Source of the DNA: Candidatus Accumulibacter cognatus
Lineage (GTDB): Bacteria > Pseudomonadota > Gammaproteobacteria > Burkholderiales > Rhodocyclaceae
Direction: 5' to 3'
DNA: 64,000 nucleotides
Assembly: GCA_013414765.1 (NCBI GenBank)
Contig: CP058708.1
Coordinates: 2,475,553 to 2,539,552, forward strand
Shown in pieces: positions 1-64,000 of the stretch; the stretch's first letter is position 1; every line of letters begins with the position of its first letter. The notes beneath the pieces are model-generated. The model saw only the letters and a program-made list of their open reading frames with translations, had not been told where the DNA came from and did not search any database. The position numbers and the translations under genes were made by a program.

Positions 1-509
1 CAGGCACCGCGAACGTCCATGCCATAGCCGAAAAGAAAACGATCGGGAACACTCAACGCGACGAAATCGGCCTGAATCGGCTTCGTTCTGCCAATCAGCT
101 TGTCCGCGGCGACTGCCGTGTAGCAGGTCGCGGCACCCAGCGCCAGCAGGCGATCACGAATCGCGGCCAGTGTCAGCCCTTCGTCGAGGATGTCGTCAAG
201 AACCAGAACTGTTCTGCCGCTCAGCGCAATTTCCGGCTCGATACGCCAGGATAGCTCACTACCGCTCGTGGCCAGGCGATAACGGCTGACATGCAGGTAG
301 TCGAAATCCAACGGGAAGTTCAGTTGCGTCAGCAAATGGCCGGCGAAGGGGAGTCCACCCTTGAGCACACACAGCAACACCGGATTGCGGTCACGCAAGC
401 GTTCGGAGATTTCGCGGGCGACACGGCGAACAGCGGCATCGACGGTATCGGCTGTGTGGATGAGGTCGGCCGAAGCGAGAATGGCCATGGCCTGTTGGGG
501 TTCGATCAT
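1..509 (-). CDS. hpt: hypoxanthine-guanine phosphoribosyltransferase, 3' end cut by window edge
   Basis: Purine salvage enzyme that transfers ribose-5-phosphate from PRPP to hypoxanthine or guanine in the cytoplasm. The visible product is about 169 residues and reads off the left edge; the family is usually near 180, so only a short tail is missing. The PRPP-binding loop VLVLDDILDEG lies near residue 100, and an LKGG motif stands near residue 50. The ATG at 507-509 is preceded by GGAAGG, with tight spacing. It is the last gene of the minus-strand run smc-zipA-ligA-hpt, 76 nt after ligA. Xanthine or guanine preference cannot be decided from sequence. Confidence 0.85.
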   Translation of the reverse strand, partial: MIEPQQAMAILASADLIHTADTVDAAVRRVAREISERLRDRNPVLLCVLKGGLPFAGHLLTQLNFPLDFDYLHVSRYRLATSGSELSWRIEPEIALSGRTVLVLDDILDEGLTLAAIRDRLLALGAATCYTAVAADKLIGRTKPIQADFVALSVPDRFLFGYGMDVRGA

Positions 510-585
510 GGACCTTCCGAACGGGTTGGTGAAGGTGAAGCAGCGCTGCCGCCGGCGTGCCGCCAAATCCATGCCAGAAACGGAT

Positions 586-3823
<3,238 letters not shown>

Positions 3824-3825
3824 TC

Positions 3826-6800
3826 CTAAACGAGTTGCTCGCGCATGCGCAGTGCTTCTTCCATATCGACTTCGACGATGCGCGAGACGCCGGATTCCTG
3901 CATGGTCACCCCGACGAGCTGTTGCGCCATCTCCATCGTGATCTTGTTATGGCTGATGAACAGAAACTGCGTATGGGTGGACATGCGTCGTACCATCGAG
4001 CAGAAACGTTCGGTGTTGGTATCGTCAAGCGGCGCATCGACCTCGTCAAGCAGGCAGAAAGGCGCCGGATTAAGCTGAAACATCGAGAATACCAGTGCAA
4101 TCGCCGTTAACGCTTTTTCACCGCCCGAAAGGAGATGAATCGTGCTGTTCTTCTTGCCGGGTGGCTGCGCCATGACCTGCAGGCCGGCGTCGAGAATCTC
4201 CTCGCCGGTCATCATCAGACGCGCCTCTCCCCCCCCAAAGAGTATCGGAAACAACTCACCGAAGCTGCGGTTGACCGAGTCGTAGGTGCTCTGCAGCAAT
4301 TCCCGTGTTTCCCGGTCGATGCGGCGAATCGCGTTTTCCAGTGTCACCATCGCCTGTGTCAGATCGTCTGACTGGGCATCGAGATAACTCTTGCGTTCGC
4401 GGGCGGCCTCGAGTTCGTCGAGTGCGGCCAGGTTGACCGCGCCGAGCGCATCGATCGAGCGCTGCAGCGCGGTCAGCGCACTCTGCAGGGCCGCCGGGCG
4501 CGCCGCCGCGAGTTCTGGCAGCAGCGAGGATTCGTCGGCACCGGCAGCGGCCAGTTGCGCCGCGAACTGCTCGAAACCGAGGCTGGCAGCCTGTTCCTTG
4601 AGTTTCAGTTCGCTGATCCGGTGGCGTAGCGGGTCGAGGCTCTGCCCGACCTTCAGACGCTCCTCGTCGAGTGCGCGCAGGCCGCTCGCTGCGGCTTCAA
4701 GCGCATCGCGGGCGTTCGCCAGCGCGTGCTCGCGGGCGACGCGATGATCGAGTGCGGCCTGCAGGCAAGGCTTGAGTTCGTCGGCTTGCCGAGCGCTGGC
4801 GCTCTCCTGGCAGCGCGCCAGGTCGGCGTCGAGACGTTCGAGCTGCTGGCTCGCCAACTCCCGGTTGGCGGCCAGTTCCTGCAGTTTATTGCTGCACTCG
4901 CGCTGCGAGAACTCGGCTTCACGCAGTTCCCGTTCGGCGCGGTTGACCCCTTCACGCTCATCCTGCAACGCCCGTTCGGTCTGTTCGAGCAGCATCCGCG
5001 CTGCAGCGGACAGCGTCTGCAGTTCCTGAATCTGTTGATGTTGTCGATCGATGGCTGCGTCGGCGATACCCAGGCGTTCGCTCTCGTTGTCCTCTTCTGC
5101 AGCCAGTTCAGCCAGGCTGGCGTCGATCTGCGCCTGCCGCTCACGAAAACGTTCGCCGGCCTGCGCAAGCTGCAGCGTTTCAACCTGCAGCGTGTGTGCC
5201 CGGTTTTGCAGAGAAGTCACTTTTTGGCGAGATTCGTTCAGGCCCTGCTGCGCTTCGGCGAGGCGCCCCTCTATTTCGCCGAGGCACCCCTGTGCCTGTA
5301 AGACGTTTTCCTCACGCTCGCCAATCACCGCCACCAGCGCGTCGATCTCGCGCTGGCGTTCAAGCAGGCCATGACCATCATTGTCGGGCGCAAATAGCGT
5401 CATACTCTGTCGGTTGACAATGTCGCCGCCAGGGGTGACGCAACAGGCGCTCGCCGTCAGGCTGCTGCGACGAGTCAGAGCAGCCGCCAGATCGGGAGCG
5501 CTGTATACCTCGCCAAGCCAGTCCGCAAGAATCGCCGACAAGACCGCATCTTTGCAGTGAATTCGTGCCAGCAGCAGCCCGTTGGCAGGGGCTGCCGGCG
5601 GCCTCTCGTCAGCCAGCGGCAGAAGCAGGGTCAATTTTCCGCTCGGCCGGTCCTTGCTCCACGCCGCGTTGGCGGCGGCGGCGGGCAAGGCGGCCAAGCG
5701 TTCGCGCAGCACGGCTTCGACGGCGTTTTCCCAACCGGCTTCGACCTGTAGCGCCTTCCAGAGTGGTTCGCCGTGCTGCAAGCCATGCCGGCGCAGCCAG
5801 TCGTCGAGTTTGCCGTTGGCCTGCAAGCGTTGCTGTAATTGTTGCAGGGCCATCCTGCGGGCTTGCGTCTCGGCACGTTCCCTCTGCGCTTGCTGGAATT
5901 CGGCCAGAATCGTGCGCCGCTGCTGCTCAAGAAGGGGCAATTGGTCCTGCTGAGCCTTCTGGCTTGTCAGCGCCACAACAATCAGTTCACGCAATTCGGC
6001 AAGCGCCTCCTGCCGGTCGGCAAGTTCGGAAAGATCGGGAGCCACCAGCATCGCACGCTCGGCGGCGAGACGTTCGCTGCGTCCGATGACGCTCTGCAAC
6101 GAACGCTGCGCGTGCCCACGATTCGCCTGTTCGACGTGCAGGCGCTGTTCGGCCAGGGCCACCTCGGCACGCTGGCGGTTGACCGCCGCCAGCGCAGAAA
6201 CATGTCTTTCCTCGGCCAGCGGCAAGCGTTCCTGGCATGCTTCGAGGCACAACCGGCCCTGCTCGACACGTTCGTCGGCAAGTGTCAGCAGATCCTGCCA
6301 ACGTTCAAGGTCATTCGCCAGATTGCCGGCCTGCGCCTGCCAATGCGCTCGTGCTTCGGTCAGTTGCGCCAGCCGCATCTCATACTCGCGCCGCGACTCC
6401 TGGCGGTGACGGATCTCGGCTTCCAGGCGTGCGACTTCAGCATTGGCGGCATAAAGGCCGCTCTGTGCCGCATGCACGCCATCGCTGGCGGCAAAATGGG
6501 TTTCCCGGGCCTCCTCGATACGCATTTCGAGGTCACGCAAAGCAGCGTTCCTAGCTTCGAGATCGACGCTCGCCAGGTCGACCTCGCGCGCCAGTCGTTC
6601 GCGCTCGAGTTGTGCTTCATTGCGCCGCAGAAACCAAAATAATTGCTGCTTTCTTGTCAGTTCTGCATGGTATTCGCGATATTGGCGGGCGACGCTGGCC
6701 TGACCTTCGAGCCGTTCCATCTGCAAACCGAGTTCAAGGCGGATATCTTCGACCCTGGCCAGGTTCTCGCGCGTGTCGGCGAGACGGTTCTCTGTTTCCT

Positions 6801-7332
6801 TGCGCCTTTCCTTGTAGCGGGTCACACCGGCCGCCTCTTCGAGAAATACCCGCAGCTCGTCCGGCTTGGCCTCGATGATTCGCGAGATGGTTCCCTGGCC
6901 GATGATCGCGTAGGCGCGCGGACCCAGACCGGTACCGAGAAAGAGGTCGGTGACATCCTTGCGACGGACATGCAGGTTGTTGATGTAGTACTCTGACTGG
7001 CCGTTGCGCGTCAGCAGCCGCCTGACTGACAGTTCAGCATACTGTGACCACTGTCCGGAGAGGCGTCCGAGCGAGTTGTCGAAGACCAGTTCGACCGCCG
7101 CTCGCGATACCGGTTTGCGGCTTCCCGAACCGTTGAATATCACGTCCTGCATTGATTCGCCTCGCAGTTCCGAGGCTTTTGATTCTCCGAGCACCCAGCG
7201 CACCGAATCCATCACGTTGGACTTGCCGCAACCATTCGGGCCGACCACCCCGACGAGTTGTCCAGGCAGCGCAATGGTCGTCGGATCGACGAAGGATTTG
7301 AAGCCGGCAAGTTTCAGTTTGGTCAGGCGCAT
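3826..7332 (-). CDS. smc: chromosome partition protein SMC
   Basis: SMC ATPase that organises and segregates the chromosome. The 1168-residue protein has the Walker A motif GPNGCGKSN at residues 31-39. Long coiled coils flank a central hinge rich in Ala and Gly. The C-terminal head carries the ABC signature LLSGGEKALTAIAL and the Walker B motif CLLDEVDAPLDD. The frame is open upstream to 7383, but the family starts with MRLTKLKLAGFKSF, so the ATG at 7332 is preferred. It is the first gene of the minus-strand operon and is divergent from queF. The 170-bp gap between them should hold both promoters. Confidence 0.95.
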   Translation of the reverse strand: MRLTKLKLAGFKSFVDPTTIALPGQLVGVVGPNGCGKSNVMDSVRWVLGESKASELRGESMQDVIFNGSGSRKPVSRAAVELVFDNSLGRLSGQWSQYAELSVRRLLTRNGQSEYYINNLHVRRKDVTDLFLGTGLGPRAYAIIGQGTISRIIEAKPDELRVFLEEAAGVTRYKERRKETENRLADTRENLARVEDIRLELGLQMERLEGQASVARQYREYHAELTRKQQLFWFLRRNEAQLERERLAREVDLASVDLEARNAALRDLEMRIEEARETHFAASDGVHAAQSGLYAANAEVARLEAEIRHRQESRREYEMRLAQLTEARAHWQAQAGNLANDLERWQDLLTLADERVEQGRLCLEACQERLPLAEERHVSALAAVNRQRAEVALAEQRLHVEQANRGHAQRSLQSVIGRSERLAAERAMLVAPDLSELADRQEALAELRELIVVALTSQKAQQDQLPLLEQQRRTILAEFQQAQRERAETQARRMALQQLQQRLQANGKLDDWLRRHGLQHGEPLWKALQVEAGWENAVEAVLRERLAALPAAAANAAWSKDRPSGKLTLLLPLADERPPAAPANGLLLARIHCKDAVLSAILADWLGEVYSAPDLAAALTRRSSLTASACCVTPGGDIVNRQSMTLFAPDNDGHGLLERQREIDALVAVIGEREENVLQAQGCLGEIEGRLAEAQQGLNESRQKVTSLQNRAHTLQVETLQLAQAGERFRERQAQIDASLAELAAEEDNESERLGIADAAIDRQHQQIQELQTLSAAARMLLEQTERALQDEREGVNRAERELREAEFSQRECSNKLQELAANRELASQQLERLDADLARCQESASARQADELKPCLQAALDHRVAREHALANARDALEAAASGLRALDEERLKVGQSLDPLRHRISELKLKEQAASLGFEQFAAQLAAAGADESSLLPELAAARPAALQSALTALQRSIDALGAVNLAALDELEAARERKSYLDAQSDDLTQAMVTLENAIRRIDRETRELLQSTYDSVNRSFGELFPILFGGGEARLMMTGEEILDAGLQVMAQPPGKKNSTIHLLSGGEKALTAIALVFSMFQLNPAPFCLLDEVDAPLDDTNTERFCSMVRRMSTHTQFLFISHNKITMEMAQQLVGVTMQESGVSRIVEVDMEEALRMREQLV

Positions 7333-7461
7333 GAACCAGAACGCGACCGCGGCAGCCGCGCCAGAAGTAATCGGAAAAAACATGTTGCCTAGCGAGTGTC
7401 ACCCCGCACCCTGGGGGTGGACGACCCACGAATATTCCTGCGGAATGCCATTATAAACGCT

Positions 7462-7467
7462 TATAAT
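7462..7467 (+). promoter_or_regulatory. candidate -10 box (TATAAT) for queF
   Basis: A perfect TATAAT lies 35-40 nt upstream of the queF ATG in the divergent smc/queF gap. No good -35 box stands at the usual 16-18-nt spacing, so this is only a candidate. Confidence 0.35.
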
Positions 7468-7501
7468 AGCACTCCGCCTGCCCGATTCGTTTCCTCACTG
7501 G

Positions 7502-7939
7502 ATGCCACTCGGAATGACCACGACCACCATATCGGCCAGCACCCTCGAAACCTTTCCCAATCCGGCACCGCAACGGGATTTCCATATTCACATGGAAATC
7601 CCGGAATTCACCTGTCTGTGCCCAAAAACCGGCCAGCCGGATTTCGCGACCCTGCTTCTCGATTACATTCCGGACCAGACCTGTGTCGAACTCAAGAGTC
7701 TGAAGCTCTACATCTGGTCCTTCCGCAACACCGGCTGCTTTCACGAGGCGGTCACCAACCGCATCCTGGACGATCTGGCAAGCGCCACGCAACCGCGCTA
7801 CATGCGACTGACGGCGCGCTTCTACGTGCGCGGCGGCATATTTACCACGGTCATTGCCGATCACCGTCAAACAGGCTGGACGCCAGCGCCGATGGTGCAA
7901 CTCGCCGACTTCGCCAGCCAATCCAACACCCGTGCTTGA
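7502..7939 (+). CDS. queF: NADPH-dependent 7-cyano-7-deazaguanine reductase
   Basis: Reduces preQ0 to preQ1 in queuosine tRNA modification. The 145-residue length fits the short unimodular QueF type. The catalytic region [13 protein letters not shown] (second Cys as the nucleophile) lies near residue 40, and the QueF signature [14 protein letters not shown] lies near residue 63. The start could be the ATG at 7502 or the one at 7514; neither has a strong ribosome-binding site. It stands alone between the divergent smc operon and dapC. Confidence 0.93.
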
Positions 7940-7990
7940 AATCATGACCATCCAGGCGGTACCTACCGACCAGCAACTGTTCATGCCCCT

Positions 7991-7996
7991 TATAAT
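7991..7996 (+). promoter_or_regulatory. candidate -10 box (TATAAT) for dapC
   Basis: A perfect TATAAT lies about 31 nt before the GTG start of dapC. No convincing -35 hexamer is seen at normal spacing. Confidence 0.3.
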
Positions 7997-8026
7997 CCAG
8001 CGTCCCGCCATAAGACGTACGAGCCA

Positions 8027-9220
8027 GTGAATCCCCACCTCAGCAAGCTGCAACCTTATCCCTTCGAGAAGTTGCGACAGCTTTTTACCGGCGTCACACC
8101 GAACCCGCAGTACCGCGAGATCAGGCTGTCGATTGGCGAGCCGCAGCACGCAACGCCGGCGTTCATCAAGGACGCGCTGAGCGCCGGGCTCGGCGGACTG
8201 GCCAGTTATCCCAGCACGCTCGGCAGCGGCGAATTGCGCCGCAGCATTGCCGCCTGGCTGCAGCGCCGCTACGGCCTGCCGAGTATCGACGCGGAAACCC
8301 AGGTGATTCCAGTCAATGGCTCACGCGAGGCCTTGTTTGCGTTTACCCAGACGATTGTCGATGCGTCGCGGGGCTACACGCCGCTGGTTGTCAGCCCCAA
8401 CCCCTTCTACCAAATCTATGAGGGCGCCGCTTACCTCGCCGGTGCCGAACCGCGCTTTCTGAACACCCTGCCGAGCAACGATTACGCATTCGACTTCGCA
8501 GCACTGAGCGAGACCGAATGGCAGCGTGTGCAGCTTTTCTTCGTCTGCTCGCCGGGCAATCCGACAGGCAAGGTGCTGGGCCTCGATGACTGGAAACAGT
8601 TGTTCGCCCTTGCCGACAGGTATGGCTTCGTTATTGCCTCTGACGAATGCTACTCGGAGATTTTCTTCGACGAAACCCGGCCACCGCTCGGCTGCCTGCA
8701 GGCCGCCCGTCTGCTCGGCCGCGGTTTCGAACGCTTGGTGATGTTCTCCAGCCTGTCCAAACGATCCAATGTTCCCGGCATGCGTTCGGGCTTCGTTGCC
8801 GGCGATGCCGTGACCCTTCGGTCGTTCCTGCTCTACCGAACCTATCATGGCAGTGCGATGAGTCCGGCGGTGCAGGCAGCCAGCGTCGCGGCCTGGAACG
8901 ACGAGGCGCATGTCGTCGAAAATCGCCGCCAATATACGGAAAAATTCGCGGCGGTCACGCCGCTCCTGAGCGATGTCCTGGCGACCGCCATGCCCGACGC
9001 CGGCTTCTACCTTTGGGCCAGAGCACCGTTTGGCGACTGTGATTTCGCCCGTTCGCTGCTCGCCGACTATAATGTCATCCTGCTGCCTGGAAGCTACCTG
9101 GCGCGCACCGCCCAGGGAATCAATCCGGGCGCAGGCTACCTGCGAATCGCGCTCGTCGCCCCACTCACCGACTGCGTCGAAGCCGCCAGGCGTATCCGTT
9201 CATTCATTGCAAAATTCTAG
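8027..9220 (+). CDS. dapC: succinyldiaminopimelate transaminase
   Basis: PLP-dependent aminotransferase (fold type I) that converts N-succinyl-2-amino-6-ketopimelate to N-succinyl-LL-diaminopimelate in lysine and peptidoglycan synthesis. The 397-residue protein has NPTG at 178-181, the cofactor-contacting Asp206 in SDECY, and the Schiff-base Lys245 in SSLSKRSN. The start is GTG at 8027. dapD begins 11 nt downstream, so the pair is almost certainly one operon. This context separates it from general class I aminotransferases. Confidence 0.92.
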
Positions 9221-9231
9221 GAAAGGCAGTC

Positions 9232-10053
9232 ATGCAGGCAATTCAGAAGATCATCGATGAGGCCTGGGAGAACCGCAATTCGCTGCAACCCGGCCAGGCA
9301 CCGACAGCCATCAGCGATGCCGTGGCAGGTGTCATCAGCCAGCTCGACGAAGGCACCCTGCGCGTTGCCGAAAAGATTGCTGGCGATTGGTTCACCCACC
9401 AATGGATCAAGAAGGCCGTGCTGCTTTCTTTTCGGCTGCAGGAAAACGAGCTGCTCGATGGCGGCGCAATGCGCTATTTCGACAAGGTGCCGAACAAGTT
9501 CGCCAGTTACGACCGCGAACAGTTTGCGCGTGGCGGTTTCCGCGTCGTTCCACCGGCCACTGCCCGCCGCGGCGCCTTCGTCGGCAAGAACGTGGTGCTG
9601 ATGCCCTCATACATCAACATCGGCGCTTATGTCGATCAAGGCACGATGGTCGACACCTGGGCAACGGTCGGTTCCTGTGCTCAGATCGGCAAGAACGTAC
9701 ACCTCTCGGGGGGGGTCGGTATCGGCGGAGTGCTCGAGCCTCTGCAGGCCAACCCGACGATCATCGAGGACAATTGCTTCATTGGCGCCCGTTCGGAAGT
9801 TGTCGAGGGCGTCATCATCGGCGAAGGTTCGGTGATCTCGATGGGGGTTTATCTGGGTCAGTCCACCAAGATCTACGACCGCGAGACCGGTACCGTGAGC
9901 TACGGCCGGGTGCCGCCGGGATCGGTCGTCGTTGCCGGCAACCTGCCCGCCAGGGACGGCAACTACAGCCTCTACTGCGCGGTCATCGTCAAGAAGGTTG
10001 ACGCGGGCACGCGCGCCAAGACCAGCATCAATGATCTGCTGCGCGGCGACTGA
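9232..10053 (+). CDS. dapD: 2,3,4,5-tetrahydropyridine-2,6-dicarboxylate N-succinyltransferase
   Basis: Adds succinyl from succinyl-CoA to tetrahydrodipicolinate, the step before dapC in the DAP/lysine pathway. The 273-residue length is typical. An N-terminal helical domain is followed by hexapeptide-repeat left-handed beta-helix from about residue 105 to 230 (for example [19 protein letters not shown] and [14 protein letters not shown]). AGGAAAGGCAGTC just upstream gives a good ribosome-binding site. It lies between dapC and the PilT/PilU-type gene. Confidence 0.95.
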
Positions 10054-10090
10054 TCGCGCGCGCATCGATTCCTGAGTCGGCGGCGAGCGA

Positions 10091-11302
10091 ATGATTCTCG
10101 ACAAGCTCTTTCATGTGATGGCCGACCGGCGCGCCTCGGACATCTTCATCTGCGCGGGCGCGCCGATCCACATCAAGATCCAGGGCACGACCGTACCGGT
10201 CAATCAGCAGATCATGGCGCCGGAGATGATCGAGAAGATCGCCACCGAACTGCTGAGTCCGGAACAGGCCGCCGCCTTCGAAGCGACGAAGGAGATGAAC
10301 CTCTCGTTCGGCATCCCCAGGCTCGGCAATTTCCGCATCAATCTGTTCCGGCAGCGCGGCTCGATCTCGATCGTCGTGCGTTATGTACTCGGCAACATCC
10401 CGGCGCTCGATACCCTGGGGTTGCCGCCGGTGCTGGCCGACCTGGTGATGGAACGACGCGGCCTGGTTCTGATCGTCGGCTCGACGGGTTCGGGAAAATC
10501 GACCACCCTGGCTTCGATGCTCGACTATCGGAACAGCAGTTGTACAGGTCACATTCTCACCATCGAGGATCCGATCGAGTATCTGTTCAGGCACAAGAAA
10601 TCGCTGGTCAACCAGCGCGAGATCGGCATGGATACCCTCGGCTGGGAGCATGCCTTGAAGAACGCCATGCGGCAAGCTCCCGACTGCATCCTGATCGGCG
10701 AAATCCGTGACATGGAAACCATGCAGGCGGCGCTGGCCTACGCGCAGACTGGCCATCTCTGCCTCGGCACGCTGCATGCCAACAACAGCTATCACGCGCT
10801 CAACCGGATCATCAACTTTTTTCCGACCGATAGCCGGAATGCCTTGTACATGGACCTCTCGGTCAGCTTGAAGGCCATCGTTTCGCAGCGTCTGGTGAAG
10901 AAGAAGGATGGTCAGCAGACGCCGGCGGTCGAGGTCTTGCTCAACAGTTATCACGTTCAGGAACTGATCGAGCAGGGCGACATCCCGGCTCTCAAGGAAG
11001 CGATGGAACAGAGTCTCGCACCGGGGTCGCAGACCTTCGAACAGGATCTCGTCCGACTTTACCGCAGCGAATTGATCACGCTGCAGGAAGCGCTGCTCAA
11101 TGCCGATTCACCCACCAATCTGTCCTGGCTGATCAACAATTTCGAAGTGACCGGCGCCTCGGGAAATGAAGCGGGGCAGCGGAATGAAACAGTGTTCGAT
11201 CTCTCCGGTACCAACCCCGGCAGCCCGTCATACAAGGAATTTACGCTTAGCCTTGACGAAGCCGAGAGCGCGACCCAGGAGGCCCGAGATGGCAAGAGGT
11301 GA
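10091..11302 (+). CDS. pilU: PilT/PilU-family twitching motility ATPase
   Basis: Hexameric ATPase that drives type IV pilus retraction. The 403-residue protein has Walker [10 protein letters not shown] at 130-138, an Asp box around [10 protein letters not shown], Walker [10 protein letters not shown] and a His box [12 protein letters not shown]. The C-terminal tail is longer than in PilT, which together with the sequence style favours PilU; no pilT partner is adjacent. Its last 14 nt overlap dapE, so it is embedded in the dap operon. The PilT/PilU distinction is inference. Confidence 0.8.
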
Positions 11303-12458
11303 CGGTAGCGAGGCCGCGACTCGTGATGCAACGCTGCTGCTGGCCGAGCAACTGATCGCTTGTCGCTCGATTACTCCCGAAGATGCCGGTTGCCTGCAGA
11401 TCGTCGCCAACCGCCTTGAAGCCGTCGGTTTCCAGTGCGAATTCATGAACCGCGGCTGCGTCAGCAACCTCTGGGCACGCCGCGGCGACAGCCGACCGCT
11501 GCTCTGTCTGGCCGGCCACACCGACGTCGTCCCGAGCGGACCTCTGGAACAATGGCACAGCGATCCATTTCAGCCCGTGCAAAGAGACGGTCTGCTGTAT
11601 GGGCGTGGCGCTGCCGACATGAAGGCTTCGCTGGCTGCTTTCGTGACCGCCGTCGAGGCTTTCGTCGCCGCTCGTCCAACCCATTGCGGCTCGCTCGCCC
11701 TGTTGCTCACTTCCGATGAGGAAGGCGACGCCATCGACGGCACTGCCGCCGTCACCGATGCGCTGCAGCGGCGTGGCGAGCTGATCGACTACTGTATCAT
11801 CGGCGAACCGACAGCGCTCCACAGCCTCGGCGACATGGTCAAGAATGGCCGACGTGGCTCGCTCTCGGGAAAACTGACCATCAAGGGTGTGCAGGGCCAC
11901 ATCGCCTACCCCCATCTGGCAAAAAACCCGATTCATCTGGCCGCGCCGGCGATTGCCGAACTGGCGAACATCACCTGGGATGACGGCAACGAGTTTTTCC
12001 CACCGACCACCTGGCAGGTCTCGAACATCCACGCCGGCACTGGCGTCAACAATGTCATTCCCGGCCGTGTCGAGATCGACTTCAACTTCCGCTTCGGGAC
12101 CGCCAGCACTCCGCAACAACTGCAGACCCGCCTGTGTGCGCTGCTCGAACGGCATGGGCTGGAGCACGACATCGTCTGGACGCTGGGGGCCAGGCCTTTC
12201 CTCACTGGCCGTGGCGCCTTGATCGACGCCGCACTGCTGGCGATTCGTGCGGAAACCGGCCATGCCGCCGAGCTGTCGACCAGCGGCGGCACCTCGGACG
12301 GCCGCTTCATTGCCGAGATCTGTCCGCAGGTGCTTGAGATTGGCCCGGTCAATGCCACCATCCACCAGGTCAACGAATGCGTCGAGGTCGCCGCCCTGCC
12401 GCAACTCGCCGCGATCTATCGGCGGATGATCGAAGCGTTGTTACCCACCGATGTTTGA
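11289..12458 (+). CDS. dapE: succinyl-diaminopimelate desuccinylase
   Basis: Zinc-dependent M20 peptidase-family enzyme that hydrolyses N-succinyl-LL-DAP to LL-DAP and succinate. The 389-residue protein has the metal-binding signature [11 protein letters not shown], the catalytic region [12 protein letters not shown], and the C-terminal [10 protein letters not shown]. The frame is open 41 codons further upstream, but the ATG at 11289 sits 6 nt after a perfect AGGAGG (11277-11282) and gives a family-length product. It overlaps pilU by 14 nt and prmB by 8 nt, which suggests translational coupling. Confidence 0.95.
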
Positions 12459-13344
12459 GCAGGCCCAGACCGAACTGTCGACGCTGCGCGATCTGCTGCG
12501 CTTCGCGGTCAGCCGCTTCAACGAGGCGAAACTGTTTTTCGGACACGGTGCCGACAACGCCTGGGACGAAGCCGCCTATCTGCTGCTGCACAGCCTGCAC
12601 CTGCCCCTGGAGCGACTCGAACCCTTTCTCGACGCAACCCTGACCCGCGACGAACGGGCCGCCGTGCTGCAGGTCATCGACCGCCGTATCCGGGAGAGGC
12701 TGCCGGTCGCCTACCTGACCAACGAGGCCTGGCTGGGCGAATATCGTTTCTACGTGGACCAGCGGGTGATCGTTCCGCGTTCGTTCATCGCCGAGCTGCT
12801 GCGCGAGCAACTGACGCCCTGGATCGACGATGCCCACGCGGTGACTGCCGTTCTCGACCTCTGTACCGGATCGGCCTGTCTAGCGATCCTCGCGGCACAC
12901 GCTTTCCCGGCCGCCCGCATCGACGCCGTCGACATCTCGCCGGAGGCACTTGCGGTGGCGCGGCGCAACGTCGACGACTACGATCTCGCAGCGCAGATTC
13001 GGCTCGTCCAAGGGGATCTCTTCGTTGCCCTCAAGGGCAAGCGCTACGACCTGATCATCGCCAATCCGCCCTACGTCAATGCCGCGTCGATGGCCACCCT
13101 TCCCGAGGAATATAGACGCGAGCCCGAACTGGCGCTGGCCAGCGGTCTGGATGGACTCGATCTGACGCGCGCAATCCTTGCCGGCGCGCGCCAGCATCTG
13201 CGGCCAAACGCTCTGCTGGTCGTCGAGATCGGCCACAATCGCGATGCCCTGGAAGCCGCTTTTCCGGCGACGCCCTTCACCTGGCTCGACACCAGCGCTG
13301 GCGATCAGTATGTCTTCCTGCTGCATCGCGACGAGCTGCCGTGA
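12451..13344 (+). CDS. prmB: 50S ribosomal protein L3 N5-glutamine methyltransferase
   Basis: SAM-dependent methyltransferase that modifies a glutamine in ribosomal protein L3. The 297-residue protein has an N-terminal helical domain, motif [13 protein letters not shown] near residue 135, and the catalytic NPPY motif near residue 208. The L3 enzyme is favoured over release-factor methylase PrmC by length and by the N-terminal half with the [10 protein letters not shown] segment. The ATG overlaps the dapE 3' end by 8 nt. Confidence 0.9.
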
Positions 13345-13378
13345 TCCGAAGGTCGTGTATCTGCCCGATTGACAGGCC

Positions 13379-14008
13379 ATGAGTCGCCTCCGCCTGCTGC
13401 TGTTCGCGATTCTCCTCCTCGTCGGCTGCCACGACTCGGCACGGCTGGCGTTGCTGCCGCCAGGCAGCCAGGTCCTCGCCTTCGGCGACAGCATTACCTT
13501 CGGTAGTGGCGCCGCTCCGGGGGAGGACTATCCGGTTCGACTCGCGGCGATCAGCGGCTGGCAGGTCCATAACGCCGGTATCCCGGGCGACACGGCAGAC
13601 GCTGCCCAGGCGAGAATTCACGCAGCGCTTGCCCAGACCCGGCCGGCGCTGGTGATCGTCGAAATCGGTGGCAACGACTTCCTCCGAAGGCGCCCGGAAG
13701 CGGCCGTCAAGGATGATCTGCGCGCCATCGTCAGGGCCATCCGGCAGTCCGGCAGCCAGGTCGTTCTGGTCGCCGTGCCCAGGCTCTCGCTGCTCGGCGC
13801 GGCAAGCGGCAGGCTACCCGATTCGGCGATCTACGCCGAGCTGGCTAAAGAAGAAAGACTGCCGCTGGTCGAAGGCGTTCTCGCCGCCATTCTCTCTGAC
13901 CCGACGCTGAAGGCCGACCCCATTCACCCCAACGCCGGTGGCTACCACAAACTCGCGGATGGCATCGCCGAGCAACTGCGCCGCTCCGGCCTGCTGAACA
14001 AGCCCTGA
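13379..14008 (+). CDS. GDSL-family arylesterase/lysophospholipase, predicted lipoprotein
   Basis: SGNH hydrolase of the TesA type. The 209-residue protein starts with a hydrophobic signal ending in the lipobox LLVGC (Cys18), so it is probably an envelope lipoprotein. Block I is FGDSITFG (Ser nucleophile), block III GGND, and block V DPIHPN supplies Asp and His of the triad. The substrate cannot be told from sequence. It follows prmB after 34 nt in the same orientation and precedes pepN. Confidence 0.88.
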   Translation: MSRLRLLLFAILLLVGCHDSARLALLPPGSQVLAFGDSITFGSGAAPGEDYPVRLAAISGWQVHNAGIPGDTADAAQARIHAALAQTRPALVIVEIGGNDFLRRRPEAAVKDDLRAIVRAIRQSGSQVVLVAVPRLSLLGAASGRLPDSAIYAELAKEERLPLVEGVLAAILSDPTLKADPIHPNAGGYHKLADGIAEQLRRSGLLNKP

Positions 14009-14084
14009 CCCGGTGCACCCGCCGGCACCTTGACCGATCGTCATCGCCAGACAGGCACGACCGGCAGAAAGACATGGACACTTG

Positions 14085-16721
14085 ATGAAAACCGAAACCC
14101 CGCAGATCATCCATCGCCAGGATTACACGCCACCCCCCTTCCTGGTCGATCATGTGGACCTCGACGTGCAGTTTCACTCCGACGCAGTCCTGGTCACTAG
14201 CCACCTGCAATTGCGGCGCAATCCGGCGGTGGCGCCCGGGCAGCCGCTGCAACTCGACGGCCATGGGCTGGCAACACTCTCGGTCGCCATCGATGGACAG
14301 CCGCTTGGTGCAAACGACTACACTTGCACCGACTCGGCGCTGATCATCGACAACCCGCCGGATGCGCTGCTGTTGAGCACGCTGACACGGATCGATCCCG
14401 ACCACAACACCAGCCTCTCCGGACTCTTTCGCTCGAAGGATGGCTACTTCACACAGTGCGAGGCACAGGGTTTCCGCAGAATCACCTGGTTCCCGGATCG
14501 TCCGGACATCATGTCGCGCTACACCGTCACCCTGCACGCCGACAAGGCGAGCCTGCCAGTGCTGCTGGCGAACGGCAACCCGGTCGGCTGGGGTGACGAA
14601 GGACTCGATCGCCACTGGGTAAAGTGGGAAGACCCTTTTGCCAAACCCTGCTATCTGTTCGCACTGGTCGCCGCTCGCCTCGACGTGCTGCGCGACCGTT
14701 TCACCACCGCCAGCGGGCGCAGCGTACAACTGGCGGTGTATGTCGAGCCCGGCAAGCTAGACCAGTGCGCGCACGCGATGGATGCCCTGCAGCGCGCGAT
14801 GCGCTGGGACGAGGAAACCTTTGGACTCGAATGCGACCTTGATCACTACATGATCGTCGCCGTTGGCGACTTCAACATGGGCGCTATGGAAAACAAGGGC
14901 CTGAACATCTTCAACACCAAGTACGTTCTGGCCCGTAGCGACACCGCCACCGATGGCGATTACCAGAACATCGACCGTGTCGTCGCGCACGAGTACTTCC
15001 ACAACTGGACCGGCAATCGCGTGACTTGTCGCGACTGGTTTCAGCTCTCGCTCAAGGAAGGACTGACCGTCTTCCGCGACCAGGAATTCGGCGCCGACAT
15101 GCACAGCCGCGCGGTCACCCGCATCCGCGAGGTCCGCGCCCTGCGCGCCACGCAGTTTCCCGAAGACGCCGGCCCCATGGCGCATCCGGTACGCCCCGAC
15201 TCCTACATCGAGATCAACAATTTCTACACCAGCACCGTCTATGAAAAAGGCGCCGAAGTGGTGCGCATGATCCAGACGCTGATCGGCAGGCCAGCCTTCC
15301 GGCGTGGCATGGACCTCTACTTCGAGCGCCATGACGGCCAGGCCGTGACCTGTGACGATTTCGTCGCCGCCATGGCCGATGCCTCGGCCCTTGACCTCAC
15401 GCAATTCAAGCGCTGGTACGACCACGCCGGTACGCCGCGGCTGCGCGCCAGCGGCAGTTATGACCCAAGCTTGCAGCGCTACCGGTTGACGCTGTCGCAG
15501 TCACGTCCGACGGCACCTGGCGAGCCTTTCCACATCCCGGTGGCGATCGGCCTCAACGGTCCGGACGGCGCCGACCTGCCGCTGCGGCTGCTGGGAGAAA
15601 GCCATTGCGCCGAGCGCGGCCGGACAACGCGCGTTCTCTCACTGACGGCCGGCGAACAGCAGTTCGTCTTCGAAGATTTGCCGGTCGCCCCGATCCCTTC
15701 GCTGTTACGGGACTTTTCAGCGCCGGTGATTCTCGATTACGACTGGCGCAATGAAGACCTGAGCCATCTCCTCACCCACGACAGCGACCCCTTCAACCGC
15801 TGGGAAGCCGGACAGCGGCTGGCCAGCCGACTGATCCTGGCCGCCGCCGAGGATCTGACCGCCGGTCAGCCGGTGCGCTGGCCGCAGAGCTTCGCTGCCG
15901 CCGCCGCGCAGGTTCTTGGACAGGCCTCGGCAGACCCGGCTTTCGCTGCCGAAGTCCTGACGCTGCCCGGCGAAGCGACGCTCGCCGAGGAAGTCGCGGC
16001 CGTCGACCCGGACGCCCTGCACGCGGCCCGCAACGGTCTGCGCCGCTTCCTTGCCGAACAACTTCACGACGAGTTGCGCCAGTGCTACGAGTCGCTGCGG
16101 CCAAATGGCCCCTATCAGCCGACCCCCGCCGCCGCTGGCAGGCGCGCACTGCGCAACCTCTGCCTGGGCTATCTCAACGAACTCGATGACTTCGAAATGC
16201 GGACCCTGGCGCTGCGTCAGTTTGCGTCAGCCGACAACATGAGCGATCAGTTCGCTGCCCTCGGCACGCTTGCCCAATACGACTGCCACGAATCCACGGA
16301 AGCCCTGGCTGCCTTCTACGAGCGCTGGCATGACGAAGCGCTGGTGGTGGACAAGTGGCTGTCGGTACAGGCGTCAAGCCGCCTACCCGAGACGTTGGCA
16401 ACGGTACGGCGCCTGCTGAGCCACCCCGCTTTCGACCTGCACAATCCGAACAAGGTATACGCGTTGATCAATACCTTCGGCAGCAACCACGTACGTTTTC
16501 ATGCCGCCGACGGCAGCGGATACCATTTCCTCGCTACGCAGATCGGCCAGATTGACGCCCTCAACCCGCAGGTGGCCGCGCGTCTGACCCGGCGCTTCGA
16601 TCGCTGGCGCAAGTTTGACGCAACTCGGCAGGGGCACGCGCGCTCGGCGCTCGAAAGCCTGCGGGCAATCGACGGACTGTCATCAGATGTCCACGAGATT
16701 GTCGGTCGGGCCCTGGGCTAA
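14085..16721 (+). CDS. pepN: aminopeptidase N (M1 family)
   Basis: Zinc metallopeptidase that removes N-terminal residues from peptides in the cytoplasm. The 878-residue length matches bacterial PepN. The exopeptidase motif GAMEN lies near residue 265. The zinc site HEYFHNW is near residue 302, with the downstream Glu in SLKEGLTVFRDQEF. The C-terminal half is the PepN helical domain. The ATG at 14085 is preceded by an in-frame TTG; ATG is preferred. The reading frame ends 96 nt before the tRNA promoter. Confidence 0.95.
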   Translation: MKTETPQIIHRQDYTPPPFLVDHVDLDVQFHSDAVLVTSHLQLRRNPAVAPGQPLQLDGHGLATLSVAIDGQPLGANDYTCTDSALIIDNPPDALLLSTLTRIDPDHNTSLSGLFRSKDGYFTQCEAQGFRRITWFPDRPDIMSRYTVTLHADKASLPVLLANGNPVGWGDEGLDRHWVKWEDPFAKPCYLFALVAARLDVLRDRFTTASGRSVQLAVYVEPGKLDQCAHAMDALQRAMRWDEETFGLECDLDHYMIVAVGDFNMGAMENKGLNIFNTKYVLARSDTATDGDYQNIDRVVAHEYFHNWTGNRVTCRDWFQLSLKEGLTVFRDQEFGADMHSRAVTRIREVRALRATQFPEDAGPMAHPVRPDSYIEINNFYTSTVYEKGAEVVRMIQTLIGRPAFRRGMDLYFERHDGQAVTCDDFVAAMADASALDLTQFKRWYDHAGTPRLRASGSYDPSLQRYRLTLSQSRPTAPGEPFHIPVAIGLNGPDGADLPLRLLGESHCAERGRTTRVLSLTAGEQQFVFEDLPVAPIPSLLRDFSAPVILDYDWRNEDLSHLLTHDSDPFNRWEAGQRLASRLILAAAEDLTAGQPVRWPQSFAAAAAQVLGQASADPAFAAEVLTLPGEATLAEEVAAVDPDALHAARNGLRRFLAEQLHDELRQCYESLRPNGPYQPTPAAAGRRALRNLCLGYLNELDDFEMRTLALRQFASADNMSDQFAALGTLAQYDCHESTEALAAFYERWHDEALVVDKWLSVQASSRLPETLATVRRLLSHPAFDLHNPNKVYALINTFGSNHVRFHAADGSGYHFLATQIGQIDALNPQVAARLTRRFDRWRKFDATRQGHARSALESLRAIDGLSSDVHEIVGRALG

Positions 16722-16817
16722 ACCCGGATCCAGTCTCGCAGGGCCCGGCGACCGATTCCATCCGGCATGCCTGAGCAGAACATCAGCCCAGGCCACGACA
16801 GGCAGTGCAAATAGTGC

Positions 16818-16846
16818 TTGAGTGGGGCGAACCGGCTAGGTATAAT
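16818..16846 (+). promoter_or_regulatory. sigma-70-type promoter for tRNA-Arg
   Basis: TTGAGT (16818-16823) and a perfect TATAAT (16841-16846) are separated by 17 nt. The -10 box ends 21 nt before the mature tRNA 5' end. This is the strongest promoter match in the window by eye. Confidence 0.7.
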
Positions 16847-16867
16847 ATAGCGCTCAAACATGGCAAG

Positions 16868-16944
16868 GCGCCCGTAGCTCAGTTGGATAGAGTACTTGGC
16901 TACGAACCAAGGGGTCGGGCGTTCGAATCGCTCCGGGCGCGCCA
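16868..16944 (+). tRNA. tRNA-Arg (anticodon ACG)
   Basis: Full cloverleaf. The acceptor arms GCGCCCG (16868-16874) and CGGGCGC (16934-16940) pair perfectly. The discriminator is G and CCA is encoded. The anticodon stem CTTGG/CCAAG closes the loop CTACGAA, so the anticodon is ACG (read as ICG, decoding CGN). The T arm has loop TTCGAAT. The 3' part from 16900 is the attachment site of the island: an almost identical 56-bp copy lies at 28609-28664. Confidence 0.95.
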
Positions 16945-16955
16945 ATAAAATCAAG
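16900..16955 (+). repeat. attL: left 56-bp direct repeat in tRNA-Arg 3' half
   Basis: Matches 28609-28664 at 54 of 56 positions. It begins in the anticodon loop, covers the T arm and CCA end, and extends 11 nt beyond the gene. The two mismatches are in the variable loop/T-stem border (C versus A) and just after CCA (A versus G). This is the usual site type for tyrosine integrases. Confidence 0.9.
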
Positions 16956-16960
16956 CGATT

Positions 16961-16986
16961 AGGCCAATCTTCGGATTGGCCTTTTT
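16961..16986 (+). terminator. rho-independent terminator after tRNA-Arg (island-derived)
   Basis: Perfect 9-bp stem AGGCCAATC / GATTGGCCT with a TTCG tetraloop, followed by TTTT. It lies inside the island just past attL and ends the tRNA transcript. Confidence 0.85.
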
Positions 16987-17002
16987 GCGTTTCTGTTCTC
17001 TC

Positions 17003-17052
17003 GGGTACAAGTCCGGGTACAAGTTGGAGAAAATGACCGGCATCTTGTACCC
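17003..17052. repeat. left arm-type integrase repeats GGGTACAAGT
   Basis: Two direct copies of GGGTACAAGT start 12 nt apart (17003-17012 and 17015-17024). A third copy in inverse orientation (9 of 10) lies at 17043-17052. The same paired arrangement with identical spacing occurs at the right end (28449-28470). They are probably arm sites for the integrase or an excisionase. Confidence 0.6.
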
Positions 17053-17146
17053 TGCCGACGATTTCACCAGGCGAGCGCTTCGCTCCCGGCTAGGCTGAAA
17101 CTGCTCGGCCAGTGGTCTGCACCACCACTTTGTTGCTTCGTGAGCG

Positions 17147-17515
17147 TCACGATATGGCGCCAAGATACCCGGCAACGCCGTGTTGCGTTTCTGCAAGATG
17201 TCTGATTTCTGCCGTACTCGCTCCAGATTGCCCCATGCGATCAGCAACGGTTGATAAGGGTGCAACATAGCCCCCTTTTTCTGGCCGGCTGTGCCTTCGC
17301 CCAGTCCTGCGCGCTGGCCAAAATCGCCGCCGGCCATCATGCGCCGGTGACTGAAACCTTGCCTGAAACCATCGCTGCTGAAACCTTGAACCATCGCCGG
17401 CTCCGGCGGGCAAGGTTTCCGTTCCAGAAACGGACACTTTCCCGGACACCATCGCTGCGGACACCGTCGCCGCACCCAAGAAAAACCCGGCGCTTGGCCG
17501 GGCCTGGTTCGACAT
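17147..17515 (-). CDS. small protein of unknown function, doubtful
   Basis: A 122-residue reading frame whose ATG overlaps the stop of the preceding gene (TGATG), so translational coupling is possible. The N-terminus is Ala/Ser/Val-rich with VSAAMVSGKVSV. The next stretch of DNA is a diverged repeat of that segment but lies in another frame here, which looks like decay after a duplication. The C-terminal part is Arg-rich and low in complexity. Not recognised; it could be a remnant. From here to the left terminator (16987-17146) only the arm repeats are evident. Confidence 0.3.
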   Translation of the reverse strand: MSNQARPSAGFFLGAATVSAAMVSGKVSVSGTETLPAGAGDGSRFQQRWFQARFQSPAHDGRRRFWPARRTGRRHSRPEKGGYVAPLSTVADRMGQSGASTAEIRHLAETQHGVAGYLGAIS

Positions 17516-17811
17516 CAATCAAGCTGCCTTCGATCGGGCGGAATAACCCCGGCCTCCTGCAGCTTCTGCCACATGGTTGCGTGCTCGGCCCCGCAATAGC
17601 TTCCGATGCCATCCGCGAGGTAAGCCCCGGCACTGGCAAGCTTGACGATGCGCGCCGCGAAGTTCTCGTCTTCGACTTCGCGCTGGATGCTGACAAAGAC
17701 CTCATGTAGCCAGCCGAAAGCCTCATCGGCCATCTTGATAGGACCAAGAACATCCTCGGGGTATTGGCCGAAAGCTTCCTTGACGGCGGTGATCAGATCT
17801 TCGGTGTTCAT
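17515..17811 (-). CDS. hypothetical protein, third gene of small island operon
   Basis: 98 residues, acidic and helical by composition, with no signal or membrane segment. Not recognised. The ATG overlaps the upstream stop by 4 nt (ATGA), and its own stop overlaps the next possible start, so it belongs to a tightly coupled operon starting at 18369. It contains HATMWQKLQEAG near the C-terminus. Codon use is like its neighbours, and the overlaps support real coding. Confidence 0.65.
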   Translation of the reverse strand: MNTEDLITAVKEAFGQYPEDVLGPIKMADEAFGWLHEVFVSIQREVEDENFAARIVKLASAGAYLADGIGSYCGAEHATMWQKLQEAGVIPPDRRQLD

Positions 17812-18095
17812 TGCCCGCCCTCCGCGATGGCCCGGTCTGCTTCCCTTCGGGCTTCAATGAGCGAATCGACAACCGTGTCGACAAGGGCTTTTGCCATTTC
17901 CGCAAGATGGCGAACGGCAAATATCGCGTTGACGTCCAGTTCTTCCGGGTTGCTGGCCAGGCTGATCGCGGTATCCAGAAACATCGAAGCGCCCTCCAGC
18001 GCGGATTCGTTTGATATGCCATTGGCGACGCTGAAGAAATCGGCAGGGTAGCCAGCAGCAGAGAAGAACGGCAGGGGTGAAGTGTTCTCAGTCAT
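17808..18095 (-). CDS. small protein resembling DUF3077 family
   Basis: 95 residues. The pattern FFSVANGISNESALEGAS followed by HLAEMAKALVDTVVDSL resembles the short DUF3077 proteins seen in proteobacterial prophages and islands, which have no known function; this match is from memory. The frame is open well upstream, but the ATG at 18095 overlaps the preceding gene by 8 nt and starts just before the conserved part. Second gene of the three-gene operon. Confidence 0.6.
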   Translation of the reverse strand: MTENTSPLPFFSAAGYPADFFSVANGISNESALEGASMFLDTAISLASNPEELDVNAIFAVRHLAEMAKALVDTVVDSLIEARREADRAIAEGGQ

Positions 18096-18369
18096 GGTTC
18101 GCCCCTTCCACCGTCGAGAGAAACCCGGCCAGGGCGGCTGGCAGTTCGTTGGAATCTCCACGAAGACAATCCTGAAGGTCGGCCAGCGCGTTGAGCATGC
18201 GCCATGTGGACTCTTCTCTCGGAAACTGCAACTCAATATCGCCATAGGTGATGGCGTCACACAGTACCAGTCCTGCGATGGCCCAGGCTTGGATTTCTTC
18301 GGGAGTGAAGCGGTCGAGACTTTGCAGTGTGCGGGATTGGCGCGGGTCGGCGCCGGAGATTTTGGGCAT
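18088..18369 (-). CDS. hypothetical protein, first gene of small island operon
   Basis: 93 residues, soluble and not recognised. AGGAG lies 8 nt before the ATG, a good ribosome-binding site. It contains FTPEEIQAWAIAGLVLCDAI and ends in GANHD. It overlaps the next gene by 8 nt. The promoter should lie in the 18370-18611 gap, which contains a long imperfect inverted repeat. Confidence 0.65.
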   Translation of the reverse strand: MPKISGADPRQSRTLQSLDRFTPEEIQAWAIAGLVLCDAITYGDIELQFPREESTWRMLNALADLQDCLRGDSNELPAALAGFLSTVEGANHD

Positions 18370-18423
18370 GGTGATGCTCCTATCGTGAGACTCAAGGCCC
18401 GCTGTTCAAGGCGGGAGGGCGGA

Positions 18424-18553
18424 TGTTGAACACACGTCGATAGCCGTGCCGCCAGCCTTACGGACAGGCGCATCCGCCCATTGAGAGACAACAGGCGCAA
18501 AAAATCCACGCTTACGGGGTGGGCTGCCGCTATCGACTTGGTGTGTTCAGCAC
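18424..18553. repeat. long imperfect inverted repeat upstream of the small operon
   Basis: The left arm (18424-18457, core TGAACACAC and TCGATAGC) is the near reverse complement of the right arm (18522-18553), with small gaps. About 65 bp separate the arms. The element fills most of the 242-bp gap between the minus-strand small operon and the plus-strand ParB-like remnant. Confidence 0.55.
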
Positions 18554-18611
18554 CGTTTCACCAGTATCAGCCACGCGCCAGCAGTACGTCAAGCGATAGA
18601 CCGGCTCAAAA

Positions 18612-18965
18612 TTGAGCCGATCTCTTACGACTGCGCCACGCCCGGCGCGGATGATCGACATGGACGCTCTGGAAGCCGAGCATGACGAGAACGAATGCCG
18701 GTTGAACTTCAGCATGAGCGAGCGGGTAGCCATCGGCCGGGCCATCGAGGAAAGGTATGGCGAGCGGCGGGGTGGCGATAAAAAATCGAAAGCCAAAAAT
18801 TTGGCTTTCGATCCCAACGCCGGAAACAAAACCGACTCAATAGCCGCCAAACAAGCCGGATTCGGGAACCCTGAAACCTACCGCCAGGCGAAGAGAGTCG
18901 TCGACCAGGGCGCCCCTGAGCTGGTGGCGGCCGTCGATGCCGGCGCCGTCAGCATCAGCAATCCC
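18612..18965 (+). pseudogene. ParB-like protein remnant
   Basis: About 118 codons resemble the central helical part of phage or plasmid ParB-like proteins: SERVAIGRAIEERYGERRGG, then AAKQAGFGNPETYRQAKRVV and GAPELVAAVDAGAVSIS. The N-terminal ParB nuclease-like domain is missing, and similarity ends abruptly after SIS. The frame then continues into low-complexity Arg/Ala-rich sequence until 19337. The break point coincides with a block shared with the dispersed repeats at 19401 and 21983, so the gene was probably truncated by rearrangement. Confidence 0.6.
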
Positions 18966-19400
18966 CCTGCGGCTTGCGCAATCGCGCCAGGACGAACGAT
19001 CTGCCGCGCGGCAATACCATCCCAACCACTGCACCGCAGAAACGCGCCTGAGCGTCGCCGCAGGCATCTTGCCGTCAGCATTGCGCAGTGCAACCTCTGC
19101 ATTTTTCGCGCCAGTAGTGATCTATACCCGCTGAACGTCAGGCAGTGCATAGCGAGGAACGATTCATGCTTGGAGTTGCTCACGGCATTGTGCGGTGCGA
19201 TCGTTCTTGCCCCACCTGTAACGTTGCGGGTATCACTTGGCCGGCGCACCGCCGCAAAACATCAGGCGCAGGCCGATAGCCGACGATCGTCGACGCCAGC
19301 CCGGTCAGCCGCTACCTGCAGCCACGCCCGCGCGTAATTCTCTCGGGCTTGCGCGTACTGCGCATAAAATAGCCACGCCCGCGCGCCCGCGGTAATGGTC

Positions 19401-19560
19401 GGTTTTCCGGGGTAGCGTTGATGCGAAGTTTCCCAAGCGGTACCCGGTCGAGTAGCGCCAGAGATTTCTACCGCCCCACCCCTACCGGCCCGACGACAGC
19501 GCCACCGATGCCGCGGCAAGGCCACTGCGCGGCGCTACAGCGAACGATCAGCAGCCGGTT
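19401..19560. repeat. dispersed imperfect repeat, copy A
   Basis: Shares ordered blocks with 21983-22130: CGGTTTT, TAGCG, GCGAAGTTTCCC, AGCGCCAGAGATT and CTACAGCGAACGATCAGC. It fills the gap between the ParB remnant and the methyltransferase end. The rest of 18966-19620 shows no convincing gene. On the minus strand, 19250-19300 resembles the 3' end of the Cys-motif gene at 23454-24104 (the VGYRPA segment), perhaps another remnant. Confidence 0.5.
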
Positions 19561-19623
19561 GAGCATACACGGCGACGAATCCGGCCCGGTTTGAAAGGCT
19601 GTGGCGCTGATGGCCACGGCCTT

Positions 19624-20652
19624 TCAGGGCTTCAAGATCAACAGTTCACGGATGACTTCGTGATGCGTGTTCTTCATGGGCACCGGCTCAACCCGGAAGC
19701 CGTGCCGCTGGGCCATTGAGCGCACTTCCGGTGCGTCGTCATAGGTCAGCATCACAGAGCCACGCACCGAGGCCATGAGAGCGAACAGCCCTTCATGGTC
19801 GATTTCGTTGTGGGTGTAGAGCCGCGCCCCGGCCTTCTTGCCCCCTGCCGTGTAGGGAGGATCAACGAAGAAGAACGCATTGGCATCATCGGCGTAGCGC
19901 CTCACGACCTCGAAGGCGTCGGCTTGCTCGAAGGTGATCCGATCACGCATGGCCTGTAAGGCTTCGATGCGCCGGGCCAGTGTTTCGGGATACCAGCGGG
20001 AATTCAGGCCGCGCCCAGCTTCGCCGGTCTTAACGAGGCCAGCGCCTGCGGCCATGATGCCGCCGCGCTGCATCCGGTTCTTGACGATGGTGCGGAAGGC
20101 CCGTCCGCGGACGCTCTTCGGGTTGCCGTCAAGGATGGCCCGGACGTTCTCAAACGTCACATCGAAGCCGATGATTTGCTTGCACAGCCACGCCACATCG
20201 GCGTTCTTGCCGTAGAAGATGGTTTGCCAGACGGCGGCCACGTCATCGTCCAATTCGCCCAGAAAGACGTGTTCTGCCAAGCCCTCAGCGGCGGCCGACA
20301 GGCCCGCCATTGCACCACCCGCGAACGGCTCGACAAAGACTGATAGCGTGACCTTGGATGCAGTCAGCCACTTGCGCACCTCGGGGACAAGCCAAGTCTT
20401 GCCGCCCGGATAGCGAAACGGACTGAGCTGGCGAACCTGCGCGACGTTGGTCGGGGTTTTCTTGTCTTGGAGCTGCGCGACCAGCGAGGCTAGCGCCTCA
20501 GCTTTGACCGGATCAACGAAGTGATGCCGCAGCCCTTCAAGGGCCGGTTTGCATTCGTGATGGACAAGCACCGTGGCCCGTGTGACGCCTTGCTCTTTCA
20601 GGCGCTCGATACGGCGGTTTTGCCGTTGCAGTGCGGTTGCGTCGGTTGTCAT
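19624..20652 (-). CDS. D12-class DNA N6-adenine methyltransferase with N-terminal DNA-binding-like extension
   Basis: Transfers methyl from SAM to adenine in a specific DNA site, protecting it from the adjacent nuclease. The 342-residue protein has motif X/I FRYPGGKT near residue 80, FVEPFAGG near 105, and the catalytic DPPYTAGG near 260, as in Dam/DpnII-type enzymes. An extra 75-residue N-terminus contains a strand-helix-helix pattern (TRATVLVHHECKPALEGLRHHF) like ribbon-helix-helix repressors; this is inference. GGAG sits 9 nt before the ATG at 20652, which is chosen over 20673. Promoter and twin operators lie just upstream. Confidence 0.88.
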   Translation of the reverse strand: MTTDATALQRQNRRIERLKEQGVTRATVLVHHECKPALEGLRHHFVDPVKAEALASLVAQLQDKKTPTNVAQVRQLSPFRYPGGKTWLVPEVRKWLTASKVTLSVFVEPFAGGAMAGLSAAAEGLAEHVFLGELDDDVAAVWQTIFYGKNADVAWLCKQIIGFDVTFENVRAILDGNPKSVRGRAFRTIVKNRMQRGGIMAAGAGLVKTGEAGRGLNSRWYPETLARRIEALQAMRDRITFEQADAFEVVRRYADDANAFFFVDPPYTAGGKKAGARLYTHNEIDHEGLFALMASVRGSVMLTYDDAPEVRSMAQRHGFRVEPVPMKNTHHEVIRELLILKP

Positions 20653-20665
20653 CGTTATTTTCTCC

Positions 20666-20677
20666 GTGAACATTCAC
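20666..20677. promoter_or_regulatory. operator copy 1 (GTGAACATTCAC) before the methyltransferase
   Basis: 12-bp near-palindrome with arms GTGAA/TTCAC around CA. It lies between the -10 box and the start codon, where a bound repressor would block transcription. It is identical to copy 2. Confidence 0.65.
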
Positions 20678-20679
20678 GG

Positions 20680-20708
20680 AGCGTAACAAGGACGTATAGG
20701 CGCGTCAA
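20680..20708 (-). promoter_or_regulatory. methyltransferase promoter between two operators
   Basis: On the minus strand, TTGACG (20708-20703) and TACGCT (20685-20680) are spaced by exactly 17 nt, centred between the two GTGAACATTCAC copies. The -35 is 5/6 and the -10 is 3/6 to consensus. Confidence 0.55.
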
Positions 20709-20713
20709 GACCC

Positions 20714-20725
20714 GTGAACATTCAC
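20714..20725. promoter_or_regulatory. operator copy 2 (GTGAACATTCAC)
   Basis: Identical to copy 1, 48 bp away. It lies just upstream of the -35 box and within the 99-bp gap between the endonuclease and methyltransferase genes. Confidence 0.65.
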
Positions 20726-20751
20726 AGGCTTGTCAGTCAAGCAACTTGTGG

Positions 20752-21771
20752 TCAGTTTGCGGCGTCGGTGCCGCTGCCGTTCTCTAGGGGCAGACCGTCA
20801 TCGACAGGTTCCGTGATGGGGGCCGGATGAATGATCTTGTCGGTGATGCGCGTCTCGAACACGAGCAGGGGAACCGGCTTGCCACCTGTCAGGCCCTCCA
20901 CCGAACGCTCAAGAGTGGTGTACCTGACTTCATCGCGCACGATGCGCGTGCGCTTCTGGCCTTCGACCTCTTCAAAGCGGACGACGAACCACGCAATGTC
21001 AGCATTGGATATGTCGGCCACGTTGTCCATCTCACCGATGGAATCGAAGAAGGCGCGATCCACGACAACGGCCATCTTCTTACCCCAGCGGCGCAGCGTC
21101 GGGACTTTGATTTGAAGCTGCGGCATCAGCCGCTTGGGGCCGCTGCTGCGGTAGTCGGGGCGACGACGACCGGCCGGGAAAATGACCCAATCCACAGCGG
21201 AATCGTTGAAGGCTTCAAACTCGCCTTTCATGGCGTTGCCGCTGAAATAGACGGCCTGAATCTCAAGGGCTGCCCAATTCATCGGGGCTTCCTTGGGCGT
21301 CTTGGAGCTGACTAGCACCATGTCGATGCGGCCCACGTCATCGCCGCCTTCGCTGTCGGTCGAGGCCCCGGCTTCGAGGAAGCCGACTTCACCGACCAGC
21401 AGCGGGTCAGGGTCGCCAAGGATTGTTTCGCCTACCCACTTGAACACATCGAGTTCATCGTGGAAGCGATACGGGCAAGTGGCGCGAAGGTCGCCTTGCT
21501 TGCCCTCAACAGGGACACCGACCGCACGGACGTTGTCTGGGTGTGTGTCGTAGGAGTAGAGCCGGAGCGAGCACACCCCGCCGTCCTTCGAGCAGATAGC
21601 GCCTTGTTTGCGCGCTTGGAAGGGGCAGGGTTGCGGGGTTCGCTCTTTCTTCGGCTTGAGGACTTCGGCGGCAAGTTGACGGCGTTCCTCACTGGAAAGC
21701 TGCGTCAGATTGAAGCCGAACCACTCCCCTATCCCGAATCGTGGCGTGATGTCTTTTAGTTTTTTTGCCAT
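20752..21771 (-). CDS. NotI-family type II restriction endonuclease
   Basis: Predicted PD-(D/E)XK nuclease of the NotI family. The 339-residue protein has four spaced cysteines, CPF (49), C60, CSLR (67) and CPYRF (99), matching the iron-binding Cys4 fold described for NotI. The likely active site is Asp150 with Glu170-x-Gln172, the same D...ExQ order as NotI. GTGAGG lies just before the ATG at 21771, preferred over 21789. It lies directly upstream of the adenine methyltransferase on the same strand. The recognition site cannot be deduced; the adenine partner argues against the GC-only NotI site. Confidence 0.85.
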   Translation of the reverse strand: MAKKLKDITPRFGIGEWFGFNLTQLSSEERRQLAAEVLKPKKERTPQPCPFQARKQGAICSKDGGVCSLRLYSYDTHPDNVRAVGVPVEGKQGDLRATCPYRFHDELDVFKWVGETILGDPDPLLVGEVGFLEAGASTDSEGGDDVGRIDMVLVSSKTPKEAPMNWAALEIQAVYFSGNAMKGEFEAFNDSAVDWVIFPAGRRRPDYRSSGPKRLMPQLQIKVPTLRRWGKKMAVVVDRAFFDSIGEMDNVADISNADIAWFVVRFEEVEGQKRTRIVRDEVRYTTLERSVEGLTGGKPVPLLVFETRITDKIIHPAPITEPVDDGLPLENGSGTDAAN

Positions 21772-21982
21772 AACCTCACAAAGTAACACATTGGACAGTT
21801 GCGGGTCTCGGTAAGGTCATGCGGTCGTTACGCTGTAACGTTTGCCGTCGGCAGACCACCAGGGCGAACCCGGCCCCCACGGGCAGCCACCTGCCAGCAG
21901 TGCGTCAAGGGCTTGCACTGTGGGGCAATCAGCCACAGGCTATACCATCGGCAGCGCTGCGCGCGCAACGAAAATTTTGTGC

Positions 21983-22130
21983 TCGGTTTTTCCAAATAGC
22001 GATAACGCGAAGTTTCCCGATCGGTTTCCCGACGAGAAGCGCCAGAGATTCGACGCCCCCTACCCATACCGCCAGCAATGCCCCTGCGGCCCGCAGAATC
22101 GCGCTACAGCGAACGATCAGCGCCGGCTGC
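21983..22130. repeat. dispersed imperfect repeat, copy B
   Basis: Counterpart of 19401-19560 with the same block order. A third partial copy of its 3' half (CCCCTGCGG ... AATCGCGC ... CGAACGATC) lies at about 18963-19003, where the ParB remnant breaks off. The surrounding gap 21772-22331 shows no intact gene. Minus-strand 22255-22290 again resembles the GYRLAPE end motif of the Cys-motif protein. Confidence 0.5.
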
Positions 22131-22331
22131 TTACATGGGGGGGTAGCGCCGGCCAGTCACGGCCCGTATCTCGTACCGTCGCAATACTGACGTTGAACGT
22201 TTTTTTATGGCGCTTTCCGTGGTGGCACACTCGTCGCACTCTTGCCGGATCTCCGGCGCCAGCCGATAGCCGCGGGCTTGCCGACGACGCAGCCGGCACG
22301 CGACCGATTCTCGCCATCCTGCGAAACAGAT

Positions 22332-22967
22332 TCAGCCCTCGCGGTTCAGCACGTCGTCCATGCCGGCCAGCCGCCAGTCAATGCTGGCGAACCGCTTCAT
22401 GGCCCCGGCCAGCGATGCCTCGGCAAAGCCAAGATACTCGGCAGTCAGCCGGTTGAAGGTGCGCCAGTGCATACCCTTTGGCTTGCCGCCTTCGCCGTTC
22501 AGAATGCCCGGCTCCCAGCCAAGCCGCCGCCGGATGGTGTCCGCCCGCCGCATCGCTCGATCATCGTTCGTTTCCCGCTGGCACGGATAGGCCAGCCTGT
22601 GACAGTGCCGACAGGCGAAGATTGAACCGCCGAAGAGGATCGCCACGCGCCGCCTACATCCTCTCGCCGGGCAAAGAAACCACGCCCGCCGCCCGCCAAG
22701 GTGGCAGGGTGTCCATTCCAGATGAACTGGGTATTCTATCGGTTGCCACTCTCCACCATCGCATCGGCTTCGGTAGTTGAGAATCACGCGGTCAACTTCC
22801 ATTCGCATCTGGATGGATGCCACCTCTACGCCATGACGAGTCCATTGCCAGCCGAAGGCTAGGCCCGGTGTCAGCAGTCCATCGCGTTGCAGCCGCCGAA
22901 TATCCAGCGTCCGCATGTCGCTTGTCGTGGCCTTGCCCCACTGTCGCCCGCTACCGTATCCGCCCAT
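22332..22967 (-). CDS. conserved island protein with zinc-finger-like cysteines (GGYGSG family)
   Basis: 211 residues starting MGGYGSGR. The pattern SLD/TLDIRRLQRDGLL, then TPCHLGGRRAWFLCP, CPARGC and CRHC, is shared by hypothetical proteins common in proteobacterial prophages and islands (recognised by memory, no function known). The paired CxxxxC and CxxC motifs suggest a zinc-binding or DNA-contacting role. GAGGG lies 6 nt before the ATG. Last gene of the seven-gene minus-strand operon, 25 nt after the preceding gene. Confidence 0.75.
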   Translation of the reverse strand: MGGYGSGRQWGKATTSDMRTLDIRRLQRDGLLTPGLAFGWQWTRHGVEVASIQMRMEVDRVILNYRSRCDGGEWQPIEYPVHLEWTPCHLGGRRAWFLCPARGCRRRVAILFGGSIFACRHCHRLAYPCQRETNDDRAMRRADTIRRRLGWEPGILNGEGGKPKGMHWRTFNRLTAEYLGFAEASLAGAMKRFASIDWRLAGMDDVLNREG

Positions 22968-22992
22968 CGCCGCCCTCGCAGATTTTCCGAAA

Positions 22993-23454
22993 TCATTTGG
23001 TAAGTTGCCTTGCCATCACCGCCGCCGATTCGCCGGAATCGCCCGCCGTTGCTCGCTTTTCGGTGGTTTCCGGTATGGGTAGCTTTCTCACCAATTCCTG
23101 AGCAATTGCAGCCCGAATACTTTCCTCCCAGTCGTCGTTCTCATGCAAATCGGGGTATCGCTCGCGGTTGATCAGCGGCTGTGCCAGCCGTTCTGCTACC
23201 GGGTCGCGGCCAGCCCATTGATTGACGACCACGGTCAGCGGAGTCGGCGCTTTGGTTTCCGGCTTCCCGACAAGGTATTGCGCCAACCAGGCCCGCGCCG
23301 CAGGGTCGCCTTCCTTAGCCAGTTGCAGGGTTCCGGCGACCACATCCCGCCAATCGTCAAGGGTCACGGTATCCAATAGCACGCCCATGTAATCGGTTTC
23401 GGTGCGCCGATGCGCTCCCGCCCCATGGATGAATCCTTGCTTCGCTCTTGCCAT
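22993..23454 (-). CDS. hypothetical protein, possible small-subunit-like adaptor
   Basis: 153 residues, soluble. The N-terminus is basic, followed by VTLDDWRDVVAGTLQLAKEGDPAARAWLAQYLVGKP, a pattern seen in small phage proteins that act before packaging or in DNA handling. That similarity is loose, so no function is assigned. A near-perfect Shine-Dalgarno (AAGGAGG) precedes two adjacent ATGs; the second (23454) has the better spacing. The stop of the upstream gene overlaps this start. Confidence 0.65.
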   Translation of the reverse strand: MARAKQGFIHGAGAHRRTETDYMGVLLDTVTLDDWRDVVAGTLQLAKEGDPAARAWLAQYLVGKPETKAPTPLTVVVNQWAGRDPVAERLAQPLINRERYPDLHENDDWEESIRAAIAQELVRKLPIPETTEKRATAGDSGESAAVMARQLTK

Positions 23455-24104
23455 CATTCACCTCCTTTCTGGATCAGTCCCGGCCAGTGCTCGCGGCCCG
23501 TCCGTTGATTGGTGTCATTAGCGTTCGGCGCATAGCCCGCGCACCGTTGGGGCATGTCGGGCGATGCCGGTCGATAGCCGACGATCGCCGACACCCGCCC
23601 GCCAGGTCGAGCGACCACGCAGACGCCACCGCGCAGATTGCCGCACTGCGAACAGCATCGCCGGTCGTCGTCGGCGATCGCCTTCGCCCGGCCCAGGTAG
23701 TACGCCCTCGCGCCGTCGTCATGCCTGCACCGTTCGATCACTTCGACAATCATCGAAGTGTCGTTCTCGCCAATACTGGCCAGCCAGGTCTGGATCGCCG
23801 TTTCCTCTTCGGCGGCCAGCAGTGTGTCGGGTTGCCGCCGGCCCGGCTCGATCGGCTCCGCCGCCAGCGCACTCGGATAGCCGGCAAGCGCCTCGGCATG
23901 GTTAGCCGCCGGCGAGAAGGCCACCGTCAGCGGCTCGCGGTCGGCGAAGTGGAGCAGCCAACGATAATGAGGGGTTGCGACTTCTGCGACTTCTGCGACT
24001 TCTGCGCCTTGAGTGCTTGTCTTTGGGTTGCAAAGTCGCAGAGTCGCAAGAGTCGCAAGGGGTGCTTGTGGGAAATGTCCTATTTCGCCAGGATCAAACC
24101 ACAT
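23454..24104 (-). CDS. island protein with C-terminal cysteine motif
   Basis: 216 residues, unknown function. The N-terminal part contains a short repeat (EVAEVAEVA) before a conserved block PHYRWLLHFADREPLTV and HAEALAGYPSALAAEP. The C-terminus has a Cys cluster (CSQCGNLRGGVC ... RCAGY) followed by GREHWPGL, seen in many integrative-element proteins next to DUF3987 genes. The ATG at 24104 overlaps the DUF3987 stop by 11 nt. Upstream in-frame ATGs lie inside that gene. The Cys cluster suggests metal binding. Confidence 0.7.
   Translation of the reverse strand: MWFDPGEIGHFPQAPLATLATLRLCNPKTSTQGAEVAEVAEVATPHYRWLLHFADREPLTVAFSPAANHAEALAGYPSALAAEPIEPGRRQPDTLLAAEEETAIQTWLASIGENDTSMIVEVIERCRHDDGARAYYLGRAKAIADDDRRCCSQCGNLRGGVCVVARPGGRVSAIVGYRPASPDMPQRCAGYAPNANDTNQRTGREHWPGLIQKGGE
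23977..24003. repeat. 9-bp tandem repeat, three units (GCGACTTCT)
   Basis: Three perfect units inside the Cys-motif gene, encoding a Glu-Val-Ala triplet repeat on the minus strand. Changes in copy number would keep the frame. Confidence 0.8.
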
Positions 24105-25725
24105 GGTGCAGCACCTTCCATGAAAACTTTGCGCGCACCCCATCAACCACAGTGCCGGAGTCGTTTTCCAACAGATAGCCGTTGTCCACAAGTTCCTTGA
24201 TGGACGCCATCAATCGCGGCTTGTTGCGCAGATGAGAAGGCCCGCCGTTCAATACCTGCTTCGACCTGAACATGGTGATGTCGCGGTCTTTCAGCCACGA
24301 TGACAGGCTTTCCGCGTCGAGTACCGACTGAGGAATCGCAGCAGCGCCGCGAATGCGAAGCGCCTCGCGCAAGTACCACTGCATGATGATCAGCGCCCGC
24401 TCAAGGTGCAGTCTATCCACCTCTCGCGCCGCCAATCCAGAGTCGATAGCGGTCATCACGCCGGCAATGCGGCAGGCATTTTCAAGCGCTTTTGACGTGC
24501 GGTCGGGCAGTTCGGCCAGATCGGCGCCGGGTGCCATCAGCGTTTCAAACTGGTTTTGAGCAACCACAGCTAGATCCACCGCTTCACCACTGAGGGGCAA
24601 TTCGGCCGGCGTAAGCTCCTGCGGATTTTTTCCAGTGCAGGGCGGCACCTCCATCAGCGTCTTGAGGACCGCGAAAAGGCGTTTGATTTCTCGCCGATCC
24701 TCGGGCTTCTCGAAGCGCTCAACATGCCGGCGCCCAATCGTGCTTTCTGGCCACGCGACAAGACAGCGGGACAGCAGCCCTTGCCCGTTCGCCATGCGAT
24801 CCGACAGCAAGAGCGTCATCACATCGGGCTGCGCAAGTTGATGCAGCGCCATGCGGCGCCCGTAGAGGATGGATGCACCGTCGCCAGCGCGCACGCGGTC
24901 AAAGGGCGATCCGTCCCAAATCTTGCACCAGCGCGCCATCGTCTTGAGTGCATTGTCAGAATTCAGAGCGTGCCCACCGATCAGCAAACCGCCCTCATCC
25001 GAAAATAGCGCCATGCTGGGTTGCGCGCTGGCCATCAACTTGAACTGGCCTTCGACCGTCGGATCCGTCAGGAACCTCAGCGGCATGACGGGGGGAATCG
25101 GTTGTTCACCCACCGCCTGAACCGCTCGCAGAACATCGTCAGCGGTTGCAGGTGCAGTGCCGGATTTCTTGCTCGTTGCTGCGCGCCTTGCCGCGTCGGC
25201 CGCCTGCTTCCACGAATCCAGCGCCAATTCATAGGCGGCAAGATCGACTTGATAGGACTCTAAATCATCTCGCTCCTGCTTCTTGGCGGCGCCGAGAACG
25301 ACATCATCAACCCCGCTTTTTCGCTCGCCGGACTGGCCGACAGTGAGCAGAAAAAGTGACAACGGCCGGAGCTTTCCCCAGGGCAGCAGCACGTCGAAAT
25401 GGGGCTGCGCCGCGAGCGATGCCGCAGCCAGTACAGACTGGCAGCACATGGCCAGCGGCGCCTTGATGGTTTCGTGCAGAGCTTGTGCAGCCTCGCCCAG
25501 AATCACGCCCAGCGCCGCAACGGGGTAAGGTTCGGCCGGGGGAACCGATGCCCTCAGCGGCTCAGGATCGCGCCGCAGAAGCGCAGAATCGCCCGCTGGT
25601 GGCCGTTCCTCGATTGGCCGTTTCATTGCGGGCACCAGGGCGCCTCGTGCGGTCGGCATGTTGAGGATATGCTCGGATGCCAAGTCATCAAGAAACGATT
25701 GCCCGCGTTCAGCGCCTCTATCCAT
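24094..25725 (-). CDS. DUF3987 (YfjI-type) ATPase/replication protein
   Basis: 543 residues, a hallmark of proteobacterial integrative elements and P4-like satellites. A P-loop-like motif GQSGERKS lies near residue 130, and LFSDEGGLLIGG near residue 250. The C-terminal region (residues 480-543) looks like a winged helix (RSKQVLNGGPSHLRNKPRLMASIKELVDNGYL). It probably acts in element replication as a primase/helicase-like factor; this is family-context inference, as biochemistry is poorly known. The start overlaps the preceding gene by 8 nt. Confidence 0.8.
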   Translation of the reverse strand: MDRGAERGQSFLDDLASEHILNMPTARGALVPAMKRPIEERPPAGDSALLRRDPEPLRASVPPAEPYPVAALGVILGEAAQALHETIKAPLAMCCQSVLAAASLAAQPHFDVLLPWGKLRPLSLFLLTVGQSGERKSGVDDVVLGAAKKQERDDLESYQVDLAAYELALDSWKQAADAARRAATSKKSGTAPATADDVLRAVQAVGEQPIPPVMPLRFLTDPTVEGQFKLMASAQPSMALFSDEGGLLIGGHALNSDNALKTMARWCKIWDGSPFDRVRAGDGASILYGRRMALHQLAQPDVMTLLLSDRMANGQGLLSRCLVAWPESTIGRRHVERFEKPEDRREIKRLFAVLKTLMEVPPCTGKNPQELTPAELPLSGEAVDLAVVAQNQFETLMAPGADLAELPDRTSKALENACRIAGVMTAIDSGLAAREVDRLHLERALIIMQWYLREALRIRGAAAIPQSVLDAESLSSWLKDRDITMFRSKQVLNGGPSHLRNKPRLMASIKELVDNGYLLENDSGTVVDGVRAKFSWKVLHHVV

Positions 25726-26143
25726 GGGACAACCCCGCCGCCGTGATCGCCGCCTGAATCCGGCTCGCGGCCAGAATCAGGCGCTCGCGGTCCACTTCAG
25801 TGAACGGCTCGCCGGCCAGCAGCGCCACTGCTGCCGCCGCGACCACCATCGCCTCGAAGGCGACGCAGCGCAACACATCGCTGGCAGGGAATGGGCGGCG
25901 TTCGCTCTTGGCATGATGCGTCAGCTTCTCGGGGAACAGGTCGCTTGGCTGAAGTCCAATGGCGTCGAGAATGTCAGGGACCGAATCCCCGCCGAAGTCG
26001 TGAAGGAGCAGCACGCCTTCATCGGTCTCCCGCACCGCTCCCGACATGTGGCGGTCCTTGCGGGTGGGAACGCGAAACTGCCAGCGGCCTGGTCCGGTCT
26101 GCCGGTGCTCAACGCGAGACAAGAATTTCTCGGTGGGAGTCAT
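25718..26143 (-). CDS. primase zinc-finger-like protein lacking zinc ligands
   Basis: 141 residues. The N-terminal 75 residues follow the plan of CHC2/primase-type zinc domains that precede replication genes: a GPGRWQFRVPTRKD block, a turn, VLLLHDFGGDSVPDILDAIGL, then DLFP. In the usual versions these read RCPAH and HCFAGC; here the Cys positions are Val and Asp, so zinc cannot be bound in the usual way. The C-terminus is an Ala-rich helical segment. The ATG at 26143 is fixed by a 4-nt ATGA overlap with the small gene upstream. Confidence 0.65.
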   Translation of the reverse strand: MTPTEKFLSRVEHRQTGPGRWQFRVPTRKDRHMSGAVRETDEGVLLLHDFGGDSVPDILDAIGLQPSDLFPEKLTHHAKSERRPFPASDVLRCVAFEAMVVAAAAVALLAGEPFTEVDRERLILAASRIQAAITAAGLSHG

Positions 26144-26307
26144 CGCCGCCCCCTGTTCCATGACTTTTTCTGCTGCCGATTGCGCGAGGGTTTGGCGAGA
26201 TTGAACCAGCCTATCACCGGATCGCTTCCGGTATGATTGCGGCTATCGGTAGTCTTTGGGGTCGCACTGGTTCCCCGCCAGTTGCGGCCCTTGTTGTTTT
26301 TGGTCAT
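26140..26307 (-). CDS. 55-residue basic protein, coupled between AlpA-like and primase-like genes
   Basis: A short reading frame of 55 codons starting ATG at 26307, beginning MTKNNKGRNWRGTS and ending RNRQQKKSWNRGRR. It is strongly basic and Asn/Arg-rich. GGAG lies 8 nt before the ATG. It starts 13 nt after the AlpA-like stop, and its own stop overlaps the next start (ATGA). Position and coupling argue that it is real. Not recognised; it may bind nucleic acid by charge. Confidence 0.6.
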   Translation of the reverse strand: MTKNNKGRNWRGTSATPKTTDSRNHTGSDPVIGWFNLAKPSRNRQQKKSWNRGRR

Positions 26308-26320
26308 GTCGTCGCTCCGG

Positions 26321-26638
26321 TCAGGCCGCGAGGGCTTTGCGAAGCTCGCCGACGTTCCAAGCTGTGATTCGCTGAGAGAGTTTTCGGGGTGATGGCAGAT
26401 CGCCGCGCTTGACCAAGCGCCAAACCGTTGCGGCCGAGCACGCCTTCAGCGCCTTGACTACCGGCAGCCGGACACTGGCCGAATCGGGCAGGGAGTCAAA
26501 ATTCTTGAGTGCGTCAGGGATGCTGATTTCCTTGACGCGAACAGGCGCCGGGTCTTGAAAAGCCGCCTCGATGGCGCTGGCGCTGGCGATGGCCGACCGA
26601 ATTGATGCTGCCGGGATGTTGCGGGTTTTTGCGTTCAT
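26321..26638 (-). CDS. AlpA-family / excisionase-like helix-turn-helix regulator
   Basis: 105 residues. The C-terminal half reads VKALKACSAATVWRLVKRGDLPSPRKLSQRITAWNVGELRKAL, the MerR-type winged helix of AlpA-like proteins that control integrase expression and excision in P4-like elements. The N-terminal 50 residues are Ala/Ser-rich. The ATG at 26638 is chosen over an in-frame TTG at 26662. First gene of the minus-strand replication operon. Three tandem 10-bp repeats and an inverted repeat lie upstream and are likely control sites. Confidence 0.8.
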   Translation of the reverse strand: MNAKTRNIPAASIRSAIASASAIEAAFQDPAPVRVKEISIPDALKNFDSLPDSASVRLPVVKALKACSAATVWRLVKRGDLPSPRKLSQRITAWNVGELRKALAA

Positions 26639-26729
26639 ATGCGCGTTGCTCTTTCTCGCCAAAAGGCGAAAAAAGCAGTCTCGAACGCGCCCAAAGAGCT
26701 ACGACAACCGGCCAAACTAATTTTTTGGC

Positions 26730-26760
26730 TAGATAAGTGTAGATAAGCGTAGATAAGTAT
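26730..26760. repeat. three tandem 10-bp repeats (TAGATAAGYG/TA)
   Basis: AGATAAGTGT, AGATAAGCGT and AGATAAGTAT follow each other with exact 10-bp period, next to an A/T-rich stretch (CTAATTTTTTGG). They could be iterons or operator sites for the AlpA-like protein, about 95 bp upstream of its start. Confidence 0.75.
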
Positions 26761-26772
26761 CGTATAGTGTCG

Positions 26773-26785
26773 TAGCGTCTCGCTA
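26773..26785. promoter_or_regulatory. inverted repeat TAGCG-TCT-CGCTA
   Basis: Perfect 5-bp arms with a 3-bp centre, upstream of the tandem repeats in the alpA control region. A short operator-like palindrome. Confidence 0.4.
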
Positions 26786-26814
26786 AGGCGCGTTCAAAAC
26801 TGCTTGCTTGATGG

Positions 26815-27120
26815 TTGGCAAATTTTGATCGCCGGGCGGGTGCTGGTAACATCCCCCGGCAACCTCCTATGCCATGCGCTTTCTCATGCGGCATGGCAAG
26901 ACGGCATAATACACTATTCCTCGAAGATATCCACAGCCGGCTGCCGACTTATTCACAGGCCGCTTTCGTGGATCTCATCGGCAGCACCTTGCCGGCAGCC
27001 GGCGCCACCGTTGCGCAGAACTTCGCCCAATCGGCCATGAGTCTGCGCCGCTTCTCGATCAGATCGCCGCGAGCCAGGCGCCGTATATCAAGTTGTACGC
27101 TTGAGCGTGACCACGTTTGA
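26815..27120 (+). CDS. hypothetical protein between replication operon and integrase, doubtful
   Basis: 101-residue frame divergent from the AlpA-like operon. The middle part reads AFVDLIGSTLPAAGATVAQNFAQSAMSLRR, which looks protein-like. The next 20 codons are better in another frame (LLDQIAASQAPYIKLYA, stop near 27105), so a frameshift is possible. It overlaps the integrase 3' end. It also contains two DnaA-box-like 9-mers, so the segment may be an origin rather than a gene. Confidence 0.3.
   Translation: MANFDRRAGAGNIPRQPPMPCAFSCGMARRHNTLFLEDIHSRLPTYSQAAFVDLIGSTLPAAGATVAQNFAQSAMSLRRFSIRSPRARRRISSCTLERDHV
26927..26957. other. two DnaA-box-like 9-mers (putative origin element)
   Basis: ATATCCACA (26927-26935, 8 of 9) and TTATTCACA (26949-26957, fits TTATNCACA) start 22 bp apart, two helical turns, on the same face. 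Together with the tandem 10-mers and AT tract 170 bp away they suggest an element origin. Confidence 0.4.
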
Positions 27121-28404
27121 TGCGCCGCTGGTCAGCAGTTCGAGCCGTTCCCCTAGCAGCCGCCAGCCTTTCCGCTGTTCCGCTTCCAACGATTGCCGCT
27201 GATAGATGCGCTCAAGCGGGTTCCTCTGCTGATGGTTCAGCATCCTCTCAATCACGTAGGGGGGCGTTCCAAGCTCGCCGGCCAGTGTTGCCGCCGTTCG
27301 CCGCAAGTCATGGGGCGTCCAATCGCCGCCAGTCAGTTTCAACGACGCGACAGCCAAACTACGGTTCTGCATCGGCGCGCCTTCGCGCTGCCTGTCACCG
27401 ATCTGTTTCGTGATGCTTTTCACGCACACATGGCTGTCCTCCTTGTTTTCTGCGGGGAACACCCACTGAGAATTCCCCGACGTTGGCTTGAGCACTTCGA
27501 ACCACTTGACGGCAAAATCTGACAGATAGATGCGGTGCTCCTTGGCATTCTTGGCAACATCGGAAGGAATCGTCCAGACCTTCCCCTCCAGATCGACAGC
27601 AGACCAACGTGCTTGGCTGATTTCCCCTACCCGGCAGCCAGTGGCCAGCATGATCCATAGCGCGGCTTCTGTGCGCTTCTGGAGTTTCGCCTCTGGAATC
27701 TTGGCGCGTAGCTCCCTGATTTCCGCTTCGCTCAGAACGCGGTCACGTTCAACTTTCGCGCCGCCAAACTGAGCTTTGTTCAATCCATCGCAAGGGTTCG
27801 CCTCAATGATCTGTCTGGCCTTTGCAAAGTTGAACATCTGGTTCATGTCGGCAAGCAAGTAATTGGCAATGACCGGCGATCCCCGACGAACGACGCTATC
27901 CAGCAAGGCAGCCACCATGCCTCGGGTCACGTCCTCAGCAGGAACCGCGCCCAGTACTGGCAGAACATCCTTGCCGAACGAACGCCGTATCTCGGCACCC
28001 CCATCTTTGCGCTTGTGCGAGAGATAGTCAGCCTGCCACCGATCAAGCAAGGCCCGTACTGTAAGCCGGGCAGCAACCTTTGCCGCTGCTGCAGCCGCCG
28101 CAATCGTGGCTGCTGCCTTAGCCGCTTCTTCGGCCTCTTTAGCCAGAACAGGATCTATACCTTGACGACGCATGGCTGATAGCTCATTTGCCCCGACTCG
28201 CGCAGCAGCTAGGCCCATGTCGCCGTACACGCCAAGTTGCATCTTTCGGGGTTGTCCGTTCATGGTGTAGCGGTAGAACCAAACCTGCCTCGCTTCCCCT
28301 GCGCGAACCCGCAGATATAACCCATCGCCGTCAGACAAGTATCGTTCCCCCGTAACGACCTTGGCGGCAGCAGCTTCAAGACTTTTCACGTTGTACTTGC
28401 CCAT
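27088..28404 (-). CDS. int: tyrosine recombinase (P4-type island integrase)
   Basis: Integrates and excises the island at tRNA-Arg. The 438-residue protein has an N-terminal arm-binding domain (YLSDGDGLYLRVRAGEARQVW), an Ala-rich linker, a core-binding SAM-like region, and the catalytic domain. The active-site residues are visible: Arg in GCRVGEIS, HDLRRT (HxxR), the His in LNHQ and the nucleophile Tyr in ERIYQR. The ATG at 28404 has GGGAG 8 nt upstream; a GTG three codons earlier is the alternative. It reads away from attR, 205 bp inside it. Length and architecture are complete, so the enzyme may be active. Confidence 0.93.
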   Translation of the reverse strand: MGKYNVKSLEAAAAKVVTGERYLSDGDGLYLRVRAGEARQVWFYRYTMNGQPRKMQLGVYGDMGLAAARVGANELSAMRRQGIDPVLAKEAEEAAKAAATIAAAAAAAKVAARLTVRALLDRWQADYLSHKRKDGGAEIRRSFGKDVLPVLGAVPAEDVTRGMVAALLDSVVRRGSPVIANYLLADMNQMFNFAKARQIIEANPCDGLNKAQFGGAKVERDRVLSEAEIRELRAKIPEAKLQKRTEAALWIMLATGCRVGEISQARWSAVDLEGKVWTIPSDVAKNAKEHRIYLSDFAVKWFEVLKPTSGNSQWVFPAENKEDSHVCVKSITKQIGDRQREGAPMQNRSLAVASLKLTGGDWTPHDLRRTAATLAGELGTPPYVIERMLNHQQRNPLERIYQRQSLEAEQRKGWRLLGERLELLTSGASNVVTLKRTT

Positions 28405-28448
28405 GTTGTACACTCCCTTTGTGAAGATATTCCCTTCGGGACCTCTCC

Positions 28449-28470
28449 GGGTACAAGTCAGGGTACAAGT
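28449..28470. repeat. right arm-type integrase repeats GGGTACAAGT
   Basis: Two direct copies at 28449-28458 and 28461-28470 with the same orientation, 12-bp period and flanking TTGGA as at the left end. They lie between the integrase start and attR, so they may also overlap its promoter. Confidence 0.6.
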
Positions 28471-28608
28471 TGGATTGATTCAGTGCGGCATTCCTTGACA
28501 CCCCTTGAGACACAGTATAGACGAGTTTTTATACTAGAACAACAAGTTACATTTTTTTGAGGCGTTCAGGATGTTTCAGGAAGTGTCAAAAAAAGCCACT
28601 GTACCTAA

Positions 28609-28664
28609 CTACGAACCAAGGGGTAGGGCGTTCGAATCGCTCCGGGCGCGCCAATAGAATCAAG
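28609..28664 (+). repeat. attR: right 56-bp direct repeat, tRNA-Arg 3' fragment
   Basis: 54 of 56 identical to 16900-16955. It lacks the 5' half of the tRNA, so it is not a functional tRNA gene. Confidence 0.9.
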
Positions 28665-28669
28665 GTGAA

Positions 28670-28697
28670 GGGTTAGGTAGAAATACCTGACCCTTTT
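28670..28697 (+). terminator. rho-independent terminator after attR (original tRNA terminator)
   Basis: Stem GGGTTAGGTA / TACCTGACCC (one G-T pair) with GAAA loop, followed by TTTT. It sits the same distance behind attR as the island terminator behind attL, so it probably ended the tRNA transcript before insertion. Confidence 0.75.
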
Positions 28698-28832
28698 CTC
28701 GTTTTCCGGATTAGGCGTGTGGTCACGCAGCGGCACAACCTGTACCCCTGGTTGGTACGACTGCTTCCCACCGCCACCGTCATCTCGAACTCCCGTTCCT
28801 CGGATGGTGGAACGTCATTCAAGGTTGTCGCA

Positions 28833-29480
28833 ATGGCCGAACTATTTCCACCTTGGCCGCTGTTCTCCGCATTTCTTGTGGCGAGCTTTGTCCTCGCGGT
28901 CACACCAGGCCCCGGTGTGCTCTACATCGTTACACGCAGTCTCGTGCAGGGCCGCCGTTTCGGCTTGGTGTCGGTAGCCGGCGTCGCGCTCGGCAACCTT
29001 GGCAACGCCATCGCTGCATCGGTCGGCCTTGCCGCATTGTTTTCGGTCTCATCCCTGGCCTTCTCCATGGTCAAGTATGCTGGCGCTCTCTATCTCATTT
29101 ACCTGGGTGTACAAATGCTCCGTTCTCCCCCGGCCGAGCGCGCTGTCCCCACCACTGCCGCCTCACCACTGGGTCGCGTGTTCCATGAAGGTTTCGTGGT
29201 TGCCCTGCTCAATCCCAAGACCACTGTATTCTTTGCCGCGTTCCTGCCCCAGTTTCTGAGCCCGGAGGCGCCGCCGATGCTTCAGGGAGTGATGCTTGGT
29301 TTCCTCTTCGTGGCAATCGCTGCCGTGACAGACAGCGCCTACGCTTTCGCCGCCGCCGTGGTTGCACCCGTCCTGCACGGTAAAGGGGTGGGCCGATTAG
29401 GTCGCCGCCTCGGAGGCGGCGTGTTCATAGGCCTGGGTATTTACACGGCATTGGCCGGGCCGCCGCGCAGCGCCAAGTAG
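28833..29480 (+). CDS. LysE/RhtB-family amino-acid exporter
   Basis: Inner-membrane exporter for amino acids or derivatives. The 215-residue protein has about six membrane segments and the family signature TPGPGVLYIVTRSL near residue 25, with LNPKTTVFFAAFLPQF near 130. The frame is open upstream to 28719, but the ATG at 28833 starts just before the first membrane helix and gives the usual length. Substrate unknown. Single gene between the island and an integron-like remnant; it could be a former cassette or a resident gene. Confidence 0.85.
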   Translation: MAELFPPWPLFSAFLVASFVLAVTPGPGVLYIVTRSLVQGRRFGLVSVAGVALGNLGNAIAASVGLAALFSVSSLAFSMVKYAGALYLIYLGVQMLRSPPAERAVPTTAASPLGRVFHEGFVVALLNPKTTVFFAAFLPQFLSPEAPPMLQGVMLGFLFVAIAAVTDSAYAFAAAVVAPVLHGKGVGRLGRRLGGGVFIGLGIYTALAGPPRSAK

Positions 29481-29563
29481 GCCGATCGTTGCAGAAGGCT
29501 GACGGCGAGCTGCTCTCATCGATGTTCTTCCTCAGGCTGCCAATCGAGCTTATGCATGAGAGG

Positions 29564-29630
29564 CCCAACGTTGGAGGTGAGCACCTTGACGCCGTAAGGC
29601 GGCGAGTGTGCTCCAGCGACGCGTTGAACG
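29564..29630. other. attC-like element (candidate integron recombination site)
   Basis: A 67-bp segment bounded by GCCCAAC (RYYYAAC) and GTTGAAC (GTTRRRY), with inner arms TGAGCAC and GTGCTCCA that pair except for one bulged G, and a central hairpin CGCC-GTAA-GGCG. This is the plan of an attC site. It lies 84 bp after the exporter and 370 bp before a decayed IntI-type gene. Confidence 0.4.
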
Positions 29631-29706
29631 GGAAAGGGGGCGGGGGAAGCCGGAAGGTCTCCATGCCCACCGCCGGACGACCCACCAAGAGGGATCTGCT
29701 TGACTC

Positions 29707-29769
29707 CGAAGTGTGCGCTGGGCGTGTGTATGAACGCTCGCGTTATACATCCGCTCAGTACACACTTCG
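29707..29769. repeat. 63-bp imperfect inverted repeat (hairpin)
   Basis: Arms of about 29 bp begin CGAAGTGTG and end CACACTTCG, with a few mismatches around a short centre. No gene is nearby to which it would be a terminator and no T-tract follows. In the rest of 29481-30002 nothing further is recognised. Confidence 0.5.
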
Positions 29770-30002
29770 CTTATTAGCAGATTTTCCACGCTTTATACAG
29801 CCCACGCCGATGTGCTAGCTATACCCTTGCCCGTTGCGTCCATCAACTCAGCCGCCTTTCTCGAGCAACTTTCAATTCGACCCCACAATCGAGGTCGACT
29901 CCTAACTTCTGATCTTACCAGATGCCAATTCTTGCATCAATATTGAAATCTATCTGATCAGTAGCCATAATGCGCGGCTGGCTTACCCGAGGCTTCGCAT
30001 TC

Positions 30003-31049
30003 ATGAGCGACACCACTCTCCTTTCCGCGGAGTAGCCTTTCGACAACCAGGCTGCCCTCCACCCGCCACGCCTTTTGGAGCAAGTGCGGGAGGCCATTCT
30101 GCTGCGGCATTACAGCATCCGCACGGAGCAGGCTTACACGGATTGGATCAAACGCTTCATCCATGTTCCATGGCAAGCGCTCTCCCCGTGAGATGGGGGC
30201 GACGGAGGTGGAGGCGTTCCTGACCCATCTTGCCGTCGACGAGGAGGTGGCCTCGGCGACGCAAAACCAGGCCTGATCGGCGCTGTGGTTTCTTGACCGA
30301 AAGGTGTTGGGCGTCGAGCTTCCGTGGCTCGATGACGTGGTGCGAGCCGGGCCATCGCTGCGCTTGTCGGTGATGCTGACCCGTCTAGAAGTGCAGAGGG
30401 TGCTGGAGCGGATGGACGGGGTCCATGGCTTGCTCGCCCGTCTGCTTTACGGCACAGGGATGCGCCTGATGGAGGGGATCCGCTTGCGCGTGCAGGATCT
30501 GGATTTCGAGCAGGGCGAGATCCTGATTCGTGAGGGCAAGGAGGCCAAAGATCGTGTCACGATGCTGCCGGATTCGTGGGTGGCGGATCTCCGTGCTCAC
30601 CTGCTGCGGCGAAGGCAAGTCTTCGACGACGATCTGCGGAGGGGCAAAGCGGCCGTTCACTTGCCGGATGCCCTGGAGAGTAAGTACCCCGCGGCGAATA
30701 CGAGCTGGGGCTGCCAATAGGTTTTGCCTCGGGCAGTTACTCGGTCGACCCGCGTAGCGGCGTGGAGCGGCGTCATCATCTCGACGAGAAGCAGCTGCAG
30801 CGGGCGATGAAGAAGGCGGTGACGGCAGCGGGGATCGCCAAGCTGACAACTCCGCACACGCTTCGCCACTATGCCGAGCAGGGCATAGTCGCCATTCCTT
30901 CGCCACACACCTGCTGGAAAGTGGAGACGATATTCGCACGGTGCAGTAATGGCTGGGCCATGCGGATGCCGCGAAGACGATGATCTACGCGCCTGTGCTC
31001 AAGCGGGATGAGCGAGACGTTCGCAGCCCGCTCGACGCGCTCGGGTAGC
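30003..31049 (+). pseudogene. decayed integron-type tyrosine integrase
   Basis: Clear IntI-like sequence spread over three frames: PPRLLEQVREAILLRHYSIR and TEQAYTDWIKRFI, then HGKRSPREMGATEVEAFLTHLAV, RLLYGTGMRLMEGIRLRVQD and [20 protein letters not shown], ending [13 protein letters not shown] and RSPLDALG. Damage includes an in-frame TAG at codon 11 (30033), a +1 shift near 30168, TGA at 30274, TAG at 30718 plus a frameshift, a short insertion in the conserved [11 protein letters not shown] region and another stop before WLGHAD. It cannot make an active recombinase. Confidence 0.85.
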
Positions 31050-31283
31050 AAGGCGCTCCGCGGCCTCATGCGCGAATCGGCCGGATCAACCCGAAACTTT
31101 CCGCCTGGCATGCTCGGCAAACGCCCGAATTGCTGACGAAAGAACGTTTCAAGGTCACTACTCAATGCGGCCACGCCGAAGCTCAAGCGAGGCGAGGACG
31201 AGGGGGCTGGCCCTGGAAACGGTCAAGACTTTCATGATCAAAAGTCATGACCTGGCAGCATTCGCCTGGAGCGCGTCCTCTAC

Positions 31284-32180
31284 TCATTGTCCGAGGATTT
31301 CCAGCAACATGCGGTCCACTCCCGTTTGCCAATCCGGCAGAACGAGGTCAAAGGCGGCTTGTAGCTTGCGCGTATTGAGACGGGAGTTGTGGGGGCGTGG
31401 GGCGGGGACCGGGTAGGCACTGCTCGGTACGGCTTGGATGGCCTCTGAATCTACCCTGATCACCTGTCCGGCCGCGCGTGCATGCTCGATGACATGCCGG
31501 GCGTAGCCGTGCCAACTGGTCTCGCCGCCGGCTACCAGATGGTAGAGGCCGGCGAGGTCTGGGCGATGCTGTACGCTGCGAATGGCGTGTGCGGTCACGT
31601 CCGCCAGCAGATCGGCACCGGTCGGCGCGCCGATCTGGTCAGCGACGACCTGGAGTTGATCGCGCTCGCTCGCCAGCCGCAGCATGGTGCGGGCAAAGTT
31701 GTTGCCGCGCGCGGCAAAGACCCAGCTGGTGCGGAAGATCAGATGCCGGTCGCAGCGAGCCACCGCCTGCTCGCCTGCGAGCTTGGTCTTGCCGTAGACC
31801 CCGAGCGGGCCGGTCGGGTCGCTTTCTCGCCACGGCGCTTCGCCGCTGCCATCAAAGACGTAGTCGGTCGAGTAATGCACCAGCCAGGCACCGAGCCGCC
31901 CGGCTTCCTCGGCGAGCACACCGGGTGCCAGGGCGTTGATGGTTCTTGCCAGTTCGGGTTCGGACTCGGCCTGGTCGACCGCCGTATGGGCGGCGGCGTT
32001 GACGATGATGTCGGGAGCGACCGTGCGCACACAGGCAGCCAGCCCGTCGAGATCGGTGAAGCTGCCGCACAGGCCGCCGGCTCCTTCATAATCGAGGGCG
32101 ACGATCTGGCCGAGCGGTGCCAGGCTGCGCTGCAATTCCCAGCCGACCTGTCCGCGCTTGCCGAAGAGCAGGATCTTCAT
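31284..32180 (-). CDS. rfbD: dTDP-4-dehydrorhamnose reductase
   Basis: Last step of dTDP-L-rhamnose synthesis, NAD(P)H-dependent. The 298-residue SDR protein has the nucleotide-binding [10 protein letters not shown] at the N-terminus, STDYVFDG, and the catalytic pair in YGKTKLAGE. The ATG at 32180 overlaps the rfbB stop by 4 nt and is chosen over an upstream in-frame start. Neither rfbA nor rfbC is visible here, so the other two rhamnose enzymes must be encoded elsewhere. The 234 bp between its stop and the integrase remnant hold no recognisable feature. Confidence 0.92.
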
Positions 32181-33244
32181 GGCTGGCGCCCGCCGTAATT
32201 CTTCTCGACCCAATCGCGGTAGGCACCGGACTGGACATGGCGAACCCAGTCCTGATTCTCCAGATACCACTGTACGGTCTTGCGGATACCGGTGTCGAAG
32301 GTTTCCGCCGGCTTCCAGCCCAGTTCCCGTTCGATCTTGCGGGCGTCGATGGCGTAGCGGCGATCATGGCCGGGCCGGTCAGTGACGTAGCTGATCTGTT
32401 CGCGGTAGGGCTTGCCGTCGGCACGTGGTCGAAGCTCGTCGAGCAGCGCGCAGACCGTGTGTACGATGTCGAGATTGGGTTTTTCGTTCCAGCCGCCGAT
32501 ATTGTAGGTCTCACCGGGACGTCCGGCCTCAAGGACGCGCCGGATGGCACTGCAGTGGTCCTTGACGTAGAGCCAGTCGCGAATCTGCTGGCCGTCGCCA
32601 TAGACGGGCAGGGACTTGCCGGCGAGGGCATTGACGATGATCAGCGGGATCAACTTCTCGGGGAAGTGGTAGGGGCCGTAGTTGTTCGAGCAGTTGGTGG
32701 TGAGCACCGGCAGGCCATAGGTGTGATGGTAGGCGCGCACCAGGTGGTCGCCTGCTGCCTTGCTTGCGGAATAGGGGCTATTGGGCTCGTAGCGATGGGT
32801 TTCACTGAAAGCAGGTTCGTCGCTGGCCAAAGAGCCATAGACTTCGTCGGTGGAGACCTGCAGGAAGCGGAAGCCCTGTCTGGCCTCGTCGGCTAGGCCG
32901 TTCCAGTAAGCGCGCACCGTTTCCAGCAGATGGAAGGTCCCGACGATATTGGTCTGGATGAAGTCCTCCGGGCCGTGAATCGAGCGGTCGACGTGTGATT
33001 CGGCCGCGAAGTTGATGATTGCGCGCGGCTGGTATTGCTCCAGCAGGCGGTTGGTCAGTTCGCGGTCGCCAATGTCGCCGTGCACGAAGATGTGCCGCGG
33101 GTCGTTGGCCAGCGAGGCGAGGTTTTCGCGATTGCCCGCGTAGGTCAGCTTGTCGAGGTTGATCAGTGCTTCATCGCTCTGCATCAGCCAGTCGATCACG
33201 AAGTTGGCTCCGATGAAGCCGGCGCCGCCGGTAACCAGAATCAT
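32177..33244 (-). CDS. rfbB: dTDP-glucose 4,6-dehydratase
   Basis: Converts dTDP-glucose to dTDP-4-keto-6-deoxyglucose. The 355-residue SDR protein has the Rossmann motif [11 protein letters not shown] at the N-terminus, the [10 protein letters not shown] segment, TDEVYGS and the catalytic [10 protein letters not shown]. Coupled to rfbD by ATGA. The promoter should lie in the 97-bp gap to manC, or it may be read from manC. Gene content fits LPS or exopolysaccharide rhamnose supply. Confidence 0.95.
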
Positions 33245-33341
33245 GGGGAATGCCTTTCAAGCAGGGTTGCGGGGGAAGGTATGCCGCGATCGGCGGGCGA
33301 ATCATAGCGCGCGCAGGGTCCAGGCGGTATTGGCAGCAGAC

Positions 33342-34763
33342 TCATCTGCCGTAGCTGTCCTCCAGACGAACGATGTCATCTTCTCCGAGGTAACTGCCGG
33401 ACTGGACCTCGACGATTTCGAGGTCGATCTTGCCGGGGTTTTCCAGGCGATGAATCACGCCGAGCGGAATATAGGTGGACTGGTTTTCAGAGAGCAACAG
33501 CGATTCGTCGCCGCGCGCGATCTGTGCCGTGCCCTTGACGACGATCCAGTGCTCGGCGCGATGATGATGCTTCTGCAGACTGAGGCTCGCGCCTGGCTTG
33601 ACCAGGATGCGCTTGACCTGGTAGCGCGGTCCGTTCGCCACCCCTTCGTAGCTGCCCCAGGGACGATGCACGATGTGCCGGAATTCGGTTTCGCTACGTG
33701 TCGCGGACTTCAGTTCTTCGACCAGCGCCTTGACCTCCTGCGCTTTCGACTTGTCGGCCACCAGCACCGCATCAGGGGTGGCGATCACGATCAGTTCCCT
33801 GATTCCTACCGTCGCCAGCAATCGTCCTTCGGAGAAGAGGACGCAATCGTGGGTGTCGACGCTATGCACATCGCCGCGTTGCGTGTTGCGGTTGTCACCG
33901 GTCTGTGCGATGGTCGACAGGGCATCCCAGGCGCCGATGTCGTTCCAGCCGGCAGCCAGCGGAATCACGACTCCCCGCTCGGTCTTTTCCATGACCGCAT
34001 AGTCGATCGAGTTCGACGGGCTGGCCGCAAAAGCGACCGGATCGAGGCGGAGAAAGTCGAGATCGCGACGAGCACTCGCCACCGACGTGGCCACGCAGTT
34101 GTGGATCGCCGGCGCGAAGCGGTCGAGTGCTTCGAGGTAGATATCGGCGCGGAACAGGAACATGCCGCTATTCCAGAAGTAGTCACCCGAGTCCAGATAG
34201 GCTTGTGCAGTTTCGGTATCGGGTTTTTCGACAAAACACGCGAGCGCATAGCCGTTAGGCACCGGATCGCCACGGCGAATGTAGCCGTAGCCGGTCTCCG
34301 GGCGTTCAGGCAGCACGCCAAAGGTGACCAGTGCCCCGGCGCTGGCATGCGGGATCGCTGCCCGGACCGCGTTCTGGAAAGCGACGACATCGCCAATCAC
34401 GTGATCCGAGGGAAGTACCAGCAGAAGCGGCGGCGCTTTTTCACCCGCTTCGCAGAGGGCCTGCAGTGCAGCCGCAGCAACTGCCGGCGCGGTATTGCGC
34501 GCTGCCGGCTCAAGCAGGATGTCGGCCTGCTGCCCGATTTCCAGGAGTTGTTCGGCGACCAGGAAGCGGTGGTTTTCGTTGGCCACGGCAATGGCCTTGC
34601 CGAGTCCTGCGAGGCCGTCGAGTCGTCGCAAGGTATTCTGGAGCAGCGAAAAATCATCAATCAGGCAGAGAAACTGCTTGGGATAATGCGTTCTTGAAAG
34701 CGGCCACAACCGGGTTCCGGAGCCTCCACAAAGGACGACCGGACGAATCACAGGGGAGTTCAT
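33342..34763 (-). CDS. manC: bifunctional mannose-1-phosphate guanylyltransferase / mannose-6-phosphate isomerase
   Basis: Makes GDP-mannose from mannose-6-phosphate branch intermediates. The 473-residue protein has the N-terminal pyrophosphorylase signature CGGSGTRLWPLSR, FVEKP near residue 165, and a C-terminal cupin isomerase domain with RPWGSYE, GASLSLQKHHHRAEHW and IPLGVIHRLENPG. This is the AlgA/XanB type. GGAG lies 9 nt before the ATG at 34763. It would feed the GDP-mannose 6-dehydrogenase at the far end of the exopolysaccharide cluster. Confidence 0.93.
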   Translation of the reverse strand: MNSPVIRPVVLCGGSGTRLWPLSRTHYPKQFLCLIDDFSLLQNTLRRLDGLAGLGKAIAVANENHRFLVAEQLLEIGQQADILLEPAARNTAPAVAAAALQALCEAGEKAPPLLLVLPSDHVIGDVVAFQNAVRAAIPHASAGALVTFGVLPERPETGYGYIRRGDPVPNGYALACFVEKPDTETAQAYLDSGDYFWNSGMFLFRADIYLEALDRFAPAIHNCVATSVASARRDLDFLRLDPVAFAASPSNSIDYAVMEKTERGVVIPLAAGWNDIGAWDALSTIAQTGDNRNTQRGDVHSVDTHDCVLFSEGRLLATVGIRELIVIATPDAVLVADKSKAQEVKALVEELKSATRSETEFRHIVHRPWGSYEGVANGPRYQVKRILVKPGASLSLQKHHHRAEHWIVVKGTAQIARGDESLLLSENQSTYIPLGVIHRLENPGKIDLEIVEVQSGSYLGEDDIVRLEDSYGR

Positions 34764-34870
34764 TGACAACGTCTCCAAAACAGGGCCGACTCGCTGTGAA
34801 GGAATGGCAGGAGGCGGCATTATAAGCGCTTCGATGTTGTCTCCCAGCCTTGCAGGCGGCCGGCATCTCC

Positions 34871-34876
34871 TATAAT
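34871..34876 (+). promoter_or_regulatory. candidate -10 box for waaC
   Basis: A perfect TATAAT 41 nt before the waaC ATG, with TTGCAG at 34850 (15-nt spacing, short). On the other strand a TATAAT at 34824-34819 faces manC, so the 154-bp gap holds divergent candidates. Confidence 0.4.
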
Positions 34877-34917
34877 GCGCACTTCCCGGCTACCGCCTTC
34901 ATCACCCTGGCCCACCG

Positions 34918-35874
34918 ATGCGCATCCTATTGGTAAAGACCTCGTCGCTCGGTGACGTAATTCACAACCTGCCGGTGCTCAGCGATCTGCGTCATGTCTT
35001 TCCCGGAGCGCTGATCGACTGGTGCGTCGAGGAGTCCTTTGCTGACATCCCCCGTCTGCATCCAGCGCTCGACCAGGTCATTCCGGTTGCCCTCAGACGT
35101 TGGCGCCGGAATCCTGGCCGGCTCGCCACCTGGCGTGAACTGCGCGATTTCCGGCGACTCATCCATCGCAAGGCGTACGACATCGTGCTCGATACGCAAG
35201 GCTTGCTGAAAAGCGCACTGATTGCCCGGCAAGCGCAAGGCAGGCATTGCGGTTACGCCGCCGAAGCCGCGCGTGAACCCATGGCAGCACGGTTTTATGA
35301 CCAGACCTTCGTCATTCCACGCAATGTGCATGCGGTGCAACGCAATCGCTGGCTGGCCGCTGCTGCTTTCGACTACCCGCTCGACCTGCCGCTCGACTAC
35401 GGGATTTCGGCGCCGCCGATCGAAATCGGCTGGCTACGTGGCGATCGTCTGGGGGTTCTGCTGACGGCGACCAGTCGCGACGACAAGCTGTGGGATGAAG
35501 GGCGCTGGTGCGAACTGGGCCAGGCGCTTTGCGAGCGCGGGCTGACGCTGGTTCTGCCGGCCGGCAACGCGATCGAGAGGCAACGTGCCGAGCGTATCGC
35601 CGCAGTACTCACCGCTGCTGTCGTGCCACCGCCGCTGAGTCTGCCGCAGGTCGCCGCCGTGCTTGCCCGGGCCAGTCTGGTCATCGGCGTCGATACCGGC
35701 CTTGCACACCTCACCGCAGCCTTGCGCGTACCGGTCATTGCCCTGTACATCGCGACCGATCCGGCGCTGACCGGGGTTCATGGCAGCGGCTTCGTACGCA
35801 ATCTCGGCGCTGCCGGCGCTCCGCCGTCGGTCAGCGAGGTGCTGACGGTTGCCGAGCACGTCTTGCGCCGATGA
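34918..35874 (+). CDS. waaC: lipopolysaccharide heptosyltransferase I
   Basis: Adds the first heptose to Kdo2-lipid A in the inner LPS core. The 318-residue GT9 protein starts MRILLVKTSSLGDVIHNLPV, typical of WaaC. It has DTQGLLKSALIAR near residue 90 and the C-terminal sugar-nucleotide site VIGVDTGLAHLTAAL near 260. Its stop overlaps the waaA start (ATGA), so the two LPS core genes form one unit. Confidence 0.92.
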   Translation: MRILLVKTSSLGDVIHNLPVLSDLRHVFPGALIDWCVEESFADIPRLHPALDQVIPVALRRWRRNPGRLATWRELRDFRRLIHRKAYDIVLDTQGLLKSALIARQAQGRHCGYAAEAAREPMAARFYDQTFVIPRNVHAVQRNRWLAAAAFDYPLDLPLDYGISAPPIEIGWLRGDRLGVLLTATSRDDKLWDEGRWCELGQALCERGLTLVLPAGNAIERQRAERIAAVLTAAVVPPPLSLPQVAAVLARASLVIGVDTGLAHLTAALRVPVIALYIATDPALTGVHGSGFVRNLGAAGAPPSVSEVLTVAEHVLRR

Positions 35875-37172
35875 GCCGTCTGCTTTACTCGCTGCTTTTT
35901 TATCTGGCGATGCCGCTGGTCTGGCTGCGTCTGTTCTGGCGAGCGCGCAGGCAGCCCGAGTACCTGCAGCAGCTGGGTGAGCGGCACGGCTTCTACGCTT
36001 CGCGCCCACCTCGGCCGCTGCTCTGGCTGCACGCCGTTTCGGTCGGCGAGACACGTGCTGCGGCCCCGCTGATTGATTCGCTGCTGCGTGCCTACCCCAG
36101 GCACAACGTGCTGCTGACGCACATGACGCCGACCGGTCGCGCTACCGGTCAGGAGCTGGTGGTGAGGCACCCGGGGCGGCTGACGCAGGCCTATCTGCCT
36201 TACGACCTGCCCGATGCCTGCGGGCGCTTTCTCGATCACTTCCAGCCCGAGCTCGGGTTGCTGATGGAAACCGAAGTGTGGCCAAACCTGATCGAGACGG
36301 CCAGGCGGCGCAAGCTGCCGATGGCGTTGATCAACGCTCGTCTGTCGGAGCGTTCGCAGCGTGGCTATGCACGTCTGCCGAGCCTGATCGGGCCAGCCCT
36401 GGCATCGCTGAGCGCGGTTGTGGCACAGACTGCGGCCGACGCCGAACGTCTGCAGAGGATCGGCGCACGCCAGGTCAAGGTCTGCGGCAACCTGAAATTT
36501 GACGTCACCCCTGCGCCGGCCATGCTTCAGCAGGGATCACGCTGGCGGCAAGCGCTCGCTGCCCGCCCGGTCTGGCTCGCTGCCAGCACCCGCGAAGGCG
36601 AGGAGGCGTTGATCCTCGATGCCTTGACGGAACTCGACATTCCCGACCTGCTTTTGCTGCTGGTGCCGCGCCACCCGCAACGCTTTGCCGAGGTTGCCGA
36701 ACTGATTGGCCATCGCCGGCTGGCGTTCTGCCGCAGAAGCCGCGAGGAATTGCCGAACCGCAATACGCAGGTCTGGCTGGGTGACAGTATGGGTGAAATG
36801 GTCGCCTACTACGCGCTCGCGGATTTGGCACTGATCGGGGGGACCTTGCTGCCGTTTGGCGGCCAGAATCTGATCGAGGCGGCAGCCTGTGGCTGCCCGG
36901 TCCTGCTTGGCCCGCACTGCTTCAACTTTGCAGAGGCTAGTGCGGACGCCATCGCCTGTGGAGCTGCGCGTGCAGTTCCGGATGCGGGTGCAGCGGCGCT
37001 GGCGGCCAGGGATCTGCTCTTGCATCCGCAAGCGCTACTGGCCATGCGTACTGCCGCGGCGACCTTCAGTCAGGCCCACCGCGGTGCGACGGCGCGCACC
37101 ATGGCATTGATCGAACAGCTTCTCGTGAAAGTTGCGTCAACGACTCACGAAACTCACCCGTCCTGCCAGTGA
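35871..37172 (+). CDS. waaA: 3-deoxy-D-manno-octulosonic acid transferase (Kdo transferase)
   Basis: Attaches Kdo to lipid IVA at the inner-membrane face. The 433-residue protein has an N-terminal membrane anchor (LLYSLLFYLAMPLVWLRL), the active-site region HAVSVGETRAAAPLI, LMETEVWPNLI, and the donor-site motif GGTLLPFGGQNLIEAAACG. The frame is open far upstream through waaC, but the ATG at 35871 with the 4-nt overlap fits the family start. Whether it adds one or two Kdo units cannot be seen. Confidence 0.94.
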   Translation: MSRLLYSLLFYLAMPLVWLRLFWRARRQPEYLQQLGERHGFYASRPPRPLLWLHAVSVGETRAAAPLIDSLLRAYPRHNVLLTHMTPTGRATGQELVVRHPGRLTQAYLPYDLPDACGRFLDHFQPELGLLMETEVWPNLIETARRRKLPMALINARLSERSQRGYARLPSLIGPALASLSAVVAQTAADAERLQRIGARQVKVCGNLKFDVTPAPAMLQQGSRWRQALAARPVWLAASTREGEEALILDALTELDIPDLLLLLVPRHPQRFAEVAELIGHRRLAFCRRSREELPNRNTQVWLGDSMGEMVAYYALADLALIGGTLLPFGGQNLIEAAACGCPVLLGPHCFNFAEASADAIACGAARAVPDAGAAALAARDLLLHPQALLAMRTAAATFSQAHRGATARTMALIEQLLVKVASTTHETHPSCQ

Positions 37173-37247
37173 GAGAGGGTTCGTGGAGCGAGGGCAACAA
37201 CCGTTGATGGCTTTCATGATCGGGGTTGCCCGCAACCGCCATGACCG

Positions 37248-38591
37248 TCAGGGTGCCTCGAACAGTGAGTTGATTCGTTCGAGATCGCTTTCGGTGAGCG
37301 CTCCGACCGCAGCCTTCAACCTGAGCTGGTTGATCAAGGTGTCGAAACGGGTTTTGGCCAGATCGCGCCGAGTGACATAGACCTGATTCTCGGCATTGAG
37401 TACGTCGATGTTGATGCGCACACCGACTTCGTAACCCAGCCGGTTCGATTCCAGCGAACTCAGACTCGACACCAGTGCCGCCTCGAGTGCGCGGACTCCG
37501 GCAAGACCATTGACCACGCCGAGATAGGCCTGGCGTGCGCCAAGCGCCGCGTTGCGGGTCGCATTGTCCAGCGCAGCCTGTTCCCCAGTGCGCCTGGCGA
37601 TGGCTTCACGTACTCGCGAGTTGACGGCACCGCCCTGAAAAATCGGGATATTGAGCTGCAGACCAAGCTGACCAGAGGTGGTGTCGATCGAACCGACCCC
37701 AAATTGTCCTGGGCCGTTGTTCTGCCCGTAGTTGGCGACTATGTCCACTGTCGGGTAATGCGCGGCGCGGCTGATGTCGACTCCCTTGGCGGCCGCTTCG
37801 GCGGCTGCCTGCTGTGCCTGAACGACAAAACTGTCACGTTCGGCCGCCTCTACCCATGGTTCCATTCTTGCCGGTTGCGGTGGTTCGATCACGGCTTTCG
37901 GCCTCAGCCGATTCAGTTCTCCCGGATCCTTGCCTACCAGCACGCGCAGCGCGTAACGTTTCACCTCGAGATCGTTGTCGGCAGCGATCTCCTGAGCAGT
38001 CGCCAGGTCGAAGCGCGATTGTGACTCATAGGTATCGGTAATGGTTGCCGTACCGACTTCGAAGTTCTTCTTCGCCTGCTCGAGTTGCTGAGCGATTGCC
38101 GTCTTGTTGGCCTGTACAGCGCGCAGGTTTTCGATTGCGAAGAGTACGTCAAAGTATGCCTGGGCGACGCGCAGGATCAGATCCTGTCCGGCTTGCGCAA
38201 GGTTGGCCTCGGTCTGCATGAGCAGCAGTTTCGACTGGTCGTACTGAACATAGTTCTGCCAGCGAAACAGCGGTTGCGCCAGGTTCACGCCAAAGCTGTG
38301 GCTGTTGTACTTGTTCTGGTAGCTTTGCCTGTCGGGGCCGATCGTCGCCTTGTAGTGGGTGTCGTTCCAGAAGGTATTGCCGGTCGCGCCGATGGTCGGC
38401 AGCAGGCCCGCGAGCGCCTGCGGCAGCTTCTCGCGTCCGGCTTCGGCAGCCGCACGCGCAGCCGCATACTGGGCGTCGTAGGCGAGTGCCTGACGATAGA
38501 CCTGCACCAGGTCAGCGGCCGATACGGGAGCTGCCGCCAGGAGGGTCGCCAACACCAAGCCGGACCTGCCGACGCAGAGTTTAAAGGGCAT
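37248..38591 (-). CDS. tolC: TolC-family outer-membrane efflux/secretion protein
   Basis: Trimeric outer-membrane channel for efflux pumps or type I secretion. The 447-residue protein has a signal peptide ending APVSAA, then two repeats of coiled-coil and barrel segments (LAQPLFRWQNYVQYDQSK and QLNIPIFQGGAVNSRVREA). The start at ATG 38591 is preferred over an upstream GTG. It lies 94 bp after pcm on the same strand, an order common in proteobacteria, and converges with waaA. No inner-membrane pump genes are adjacent. Confidence 0.9.
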   Translation of the reverse strand: MPFKLCVGRSGLVLATLLAAAPVSAADLVQVYRQALAYDAQYAAARAAAEAGREKLPQALAGLLPTIGATGNTFWNDTHYKATIGPDRQSYQNKYNSHSFGVNLAQPLFRWQNYVQYDQSKLLLMQTEANLAQAGQDLILRVAQAYFDVLFAIENLRAVQANKTAIAQQLEQAKKNFEVGTATITDTYESQSRFDLATAQEIAADNDLEVKRYALRVLVGKDPGELNRLRPKAVIEPPQPARMEPWVEAAERDSFVVQAQQAAAEAAAKGVDISRAAHYPTVDIVANYGQNNGPGQFGVGSIDTTSGQLGLQLNIPIFQGGAVNSRVREAIARRTGEQAALDNATRNAALGARQAYLGVVNGLAGVRALEAALVSSLSSLESNRLGYEVGVRINIDVLNAENQVYVTRRDLAKTRFDTLINQLRLKAAVGALTESDLERINSLFEAP

Positions 38592-38685
38592 GACGCTCAC
38601 TCGCTTTCAGTAGGCGATGAAGCAATGATATCGCCAGCCGCTCTGCAGTCCGAGCATCGAGAAGCGCAGCATTCTGGACCAGCCT

Positions 38686-39351
38686 TCAGAAGACGAAGCT
38701 CTGGCGCTTCCTGGTGGTCAACGGCGCGACCACGGTTTCAAAAAGGTTGGTCGTGTTGAAGGCCTTATCAGCGGTGCGGATGATCAGCTGTGCTTCCATC
38801 ACGGGCGCTTCGCCGATGAATGCAGCGAGGCGACCGCCAAGCTTGAGTTGCTGCAGAAATACGTCGGGCAGTTCCGGCAGAGAACCCGAGATGACGATCA
38901 CATCGTAAGGGGAGGGGCCCGACCAGCCCTGTGAAGCGTCACCCGTCTCGACGCTGACGTTGGCAACGCCGGCATGCCGCAGGTTACGGCGGGCAGTTTC
39001 AGCGAGGACCGGATCAATCTCGACGCTATAGACATACTCGGCTTTTGATGCGAGGAGTGCAGCCATATGCCCACTGCCGGTCCCCACCTCAAGAACGATG
39101 TCGGTGTTCCTGACCCCCACTTCCTGAAGAATTCGCGCTTCAATCTTCGGTGGCAGCATCGCCTGGCCGTGGCCAATCGGCAACTCCAGATCGGCAAACG
39201 CCAGCAACGTGAGCGCCTCGGGGACAAAGACTTCACGCTTGACCGCGGCAAGCAGCCCGAGCACTTCCGGATCCAGCACCTCCCAAGGGCGGATCTGTTG
39301 CTCAATCATGTTGAAGCGAGCCTGTTCCATATCCATCTTGACCGCAGCCAT
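38686..39351 (-). CDS. pcm: protein-L-isoaspartate O-methyltransferase family protein
   Basis: SAM-dependent methyltransferase of the PCMT family that repairs isoaspartyl residues. The 221-residue protein has IEQQIRPWEVLD at the N-terminus, QAMLPPKIEARILQE, motif I LEVGTGSGHMAALLA, and VISGSLPELPD where classical Pcm has a TAA/AP motif. This subgroup sits next to tolC in many proteobacteria and may have a different substrate. GGGG lies 7 nt before the ATG. A 24-bp palindrome lies 25 bp upstream. Confidence 0.82.
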   Translation of the reverse strand: MAAVKMDMEQARFNMIEQQIRPWEVLDPEVLGLLAAVKREVFVPEALTLLAFADLELPIGHGQAMLPPKIEARILQEVGVRNTDIVLEVGTGSGHMAALLASKAEYVYSVEIDPVLAETARRNLRHAGVANVSVETGDASQGWSGPSPYDVIVISGSLPELPDVFLQQLKLGGRLAAFIGEAPVMEAQLIIRTADKAFNTTNLFETVVAPLTTRKRQSFVF

Positions 39352-39376
39352 AGCATTCCCCGTTGCAATTGTAATG

Positions 39377-39400
39377 TAATATTAGTACGATCTAATATTA
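39377..39400. promoter_or_regulatory. 24-bp perfect palindrome upstream of pcm-tolC
   Basis: Arms TAATATTAG and CTAATATTA are perfect reverse complements around TACGAT. Size, AT content and position before pcm fit an operator for a dimeric repressor such as a TetR- or MarR-type protein. No regulator gene is adjacent. Confidence 0.6.
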
Positions 39401-39531
39401 GATCTCGATCACGGAATTATACCTTGATCGTCAATCGGTCGCCCATTGCGATTCGGGCCAGAATAGGGTCGGTGCGATGGCAGGCCGAACTGGGCCCTGC
39501 GGCGCTGGATAGGCTTCTTCCCTTTCGACAC

Positions 39532-39562
39532 AAACAAACGGCGCCCGAAGGCGCCGTTTGTT
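39532..39562 (-). terminator. rho-independent terminator of rpsT
   Basis: Stem AACGGCGCC/GGCGCCGTT extended by an A/T-rich arm, with a CGAA loop. On the minus strand the stem is followed by a T-rich tail. It begins 19 nt after the rpsT stop. Confidence 0.85.
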
Positions 39563-39580
39563 GACGAACGTGCAGGCTTT

Positions 39581-39850
39581 TTATGCGCCGAGGAGGCCCT
39601 TGACCTGTGCCGAAAGGCGGCTCTTGTGGCGTGCTGCCTTGTTCTTGTGGATGATCTTCTTGTCGGCAATGCGGTCGATTACCGATACCGATTCCTGGTA
39701 AATGCTCTGCGCCGCCGCCTTGTCGCCAGCCAGAATGGCCTTTTGCACGCGCTTGACGGCAGTGCGCAGACTCGAGCGCAGGCTGGTGTTGTGGGCGCGT
39801 TGCTTGACGGCTTGGCGGGCACGCTTGCGAGCTTGTGCGCTGTTGGCCAT
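39581..39850 (-). CDS. rpsT: 30S ribosomal protein S20
   Basis: Small-subunit protein that binds 16S rRNA. 89 residues, strongly basic, starting [13 protein letters not shown] and ending with the typical [15 protein letters not shown] lies before the ATG. Single transcription unit with its own terminator; the adjacent murJ often seen in relatives is absent. Confidence 0.97.
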
Positions 39851-39955
39851 GGATGTGTTTCCCTATCAAAAACTGGTGCTTGGGTCGAAAGGCGGCGATT
39901 CTACAGAATGCCGCCGCCTGACGCAAGCAAGATGTTTGGGTGTGCTTCAAAAGTG

Positions 39956-39981
39956 AAAAAACGGGCGCCAGGGCGCCCGTT
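39956..39981 (-). terminator. rho-independent terminator of porin 1
   Basis: 10-bp arms AACGGGCGCC / GGCGCCCGTT followed on the minus strand by TTTTTT, 22 nt after the stop of the porin. Confidence 0.85.
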
Positions 39982-40002
39982 GATCCTGCGAACAGCCTGG
40001 AA

Positions 40003-41181
40003 TCAGAAGCTGTGCGTAATGCCCGCACCGAGTGCGTAGTTGCTTTCGCCCGTGGCACCGACGATGCCCGGAATGGCGATCGCCTGTCCAGCGTTGCCTG
40101 GCAGCACGTTATTGTTGTTGCTGAAGTAGCTATATGCGCCGTACAGAGAGGTGCGCTTCGACAGCGGATAGGTGTACTGGGTGCCTGCGCCCCAACTGAC
40201 GCCGTCACCGGTCCATTTGCGGTCGCTGGTCAGTCTGCCGTAGCTCAGGCCGAGCGTGCCACGACCGATCGGTGCAGTCACGCCAAGCGTCCAGAGATTG
40301 CTGTCCTCGATGCCGGAAACCCTGAGGCCTGTGACCACATTCCTTTTGTTCTTGTTGTCCAGAGCCTGGTAGCTGGCAATGAGCTTGACGACCTTGAGGT
40401 CGTAACTGCCGCCGACGTACCATTCATTGATGCTTTTGTCGGTACCGGCCAACTCGTAGGGGGGAGTGGCGGTCGGGATGGAGACATTGGTACGTGATTG
40501 CCAGACCGCGTCGAAATTGATCGGGCCGTTGGCATAGTTGAGGCCAAGACCGTACTTGCCGTTATCCGAGACACTGACCCGCTTGTCGTTGTAGCTGCCA
40601 AAAGCGTCCCTGGTCTCGCCGAAGCTGTAGATCGCACTGGCCTTGAAGCCGGACAGGCTGGGGCTGGTATAGGTGATGGCGTTGTTGAAACGGGCCGGGC
40701 TGTTCGGAGTGATCGTCATGCCATTGAGCGCACTGAGGCTCGACTGGATGGAAAAATCGCTCACATCGAGTCCGTCGTTGTTGACGGTCGCGTTAAAACC
40801 AGGAGCATATTGACGACCGAGGGCGACGGTACCATAGTTGCTCGCCAGTCCGACGAACTGCTGGCGGGCGTTCAGGCCGCAGGTGCCAATGCCGCAGTTG
40901 ATGTCCGGATCGAGACCGTACTCAAGCGTGAACACCGCTTTCAGGCCGTTGCCCAGGGCTTCTTCGCCCTTGAAGCCGAGGCGATTTCCGGCGCCGATGC
41001 CGGTGATGCCACTGAAGGTATTCCTGCCGGGAATCTTGATTCCGAGGGCGTTGCGACCGGCATTCCCTGAACTGTAGGCGTAGGCCAAGTCAAGCACACC
41101 GTACATGGTGACGTTGGTCTGGGCAGCGGCGACACCCGATGCCAGACTCGCAACGGCCAGGGCAATGAGTTTCTTTTGCAT
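40003..41181 (-). CDS. OmpC-family porin (paralogue 1)
   Basis: General diffusion porin of the Gram-negative outer membrane. The 392-residue protein has a signal peptide cut after VAAAQ, the family N-terminus TNVTMYGVLDLAY, a 16-strand barrel pattern with GFKGEEALGNGLKAVF, and the terminal aromatic residue Phe needed for assembly. AGGAG precedes the ATG. It is paralogous to the gene at 41556-42737. The gap 41182-41501 should hold its promoter and leader; no clear box stands out. Confidence 0.92.
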   Translation of the reverse strand: MQKKLIALAVASLASGVAAAQTNVTMYGVLDLAYAYSSGNAGRNALGIKIPGRNTFSGITGIGAGNRLGFKGEEALGNGLKAVFTLEYGLDPDINCGIGTCGLNARQQFVGLASNYGTVALGRQYAPGFNATVNNDGLDVSDFSIQSSLSALNGMTITPNSPARFNNAITYTSPSLSGFKASAIYSFGETRDAFGSYNDKRVSVSDNGKYGLGLNYANGPINFDAVWQSRTNVSIPTATPPYELAGTDKSINEWYVGGSYDLKVVKLIASYQALDNKNKRNVVTGLRVSGIEDSNLWTLGVTAPIGRGTLGLSYGRLTSDRKWTGDGVSWGAGTQYTYPLSKRTSLYGAYSYFSNNNNVLPGNAGQAIAIPGIVGATGESNYALGAGITHSF

Positions 41182-41501
41182 GGTGCTATCTCCTGTAGGT
41201 CTGTAAGTCTGTAAACATGAAGCTCAAAATCCACATCCACCAGCCTGAGCCGCTGTGGCAGCGAAATCATTGGCGGAACACGACCCGATTCTGGCAGCCA
41301 GACGCGTTTGAAGCAACCTCCGCAACCCCTTTTCAGGCAAGTAAAGCGCATTTGTTGTATTTTTGTTACGCCGATGATGACCTGCTTTTGACGGGGGAAG
41401 AGTTGCCCTTGGCCTGATCGCGCTCGGGTTTTCCTGGAAGCTGGCCAGAACAAGCGCAATGAGAGGAGAGTTCATGCATGCTCAAGGACATTGGGGGAAA
41501 C

Positions 41502-41528
41502 AAAAAAACGGGCGCCGAAGCGCCCGTT
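41502..41528 (-). terminator. rho-independent terminator of porin 2
   Basis: 9-bp stem AACGGGCGC / GCGCCCGTT with a CGAA tetraloop, followed on the minus strand by seven T residues. It separates the two porin units. Confidence 0.85.
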
Positions 41529-41555
41529 CCAGAAACCAGGTTGACCGAGGTCAAC

Positions 41556-42737
41556 TTAGAATTTGTGATTGATACCGGCCAGGAAAGTATTGTTGTCCTC
41601 GCCGCGCGCCCCAACCCCGGCGACGGGGCCAGCCGCGTAGCTTCGCTTGTCGTTTTTAACCCAGACATAACCAGCATACAGCGTGGTGCGCTTGGACAAG
41701 GCGGTCGTCCAGCCCAGCGCAGCGGCCTGCGAATCGTCGTTGAGCGGGCGCTTGACTTTCACGCCGCGAACCCACTGGCTCCCTTGATCCCAATACAGTT
41801 CGGAATAGCCGAGGTGAATGTTGCTGGAGCCGAGAACCGGGATGACCGCGCCGATCTGCCAGAACTGGTTGTCCAGGTTGGCCGCGTTCTTGTCGTTCTG
41901 ACCCTGCCAGCTGGCCATCAGCTTGACGAACTTGAGGTCGAAGCTACCACCAATGTACGCTTCCTCGACCGCCTTGCCATTGGCTGTAAACAGGCCGGTC
42001 AGTCCGGGGACCGAGATCAGCGAGCCGTTGGTCACGCTTTGACGCTGATGATAAACAACGTCGAGGTTGAACGGGCCAGTGGCGAAATTGGCGCCGAGAC
42101 CCCACTTGCCGTTGTCCGAGACGTCGGTCAGCTTGTCATTGAAGGTGCCGCCGGCGGCGCTGGTTTCACCGAAGGAGTAGATCGCCTTGCCGGTGAAGCC
42201 GCCCCAGTTCGGGCTGGTGTAGGTGATCGCGTTATCCCAGCGAGCGAGGGTGTTCGGGGTGATGCTGTTGCCGGCCTGGGTGGTCAGGAAAGACTGTGGT
42301 TCGAATATGGCACCACCAAACGGATCATTGTTGACGGTGGCCAAGTAGCCGGGAGCGTACTGGCGACCGAGGGCGATGGTGCCCCAGCCGGCGTGGGACA
42401 GGCCGACGTACTGCTGACGGGCATTGAGGCCGCCGGTATTGCCGACGCCGCTGTTGTTGTCGAGGTTGAGCGCGTACTCCAGGGTGAAGACTGCCTTCAG
42501 GCCATTGCCGAGGGTTTCTTCGCCGCGGAAACCGAGGCGGGAGCCGGCCAGCAGGCCGGACTGGATGCCGCTGAAGGTGTTGGTGCCGGGAATGGGGACG
42601 TTACCCACTCTGCCGGCGTCGCCGGTGCTATACATGTAGCCGACGTCGGCCACGCCGTACATGGTGACGTTGGTCTGGGCAAAAGCAGCGCCCGAGGCCA
42701 GGCTGGCGACTGCCAGTGCGATGAGTTTCTTTTGCAT
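41556..42737 (-). CDS. OmpC-family porin (paralogue 2)
   Basis: 393 residues with the same plan as the downstream porin: signal peptide cut at AAFAQ, mature TNVTMYGVADVGY, GFRGEETLGNGLKAVF and terminal Phe. The signal peptides differ by a few residues while barrel loops differ strongly, as expected for duplicated porins with different selectivity. AGAGGAG lies before the ATG. The 392-bp region 42738-43129 contains its leader and no gene; no strong promoter boxes are seen. Confidence 0.92.
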   Translation of the reverse strand: MQKKLIALAVASLASGAAFAQTNVTMYGVADVGYMYSTGDAGRVGNVPIPGTNTFSGIQSGLLAGSRLGFRGEETLGNGLKAVFTLEYALNLDNNSGVGNTGGLNARQQYVGLSHAGWGTIALGRQYAPGYLATVNNDPFGGAIFEPQSFLTTQAGNSITPNTLARWDNAITYTSPNWGGFTGKAIYSFGETSAAGGTFNDKLTDVSDNGKWGLGANFATGPFNLDVVYHQRQSVTNGSLISVPGLTGLFTANGKAVEEAYIGGSFDLKFVKLMASWQGQNDKNAANLDNQFWQIGAVIPVLGSSNIHLGYSELYWDQGSQWVRGVKVKRPLNDDSQAAALGWTTALSKRTTLYAGYVWVKNDKRSYAAGPVAGVGARGEDNNTFLAGINHKF

Positions 42738-43129
42738 GGTGAATCTCCTCTAGGTTTGAGATCAATGAAGCCCGCTGCTGCTTCATCAAACTGGACCTCT
42801 CGAAAAAGAAACGAGAAGTTCTGGCGATTCTGGCAAACGGCGATGGCCTGAGCAAGTTCCCTGAGCGCTTTCCTTGAATGCAGGGCCAAGGTTGTTGGGT
42901 TTTTGCAACAGGCGTCGTTATTATGCTCGCGTAACGGTTCTTCGACCGCCTCGCTGCTGCAAGATGCGTTCGCCTGTTTCCAGTTCAGGCCGGACTGGTT
43001 GGCTCGTGCATCGTCATCCATGGGTCTGCTCGTAAGGCAAGGACGAATGCGGGGTAGGGCACGGTGCGGCTGCTCTGGCGAAGGGTCAGGGATCAAAGCT
43101 TCGCTGCCGCCGCAGGGGCTCCCGTGGTT

Positions 43130-43594
43130 TCAGTGGCCGGTGACGAAGCGGAAGGGGATGGCAAAGATGGCCTTGCCAGTGTCTACGAGTACGGTGGCTT
43201 CCCATTCCATCGTGCCGGTGATGCATACCGGCAGGCTGGCCGATGCCGCGAAGCGGTCGCTGCCGCTCTGCCTTTCGAGTTGCGTTCGGTTGTAGCCCAT
43301 CTTCATGGTGCTGCCGCTGAAATCGACTTCGACCTTGCGCACCTCGGTTGCCTGAAACCTGGCCTGCAACTGCAGCGGCTTGAGCACCGGGATCGGTCGT
43401 GGTTCGATCGAGAACTCGACCTGACCGCCGTTGGGCAATTTCACGACACAGGCTTGCCGGTCGAGATTGCAGCCCGACAAAGGCAGCGCGATGTCGGCTT
43501 TCGGGTTGAGCAGCGGCGCCAGCTGGTATCCGACACCGGCGAGGGCGGCGATTGCGAGCAGGATGGCTGCGTCGAGCAACAGATTCTTGGTCAT
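43130..43594 (-). CDS. membrane-anchored periplasmic protein of unknown function
   Basis: 154 residues with one N-terminal membrane helix (about residues 5-25), then a periplasmic beta-rich domain containing two cysteines (SGCNLDRQAC) and the pattern DFSGSTMKMGYNR, followed by LPVCITGTMEWEATV. Such proteins occur as hypothetical genes in betaproteobacteria; no role is known to me. The ATG at 43594 starts just before the membrane helix and is chosen over an upstream start at 43648. No partner genes adjacent. Confidence 0.65.
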   Translation of the reverse strand: MTKNLLLDAAILLAIAALAGVGYQLAPLLNPKADIALPLSGCNLDRQACVVKLPNGGQVEFSIEPRPIPVLKPLQLQARFQATEVRKVEVDFSGSTMKMGYNRTQLERQSGSDRFAASASLPVCITGTMEWEATVLVDTGKAIFAIPFRFVTGH

Positions 43595-43952
43595 CAGGTG
43601 GGGTGTCGGTTGATGTTCGTGGCGGCTGCCTTGTTCCCTGGCGAACAAGGTAGCCGCCAGCAGCGGAAGAGCGATTCAGGGAGAGGCGACCACGGCCAGA
43701 ATAATTTGACTCAGATAATTCGGCCATCCAGGTCACTCGGCGAGCGGGGCGGTGTGATCACCCGCGATTCTCTCGTCCAGAAGCCCGATCGCCTCGGCCA
43801 AGTTCTCCATGAATTGAGTGGCGAAATGTGCGTTTTTTCTTTTGTCGAAGGCCTTCTAGAACGTATCCTGCGCTTGTTTGCCGCCTTGAGGCAGCGGCCA
43901 GACGACTGTCTTGAACCCGCCGGAAGCCATAACCCGACCTGGACCGGGAAGT

Positions 43953-43980
43953 TTGAGTGTCCGGCCAATTCATCTATACT
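43953..43980 (+). promoter_or_regulatory. sigma-70-type promoter of the exopolysaccharide operon
   Basis: TTGAGT (43953-43958) and TATACT (43975-43980) spaced by 16 nt, giving a leader of about 90 nt before the first gene. The rest of the 43595-44079 gap shows no gene or sigma-54 motif. Confidence 0.6.
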
Positions 43981-44079
43981 GTGGTGCATTTGACGCGACT
44001 CGTCAGAGCCGCATCATCAAGATTTGTCGTCATTCTGCCGTAAGCCGTTTCCAAGCTGGCAACTATAAAGGAGAGCATG

Positions 44080-44712
44080 ATGGTTGCACGCCCACATGAT
44101 GTGATTGGCGTTTTGTTTCGTTGGCTTTTGCTCGGGGTGCTGGGATGGCTGGTCGTTGGCTGCTCTTCGTATCCGCCAGCACCAGTTTCAGCAGCTTCGG
44201 CAGACTATCGTTATATCATTGGGCCTGGCGACAGTGTGAATATCATTGTCTGGCGCAACCCGGAACTTTCGATGTCGGTTCCTGTGCGTCCGGACGGAAT
44301 GATCGCCGGGCCGCTGATCGAGGACATGCCGGCCATGGGTAAGACGCCCACGGCTCTCGGACGGGATATGGAAAAGGCGCTTGGGACCTTCATCCGGGAT
44401 CCGGTCGTGACGATTGTGGTCACCGGTTTCGTAGGAACCCAGAGCGAGCAGATTCGGGTGATCGGAGAGGCTTCCAAGCCGCAGGCGCTGCCGTATCGTC
44501 AGAATATGACCCTGCTCGACGTGATGATCGCGGTTGGTGGCCTGACTGATTTCGCCGATGGGAATGGTGCGTCAGTGGTGCGTGCTGGTGCCGACGGCAG
44601 CAAGCAGCAATACAGTGTTCGCCTGACCGACCTGATCCGGCGCGGAGACGTCTCGGCCAATGTGGACATGAAACCCGGCGATGTGCTGATCATTCCGCAG
44701 AGTTGGTTTTGA
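44080..44712 (+). CDS. epsE: XrtA-linked exopolysaccharide export lipoprotein (Wza-type)
   Basis: Outer-membrane polysaccharide export protein of the Poly_export/SLBB type. The 210-residue protein has a signal with lipobox LVVGC, then YIIGPGDSVNIIVWRNPELS near residue 45, and an SLBB-like IRVIGEASKPQALPYRQNMTLLDVM. AAGGAG precedes two adjacent ATGs; the second (44080) has better spacing. First gene of the XrtA cluster, matching the family defined for PEP-CTERM loci (TIGR03027 by memory). Confidence 0.88.
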   Translation: MVARPHDVIGVLFRWLLLGVLGWLVVGCSSYPPAPVSAASADYRYIIGPGDSVNIIVWRNPELSMSVPVRPDGMIAGPLIEDMPAMGKTPTALGRDMEKALGTFIRDPVVTIVVTGFVGTQSEQIRVIGEASKPQALPYRQNMTLLDVMIAVGGLTDFADGNGASVVRAGADGSKQQYSVRLTDLIRRGDVSANVDMKPGDVLIIPQSWF

Positions 44713-44792
44713 CCGATCTGAAATCCCTGGCTTCCCTGTTGCATGACGCAACAGTGGCCCCCCTTAACTGCTCCTGATAAAGTCTGAATCCG

Positions 44793-46352
44793 ATGGATGA
44801 ACTGCTTCGACAAGCGACAGCAATCCTGCGTGGAATGTGGCAGCGTCGCTGGCTGGGAATCATCGTCGCCTGGGTCGTCGGGGCGGCCAGTGTTGCGGCG
44901 GTTCTGGCCATTCCGGACAAATACGAGGCATCGGCGCGTATTTTTGTCGATACCCAATCGATTCTTCGGCCGCTGATGGCCGGTTTGGTGACCCAGCCCA
45001 ACGTTGATCAGCAGGTCATGATGCTGAGTCGGACCTTGATTACCCGACCCAATGTCGAAAAGCTGATCCGGATGGCGGATCTTGACCTCAAGATCGACTC
45101 GAAATCCGAGCGGGATGCGTTGGCAGAGACCCTGATGTCGTCCTTGAAAATCAACAACACGTCACGTGACAACATCTATACACTCAGTTACCGGGACGTT
45201 CAGCCGGAGCAGGCAAAGCGTGTGGTGCAGTCACTGGTCTCGATCTTTGTCGAGTCCAATCTCGGCGACTCGCGCAAGGATAGCGAGTCTGCCCGCAAGT
45301 TTCTCGACAAGGAAATCGCCGGGTACGAGAAGAAGCTTGAGGAGGCCGAGGCGCGGTTGAAGGAATTCAAATTGCGCAACCTCGCGAATGAAACCTCCGA
45401 GGGCAAGGATCATTTCAGTCGTATGAGCACGGCTGGCGCACTCCTTGAACAGAGCCGCCTCGAACTGCGCGAGGCCGAACAATCCCGCGATGCACTTAAA
45501 CGCCAGCTCCTCGGTGAGGAACCGGTATTGCTGCCGGAAGCCACGCAGGAACCAATTGCTGGTGTGTCAATTCCAGAAATCGACAGCCGTATAGACGCCC
45601 TCCAGCGCAATATGGACGCGATGTTGCAGCGCTTCACCGAGAAGCATCCGGACGTGGTCAGTACGCGCCGCCTGATCAAGGAACTGGAAGTGCAGAAGCA
45701 GGAGGAGATCGTTGCTCGCCGCAAGTCGGCACTGGCCAATCCGACCGCTTCGGTGAATTCCAGCCCCGTGTATCAGCAACTGAAAGTTTCACTGTCCGAA
45801 ACCGAGGCGAGAATCGCCGCTCTGCTGACGCGCGTTGCCGAGTATCAGGCGCGCTATGATCGTTTGAAATCTGCGATCGCTCTCGTACCCCAGCTCGAAG
45901 CCGAGTTTACACAGCTCAACCGCGACTATGAGATCAACAAGAAGAATTACGAACAACTGGTGCAAAGGCGTGAATCGGCCAGCCTGGGAAGTGAGATGGA
46001 TAATGCCGCGGGAGTTGATTTCCGCCTGATCGATCCGCCGCGGGCGTCGCCCAAACCGGTTGCGCCCAATCGCACCCTGTTTCTCCCGCTGACCATGCTG
46101 CTTGCGCTGATTGCCGGAGTGGCGGTCACTTTTGCCGCCAGTCAGCTACGACCGGTGTTTTTTGATGCGCGCGCTCTCAGGGAAGCATGCGGCCTGCCGC
46201 TTCTGGGAACGGTCTCCCTGCTTGCCGACGAAGCGAGAAAAGGCCGCGAAAGGAAAGATTTGCTTCGCTTTGCCGCGGCTTGTATCTCGTTCGTGGGTGT
46301 CTATGGAGCGGGGCTTCTTGTGTTCTTCGTTCTTTCCGCCCGTACTGCCTGA
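44793..46352 (+). CDS. epsF: XrtA-linked chain-length determinant (Wzz/GumC type)
   Basis: Inner-membrane co-polymerase that sets polysaccharide length. The 519-residue protein has membrane helices near residues 20-40 and 435-455, plus a third near the C-terminus (490-515), with long periplasmic coiled coil between (residues 160-390). The Wzz Pro-rich motif appears as RASPKPVAPNRTLFLPL before the second helix. It lies 80 nt after the export lipoprotein and 9 nt before the kinase, the usual order in XrtA loci. Confidence 0.9.
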   Translation: MDELLRQATAILRGMWQRRWLGIIVAWVVGAASVAAVLAIPDKYEASARIFVDTQSILRPLMAGLVTQPNVDQQVMMLSRTLITRPNVEKLIRMADLDLKIDSKSERDALAETLMSSLKINNTSRDNIYTLSYRDVQPEQAKRVVQSLVSIFVESNLGDSRKDSESARKFLDKEIAGYEKKLEEAEARLKEFKLRNLANETSEGKDHFSRMSTAGALLEQSRLELREAEQSRDALKRQLLGEEPVLLPEATQEPIAGVSIPEIDSRIDALQRNMDAMLQRFTEKHPDVVSTRRLIKELEVQKQEEIVARRKSALANPTASVNSSPVYQQLKVSLSETEARIAALLTRVAEYQARYDRLKSAIALVPQLEAEFTQLNRDYEINKKNYEQLVQRRESASLGSEMDNAAGVDFRLIDPPRASPKPVAPNRTLFLPLTMLLALIAGVAVTFAASQLRPVFFDARALREACGLPLLGTVSLLADEARKGRERKDLLRFAAACISFVGVYGAGLLVFFVLSARTA

Positions 46353-46361
46353 GGAAAACTG

Positions 46362-47321
46362 ATGAGCCTCATTGAACAAGCGGCGAAGCGACTGGAGCAA
46401 CTGCGCAAGGCGGGGGTCGAGATACCTGGTTCAATCGCTGAGCATGAGCGGTTGCCAGCCGACTTGCGCGCCGCAGTGCCTGCCCAGCCACAGACGGTCC
46501 AGGTGCAACCACCGGACGTTCTGTCTGCGACCACCGCGTCTGCATCTGCTGCGCATACCCCGCAGTCCCGCCGGATCGAGCTTGATCTGAATACGCTTGC
46601 GACCACCGGTCTGATCAGCCCGGATGCGCCGCGATCCCAGCTTGCCGATCAATACCGGGTCATCAAACGGCCCCTGATTGCCAATGCCATGGGCAAGAGT
46701 GCTACACCGATCAAGCGGGGTAATCTGATCATGGTGACCAGCGCAATTTCTGGCGAAGGCAAGACCTTTACCGCGATCAACCTAGCGATGAGCATCGCCA
46801 TGGAACTGGACAACACGGTCATGTTGGTCGATGCGGATGTGCCGAAGCCCTCCGTCCTCAAGATGCTCGGTTTGCCCCCAGCGCCAGGCCTGCTCGACGT
46901 ACTGACCGATGAATCGGTTGCCTTGTCGCATGTCTTGATGAGAACCAACGTCGACAAACTGAGCCTCCTGCCAAGTGGCACACAGCATCAGCGTGCGACC
47001 GAACTCCTGGCCAGCGAAGCCATGATCAAGCTGCTTGATGAAATGGCCAATCGTTATCCGGACCGGATCATCATTTTTGATTCTCCCCCACTGCTGATGA
47101 CCACGGAATCAAGGGTGCTAGCCAGTCATATGGGTCAGGTGATCGTTGTGGTGAGGGCCGAACGTACGGCCCGCAGTGACGTCAAGCATGCTTTGGCAGC
47201 CATCGAGTCCTGTCCGGTCAAGCTGATGCTGCTCAATCAGGCACGCGCCACCACCCAGGATGGCTATGGCTATGGCTATGGCTATGGCTATGGCTATGGC
47301 TATGGTTCAGATGGTTCTTGA
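46362..47321 (+). CDS. epsG: XrtA-linked tyrosine autokinase (BY-kinase)
   Basis: Cytoplasmic bacterial tyrosine kinase that partners the chain-length protein. The 319-residue protein has Walker A SGEGKTFTAINLA near residue 130, Walker A' VMLVDADVPKP near 160, and Walker B IIIFDSPPLL near 230. It ends in a C-terminal tyrosine cluster of seven Tyr-Gly pairs encoded by seven perfect GGCTAT hexamers (47262-47303). Such Tyr tails are the autophosphorylation site and control polymer length. The tail's exact repetition is unusual. Confidence 0.9.
   Translation: MSLIEQAAKRLEQLRKAGVEIPGSIAEHERLPADLRAAVPAQPQTVQVQPPDVLSATTASASAAHTPQSRRIELDLNTLATTGLISPDAPRSQLADQYRVIKRPLIANAMGKSATPIKRGNLIMVTSAISGEGKTFTAINLAMSIAMELDNTVMLVDADVPKPSVLKMLGLPPAPGLLDVLTDESVALSHVLMRTNVDKLSLLPSGTQHQRATELLASEAMIKLLDEMANRYPDRIIIFDSPPLLMTTESRVLASHMGQVIVVVRAERTARSDVKHALAAIESCPVKLMLLNQARATTQDGYGYGYGYGYGYGYGSDGS
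47262..47303. repeat. hexanucleotide tandem repeat (GGCTAT)x7
   Basis: Seven perfect units. In the kinase frame they read Gly-Tyr; in the frame of the next gene they read Met-Ala, so each unit also offers an in-frame ATG to the outer-membrane protein gene. Confidence 0.95.
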
Positions 47322-48963
47322 ACGGGCGGGGCGCAGAGCATGCGCCGAACGCAAGGGCGCATGTTCAGCGCCACGCTTTCGCGAACGAAGCTCTGGCCGG
47401 AGCCGTCAGGCCTCGGTATCCTTGCTTGGCTTCTCATTGCTGTGCATCGGCGTTCCAGCGCATGCCGAGAATTGGCGGATCACGCCGACCCTGGCTGTTA
47501 CAGAAACCTTGACCGACAATGTCTTTTTGACTGCCAGCGACAAGAAGCACAGTCTGGTGACCGCCATCACGCCGGGTATTGCAATCGATGGCAAGGGTGC
47601 TCGTGCCAGCCTGCGCCTGAGCTATACGCTGACCGGGCAATTCTACTCGCCGAACTATTCGGACACCGATCGACTGCCTGGGCAGAAGTCAGCGTCCAAT
47701 AGCCACCAGAATGCGCTTACCGCGGTAGGAATGCTTGAGGCGATTGAAGACTGGTTATTCATCGAAGCCACCGGGACCATCTCACAGCAATACCTTTCGG
47801 CCTTTGGAACCGTTTCGCCAAGCAATGGCAATGCCAACGTCAACAACAACCAGACTGAAACATCAAGTTACTCCATCTCGCCGCACATCAAAGGTAAATT
47901 GTTTTCTGCGGCCGAGTATCTCCTGAGCTATCGGGCGACGGTCACCAGTTCGCAGTCAGGTCTGGTGTCCGACACCACTGCAAGCGAGTGGCTGGGCAAG
48001 CTCAACGGTAGTACTCGCTGGTCCGCGCTTGGCTGGGCGCTTGACGCCAGTCGCTTGACCAGCAACTATCAGCGACGGGACTATGAGGATACCAAGTATC
48101 AGCTCAGCCTGTTGTATCGCATCAATCCGCAAATCCAGGTTTCGATGTTTGGCGGGCAGGAGTCACAGAATTACGTCAGTCTGAACCAGGAGACACATAC
48201 TACCCACGGTTTCGGCTTTGTTTGGACGCCCGGTCCGCGTACCGAACTCTCTGCGACCAACAACAAGCGCTTCTTCGGGAATGGCTACGACGTCAAATTC
48301 CATCATCGTATGTCCCGTTCTATGATCACCTATACGGCCAGCAGGAATATTTCGGCGCATCCGCCTGGGGTAGGGAACACCGGGCAGGGCAGCAACTACG
48401 ATGCCTATTATGCGATCATCGCCGCCAATAACCCAGGTGCTTCGCCGGAATCAATCCGGGCACAGGTCTCGCAAGTTCTGCAGGGCAGAGGAATCCCGGC
48501 CGACGGCACGGTGGTCAATGGGTACCTGACGAACCGTCCTTCCCTGCAGGAGTCGCAACAACTCTCATTAGCCTTGCTCGGCGTACGCAATAGTGTCACC
48601 TTGAATGCAACCGAGAGCAAGCAACAGCCGCTGGGGCTGGTCAACGGCTTGACCGACGACTTTTCCTTGGCAAATCAGATCACGCAACGTGGATTTGGCA
48701 TCATCTGGGGTCATCAGTTGTCTGGTCTATCATCACTCTCGCTCTCGCTCAACCAGCAGCGCAGTATCAGCGCCAGAAGTGGCCAGTCTGATACCAGAAC
48801 GCAAGGGGCGTATCTGCTTCTTACCACCAGAATCTCGCCGAAGACGCAAGCGAATATCGGCGCACGAAGGGTGGTTTCCGATGGCGGGGCAATTTCCAGC
48901 GGAGGGCTCGGAGCCGGCTATACGGAAAACGCGCTGACCGGCACACTTTCCCACAGCTTCTGA
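47311..48963 (+). CDS. XrtA-linked outer-membrane beta-barrel protein
   Basis: Predicted outer-membrane protein of the PEP-CTERM-associated family (TIGR03016 by memory), perhaps the export channel. The signal h-region LLGFSLLCIGVPAHA ends before ENWRITPTLAVTETLTDN, and the product ends LTGTLSHSF with a terminal Phe, typical for barrels. The start is uncertain: ATG 47311 gives 550 residues with a long basic n-region, but the frame is open back through the hexamer repeat with ATG in every unit, and no clear ribosome-binding site is present. It overlaps the kinase 3' end by 11 nt. Confidence 0.8.
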   Translation: MVLERAGRRACAERKGACSAPRFRERSSGRSRQASVSLLGFSLLCIGVPAHAENWRITPTLAVTETLTDNVFLTASDKKHSLVTAITPGIAIDGKGARASLRLSYTLTGQFYSPNYSDTDRLPGQKSASNSHQNALTAVGMLEAIEDWLFIEATGTISQQYLSAFGTVSPSNGNANVNNNQTETSSYSISPHIKGKLFSAAEYLLSYRATVTSSQSGLVSDTTASEWLGKLNGSTRWSALGWALDASRLTSNYQRRDYEDTKYQLSLLYRINPQIQVSMFGGQESQNYVSLNQETHTTHGFGFVWTPGPRTELSATNNKRFFGNGYDVKFHHRMSRSMITYTASRNISAHPPGVGNTGQGSNYDAYYAIIAANNPGASPESIRAQVSQVLQGRGIPADGTVVNGYLTNRPSLQESQQLSLALLGVRNSVTLNATESKQQPLGLVNGLTDDFSLANQITQRGFGIIWGHQLSGLSSLSLSLNQQRSISARSGQSDTRTQGAYLLLTTRISPKTQANIGARRVVSDGGAISSGGLGAGYTENALTGTLSHSF

Positions 48964-48972
48964 GCAAACCGC

Positions 48973-50070
48973 ATGTACGAGTCCTTCTATGGCTTGACGA
49001 GCAAGCCTTTTCAACTGAATCCCGACCCTGCCTTCTATTTTGCGAGCAAACAGCATCGCCGTGCGATGGCCTATCTCGAATATGGCTTGAATCAGAACGA
49101 AGGCTTCATTGTCGTTACTGGCGAAGTTGGGGCGGGCAAAACGACGATCGTACGCGGCTTGCTCAACGACCTGGATATCGAGAAGGTGCTGGCCGCTCAA
49201 CTGGTCAGTACGCAACTCGACGCCGACGACATTTTGCGGATGGTGGCTGGTGCTTTCGGCGTCGCGACCCGGAATATGGGCAAGTCGGACATGTTGCTTG
49301 CCCTGGAGGCCTTTCTGGTCGATGTCACTCGCCAAGGCAAGCGGTGCCTGTTGATTGTCGATGAGGCGCAGAACCTGACCCCGCGGGCGGTTGAAGAGCT
49401 GCGTATGCTTTCCAATTTCCAGTTTGGAACACAGGCCCTGCTGCAGAGTTTCCTGATCGGCCAGCCTGAGTTCCGGAAGATCATGCAAAGCCCGCAGATG
49501 CAGCAATTGCGTCAGCGCGTGATCGCCGCCTGTCACATTGGTCCGATGGATCAGGATGAAACCCAGGCCTATATCGAGCACCGGCTCAGGTGCGCTGGAT
49601 CGAAAGGTTCGCCACGCTTTGATGCCGGGGCCTTCGAGGCACTGTTCGAGGCCAGCGGAGGGGTGCCCCGACGCATCAATGCGCATTGCGATCGTCTTCT
49701 GTTGTCCGGTTTTCTCAATGGCAAGAGCGAATTCACGCGTGCCGACGTCGAGGAAGTCGCTAAAGAAATCAAGGAGGAAACCCAATCGGCTTCCCAGTTG
49801 CCAGCAAACCCGCCGATTGAAGCCGGCGACCATGCGTCGGTCAGCCTTCAGCCGACGGACAGCAGCATTCCCGACATCGACCTGTCGCGTCTGACCCTGG
49901 ACGCGAGCACTGCCGATCAGGCAGCACGTGTCATTTCGGATCTGAAAAGTGGACAGGTCGAGCAGCGCTTGATACGCATCGAGCGCAGCATGTTCCGTCT
50001 TGAACGCAACAATGCCGCACTTCTTTCCCTGCTCCAGCAACTGATTGATGCCATTCGCGCAAAACCTTGA
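48973..50070 (+). CDS. XrtA-linked AAA ATPase (ExeA/GspA-like)
   Basis: Putative secretion ATPase of the PEP-CTERM locus (TIGR03015 by memory). The 365-residue protein starts MYESFYGLTSKPFQLNPDP, typical of the ExeA-like group. It has Walker A GEVGAGKTT at about 50-58, Walker B LLIVDEAQN near 133 and a sensor region GGVPRRINAHCDRLLL near 235. The C-terminus is a linker and helical tail. It follows the barrel gene by 9 nt. Confidence 0.88.
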   Translation: MYESFYGLTSKPFQLNPDPAFYFASKQHRRAMAYLEYGLNQNEGFIVVTGEVGAGKTTIVRGLLNDLDIEKVLAAQLVSTQLDADDILRMVAGAFGVATRNMGKSDMLLALEAFLVDVTRQGKRCLLIVDEAQNLTPRAVEELRMLSNFQFGTQALLQSFLIGQPEFRKIMQSPQMQQLRQRVIAACHIGPMDQDETQAYIEHRLRCAGSKGSPRFDAGAFEALFEASGGVPRRINAHCDRLLLSGFLNGKSEFTRADVEEVAKEIKEETQSASQLPANPPIEAGDHASVSLQPTDSSIPDIDLSRLTLDASTADQAARVISDLKSGQVEQRLIRIERSMFRLERNNAALLSLLQQLIDAIRAKP

Positions 50071-50082
50071 AGGGAGAAATCA

Positions 50083-51255
50083 TTGGCTACTAATGAGGCA
50101 TGGCCTGCGCAGCTGGGTCCGGTGATCTGCGTCGTCGGCGCGCGTCCGAACTTCATGAAAATGGCGCCGATTCTGCGTGCCTTTGCTACCCACCGTCCGT
50201 CGCTTCCGACGCTGCTCGTCCATACCGGCCAGCATTACGACAGGGATATGAACGACCGTCTGTTCGACGACCTGCGTCTACCCCATCCCGACATCAATCT
50301 CGAAGTGGGGTCAGGAACCCACGCCCTGCAGACGGCGGAAGTGATGCGACGTTTCGAACCCGTGCTCGATGCGCAGCAGCCATCCTGCGTGCTGGTGGTC
50401 GGTGATGTGAATTCGACCCTTGCCTGTACCCTGGTCTGTGCCAAGAAGGCAGTGCCGGTGGTGCATGTCGAGGCCGGGCTGCGCAGCTACGATCGGGCGA
50501 TGCCGGAGGAAATCAACCGCGTTCTGACCGATCAGATCGCCGATCGCCTATACACTACCGAGCGCAGTGCGCATGCAAATCTGGCGCGCGAGGGGGTTGC
50601 CGAGGAACGGGTGTGTTTCGTGGGCAATGTGATGATCGACTCGCTGCTGTCGAATCGCGAGTCCGCCCACTCCGCAGCGAAGACCCTGCAGATGGCCGGC
50701 TTCGATCCGGCGGTTGTCGACGATCCGCGCGGTTATGGTGTAGTCACCCTGCATCGCCCGTCAAACGTCGATCGTGAGGAAAACCTGGCGCCCTTGCTGG
50801 CCGTGTTACGCGAAGTTTCTGATCAGGTGCCGTTGATCTTTGCCCTGCATCCACGGACGCGCGCCAACATCGATCGTTTCTCTCTGGGCGAACTGCTCGC
50901 CAGTGAACGTATCGTCCTCCTGCCGCCACAGGGTTACCTGGAGATGCTCGGCTTGCTGGCGGGTGCGAAACTTGTTCTCTCCGATTCCGGTGGCCTGCAG
51001 GAGGAAACCACGGCCCTTGGGGTGCCCTGCCTGACGATTCGGGAAAATACCGAACGCCCGATTACTGTCGAGCAGGGAACCAATACCCTCGTCGGCTGTG
51101 ATCCTTGCGCAATTCGCATCGGGGTCAACGAAATTCTTGCCGGTGCCGGCAAGACTGGTCGTGTTCCGGAGTTCTGGGACGGTCGCGCGGCAGAGCGAAT
51201 CGCCGCTGATCTATTTCAATGGCTGATTGCTCATCATGCGCAGCGCAGCCGCTAG
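50083..51255 (+). CDS. wecB: UDP-N-acetylglucosamine 2-epimerase (non-hydrolysing)
   Basis: Interconverts UDP-GlcNAc and UDP-ManNAc, providing an amino-sugar precursor. The 390-residue protein has VVGARPNFMKMAPILRA at the N-terminus, VVHVEAGLRSYDRAMPEEINR near 125, and SDSGGLQEETTALGVPCLTIRENTERP near 300. The start is TTG at 50083, with GGGAG 7 nt upstream; no better ATG precedes the conserved part. In operon with the ATPase 12 nt upstream. Confidence 0.93.
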   Translation: MATNEAWPAQLGPVICVVGARPNFMKMAPILRAFATHRPSLPTLLVHTGQHYDRDMNDRLFDDLRLPHPDINLEVGSGTHALQTAEVMRRFEPVLDAQQPSCVLVVGDVNSTLACTLVCAKKAVPVVHVEAGLRSYDRAMPEEINRVLTDQIADRLYTTERSAHANLAREGVAEERVCFVGNVMIDSLLSNRESAHSAAKTLQMAGFDPAVVDDPRGYGVVTLHRPSNVDREENLAPLLAVLREVSDQVPLIFALHPRTRANIDRFSLGELLASERIVLLPPQGYLEMLGLLAGAKLVLSDSGGLQEETTALGVPCLTIRENTERPITVEQGTNTLVGCDPCAIRIGVNEILAGAGKTGRVPEFWDGRAAERIAADLFQWLIAHHAQRSR

Positions 51256-51274
51256 AAACCACGAGCCACGCGAG

Positions 51275-52141
51275 ATGCCCATTCAGCCGATGACCAATGT
51301 ATTGACCATCGATGTCGAGGACTATTTCCAGGTCTCGGCGCTCGCTCCATATATTCCGCGGAATCAGTGGGCACAACGTGAATGCAGGGTCGAGCGGAAT
51401 GTCGACAGGATTCTGCTGATGCTCGACGCGAATCAGACCAAGGCGACTTTTTTCACACTGGGATGGATCGCCAAACGCTATCCTCATCTCGTTCGGCGCA
51501 TCGTCGACAATGGCCATGAGTTGGCCAGCCACGGCTACGGTCACCAGCGTGTCAGTGATCTGACCGAAGCCACTTTTTCTGCGGACATCGAACTGGCCAA
51601 GAAACTGTTGGAGGATATCTCGGGTCAGGAAGTCAGGGGTTACCGGGCACCGAGTTTTTCGATTGGCGAAGGAAACCTCTGGGCTTTCGACTGTCTCGAA
51701 CGTGCGGGCTACCGCTACAGTTCGAGCATTTACCCGATTCGCCATGATCACTACGGAATGCCGGATGCACCGCGCTTTGCCCACCGGGTGCGCGCCGGTC
51801 TGCTGGAACTGCCGGTGACCACCGCGCGCTTCTTTGACCGCAACTGGCCAGCCAGTGGTGGCGGCTACTTCCGGCTACTGCCGTATGCGCTGTCGCGCTG
51901 GCTGCTACAGAAGGTCAACCAGCGTGATCGTCAGCCGGCCATCTTCTATTTTCATCCCTGGGAAATCGATGCCGGGCAGCCGCGCATTGCCGGCATCAGT
52001 GCCAAGACACGCTTTCGCCACTACGTCAATCTGCAGTACACCGAAGGGAGACTGCAGCGATTGATCGCAGATTTCAAATGGGGGCGGATGGATCAGGTGT
52101 TTCTTGATGGTCCGCTGGCAGAGTCGGTGGTGAAGCAATGA
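51275..52141 (+). CDS. XrtA-linked polysaccharide deacetylase
   Basis: NodB-domain (CE4) deacetylase that modifies the polymer or its precursor, with the metal-binding Asp in LTIDVEDYF and His pair in HELASHGYGHQRV. The 288-residue product also has RGYRAPSFSIGEGNLWAFD. It matches the subgroup confined to PEP-CTERM loci (TIGR03006 by memory). The start could be ATG 51275 or 51290; the longer upstream frame overlaps wecB. The stop overlaps the FemAB-like start by 4 nt. Confidence 0.88.
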   Translation: MPIQPMTNVLTIDVEDYFQVSALAPYIPRNQWAQRECRVERNVDRILLMLDANQTKATFFTLGWIAKRYPHLVRRIVDNGHELASHGYGHQRVSDLTEATFSADIELAKKLLEDISGQEVRGYRAPSFSIGEGNLWAFDCLERAGYRYSSSIYPIRHDHYGMPDAPRFAHRVRAGLLELPVTTARFFDRNWPASGGGYFRLLPYALSRWLLQKVNQRDRQPAIFYFHPWEIDAGQPRIAGISAKTRFRHYVNLQYTEGRLQRLIADFKWGRMDQVFLDGPLAESVVKQ

Positions 52142-53223
52142 ACCCCGCCATCGAGAAAGTGCCCGGTTCTGCCAACCTGGCAGGAGCACTCGGTGTCCAG
52201 CGCCTGAACCCCGACGACCCGGCTGCGCTTGCACGCTGGGACGCCTTCGTTGAAACGTGTCCGGAGGCCACCTTTTTCCACAAGTCTGGCTGGCAGACAA
52301 TCCTGCGCGAGGTCTTCGGTCATCGCACACACTTTCTTTTCGCCGAGCGTGCCGGTGTGATCGAGGGGGTGCTGCCGTTGGCACAGGTGAAAAGCCTGCT
52401 CTTCGGGAATTCGCTGGTCTCCCTGCCCTTCGCGGTTTATGGCGGAGTGGCGGCCGCCAGTCCGGCAGCCGCCGAGGTACTGGAATGTGAAGCGCAGGCG
52501 CTTGCCAGGCATCTTGGGGTCGCGCACCTGGAACTGCGGAACATTCAGCCTCGCCATTCGGATTGGCCACGCCAGGATCTTTACGTCCGCTTTCGCAAGG
52601 CCATCGCACCCGAGGTCGACGCCAATATGCTGGCCATCCCGCGCAAACAGCGCGCGATGGTGCGCAAAGGAATCAAGAATGGTTTGTGCAGCGAGATTGA
52701 TGCCAATCCTGGGCGTTTTTTCGCGCTGTACGCCGACAATGTCCACCGTCATGGCACACCGGCAATGCCCCGTCGCTATTTTGACGCCCTGCAGCAGGTG
52801 TTCGCTGCCGACTGTGAGGTACTGACCGTCGTGGATGGGATGGGGCGTTCGTTGAGCAGTGTGCTGAGCTTTTATTTTCGCGACGAGGTGCTGCCTTATT
52901 ACGCGGGTGACGCCTTGGCGGCACGCGAGCTCGCGGCCAACGATTTCAAGTACTGGGAACTGATGCGCCGTTCCTGCGAGAGAGGGTTGAAGGTTTTCGA
53001 CTATGGTCGCAGCAAGCAGGGCACTGGTTCTTATGCTTTCAAGAAAAACTGGGGTTTCGAGCCGCAGCCGCTGGCTTACGAGTATTGCCTGTATGGTCGC
53101 GATGCCATCCCGCAGAATAACCCGTCGAATGCCAAATACCGGCTCCTGATCGACGCCTGGCGGCGCTTGCCGATCGGTTTTGCCAATTGGCTGGGGCCGT
53201 TCATTGTGCGTCACCTGGGTTGA
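52138..53223 (+). CDS. XrtA-linked FemAB-like protein
   Basis: GNAT-fold FemAB-family protein of 361 residues found in XrtA loci (TIGR03019 by memory), probably adding an acyl or aminoacyl group to an envelope substrate. Visible blocks are FHKSGWQTILREVFGHRTHFL near 40, QRAMVRKGIKNGL near 175, and FDYGRSKQGTGSYAFKKNWGF near 285, the acceptor-site region of the group. Coupled to the deacetylase by ATGA and followed by the exosortase after 87 nt (or 9 nt to an alternative start). Confidence 0.88.
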   Translation: MNPAIEKVPGSANLAGALGVQRLNPDDPAALARWDAFVETCPEATFFHKSGWQTILREVFGHRTHFLFAERAGVIEGVLPLAQVKSLLFGNSLVSLPFAVYGGVAAASPAAAEVLECEAQALARHLGVAHLELRNIQPRHSDWPRQDLYVRFRKAIAPEVDANMLAIPRKQRAMVRKGIKNGLCSEIDANPGRFFALYADNVHRHGTPAMPRRYFDALQQVFAADCEVLTVVDGMGRSLSSVLSFYFRDEVLPYYAGDALAARELAANDFKYWELMRRSCERGLKVFDYGRSKQGTGSYAFKKNWGFEPQPLAYEYCLYGRDAIPQNNPSNAKYRLLIDAWRRLPIGFANWLGPFIVRHLG

Positions 53224-53310
53224 GATCGGTCGATGGCGATTTCTGTCGGCGCCGATCACCTGGAATTGAGCACGGGTGACCCTAACCAAGTGTCTGTTGG
53301 AAACAAGTTC

Positions 53311-54864
53311 ATGAACCAAGCCCCAAGCCCGATCGCCCTCGCCCCTCATCCCGGCTGGCGGGTGGCGCTTCCCGCAGTGCTTCTGACCCTGACCGCGATC
53401 CTGGTCGTTTTTCGCGAAACGGCGCTCACGATGGTGGACGTCTGGATGCGTAGCGGCACCTATGCCCACGGCTTCATTGTGCCGCCGATCAGCGTGTGGC
53501 TGATCTGGCGAATGCGCGAGAAAGTCGCGGTGCTGGCGCCCAGGCATTGCTATCCGGCGGTTCTTCTGTTGGCGGCAGCCGGTTGCGCCTGGCTGCTCGG
53601 AGAGGTGGCAACGGTCAATGTGGTTCCCCAGTTTGCGCTGATTTTCATGCTGGTATTCGCCGCACTGGCGGTGCTTGGCCCGGTAGTCGCGCGCAGCATT
53701 GCTTTCCCGCTGTTGTTCCTGTTCTTTGCCGTACCTTTCGGTGACTTTACCCAACCCAAACTGATGGAATGGACTGCCAAGTTTACCGTTCTCGGTTTGC
53801 GCCTGACGGGTGTACCCGTGTACAGCGATGGACTGAACCTGGTGATTCCCTCGGGCAGTTGGTCGGTCGTCGAGGCTTGCAGCGGCGTTCGTTACTTGAT
53901 CGCTTCGGTCACCGTGGGGACCCTGTTTGCTTACCTGACTTATCATACCCTGCGGCGGCGACTGATCTTTGTCATGGTCTCGATTCTGGTGCCAATCGTT
54001 GCCAACTGGGGACGTGCCTACATGATTGTCATGCTCGGCCATTTGTCGGGTAACACCTTGGCCGTCGGCGTCGACCATCTGATTTACGGCTGGTTTTTTT
54101 TCGGTTTCGTGATCATGATCATGTTCTGGATCGGCGCGCGCTGGCGCGAAGATGAACTGCCAGGGTCAGCAAAGGTATTGGCGACGACGGCCGGTAGTGG
54201 CACGGATTCCGCGATCTGGCGGGCCGCTTGCACGACAGTGCTGGTGGCTGCGATCTGGCCGATCGCGAACTGGCAGGTCGAGCGCGGCACGTCTCCACCA
54301 CTTGACCAGCTCGCCTCGCTCGGGCCGATCATTGGTTGGCAGCGTGTCCCACAAGGACAAGGATTGCCCAACTGGCAGCCGAGATTCCAGAACTACTCGG
54401 CAAGTACCCAAGCGACCTTCGAAAACGATGGCCATGTGGCTGGACTCTTTCTCGGGTACTACCGCAACCAGGATCAGCAGCACAAAATGGTCACTTCGAT
54501 GAATGTCCTGGTGACCAGTGATGATCCCGTATGGAGCAAGGTGAGTGGTGGAACGAGCGAGATCGCGATCGACCAGCAGGCACTCAAGGTGCGCACCGCC
54601 CTGTTGCGCGCTCACAGTAGCAGTGCGCGTCTGGTGGTCTGGCAATGGTATTGGATCAACGGACACTGGACTGCCAGCGATGTTCTGGCCAAAGTTTACA
54701 CGACGGTGTCGCGGCTGACCGGCAGCGGGGACGATTCGGCGGTGATCGTTCTTTATGCGCTTCAGCATCAGGCGGGCGAGGCGGAAGCTACCCTCGATGC
54801 TTTTGCCCGCGCTGCAGGGCCGGTCATCGCAGCCGCGCTGCAGCAGAGCAAGGCCGCCCGGTGA
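53311..54864 (+). CDS. xrtA: exosortase A fused to EpsI domain
   Basis: Integral-membrane cysteine transpeptidase that processes PEP-CTERM proteins. 517 residues from ATG 53311 (GGAA upstream); an earlier ATG at 53233 is possible. Eight or so membrane helices hold the triad Cys190 (VVEACSGVRY), Arg235 (ANWGRAYM) and His256 (GVDHLIYGW). After residue 300 a periplasmic EpsI/DUF3485 domain follows with LGPIIGWQRVPQG and VAGLFLGYYRNQDQQHKMV, the known XrtA-EpsI fusion. Substrate proteins are not in the window. Confidence 0.93.
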   Translation: MNQAPSPIALAPHPGWRVALPAVLLTLTAILVVFRETALTMVDVWMRSGTYAHGFIVPPISVWLIWRMREKVAVLAPRHCYPAVLLLAAAGCAWLLGEVATVNVVPQFALIFMLVFAALAVLGPVVARSIAFPLLFLFFAVPFGDFTQPKLMEWTAKFTVLGLRLTGVPVYSDGLNLVIPSGSWSVVEACSGVRYLIASVTVGTLFAYLTYHTLRRRLIFVMVSILVPIVANWGRAYMIVMLGHLSGNTLAVGVDHLIYGWFFFGFVIMIMFWIGARWREDELPGSAKVLATTAGSGTDSAIWRAACTTVLVAAIWPIANWQVERGTSPPLDQLASLGPIIGWQRVPQGQGLPNWQPRFQNYSASTQATFENDGHVAGLFLGYYRNQDQQHKMVTSMNVLVTSDDPVWSKVSGGTSEIAIDQQALKVRTALLRAHSSSARLVVWQWYWINGHWTASDVLAKVYTTVSRLTGSGDDSAVIVLYALQHQAGEAEATLDAFARAAGPVIAAALQQSKAAR

Positions 54865-54943
54865 TGGGCGGGTATCACCGGCGCTGCGCGATTTGCGGAA
54901 GTTGCGCAAGCCAGGTTGGGCTGTTCGGAAGAGTGGGGCGGGC

Positions 54944-56092
54944 GTGAAACAGGATAGCAGACCCCTGATTCTGCATGTCATTCATCACCTGCATACGGGT
55001 GGTTTGGAGAATGGCTTAGTCAATCTGATCAACCATCTACCGGAATCAAGTTATCGTCACGCGGTGGCGTGTGTCGAGGATTATTCAGACTTTCGCCTGC
55101 GGGTGACTCGCTCGGATACCCAGGTAATTGCACTGCAACGTTCGCGTATCGGGGTTTGGCGACTCAGACAAAGGCTCTTTCGTCTTTGCCGCCAGCTGCA
55201 GCCAACGATCGTGCATTCGCGAAACCAGTCCGGGCTTGATGCCCTGTTACCCGCCAGGCTGGCGGGTGTTCCCCATTGTATCCACGGCGAGCACGGTTGG
55301 GATGTAGATGATCTGAATGGGGAAAGGGTGAAGCCCGCCTTGTTGCGCCGGATGCACTCACCGCTGGTCGACCGCTACATCACGGTATCCAGGGATCTCA
55401 GGAACTATCTTGTGCAGCGAGTGCGCATCTCCTCCAGACGCATCACCCAGATTATCAATGGCGTCGATACGGTACGTTTCTGCCCGCCAATAACTCGCTC
55501 ACAGCAGTTTCTTCCAGAAGGATTTGCGGGTCCCAATGCCATGATCATTGGCACTGTCGGGCGGCTGCAGGCGGTCAAGGATCAGGAAACCCTGCTGCGG
55601 GCGTTTGCCCAGTTGGTCAGGAGTGGTGGTGAGGTCGAGTCAAGGGCGAGGCTGGTGATTGTGGGAGAGGGTCCCTTGCGCGATACCTTGTGTAGCCTTG
55701 CCGACACACTGGGGGTTTCAGCGCGCACCTGGTTTCCGGGAAATATCAGCAACGTTGCCGAGATCCTGCACACGTTCGACCTCTTTGTTCTGCCATCGTT
55801 GGCCGAGGGTATTTCCAATACCCTCCTGGAAGCGATGGCCAGTGGCCTGCCTCTGATCGCCACCGCCACCGGTGGCAATCTGGAACTCGTTACAGAAGGT
55901 GTCAACGGCCGACTGTTTATGCCGGGTGATATCGATGCTCTGACCCGCTTGCTGAGCCAGTACCTCGGCGAGCCCTCGATGTTGCGCACGCACGGCGGCA
56001 ACGCGCGCGAGATGGCGGTCAGGCGTTTCAGCCTGCCGGTGATGCTGGCGAGCTACCAGGCGGTATACGAGGAATTCTGTGATCGACGCTAG
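54944..56092 (+). CDS. XrtA-linked glycosyltransferase, GT4 type (TIGR03088-like)
   Basis: Cytoplasmic glycosyltransferase with two Rossmann domains. The 382-residue protein begins with a GTG at 54944 just before LILHVIHHLHTGGLENGLVNLI. The donor domain has IGTVGRLQAVKDQETLLRAF, LVIVGEGPLRDTL, and the EX7E-type SLAEGISNTLLEAMASG. The frame is open upstream through the end of xrtA, but that part has no conserved sequence. Sugar specificity unknown. It lies 79 nt after xrtA; 148 nt then separate it from the next gene, with no clear promoter. Confidence 0.85.
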   Translation: MKQDSRPLILHVIHHLHTGGLENGLVNLINHLPESSYRHAVACVEDYSDFRLRVTRSDTQVIALQRSRIGVWRLRQRLFRLCRQLQPTIVHSRNQSGLDALLPARLAGVPHCIHGEHGWDVDDLNGERVKPALLRRMHSPLVDRYITVSRDLRNYLVQRVRISSRRITQIINGVDTVRFCPPITRSQQFLPEGFAGPNAMIIGTVGRLQAVKDQETLLRAFAQLVRSGGEVESRARLVIVGEGPLRDTLCSLADTLGVSARTWFPGNISNVAEILHTFDLFVLPSLAEGISNTLLEAMASGLPLIATATGGNLELVTEGVNGRLFMPGDIDALTRLLSQYLGEPSMLRTHGGNAREMAVRRFSLPVMLASYQAVYEEFCDRR

Positions 56093-56239
56093 CCTGTTCC
56101 GGGAATGCGTGGCAGGGAATCGCCAATCGGCGAAAGCAGATTCTGTGTTCAGGTACTGACTCTCTCAGGCATGATGTTTCGACGAAGCGCTTGGGCAAGC
56201 AACAGGTATTTTTCTGACTACGAGAGACATAGATAAACC

Positions 56240-58183
56240 ATGTGCGGCATAACCGGAATTTTCGATACTAGAGGCCGACGTGATATCGATCGCGCCGTGC
56301 TCATGCGGATGAACGAGTCACAGCACCATCGTGGCCCGGACGAGAGTGGTTTGCATGTCGAACCAGGCGTTGGCCTGGGGCACCGGCGGCTCTCTATCAT
56401 CGACCTGTCGACCGGCCAGCAGCCGCTCTACAACGAGGACCAGAGCGTTTGCGTAGTGTTCAACGGCGAGATCTACAATTACCAGGAACTGATCCCGGAA
56501 TTGCTGGCGCTTGGACATGTTTTCCACACCCGTAGCGATACCGAGGTCATCGTGCACGCCTGGGAAGCTTGGGGCGGGGATTGCGTTCAACGCTTTCGCG
56601 GCATGTTCGCCTTTGCCCTCTGGGATCGCAACCGCGAAACGCTTTTCCTGGCACGTGACCGGCTAGCGGTCAAGCCACTCTACTATGCTCTGCTGCCGGA
56701 CGGGATCCTTCTCTTCGGTTCCGAACTCAAATCCCTGCTGGCCCATGGCGCTCTGGCCCGCGACATTGATCCGCTGGCGGTTGAAGAATACTTCGCGCTC
56801 GGTTATGTGGCCGAACCGAGAACCATTTTTCGTCAGGCCAGGAAGCTGCCACCCGGCCACACGCTGACGCTACGCCGCGGCATCCCGGTTGCACACCCGA
56901 AAGAGTATTGGGATCTGCGCTTCAGCCTTGACAACCAGTGTTCGATGGAGGCGGCCTGTGCGCAACTCGACGACAAGCTCAGCGAGTCGATTCGCCTGCG
57001 CATGATCTCGGAAGTGCCGCTCGGCGCCTTCCTTTCCGGGGGGGTCGATTCAAGCGCGGTCGTCGCGCTGATGGCCGGGCTCTCGGCCGGGCCAGTCAAT
57101 ACCTGTTCGATTGCCTTTGATGACCCGGCTTTCAACGAAGCCGAATTTGCCCAAACGATTGCCAGCCGTTATCAAACAAACCATCACAGCGAACTGGTGG
57201 CCAGCGATGACTTCGATCTGATCGACACCCTGGCCAGGCTTTACGACGAACCTTATGCCGACAGCTCGGCGATTCCGACCTACCGGGTTTGTCAGTTGGC
57301 ACGGAAGCATGTCACGGTGGCCCTCTCGGGCGATGGGGGGGATGAGACTTTCGGAGGTTATCGCCGTTATCGTCTACACCTGATGGAAGAGCGCCTGCGC
57401 TCGGCGATGCCGCATAGCGTACGCCGACCACTGTTTGGCCTGCTGGGCCGCGTCTACCCGAAAGCGGACTGGGCGCCGCGCATGTTCCGCGCCAAGACGA
57501 CGTTTCAAGGCATGGGGAGAACTTCGGTGGAAGCTTATTTCCATTCCGTGTCGATCCTGCGGGGACCGATGCGCAGCGAACTTTTTACCGATCGTTTCCG
57601 CCGTGAAATCGACGGTTACAGCGCTGAAGATGTTTTTCGCTACCATGCGGGGCGGGCGGACACAGACGATCCGCTGGCCATGATCCAGTACCTCGATCTC
57701 AAAACCTATCTGGTCGGTGACATCAATACCAAGGTTGACCGCGCCAGCATGGCGCACTCACTAGAGGTGCGAGAACCGCTGATGGATCACCCACTGGTCG
57801 AATGGATGGCGACGTTACCTTCTTCGCTCAAGGTGCGCGGACGAGAAGGCAAGTTTCTGCTAAAAAAAGCAATGGAACTTCGTTTGCCACAAGACATTCT
57901 GTACCGCCCGAAAATGGGTTTTGCCGTGCCGCTGGCCCGTTGGTTCCGCGGCCCGCTCAGGGAGCGCGTTCGCCAGGCCGTGCTTGGCCCACGCCTGGCA
58001 GCGACCGGCTGGTTCAACCAGGATTATCTGCGACACCTGGTCGATGCCCATCAATCGGGGGCGAGCGACTACAGTTCGCCCTTGTGGACGGTGCTGATGT
58101 TTGAAGCCTTCCTGCGCAATGTCCTGGATGCCCAGCCGACCGATCCGGTGGCCATGGTCGCCGCAGCGCAAGCACCACGATGA
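56240..58183 (+). CDS. XrtA-linked asparagine-synthase-type amidotransferase
   Basis: Class II glutamine amidotransferase fused to an Asn-synthase domain, 647 residues. Cys2 (MCGITG) is the glutaminase nucleophile. The PP-loop is LSGGVDSSAVVALM near residue 265, with ALSGDGGDETFGGY near 360. This subgroup is specific for PEP-CTERM loci (TIGR03108 by memory) and probably amidates a sugar acid or other polymer group rather than free aspartate. Its stop overlaps the next start (ATGA). Confidence 0.9.
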   Translation: MCGITGIFDTRGRRDIDRAVLMRMNESQHHRGPDESGLHVEPGVGLGHRRLSIIDLSTGQQPLYNEDQSVCVVFNGEIYNYQELIPELLALGHVFHTRSDTEVIVHAWEAWGGDCVQRFRGMFAFALWDRNRETLFLARDRLAVKPLYYALLPDGILLFGSELKSLLAHGALARDIDPLAVEEYFALGYVAEPRTIFRQARKLPPGHTLTLRRGIPVAHPKEYWDLRFSLDNQCSMEAACAQLDDKLSESIRLRMISEVPLGAFLSGGVDSSAVVALMAGLSAGPVNTCSIAFDDPAFNEAEFAQTIASRYQTNHHSELVASDDFDLIDTLARLYDEPYADSSAIPTYRVCQLARKHVTVALSGDGGDETFGGYRRYRLHLMEERLRSAMPHSVRRPLFGLLGRVYPKADWAPRMFRAKTTFQGMGRTSVEAYFHSVSILRGPMRSELFTDRFRREIDGYSAEDVFRYHAGRADTDDPLAMIQYLDLKTYLVGDINTKVDRASMAHSLEVREPLMDHPLVEWMATLPSSLKVRGREGKFLLKKAMELRLPQDILYRPKMGFAVPLARWFRGPLRERVRQAVLGPRLAATGWFNQDYLRHLVDAHQSGASDYSSPLWTVLMFEAFLRNVLDAQPTDPVAMVAAAQAPR

Positions 58184-59391
58184 GCCTCCGTGTTCTGCAC
58201 GTGCTTGACCATTCGTTGCCGTTGCACAGCGGCTACAGCTTTCGTACTTTGGCCATTTTGCGTGAGCAGCGCGCGCTGGGCTGGGAAACGGTGCATCTGA
58301 CGACGCCAAAACAGGGTGCCGGGGCAGTCCTGCAGGAAGAGGTCGATGGCTGGCTTTTTCATCGTACGCCGAGTGCCGAAGGCAGCGGCCTGCTCCATCA
58401 GATGCGATTGACGACCACTCGCCTGCAGGATGTCGTACGGGCTACGCGACCGGATCTCATTCATGCCCATTCACCCGTCCTCAATGCTCTGCCGAGCCTC
58501 TGGGTCGGTCGCCGGCAGCGCCTACCGGTGGTCTATGAGATGCGCGCTTCCTGGGAGGATGCAGCCGTCGATCATGGCACGACGAAGGAAGGTAGCCTGC
58601 GCTACCGGGTATCGAGAGGGTTGGAGAGCCTGGCACTTCGCCACGCCGATCAGGTGACGACGATTTGTGAAGGTCTGCGTGGCGATATTGCCATTCGCGG
58701 TATCCCGCCCGAGCGAATCACGGTGATCCCGAACGCCGTAGACGTCAGCCTGTTTCGTTATGGTGTCGAACCCGATGCCCGGTTGCGCCGTTCGCTGGGA
58801 CTCGAAGGCGCGACCGTCGTCGGTTTTGCCGGTTCATTTTATGGGTACGAAGGCCTTGATCTGCTGATCGAGGCGGCCCGCAGGATGCTTCCCCGACATC
58901 CGCGGCTGCGTGTGCTGATGGTCGGTGGCGGACCGCAGGAGAGCAACCTGAAAGCACAGGTTGTCGCCGCCGGGATGCAGGAGCAGGTGATTTTTACTGG
59001 CCGGGTAGCGCACACTGAGGTGCAACGCTATTACGAACTGATCGACGTGCTGGCGTATCCGCGTTTACCGATCCGGTTGACCGAACTGGTCACGCCGCTC
59101 AAGCCACTTGAAGCCATGGCGCAGGGGCGGATGCTGGTAGCCTCTGACGTCGGTGGCCACCGCGAGTTGATCCGGCACGGCGAAACCGGTTTCCTGTTTC
59201 GTGCCGGTGATCCTGCGTCCCTCGCAGCGGCGATCGAAGACCTTCTGGCCAAACGCCCTTTGTGGCCACAGATTCGTCGGCAAGCGCGTGGCTTTGTCGA
59301 GGTCGAGCGTACCTGGGCCGACAGTGTGGCCCGCTATCGCGAGGTCTACTGTCGAGCACTAGCCCGTTATGATCGTCGTCCAACCATTTAA
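58180..59391 (+). CDS. XrtA-linked glycosyltransferase, GT4 type (TIGR04063-like)
   Basis: 403 residues; starts MSLRVLHVLDHSLPLHSGYSFRT, the family pattern of exosortase-linked glycosyltransferases. The donor domain has VIPNAVDVSLF, GFAGSFYGYEGLDLLIEA and PLKPLEAMAQGRMLVASDVGGHRELI. Coupled to the amidotransferase by 4 nt. The acceptor is unknown; by context it extends the repeat unit of the exopolysaccharide. Confidence 0.88.
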   Translation: MSLRVLHVLDHSLPLHSGYSFRTLAILREQRALGWETVHLTTPKQGAGAVLQEEVDGWLFHRTPSAEGSGLLHQMRLTTTRLQDVVRATRPDLIHAHSPVLNALPSLWVGRRQRLPVVYEMRASWEDAAVDHGTTKEGSLRYRVSRGLESLALRHADQVTTICEGLRGDIAIRGIPPERITVIPNAVDVSLFRYGVEPDARLRRSLGLEGATVVGFAGSFYGYEGLDLLIEAARRMLPRHPRLRVLMVGGGPQESNLKAQVVAAGMQEQVIFTGRVAHTEVQRYYELIDVLAYPRLPIRLTELVTPLKPLEAMAQGRMLVASDVGGHRELIRHGETGFLFRAGDPASLAAAIEDLLAKRPLWPQIRRQARGFVEVERTWADSVARYREVYCRALARYDRRPTI

Positions 59392-59406
59392 TCCAGGGGC
59401 TGCATT

Positions 59407-61332
59407 GTGTGTGGTATTCACGGTATCTATCGTTTTGACGGGCTGAGCGTCGAGCCCAGAATTCTCACCGCGATGGGTGATCGCACGCGTCACCGCGGTC
59501 CCGATGATGAAGGCAGTCACGTCGATGGCCCCTGCGGCATCGCCATGCGCCGACTGTCGATCATCGACCTGGCTGGTGGTCACCAGCCACTTTCGAATGC
59601 CGATGGAACGTTGTGGCTGGTGTGCAATGGCGAGATCTACAACTTCCGCGAGTTGCGCAGCGAGCTGCAGGCAAAGCACTATCATTTCAAGACCGGCTCC
59701 GATTCCGAGGTGATGTTGCACCTTTATGACGCCGAGGGTGACGACTTCATCCACCGGTTGAACGGCATGTTTGACTTTGCGCTCTGGGACGCGCGTCGGC
59801 GTCGCTTGCTGATTGGCCGCGACCGACTCGGGGTGAAGCCGCTGTACGTGCTGCAGGACGGGCAGCAGCTTGCCTTTGCCAGTGAAGCCAAAGCCCTGCT
59901 GGCCTTGCCAGGTGTCCGTGCAGAACTTGACCGGCAGGTCGTTGCCGACTACCTGCACCTCGGCTACGTCGCCGCGCCTGACTGTATCTTCCGGGGAATT
60001 CGCAAGTTGCCACCAGCCACGCTGCTGGCGGTCGAAGGCGGTCAGGTGCACGAATGGCGCTACTGGCGGCTGCCCGATCGGGTTCGCCAGGATATTTCCG
60101 AGAGCGAGTGGAGCGAATCCGTGCGGACTCAGCTTGAGGAATCTGTACGCATGCAGATGGTCAGCGATGTCCCGATCGGAGCCTTTCTCTCGGGGGGCGT
60201 CGATTCGAGCGCAGTAGTTGGTTTGATGGCCCGTCACTCGCCGCAGCCGATACGCACCTATGCCATCGGTTTTGCTGGTGGCGAAGCCGAGGCACTGTAT
60301 AACGAATTGCCTTATGCACGTCGAGTTGCCGAACTGTTTTCAACGCAGCATCGCGAGATTCTCGTTCGTCCCGACGTCGTCGCATTATTGCCAAAGCTGC
60401 TATGGCATATGGATGAGCCTTTGTCGGACACTGCATTCATTACCACCTTCCTGGTTTCTGAGTTTGCGCGCCAGGATGTCAAGGTGATCTTGTCCGGGGT
60501 CGGTGGCGATGAGCTGTTCGGCGGCTACCGCCGCTACCTCGGTGGCCATTACGCCCAGCGTTATCGGCGCTTGCCCGACTGGTTGCGGCGTTCGGCGAGT
60601 TTTGCGGCTGCGCACTTGCCTGCCGATCGGCACTCCGGGTTTCTCAATACGCTGCGCCTGGCCAAGGGTTTTCTGGCATCCGCTGAAATGACTGCCGACG
60701 AACGCTATCGCAGCTACCTGCAGGTGCTCGATCGACAGGCAGTCGCAGCTTTGTTGATCGAACCGGGTGGGGCGGCGTCCGATTCGCTGGCGCGTGCTTT
60801 TGCTGCCGCCGGTAATGCGGACGAACTCAACCGCATGTTCGCGGTCGATGCCGAAACGCAACTACCTGACGATTTGCTGCTGCTCACCGACAAGATGAGC
60901 ATGGCCGTGTCGCTTGAATGCCGGGTGCCGTTGCTCGATCATGAACTCGTCGAACTAGCAGCGGCCATGCCGGCATCGATCAAGATGCGTGACGGCCGGC
61001 TCAAACATCTCTTCAAGGCGTCGCTCGCTGATTTGCTGCCCGACGACATCCTTAACCGCAAGAAGCGTGGTTTTGGCACGCCGATGGGCGCCTGGCTGAA
61101 GCGCGAACTGGCACCCCTGCTGAGTCGATTGCTGGCGGCCGAGGTGGTGACAGCACGGGGTCTGTTCCGCCAATCGGCGGTCGACCAGTTGGTGGCAGCG
61201 CACGCAGCCAACCGCATGGACGGTACCGACATCCTGTTGGCCCTGATGAACCTCGAGATCTGGAGCCGGATTTATCTCGACCATCGAGACCCGGGCAACG
61301 TTGCCGAAGAACTGAAAAGCTACGTCGCATGA
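59407..61332 (+). CDS. asnB: second asparagine-synthase-type amidotransferase
   Basis: 641 residues with GTG start so that Cys2 (MCGIHG) is exposed as the glutaminase nucleophile; AGGGG lies upstream. The PP-loop LSGGVDSSAVVGLM is near residue 260, with GVGGDELFGGYRRY near 365. It is only partly similar to the first copy. It may be a true asparagine synthetase or a second polymer-amidating enzyme; context favours the latter. Stop overlaps the next start by 4 nt. Confidence 0.88.
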   Translation: MCGIHGIYRFDGLSVEPRILTAMGDRTRHRGPDDEGSHVDGPCGIAMRRLSIIDLAGGHQPLSNADGTLWLVCNGEIYNFRELRSELQAKHYHFKTGSDSEVMLHLYDAEGDDFIHRLNGMFDFALWDARRRRLLIGRDRLGVKPLYVLQDGQQLAFASEAKALLALPGVRAELDRQVVADYLHLGYVAAPDCIFRGIRKLPPATLLAVEGGQVHEWRYWRLPDRVRQDISESEWSESVRTQLEESVRMQMVSDVPIGAFLSGGVDSSAVVGLMARHSPQPIRTYAIGFAGGEAEALYNELPYARRVAELFSTQHREILVRPDVVALLPKLLWHMDEPLSDTAFITTFLVSEFARQDVKVILSGVGGDELFGGYRRYLGGHYAQRYRRLPDWLRRSASFAAAHLPADRHSGFLNTLRLAKGFLASAEMTADERYRSYLQVLDRQAVAALLIEPGGAASDSLARAFAAAGNADELNRMFAVDAETQLPDDLLLLTDKMSMAVSLECRVPLLDHELVELAAAMPASIKMRDGRLKHLFKASLADLLPDDILNRKKRGFGTPMGAWLKRELAPLLSRLLAAEVVTARGLFRQSAVDQLVAAHAANRMDGTDILLALMNLEIWSRIYLDHRDPGNVAEELKSYVA

Positions 61333-62543
61333 ACATCCTTTACGTCTGCCACCGTTTTCCATTCCCGCCCAAGCGTGGCGGAAAAATCCGGCCTTTTAAC
61401 ATGATCCGCCATCTCTCGGCCAGCGGCCATCGGGTGACGGTCTGTTCGCTCGTGCGCTCATCTCAGGAAGCCGAGGAAGGCCGCGGGATTGCACCGCACT
61501 GTGCCGCGTTCGAGATGGCTCAGGTTTCTGATCCGGTACAGACTCTGAGAATGGTCGCCCGCCTTCCCGTGCTGCAGCCTTCATCAATGGGTTATTTCTA
61601 TTCCGCGTCGCTGCGGCAATGCTTGCGCCGACTATTGAGCGCGCAGCAGTGGGATCTGATCTTTGTCCATTGCTCATCGGTCGCGCAGTATGTCGAACAG
61701 GTTCGCGACGTGCCAAAGATCCTCGACTTCGGTGACATGGATTCGCAAAAATGGCTCGAGTATGCCAACTACAAACCCTTTCCGCTTTCCCTCGGCTATC
61801 GGCTGGAAGGCATGAAAATGCTGGCGGCTGAAAAACGTCTGGCCAGACTGTTCGATTTCTGTACGGCGACCACCCACGCCGAGTGGGAGACACTCGAAGG
61901 CTATGGCACTGGCGTGGCGACCGACTGGTTTCCGAACGGTGTCGATAGCGAGTTTTTCTGCCCTTCCAACGAACCCTATGACGCGGATACCATCAGCTTC
62001 ATTGGCCGGATGGACTACTACCCGAATCAGGAATGCATGGCGCGTTTCTGTGAGCAGATCTGGCCTTTGCTCAGGCGCTGTCGGCCGAACATCAAATTGT
62101 TGATCGTCGGTGCCGATCCATCGCCAGAGATGCAAAAGCTGGGTGATCTTCCTGGTGTCACCGTCACCGGTTCGGTGCCCGATGTTCGCCCATACATTCG
62201 CAACTCGGCGCTGATGGTGGCGCCACTCAACATTGCCCGCGGTACGCAGAACAAGATTCTCGAGGCAATGGCCATGGGTGTGCCGGTGGTGACCAGCCGG
62301 GTTGCCGCAGGTGGCGTCGACGCCGAGTCCGTGAAGCATTTCCTTGTTGCTGATACAACAGAAGAATATTCTGCAGCGATTCTGCGGATCCTGGACGATC
62401 CGGCGGAACGACAGCGACTGGCACTGGCTGGACGGCAGCGCATGCTCAGCAACCATGCCTGGCCGAATTCGATGGCAAGACTAGACCAGATTGTTGATCG
62501 CTGCATCAGGAACTTCTCGCAAAGCAAAAGGAAACTCGCATGA
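61329..62543 (+). CDS. XrtA-linked glycosyltransferase (TIGR03087-like)
   Basis: 404 residues, starting MNILYVCHRFPFPPKRGGKIRPFNMIRHL, typical of sugar transferases of XrtA loci (group recognised by memory). It has CSSVAQYVEQVRDVPKILDFGDMDS in the acceptor half and ISFIGRMDYYPNQECMARFCEQIWPLL plus GTQNKILEAMAMGVPVVTSR in the donor half. Coupled at both ends by 4-nt overlaps. Sugar unknown. Confidence 0.88.
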   Translation: MNILYVCHRFPFPPKRGGKIRPFNMIRHLSASGHRVTVCSLVRSSQEAEEGRGIAPHCAAFEMAQVSDPVQTLRMVARLPVLQPSSMGYFYSASLRQCLRRLLSAQQWDLIFVHCSSVAQYVEQVRDVPKILDFGDMDSQKWLEYANYKPFPLSLGYRLEGMKMLAAEKRLARLFDFCTATTHAEWETLEGYGTGVATDWFPNGVDSEFFCPSNEPYDADTISFIGRMDYYPNQECMARFCEQIWPLLRRCRPNIKLLIVGADPSPEMQKLGDLPGVTVTGSVPDVRPYIRNSALMVAPLNIARGTQNKILEAMAMGVPVVTSRVAAGGVDAESVKHFLVADTTEEYSAAILRILDDPAERQRLALAGRQRMLSNHAWPNSMARLDQIVDRCIRNFSQSKRKLA

Positions 62544-63856
62544 AAATTAGCATTTTCGGTCTGGGCTATGTCGGTGCGGTGTCGCTGGCGTGTCTTACTC
62601 GTGATGGTCACGAGGTGATCGGCGTCGATATCGATGCGACCAAACTGGAACTGATCATGGCTGGCAAGACTCCGGTGGTCGAGGAGGGGATGGTCGACCT
62701 GATGGCCCTTGCCGTGGCCAGTGGTCGCGTCACCGTCACCACCGATGCGCAGCAGGCAGTGCTCGACAGTGAGGTTTCCCTGGTTTGTGTTGGAACGCCG
62801 TCCGCATCCAACGGTAGTCAAGATCAGGGGGCGATCCTGCGTCTGGCGGCAGAGATGGGCTGTGCGATCGCTGGCAAGCATGAGCCGCACATCGTCGTCT
62901 TTCGTTCGACGCTGGTGCCCGGTACGGTTGAGGACGTGCTGCGGCCGATTATCGAAGAAAAATCCGGTAAAAGGGATGGCGAAGGTTTTTTTCTCTGCTT
63001 TCAGCCGGAGTTTCTGCGCGAAGGATCGTCGATTCGCGATTACGACAAACCTCCGTTCACCATCGTCGGTGCCAACCATGCGTATCCTGTCAAGCGCTTG
63101 CGCGCACTGTTTGGCAATTTGCCGTGCCGCTTCATTGAAACCTCGGTTCGCTCCGCCGAGATGATGAAATATTGCTGTAACAACTTTCATGCGCTCAAGA
63201 TCACCTTCGCCAATGAAACGGCACGCCTTTGCGAAGCTCTCGGCGTCGATGCCTTCGAGGTGATGGATCTGGTCTGTCAGGATACACAGCTCAATATTTC
63301 GACGGCGTATCTCAAGCCCGGCTATGCCTTTGGCGGCTCGTGTCTGCCGAAGGATCTGCGCGCGACGACCTACCTTGCCAAGATCCACGACGTGGACATC
63401 CCGATGCTTGGTGGCATCATGCAGTCGAACCGCAATCATCTGGAACTGGCGCTGCGAAAACTGCTTTCCCTCGGCAAGCGAAAGATCGGTTTCGTCGGAC
63501 TGTCGTTCAAGACCGGTACTGACGACCTGCGAGAGAGTCCGCTGGTGACGCTGGCAGAACAACTCATCGGCAAGGGGATGCAACTGGCCATTTATGATCC
63601 GGAGGTCCATCTGGCAAGTCTACTTGGAGCCAACCGCAGCTTCATCCAGACGCATCTGCCGCATATCGGGCAGATGATGAGGCCGGAACTCGAGGAGGTC
63701 ATTCGAGAGTCGGAGGTGCTGGTGATTGGGCTCGCCGGACAGGCGGTCGCGGATACCCTGGCCAGATCATGCAGTTCCGGGCAGGTGCTGCTTGATCTGG
63801 TCCGGCTTCCAAATCGTCCAGCGATTGCGGCCAGAGTGCTTGGATTGTGCTGGTAG
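62540..63856 (+). CDS. algD: GDP-mannose 6-dehydrogenase (AlgD type)
   Basis: NAD+-dependent four-electron oxidation of GDP-mannose to GDP-mannuronate. The 438-residue protein has the Rossmann motif FGLGYVGAVSLACL at the N-terminus, PEFLREGSSIRDYD near 155, and the catalytic Cys268 in FGGSCLPKDLRA, the same number as in the Pseudomonas enzyme. A UDP-glucose dehydrogenase is less likely given sequence style and the linked manC. AGG-type site is weak; coupling by ATGA to the gene upstream. It suggests a uronic acid in the polymer. Confidence 0.88.
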   Translation: MKISIFGLGYVGAVSLACLTRDGHEVIGVDIDATKLELIMAGKTPVVEEGMVDLMALAVASGRVTVTTDAQQAVLDSEVSLVCVGTPSASNGSQDQGAILRLAAEMGCAIAGKHEPHIVVFRSTLVPGTVEDVLRPIIEEKSGKRDGEGFFLCFQPEFLREGSSIRDYDKPPFTIVGANHAYPVKRLRALFGNLPCRFIETSVRSAEMMKYCCNNFHALKITFANETARLCEALGVDAFEVMDLVCQDTQLNISTAYLKPGYAFGGSCLPKDLRATTYLAKIHDVDIPMLGGIMQSNRNHLELALRKLLSLGKRKIGFVGLSFKTGTDDLRESPLVTLAEQLIGKGMQLAIYDPEVHLASLLGANRSFIQTHLPHIGQMMRPELEEVIRESEVLVIGLAGQAVADTLARSCSSGQVLLDLVRLPNRPAIAARVLGLCW

Positions 63857-63867
63857 GGACAGGCCGC

Positions 63868-64000
63868 ATGTCGGACTCCGCTCGGCGCTGGCATCTGAGT
63901 GTCTGGGTCAGTCTGATCATCCTGGCTGGCGCGCTGTTATCCTTGGCGCCATACATGACGAGTCAGCTGGCGCTGCTGATTGCTCTCTCTGGATGGGTCT
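63868..64000 (+). CDS. membrane protein, 5' end only
   Basis: ATG at 63868, 11 nt after the dehydrogenase stop. The 44 visible residues start MSDSARRWHLSV and contain one membrane helix (LIILAGALLSLAP) and the start of a second. By position it may be an O-antigen ligase-, polymerase- or flippase-type protein of the polysaccharide cluster, but the visible part cannot decide. Confidence 0.6.
   Translation, partial: MSDSARRWHLSVWVSLIILAGALLSLAPYMTSQLALLIALSGWV

Follow-up and report, generated by a model that had tools for sequence, protein, structure and literature searches.

The window, meaning the whole stretch of 64,000 nucleotides that was analysed, carries a restriction-modification (R-M) pair made up of a NotI-family nuclease gene and an adenine methylase gene, and this pair lies within the apparent boundaries of an integrated element. 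The features are as follows.

16868 to 16944, plus strand: tRNA-Arg gene (ACG), likely integration site of the element
16892 to 16955, plus strand: att-like repeat at the left end of the element (64 nt, 92% identical to 28601-28664)
19396 to 19552, plus strand: left copy of an imperfect direct repeat that flanks the R-M pair
19624 to 20652, minus strand: gene for a D12-class N6-adenine DNA methylase with an N-terminal extension (342 aa; PF02086, Dam/7m6b fold, start as in pEST4011)
19627 to 20430, minus strand: catalytic methylase domain, residues 75-342
20452 to 20652, minus strand: putative DNA-binding N-terminal domain, residues 1-67 (from AlphaFold2 models)
20663 to 20680, minus strand: proximal operator-like dyad TCCGTGAATGTTCACGGA, its end overlapping the ribosome site
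20680 to 20708, minus strand: predicted methylase promoter TTGACG-17-TACGCT, between the two dyads
20711 to 20728, minus strand: distal operator-like dyad CCTGTGAATGTTCACGGG, 48 bp from the proximal dyad
20752 to 21771, minus strand: NotI-family restriction endonuclease gene (339 aa, ATG at 21771; PF12183, 42-relative profile)
21980 to 22121, plus strand: right copy of the direct repeat, about 70% identical to the left copy
27088 to 28413, minus strand: tyrosine integrase of the element (PF00589, PF13356 and PF22022 over cut-off)
28601 to 28664, plus strand: att-like repeat at the right end of the element

The R-M pair is best explained as a type II module that is cargo of the element integrated at tRNA-Arg. 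Because the pair is conserved in distant relatives, a chance association is excluded and the pair is confirmed as real.

The nuclease scores 264.2 bits against PF12183 (NotI; curated cut-off 22), all 42 of its aligned relatives match the same family, and no variation is observed across these relatives at C49, C60, C67 and C99 or at D150, E170 and Q172 (D...ExQ). A profile of the 42 relatives reaches the solved NotI structure (3bvq/3c25) with an E value of 2.7e-5, whereas searches with the single nuclease sequence or a 12-sequence profile did not reach it. In the resulting alignment the NotI cysteines are in register with the four of the nuclease, while ExQ, the only portion of D...ExQ that aligns, falls in a second and very weak segment (1.8 bits). 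Conservation of these residues among the relatives was read from alignment columns instead of regular expressions for the cysteine and ExQ motifs, which were too narrow (both were found in 55 of 82). A sequence-only reading of this DNA had proposed a NotI-family nuclease with Cys4 spacing and a D...ExQ active site; both proposals stand, with ExQ as the weakly aligned part. In NotI itself, according to a review, iron is held by the Cys4 motif and Q replaces the catalytic K (PMC4081073).

The methylase matches PF02086 with 43.8 bits (cut-off 22), the match beginning at residue 88 of the longest open reading frame, and among 26 sequences its EPFAGG motif (108-113) is nearly invariant and its DPPY motif (264-267) is invariant. 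Fold searches identify the protein as Dam-like (7m6b, Dam), with Dam-type PDB chains matching over 244-260 residues. It falls outside the Dam subfamily TIGR00571, scoring 36.7 bits against an NCBIfam cut-off of 114.85, and the best PADLOC match of its methylase domain is PD-Lambda-5_B (E 3.4e-42). The PF02086 match and Dam-like fold bear out the earlier identification of the partner as a D12 N6-adenine methylase, which, judging from its family, would protect the nuclease site by N6-adenine methylation. Translation likely starts at the ATG at 20652, which follows the ribosome site GGAG and is also the annotated start in pEST4011; the ATG of the longer reading frame, at 20673, falls within the proximal dyad. 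With this start, the N-terminal extension is therefore about 67 residues long.

AlphaFold2 models this extension as a helix (residues 7-20), an extended segment (21-31) and two further helices (32-46 and 48-64), with a pLDDT of 87 when modelled alone. In the full-length model, which sets the domain before and apart from the methylase part, the value is lower (about 60-78). The sequence-only reading had described a 75-residue extension resembling a ribbon-helix-helix repressor. Structure prediction agrees with a separate domain, of about 67 residues, while membership of the ribbon-helix-helix class found no support in Pfam, PHROG, PDB-sequence, Foldseek or hhalign comparisons. Pfam searches with 18 domain members at E values up to 1 returned no ribbon-helix-helix family, no helix-turn-helix family and no family for the domain; PHROG and PDB-sequence searches matched no known DNA-binding family; Foldseek with the domain model gave no match in the PDB and no significant match in BFVD; and hhalign gave 0.4% to the RHH_1 set and 4.4% to a MazE-like set. 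As a separate lead, the extended-helix-helix order of the model fits a ribbon-helix-helix fold, preceded here by an extra helix. The domain profile was built from 18 loci picked by protein sequence, with dyads at some of them already known at that time, and its scores are well separated (at least 70.8 bits for methylases with the domain and at most 2.5 bits for those without). On plasmids the domain was found only in the same methylases (7 records), and phages yielded no stand-alone homologue. Outside the methylase loci of a 398-genome sample there were six weak stand-alone matches (E 0.001-0.01), three of which (loci L040, L043 and L044) were judged from their open reading frame lists to be chance.

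A nuclease lies near 83 of 100 non-redundant methylase loci, a proportion that is no census, since the query alignment was built of nuclease-bearing loci and the genome scan took the best 80 of 531 relatives. The count and the methylase tree exclude four near-copies (L025, L127, L128 and L139); L016 duplicates L015, a D12 methylase is missing from L017 and L019, and 14 of the 28 loci of the viral scan (L140-L153, 21-44% identity) were left out. The lack of a nuclease at L130 and L131 is weak evidence, as fewer than 600 bases lie upstream of the methylase match there. In the less biased phylum sample PF12183 was matched in 13 of 398 genomes: seven (at least 108 bits) have a D12 methylase, and in the six weak ones (22-36 bits) phmmer found neither protein. 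NotI cleaves at GCGGCCGC, which contains no adenine, whereas the window nuclease is partnered by an adenine methylase. For this reason, assuming that the methylase is its cognate protector, the nuclease must have a specificity other than GCGGCCGC, and the reasoning of the earlier reading on this point is sound. Moreover, on pBN5 a nuclease 85% identical to that of the window is paired with a cytosine-5 methylase, and two such close nucleases with partners of different type suggest that both A and C probably occur in the recognition site. The pBN5 methylase was also considered as a route to the site itself; in the PDB it matches generic C5 enzymes, and no site was deduced.

The 99-base gap between the two genes holds two palindromes that the sequence-only reading did not mention, both of them 18-bp operator-like dyads. 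The 18-bp dyad TCCGTGAAYRTTCACGGA sits at the methylase promoter; in the window the -10 element and the proximal dyad share one base, the last of the former and the first of the latter. A terminator or RNA hairpin was rejected on inspection of the dyad, which would have a two-base loop, lacks a T run and contains the expected start. At up to two mismatches the window's own genome contains 7 sites, two of which are the locus itself, compared with 3 for a reversed control, and a wider regulon is not claimed.

Occurrence of the dyad follows that of the domain. Across 104 loci (genome scan again limited to the best 80 of 531 relatives), a dyad identical at 16 or more of 18 positions accompanies the domain in 24 of 26 loci (16-18 positions) and is present at none of the 78 loci that lack it. 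The best match among the latter is at most 12/18 in 76 loci, four of the 78 (L071, L075, L080 and L085) offering only 24-262 of the 360 upstream bases, and reaches 14 and 15 at L054 and L055, where nuclease and methylase are kept and domain and dyad have decayed together. Restricting the count to non-redundant domain-bearing loci leaves the dyad in 20 of 22, and by lineage, with the window's cluster of eight taken as one, in 13 of 15; L062 adds a fourteenth lineage with a perfect dyad of other sequence, L138 has the domain and no such dyad, and the dyad of L066 is only 6/8 symmetric. Conservation in 14 divergent loci aligned on the dyad is 1.62 bits per column within it and 0.17 upstream. Among 17 representatives, a set that counts the window's cluster twice, contains the two decayed loci and omits L138, all but L062 and L126 have a sigma-70-like promoter adjoining the dyad (15 of 17), compared with 2.9% of 5,100 random positions. 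The dyad stays with the methylase even where the nuclease is on the opposite strand, and no GTGA-N4-TCAC dyad precedes the nuclease at any of 27 nuclease-bearing loci. In the 398-genome control CCGTGAAYRTTCACGG occurs in four genomes, three times at domain-methylase loci and once with no methylase nearby by eye, and in the viral collection six contigs hold the full dyad, four of them representing one near-identical domain-methylase locus. Palindromes with neither methylase nor domain nearby were set aside as chance: that of genome G330 (L034), checked by eye, and those of the viral contigs L191 and L192, checked by profile. The methylase tree groups all 22 domain-bearing methylases within a single 29-row clade with support 100/98, and the 71 rows outside it have neither domain nor dyad. 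The tree requires six label changes, so several losses must be assumed, and the decayed L054 and L055 together with those 71 rows indicate that this control is not needed for the R-M pair to persist.

How would such an arrangement act on the methylase gene? We consider it probable (roughly 0.75), on comparative sequence grounds, that the methylase represses its own gene through binding of its N-terminal domain to TCCGTGAAYRTTCACGGA at the methylase promoter, as part of a type II module on a mobile element. Co-inheritance of dyad and domain supports the earlier suggestion that modification and control are united in one protein. The domain, presumably dimeric, would bind the dyad on its own promoter and block transcription. 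Upon entry into a new host the promoter would be free, the methylase would be made fast and host sites would be protected; as the methylase accumulates the dyads would become occupied, and methylase synthesis would drop to a set level. Having no such dyad, the nuclease promoter would escape direct control, and in relatives whose two genes lie tail to tail, strong early transcription of the methylase could delay the nuclease until self-repression begins.

The same binding could serve a different function, activation or two-way switching of the promoter by the domain, with the distal dyad raising and the proximal dyad stopping transcription in the manner of two-box C proteins. Two dyads 47-49 bp apart do bracket the promoter in 11 loci (the window, L014, L015, L020 and L046-L052), and in L126 and three near-copies the sole dyad lies about 50 bp farther upstream than elsewhere and not over the -10 element, an arrangement that raised the odds of a switch and lowered those of self-repression. 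The remaining dyad-bearing loci have the proximal dyad alone, over the -10 and start region, which favours plain repression and makes the switch unlikely. Binding of the dyad by another regulator, of the host or the element, would leave the domain to serve methylase dimerisation or target recognition; the domain does lack a recognisable DNA-binding family, and a co-travelling regulator among the remaining locus genes is formally conceivable. We judge this quite improbable, however, since the model sets the domain apart from the methylase part and the dyad recurs with the domain, and not in relatives without it, in contigs classified as Pseudomonadota, Nitrospirota, Acidobacteriota, KSB1 and viruses, so that the binder should travel with the methylase gene.

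The dyad could instead contain the enzymes' own methylation and cleavage site, the promoter being controlled by methylation (AhdI-type) and the domain having some other role. Promoter methylation is a known mode of control according to a review (PMC12707154), and adenines are present in the dyad. This explanation is nevertheless very improbable, because the dyad follows the N-terminal domain and not the methylase domain, as seen in L054 and L055, whose methylases remain 61-64% identical to that of the window, and because its interior varies (GTGAA/TTCAC or GTGAG/CTCAC, with YR or AT at the centre), unlike a fixed type II site, both arms having changed together in L063 and L062. Least probable of all is a non-working pair, that is, a decayed or orphan module in which methylase and nuclease would have different sites: both frames are intact with their invariant residues present, and a nuclease accompanies most methylase loci in the seeded sample described above.

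Self-repression as in SsoII- and EcoRII-type methylases, performed here by an adenine enzyme with an unrelated domain, would thus be the best reading of the locus. A broader model, which we put forward tentatively, is that an undescribed family of DNA-binding domains on NotI-type adenine methylases autoregulates through a conserved operator, that a verrucomicrobial branch of these methylases has a further, unrelated N-terminal fusion and a candidate dyad to go with it, and that the nuclease, nearly unchanged, swaps between adenine and C5 protectors. If this is true, self-limitation of methylases has arisen more than once, from different DNA-binding domains. Few systems are known to have methylase-repressor fusions (SsoII, Ecl18kI and EcoRII), and a real operator here would extend the same logic to a widespread, mobile adenine-methylase system whose domain is unrecognised by the libraries searched. 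The conserved dyad makes the prediction of self-repression directly testable, and the adenine/cytosine-5 swap beside nearly the same nuclease offers a handle on NotI-family recognition sites. The sequence-only reading had known of no described system of this make-up: the pair is in fact widespread, with plasmid copies (pEST4011 among them) already annotated gene by gene, while a search of open-access literature yielded no paper on the NotI-nuclease/D12-methylase pair or its control.

Comparison with known systems places the window pair near several of them. NotI shares the four-cysteine site in register and ExQ in the weak second segment, although overall similarity is remote. D12/Dam methylases (7m6b, E. 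coli Dam and DpnM) have the catalytic fold and motifs in common with the window methylase, which differs in lying far below the NCBIfam dam cut-off and in its extra N-terminal domain. For PD-Lambda-5 the methylase alone matches; the nuclease matches no model of PADLOC 2.0.0. M.SsoII, M.Ecl18kI and M.EcoRII, all of them C5 enzymes, resemble the window methylase in having a distinct N-terminal domain and a palindrome at their own promoter, known in the window from sequence and model. In M.SsoII, a C5-cytosine enzyme whose additional domain is repressor-like (helix-turn-helix), the 71-residue N-terminal region binds a palindromic regulatory site and lowers expression of its own gene (PMC3978073), this palindrome lies near the methylase promoter and is distinct from the methylation site (PMC3978073, PMC12707154), and the figure text of the review assigns methylase-repressor fusions to the helix-turn-helix type (PMC12707154). 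The window methylase, in contrast, has the Dam fold of an adenine enzyme, a domain that is unclassified and gave no helix-turn-helix match, and another dyad. Moreover, SsoII and Ecl18kI raise the nuclease via overlapping promoters, whereas nuclease genes of the window type stand in tandem or tail to tail. C-protein R-M systems likewise have two operator-like sites at a promoter within the R-M locus, but a controller gene would not fit into the 99-base gap, and in the window system the putative control domain belongs to the methylase itself.

The restriction-modification pair of the window consists of a NotI-family nuclease gene followed by a D12 N6-adenine methylase gene, with 99 bases from the nuclease stop codon to the methylase start and two copies of an 18-bp operator-like palindrome (the dyad) in the intervening gap:

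21771-20752, minus strand: NotI-family nuclease gene, 339 residues (PF12183)
20711-20728, gap: distal dyad, CCTGTGAATGTTCACGGG, 48 bp from the proximal dyad
between the two dyads: predicted methylase promoter, TTGACG-17-TACGCT, its final base doubling as the first base of the proximal dyad
20663-20680, gap: proximal dyad, TCCGTGAATGTTCACGGA
20652-19624, minus strand: D12 N6-adenine methylase gene, 342 residues (PF02086)

The nuclease scores 264.2 bits against PF12183 (NotI; cut-off 22), a family matched by 42 of 42 aligned relatives, in all of which C49, C60, C67, C99, D150, E170 and Q172 are invariant. NotI was not recovered from the PDB by a single-sequence search or by a 12-sequence profile; a profile of 42 relatives retrieved NotI and nothing else at E up to 10 (3bvq/3c25, E 2.7e-5); the four cysteines line up with those of NotI, and ExQ falls in a further segment that aligns very weakly. 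A review describes NotI as holding iron in a Cys4 motif, with Q in place of the catalytic K (PMC4081073). The methylase scores far under the NCBIfam dam cut-off, and its model has 7m6b and E. coli Dam as best PDB matches. PF12183, PF02086 and the models agree with the sequence-only reading of a NotI-family nuclease beside a D12 adenine methylase that bears an N-terminal extension.

Two AlphaFold2 models place residues 1-67 ahead of the methylase part. Going by the Dam fold, we would expect target recognition to reside among the helices after residue 136, so that structure prediction did not give the result named beforehand as refuting the idea, an N-terminus belonging to the target-recognition domain. 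The extension comprises a helix (5/7-20), an extended stretch (21-31) and two further helices (32-46 and 48-63/64), with a mean pLDDT of 87 when modelled alone and lower values, about 60-78, in the full-length model. This order is compatible with a ribbon-helix-helix domain plus a preceding helix, the label first given to it. Confirmation of the label came neither from Pfam or PHROG (no relevant family for 18 members searched), nor from PDB sequences (none relevant), nor from Foldseek (no PDB match and no significant BFVD match), nor from hhalign, which gave 0.4% against the RHH_1 set and 4.4% against the MazE-like set. The extension is treated here as a putative DNA-binding domain of no assigned family.

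The association of this domain with the dyad was followed across 104 methylase loci, namely the best 80 of 531 genome relatives, 14 of 28 viral-contig loci, the window, two domain-bearing plasmid loci and seven further loci. A domain profile separates 26 loci with the domain (at least 70.8 bits) from 78 without it (2.5 bits or less). The dyad score is the best match to the 18 bp within up to 360 bp upstream of each methylase, all 360 bases being present in 26/26 and 74/78 loci, respectively. Sixteen domain-bearing loci score 18, five 17, three 16, one 12 and one 10; 76 of the 78 others score 12 or less, the exceptions being L054 (14) and L055 (15). The locus scoring 12, L062, carries a perfect dyad of other sequence, CGCGTGAGCACTCACGCG, in the same place, and for the locus scoring 10, L138, a matching dyad was not found in the upstream stretch searched. 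Domain and dyad go together in 20 of 22 loci after removal of near-copies and in 13 of 15 when counted as separate lineages by our own grouping from sequence identities.

Several controls bear on this association. Among 398 genomes sampled from the phylum, four contain the string CCGTGAAYRTTCACGG, three of them at domain-bearing loci; the fourth shows no nearby methylase ORF, judged by eye. The full dyad occurs in six contigs of the viral collection, four of which represent one near-identical domain-bearing locus; in the other two, neither the domain nor a methylase or nuclease was found by profile. With 14 divergent loci aligned by their dyads, conservation is 1.62 bits per column in the dyad versus 0.17 in 52 upstream and 0.36 in 12 downstream columns. 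A promoter (at least 8/12 sigma-70 matches, with the -10 end between 4 bases before and 1 after the dyad's first base) abuts the dyad in 15 of 17 representatives, L062 and L126 being the exceptions, versus 2.9% of 5,100 random positions. L054 and L055, which lie inside the domain-bearing clade, retain nuclease, methylase and a good promoter (10/12), while their N-terminal sequence is unrecognisable and dyad symmetry is down to 4/8 and 5/8 versus 6/8-8/8 elsewhere; domain and dyad appear to have decayed together.

Nuclease and methylase genes meet tail to tail, on opposite strands, in 13 non-redundant domain-bearing loci; in eight, the window's cluster, the nuclease is upstream in tandem, and one further contig (L051) ends before the nuclease. 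Because the dyad precedes the methylase whichever the arrangement, except in L138, which is without one, and a GTGA-N4-TCAC dyad lies upstream of the nuclease in 0 of 27 nuclease-bearing loci, the dyad appears to go with the methylase rather than the nuclease. In the tree, the 22 non-redundant rows with the domain all group in a single clade of 29 rows (support 100/98). The domain label requires six changes, which we read as one gain and several losses, a history that the tree does not force. The seven domain-less rows of this clade are L054, L055 and five methylases (L061, L065, L129, L130, L131) lacking both domain and dyad, for which a nuclease was not seen in the locus, the upstream flank being cut in two.

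At most loci the dyad extends over the end of the -10 box as well as the expected start of transcription, a position at which a bound protein would shut out RNA polymerase. The simplest reading, to which we give a probability of about 0.75, is that the methylase would cap its own synthesis through its N-terminal domain by negative feedback. The promoter would be open when the genes enter an unmethylated host, such that protection comes first and the methylase level settles later; in loci with convergent genes, repressing the methylase transcript may also relieve the nuclease gene of opposing transcription. An alternative is that the domain is a two-way switch, with a second, activating role at the distal dyad. 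The presence of that dyad leaves room for this idea, as does L126. There, and in three near-copies, the sole dyad is displaced upstream by ~50 bp relative to the proximal dyad of other loci, which puts it near the window's distal position, about 309 bases ahead of the GGK motif. This L126 position lowered our estimate for repression alone from 0.77 and made the switch a little less improbable, and we still consider it unlikely. The proposal that one protein unites modification and control is backed in its main idea by the comparative co-occurrence of domain and dyad, with binding and repression themselves inferred.

An 11.7-kb element integrated at tRNA-Arg carries the pair as cargo:

16868-28664: integrated element with 64-nt att-like repeats
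27088-28413: tyrosine integrase
24094-25725: DUF3987 protein
19396-19552 and 21980-22121: imperfect direct repeats flanking the pair, about 70% identical over ~160 bases

Elsewhere in the same genome, the flanking repeat had no match at E up to 0.001 beyond these two places; restriction-modification genes have precedent for insertion with long target duplications. The methylase was not found in 40 other related genomes searched, 24 of the same genus. Within the element, tandem 9-base units (TGCGACTTC) at 23976-24010 encode a repeated EVA motif in a minus-strand ORF, and an ORF at 18612-19337 is ParB-like by eye in its first part, then apparently out of frame, with no Pfam match.

The pairing of a NotI-type nuclease with a D12 methylase is not peculiar to the window. 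Of 100 non-redundant methylase loci, 83 have a nuclease nearby; the sample was seeded with such pairs, and its genome part is the best 80 of 531 relatives, these on contigs assigned to many phyla. PF12183 matches occur in 13 of 398 genomes of the phylum sample, seven (the window included) with a D12 methylase; phmmer found neither protein for the six weakest. Plasmid pEST4011, a Burkholderia cepacia plasmid and three Variovorax plasmids carry nucleases 95.9% and methylases 94.6-94.8% identical to the window's, and two small Aeromonas plasmids carry relatives of the pair at 93.5% and 89.0%. pEST4011 is an IncP-1 plasmid, and its record names IncP-type transfer genes. Those plasmid copies inspected are annotated 'NotI family restriction endonuclease' and 'DNA adenine methylase', and the sequence-only reading, to which no described system of this make-up was known, rated the rarity too highly. 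One methylase 93% identical (L047 4001-5026) lies on a contig binned as Thermaceae, reflecting recent wide transfer or mis-binning. A verrucomicrobial clade within this methylase family (L069, L073, L075, L076, L125) has another N-terminal extension (KWKxxxTTVIRVP...). Upstream, L076 and L125 carry a CCCTGTTACAGGG-like sequence, and L069 and L073 a TGTAACA-like sequence that is less distinct; the L075 stretch is cut.

Plasmid pBN5 (L017 4533-7344) encodes a nuclease with 84.8% identity to that of the window, next to a C5-cytosine methylase, not an adenine methylase, and a very-short-patch-repair (Vsr) gene; a remote relative in Sedimenticola likewise has a C5 partner. Since the pBN5 and window nucleases are partnered by cytosine and adenine enzymes, respectively, the recognition site would hold both A and C, provided that the near-identical nuclease keeps its site, and would differ from that of NotI, GCGGCCGC.

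M.Ecl18kI and M.EcoRII are C5-cytosine enzymes. Together with M.SsoII they are known parallels to methylase self-repression (PMC12707154; PMC3978073). M.SsoII is likewise described there as a C5-cytosine enzyme (PMC3978073), whereas the window's methylase is a D12 adenine enzyme. By the comparative evidence, it would be an adenine-methylating counterpart of these self-repressing enzymes.
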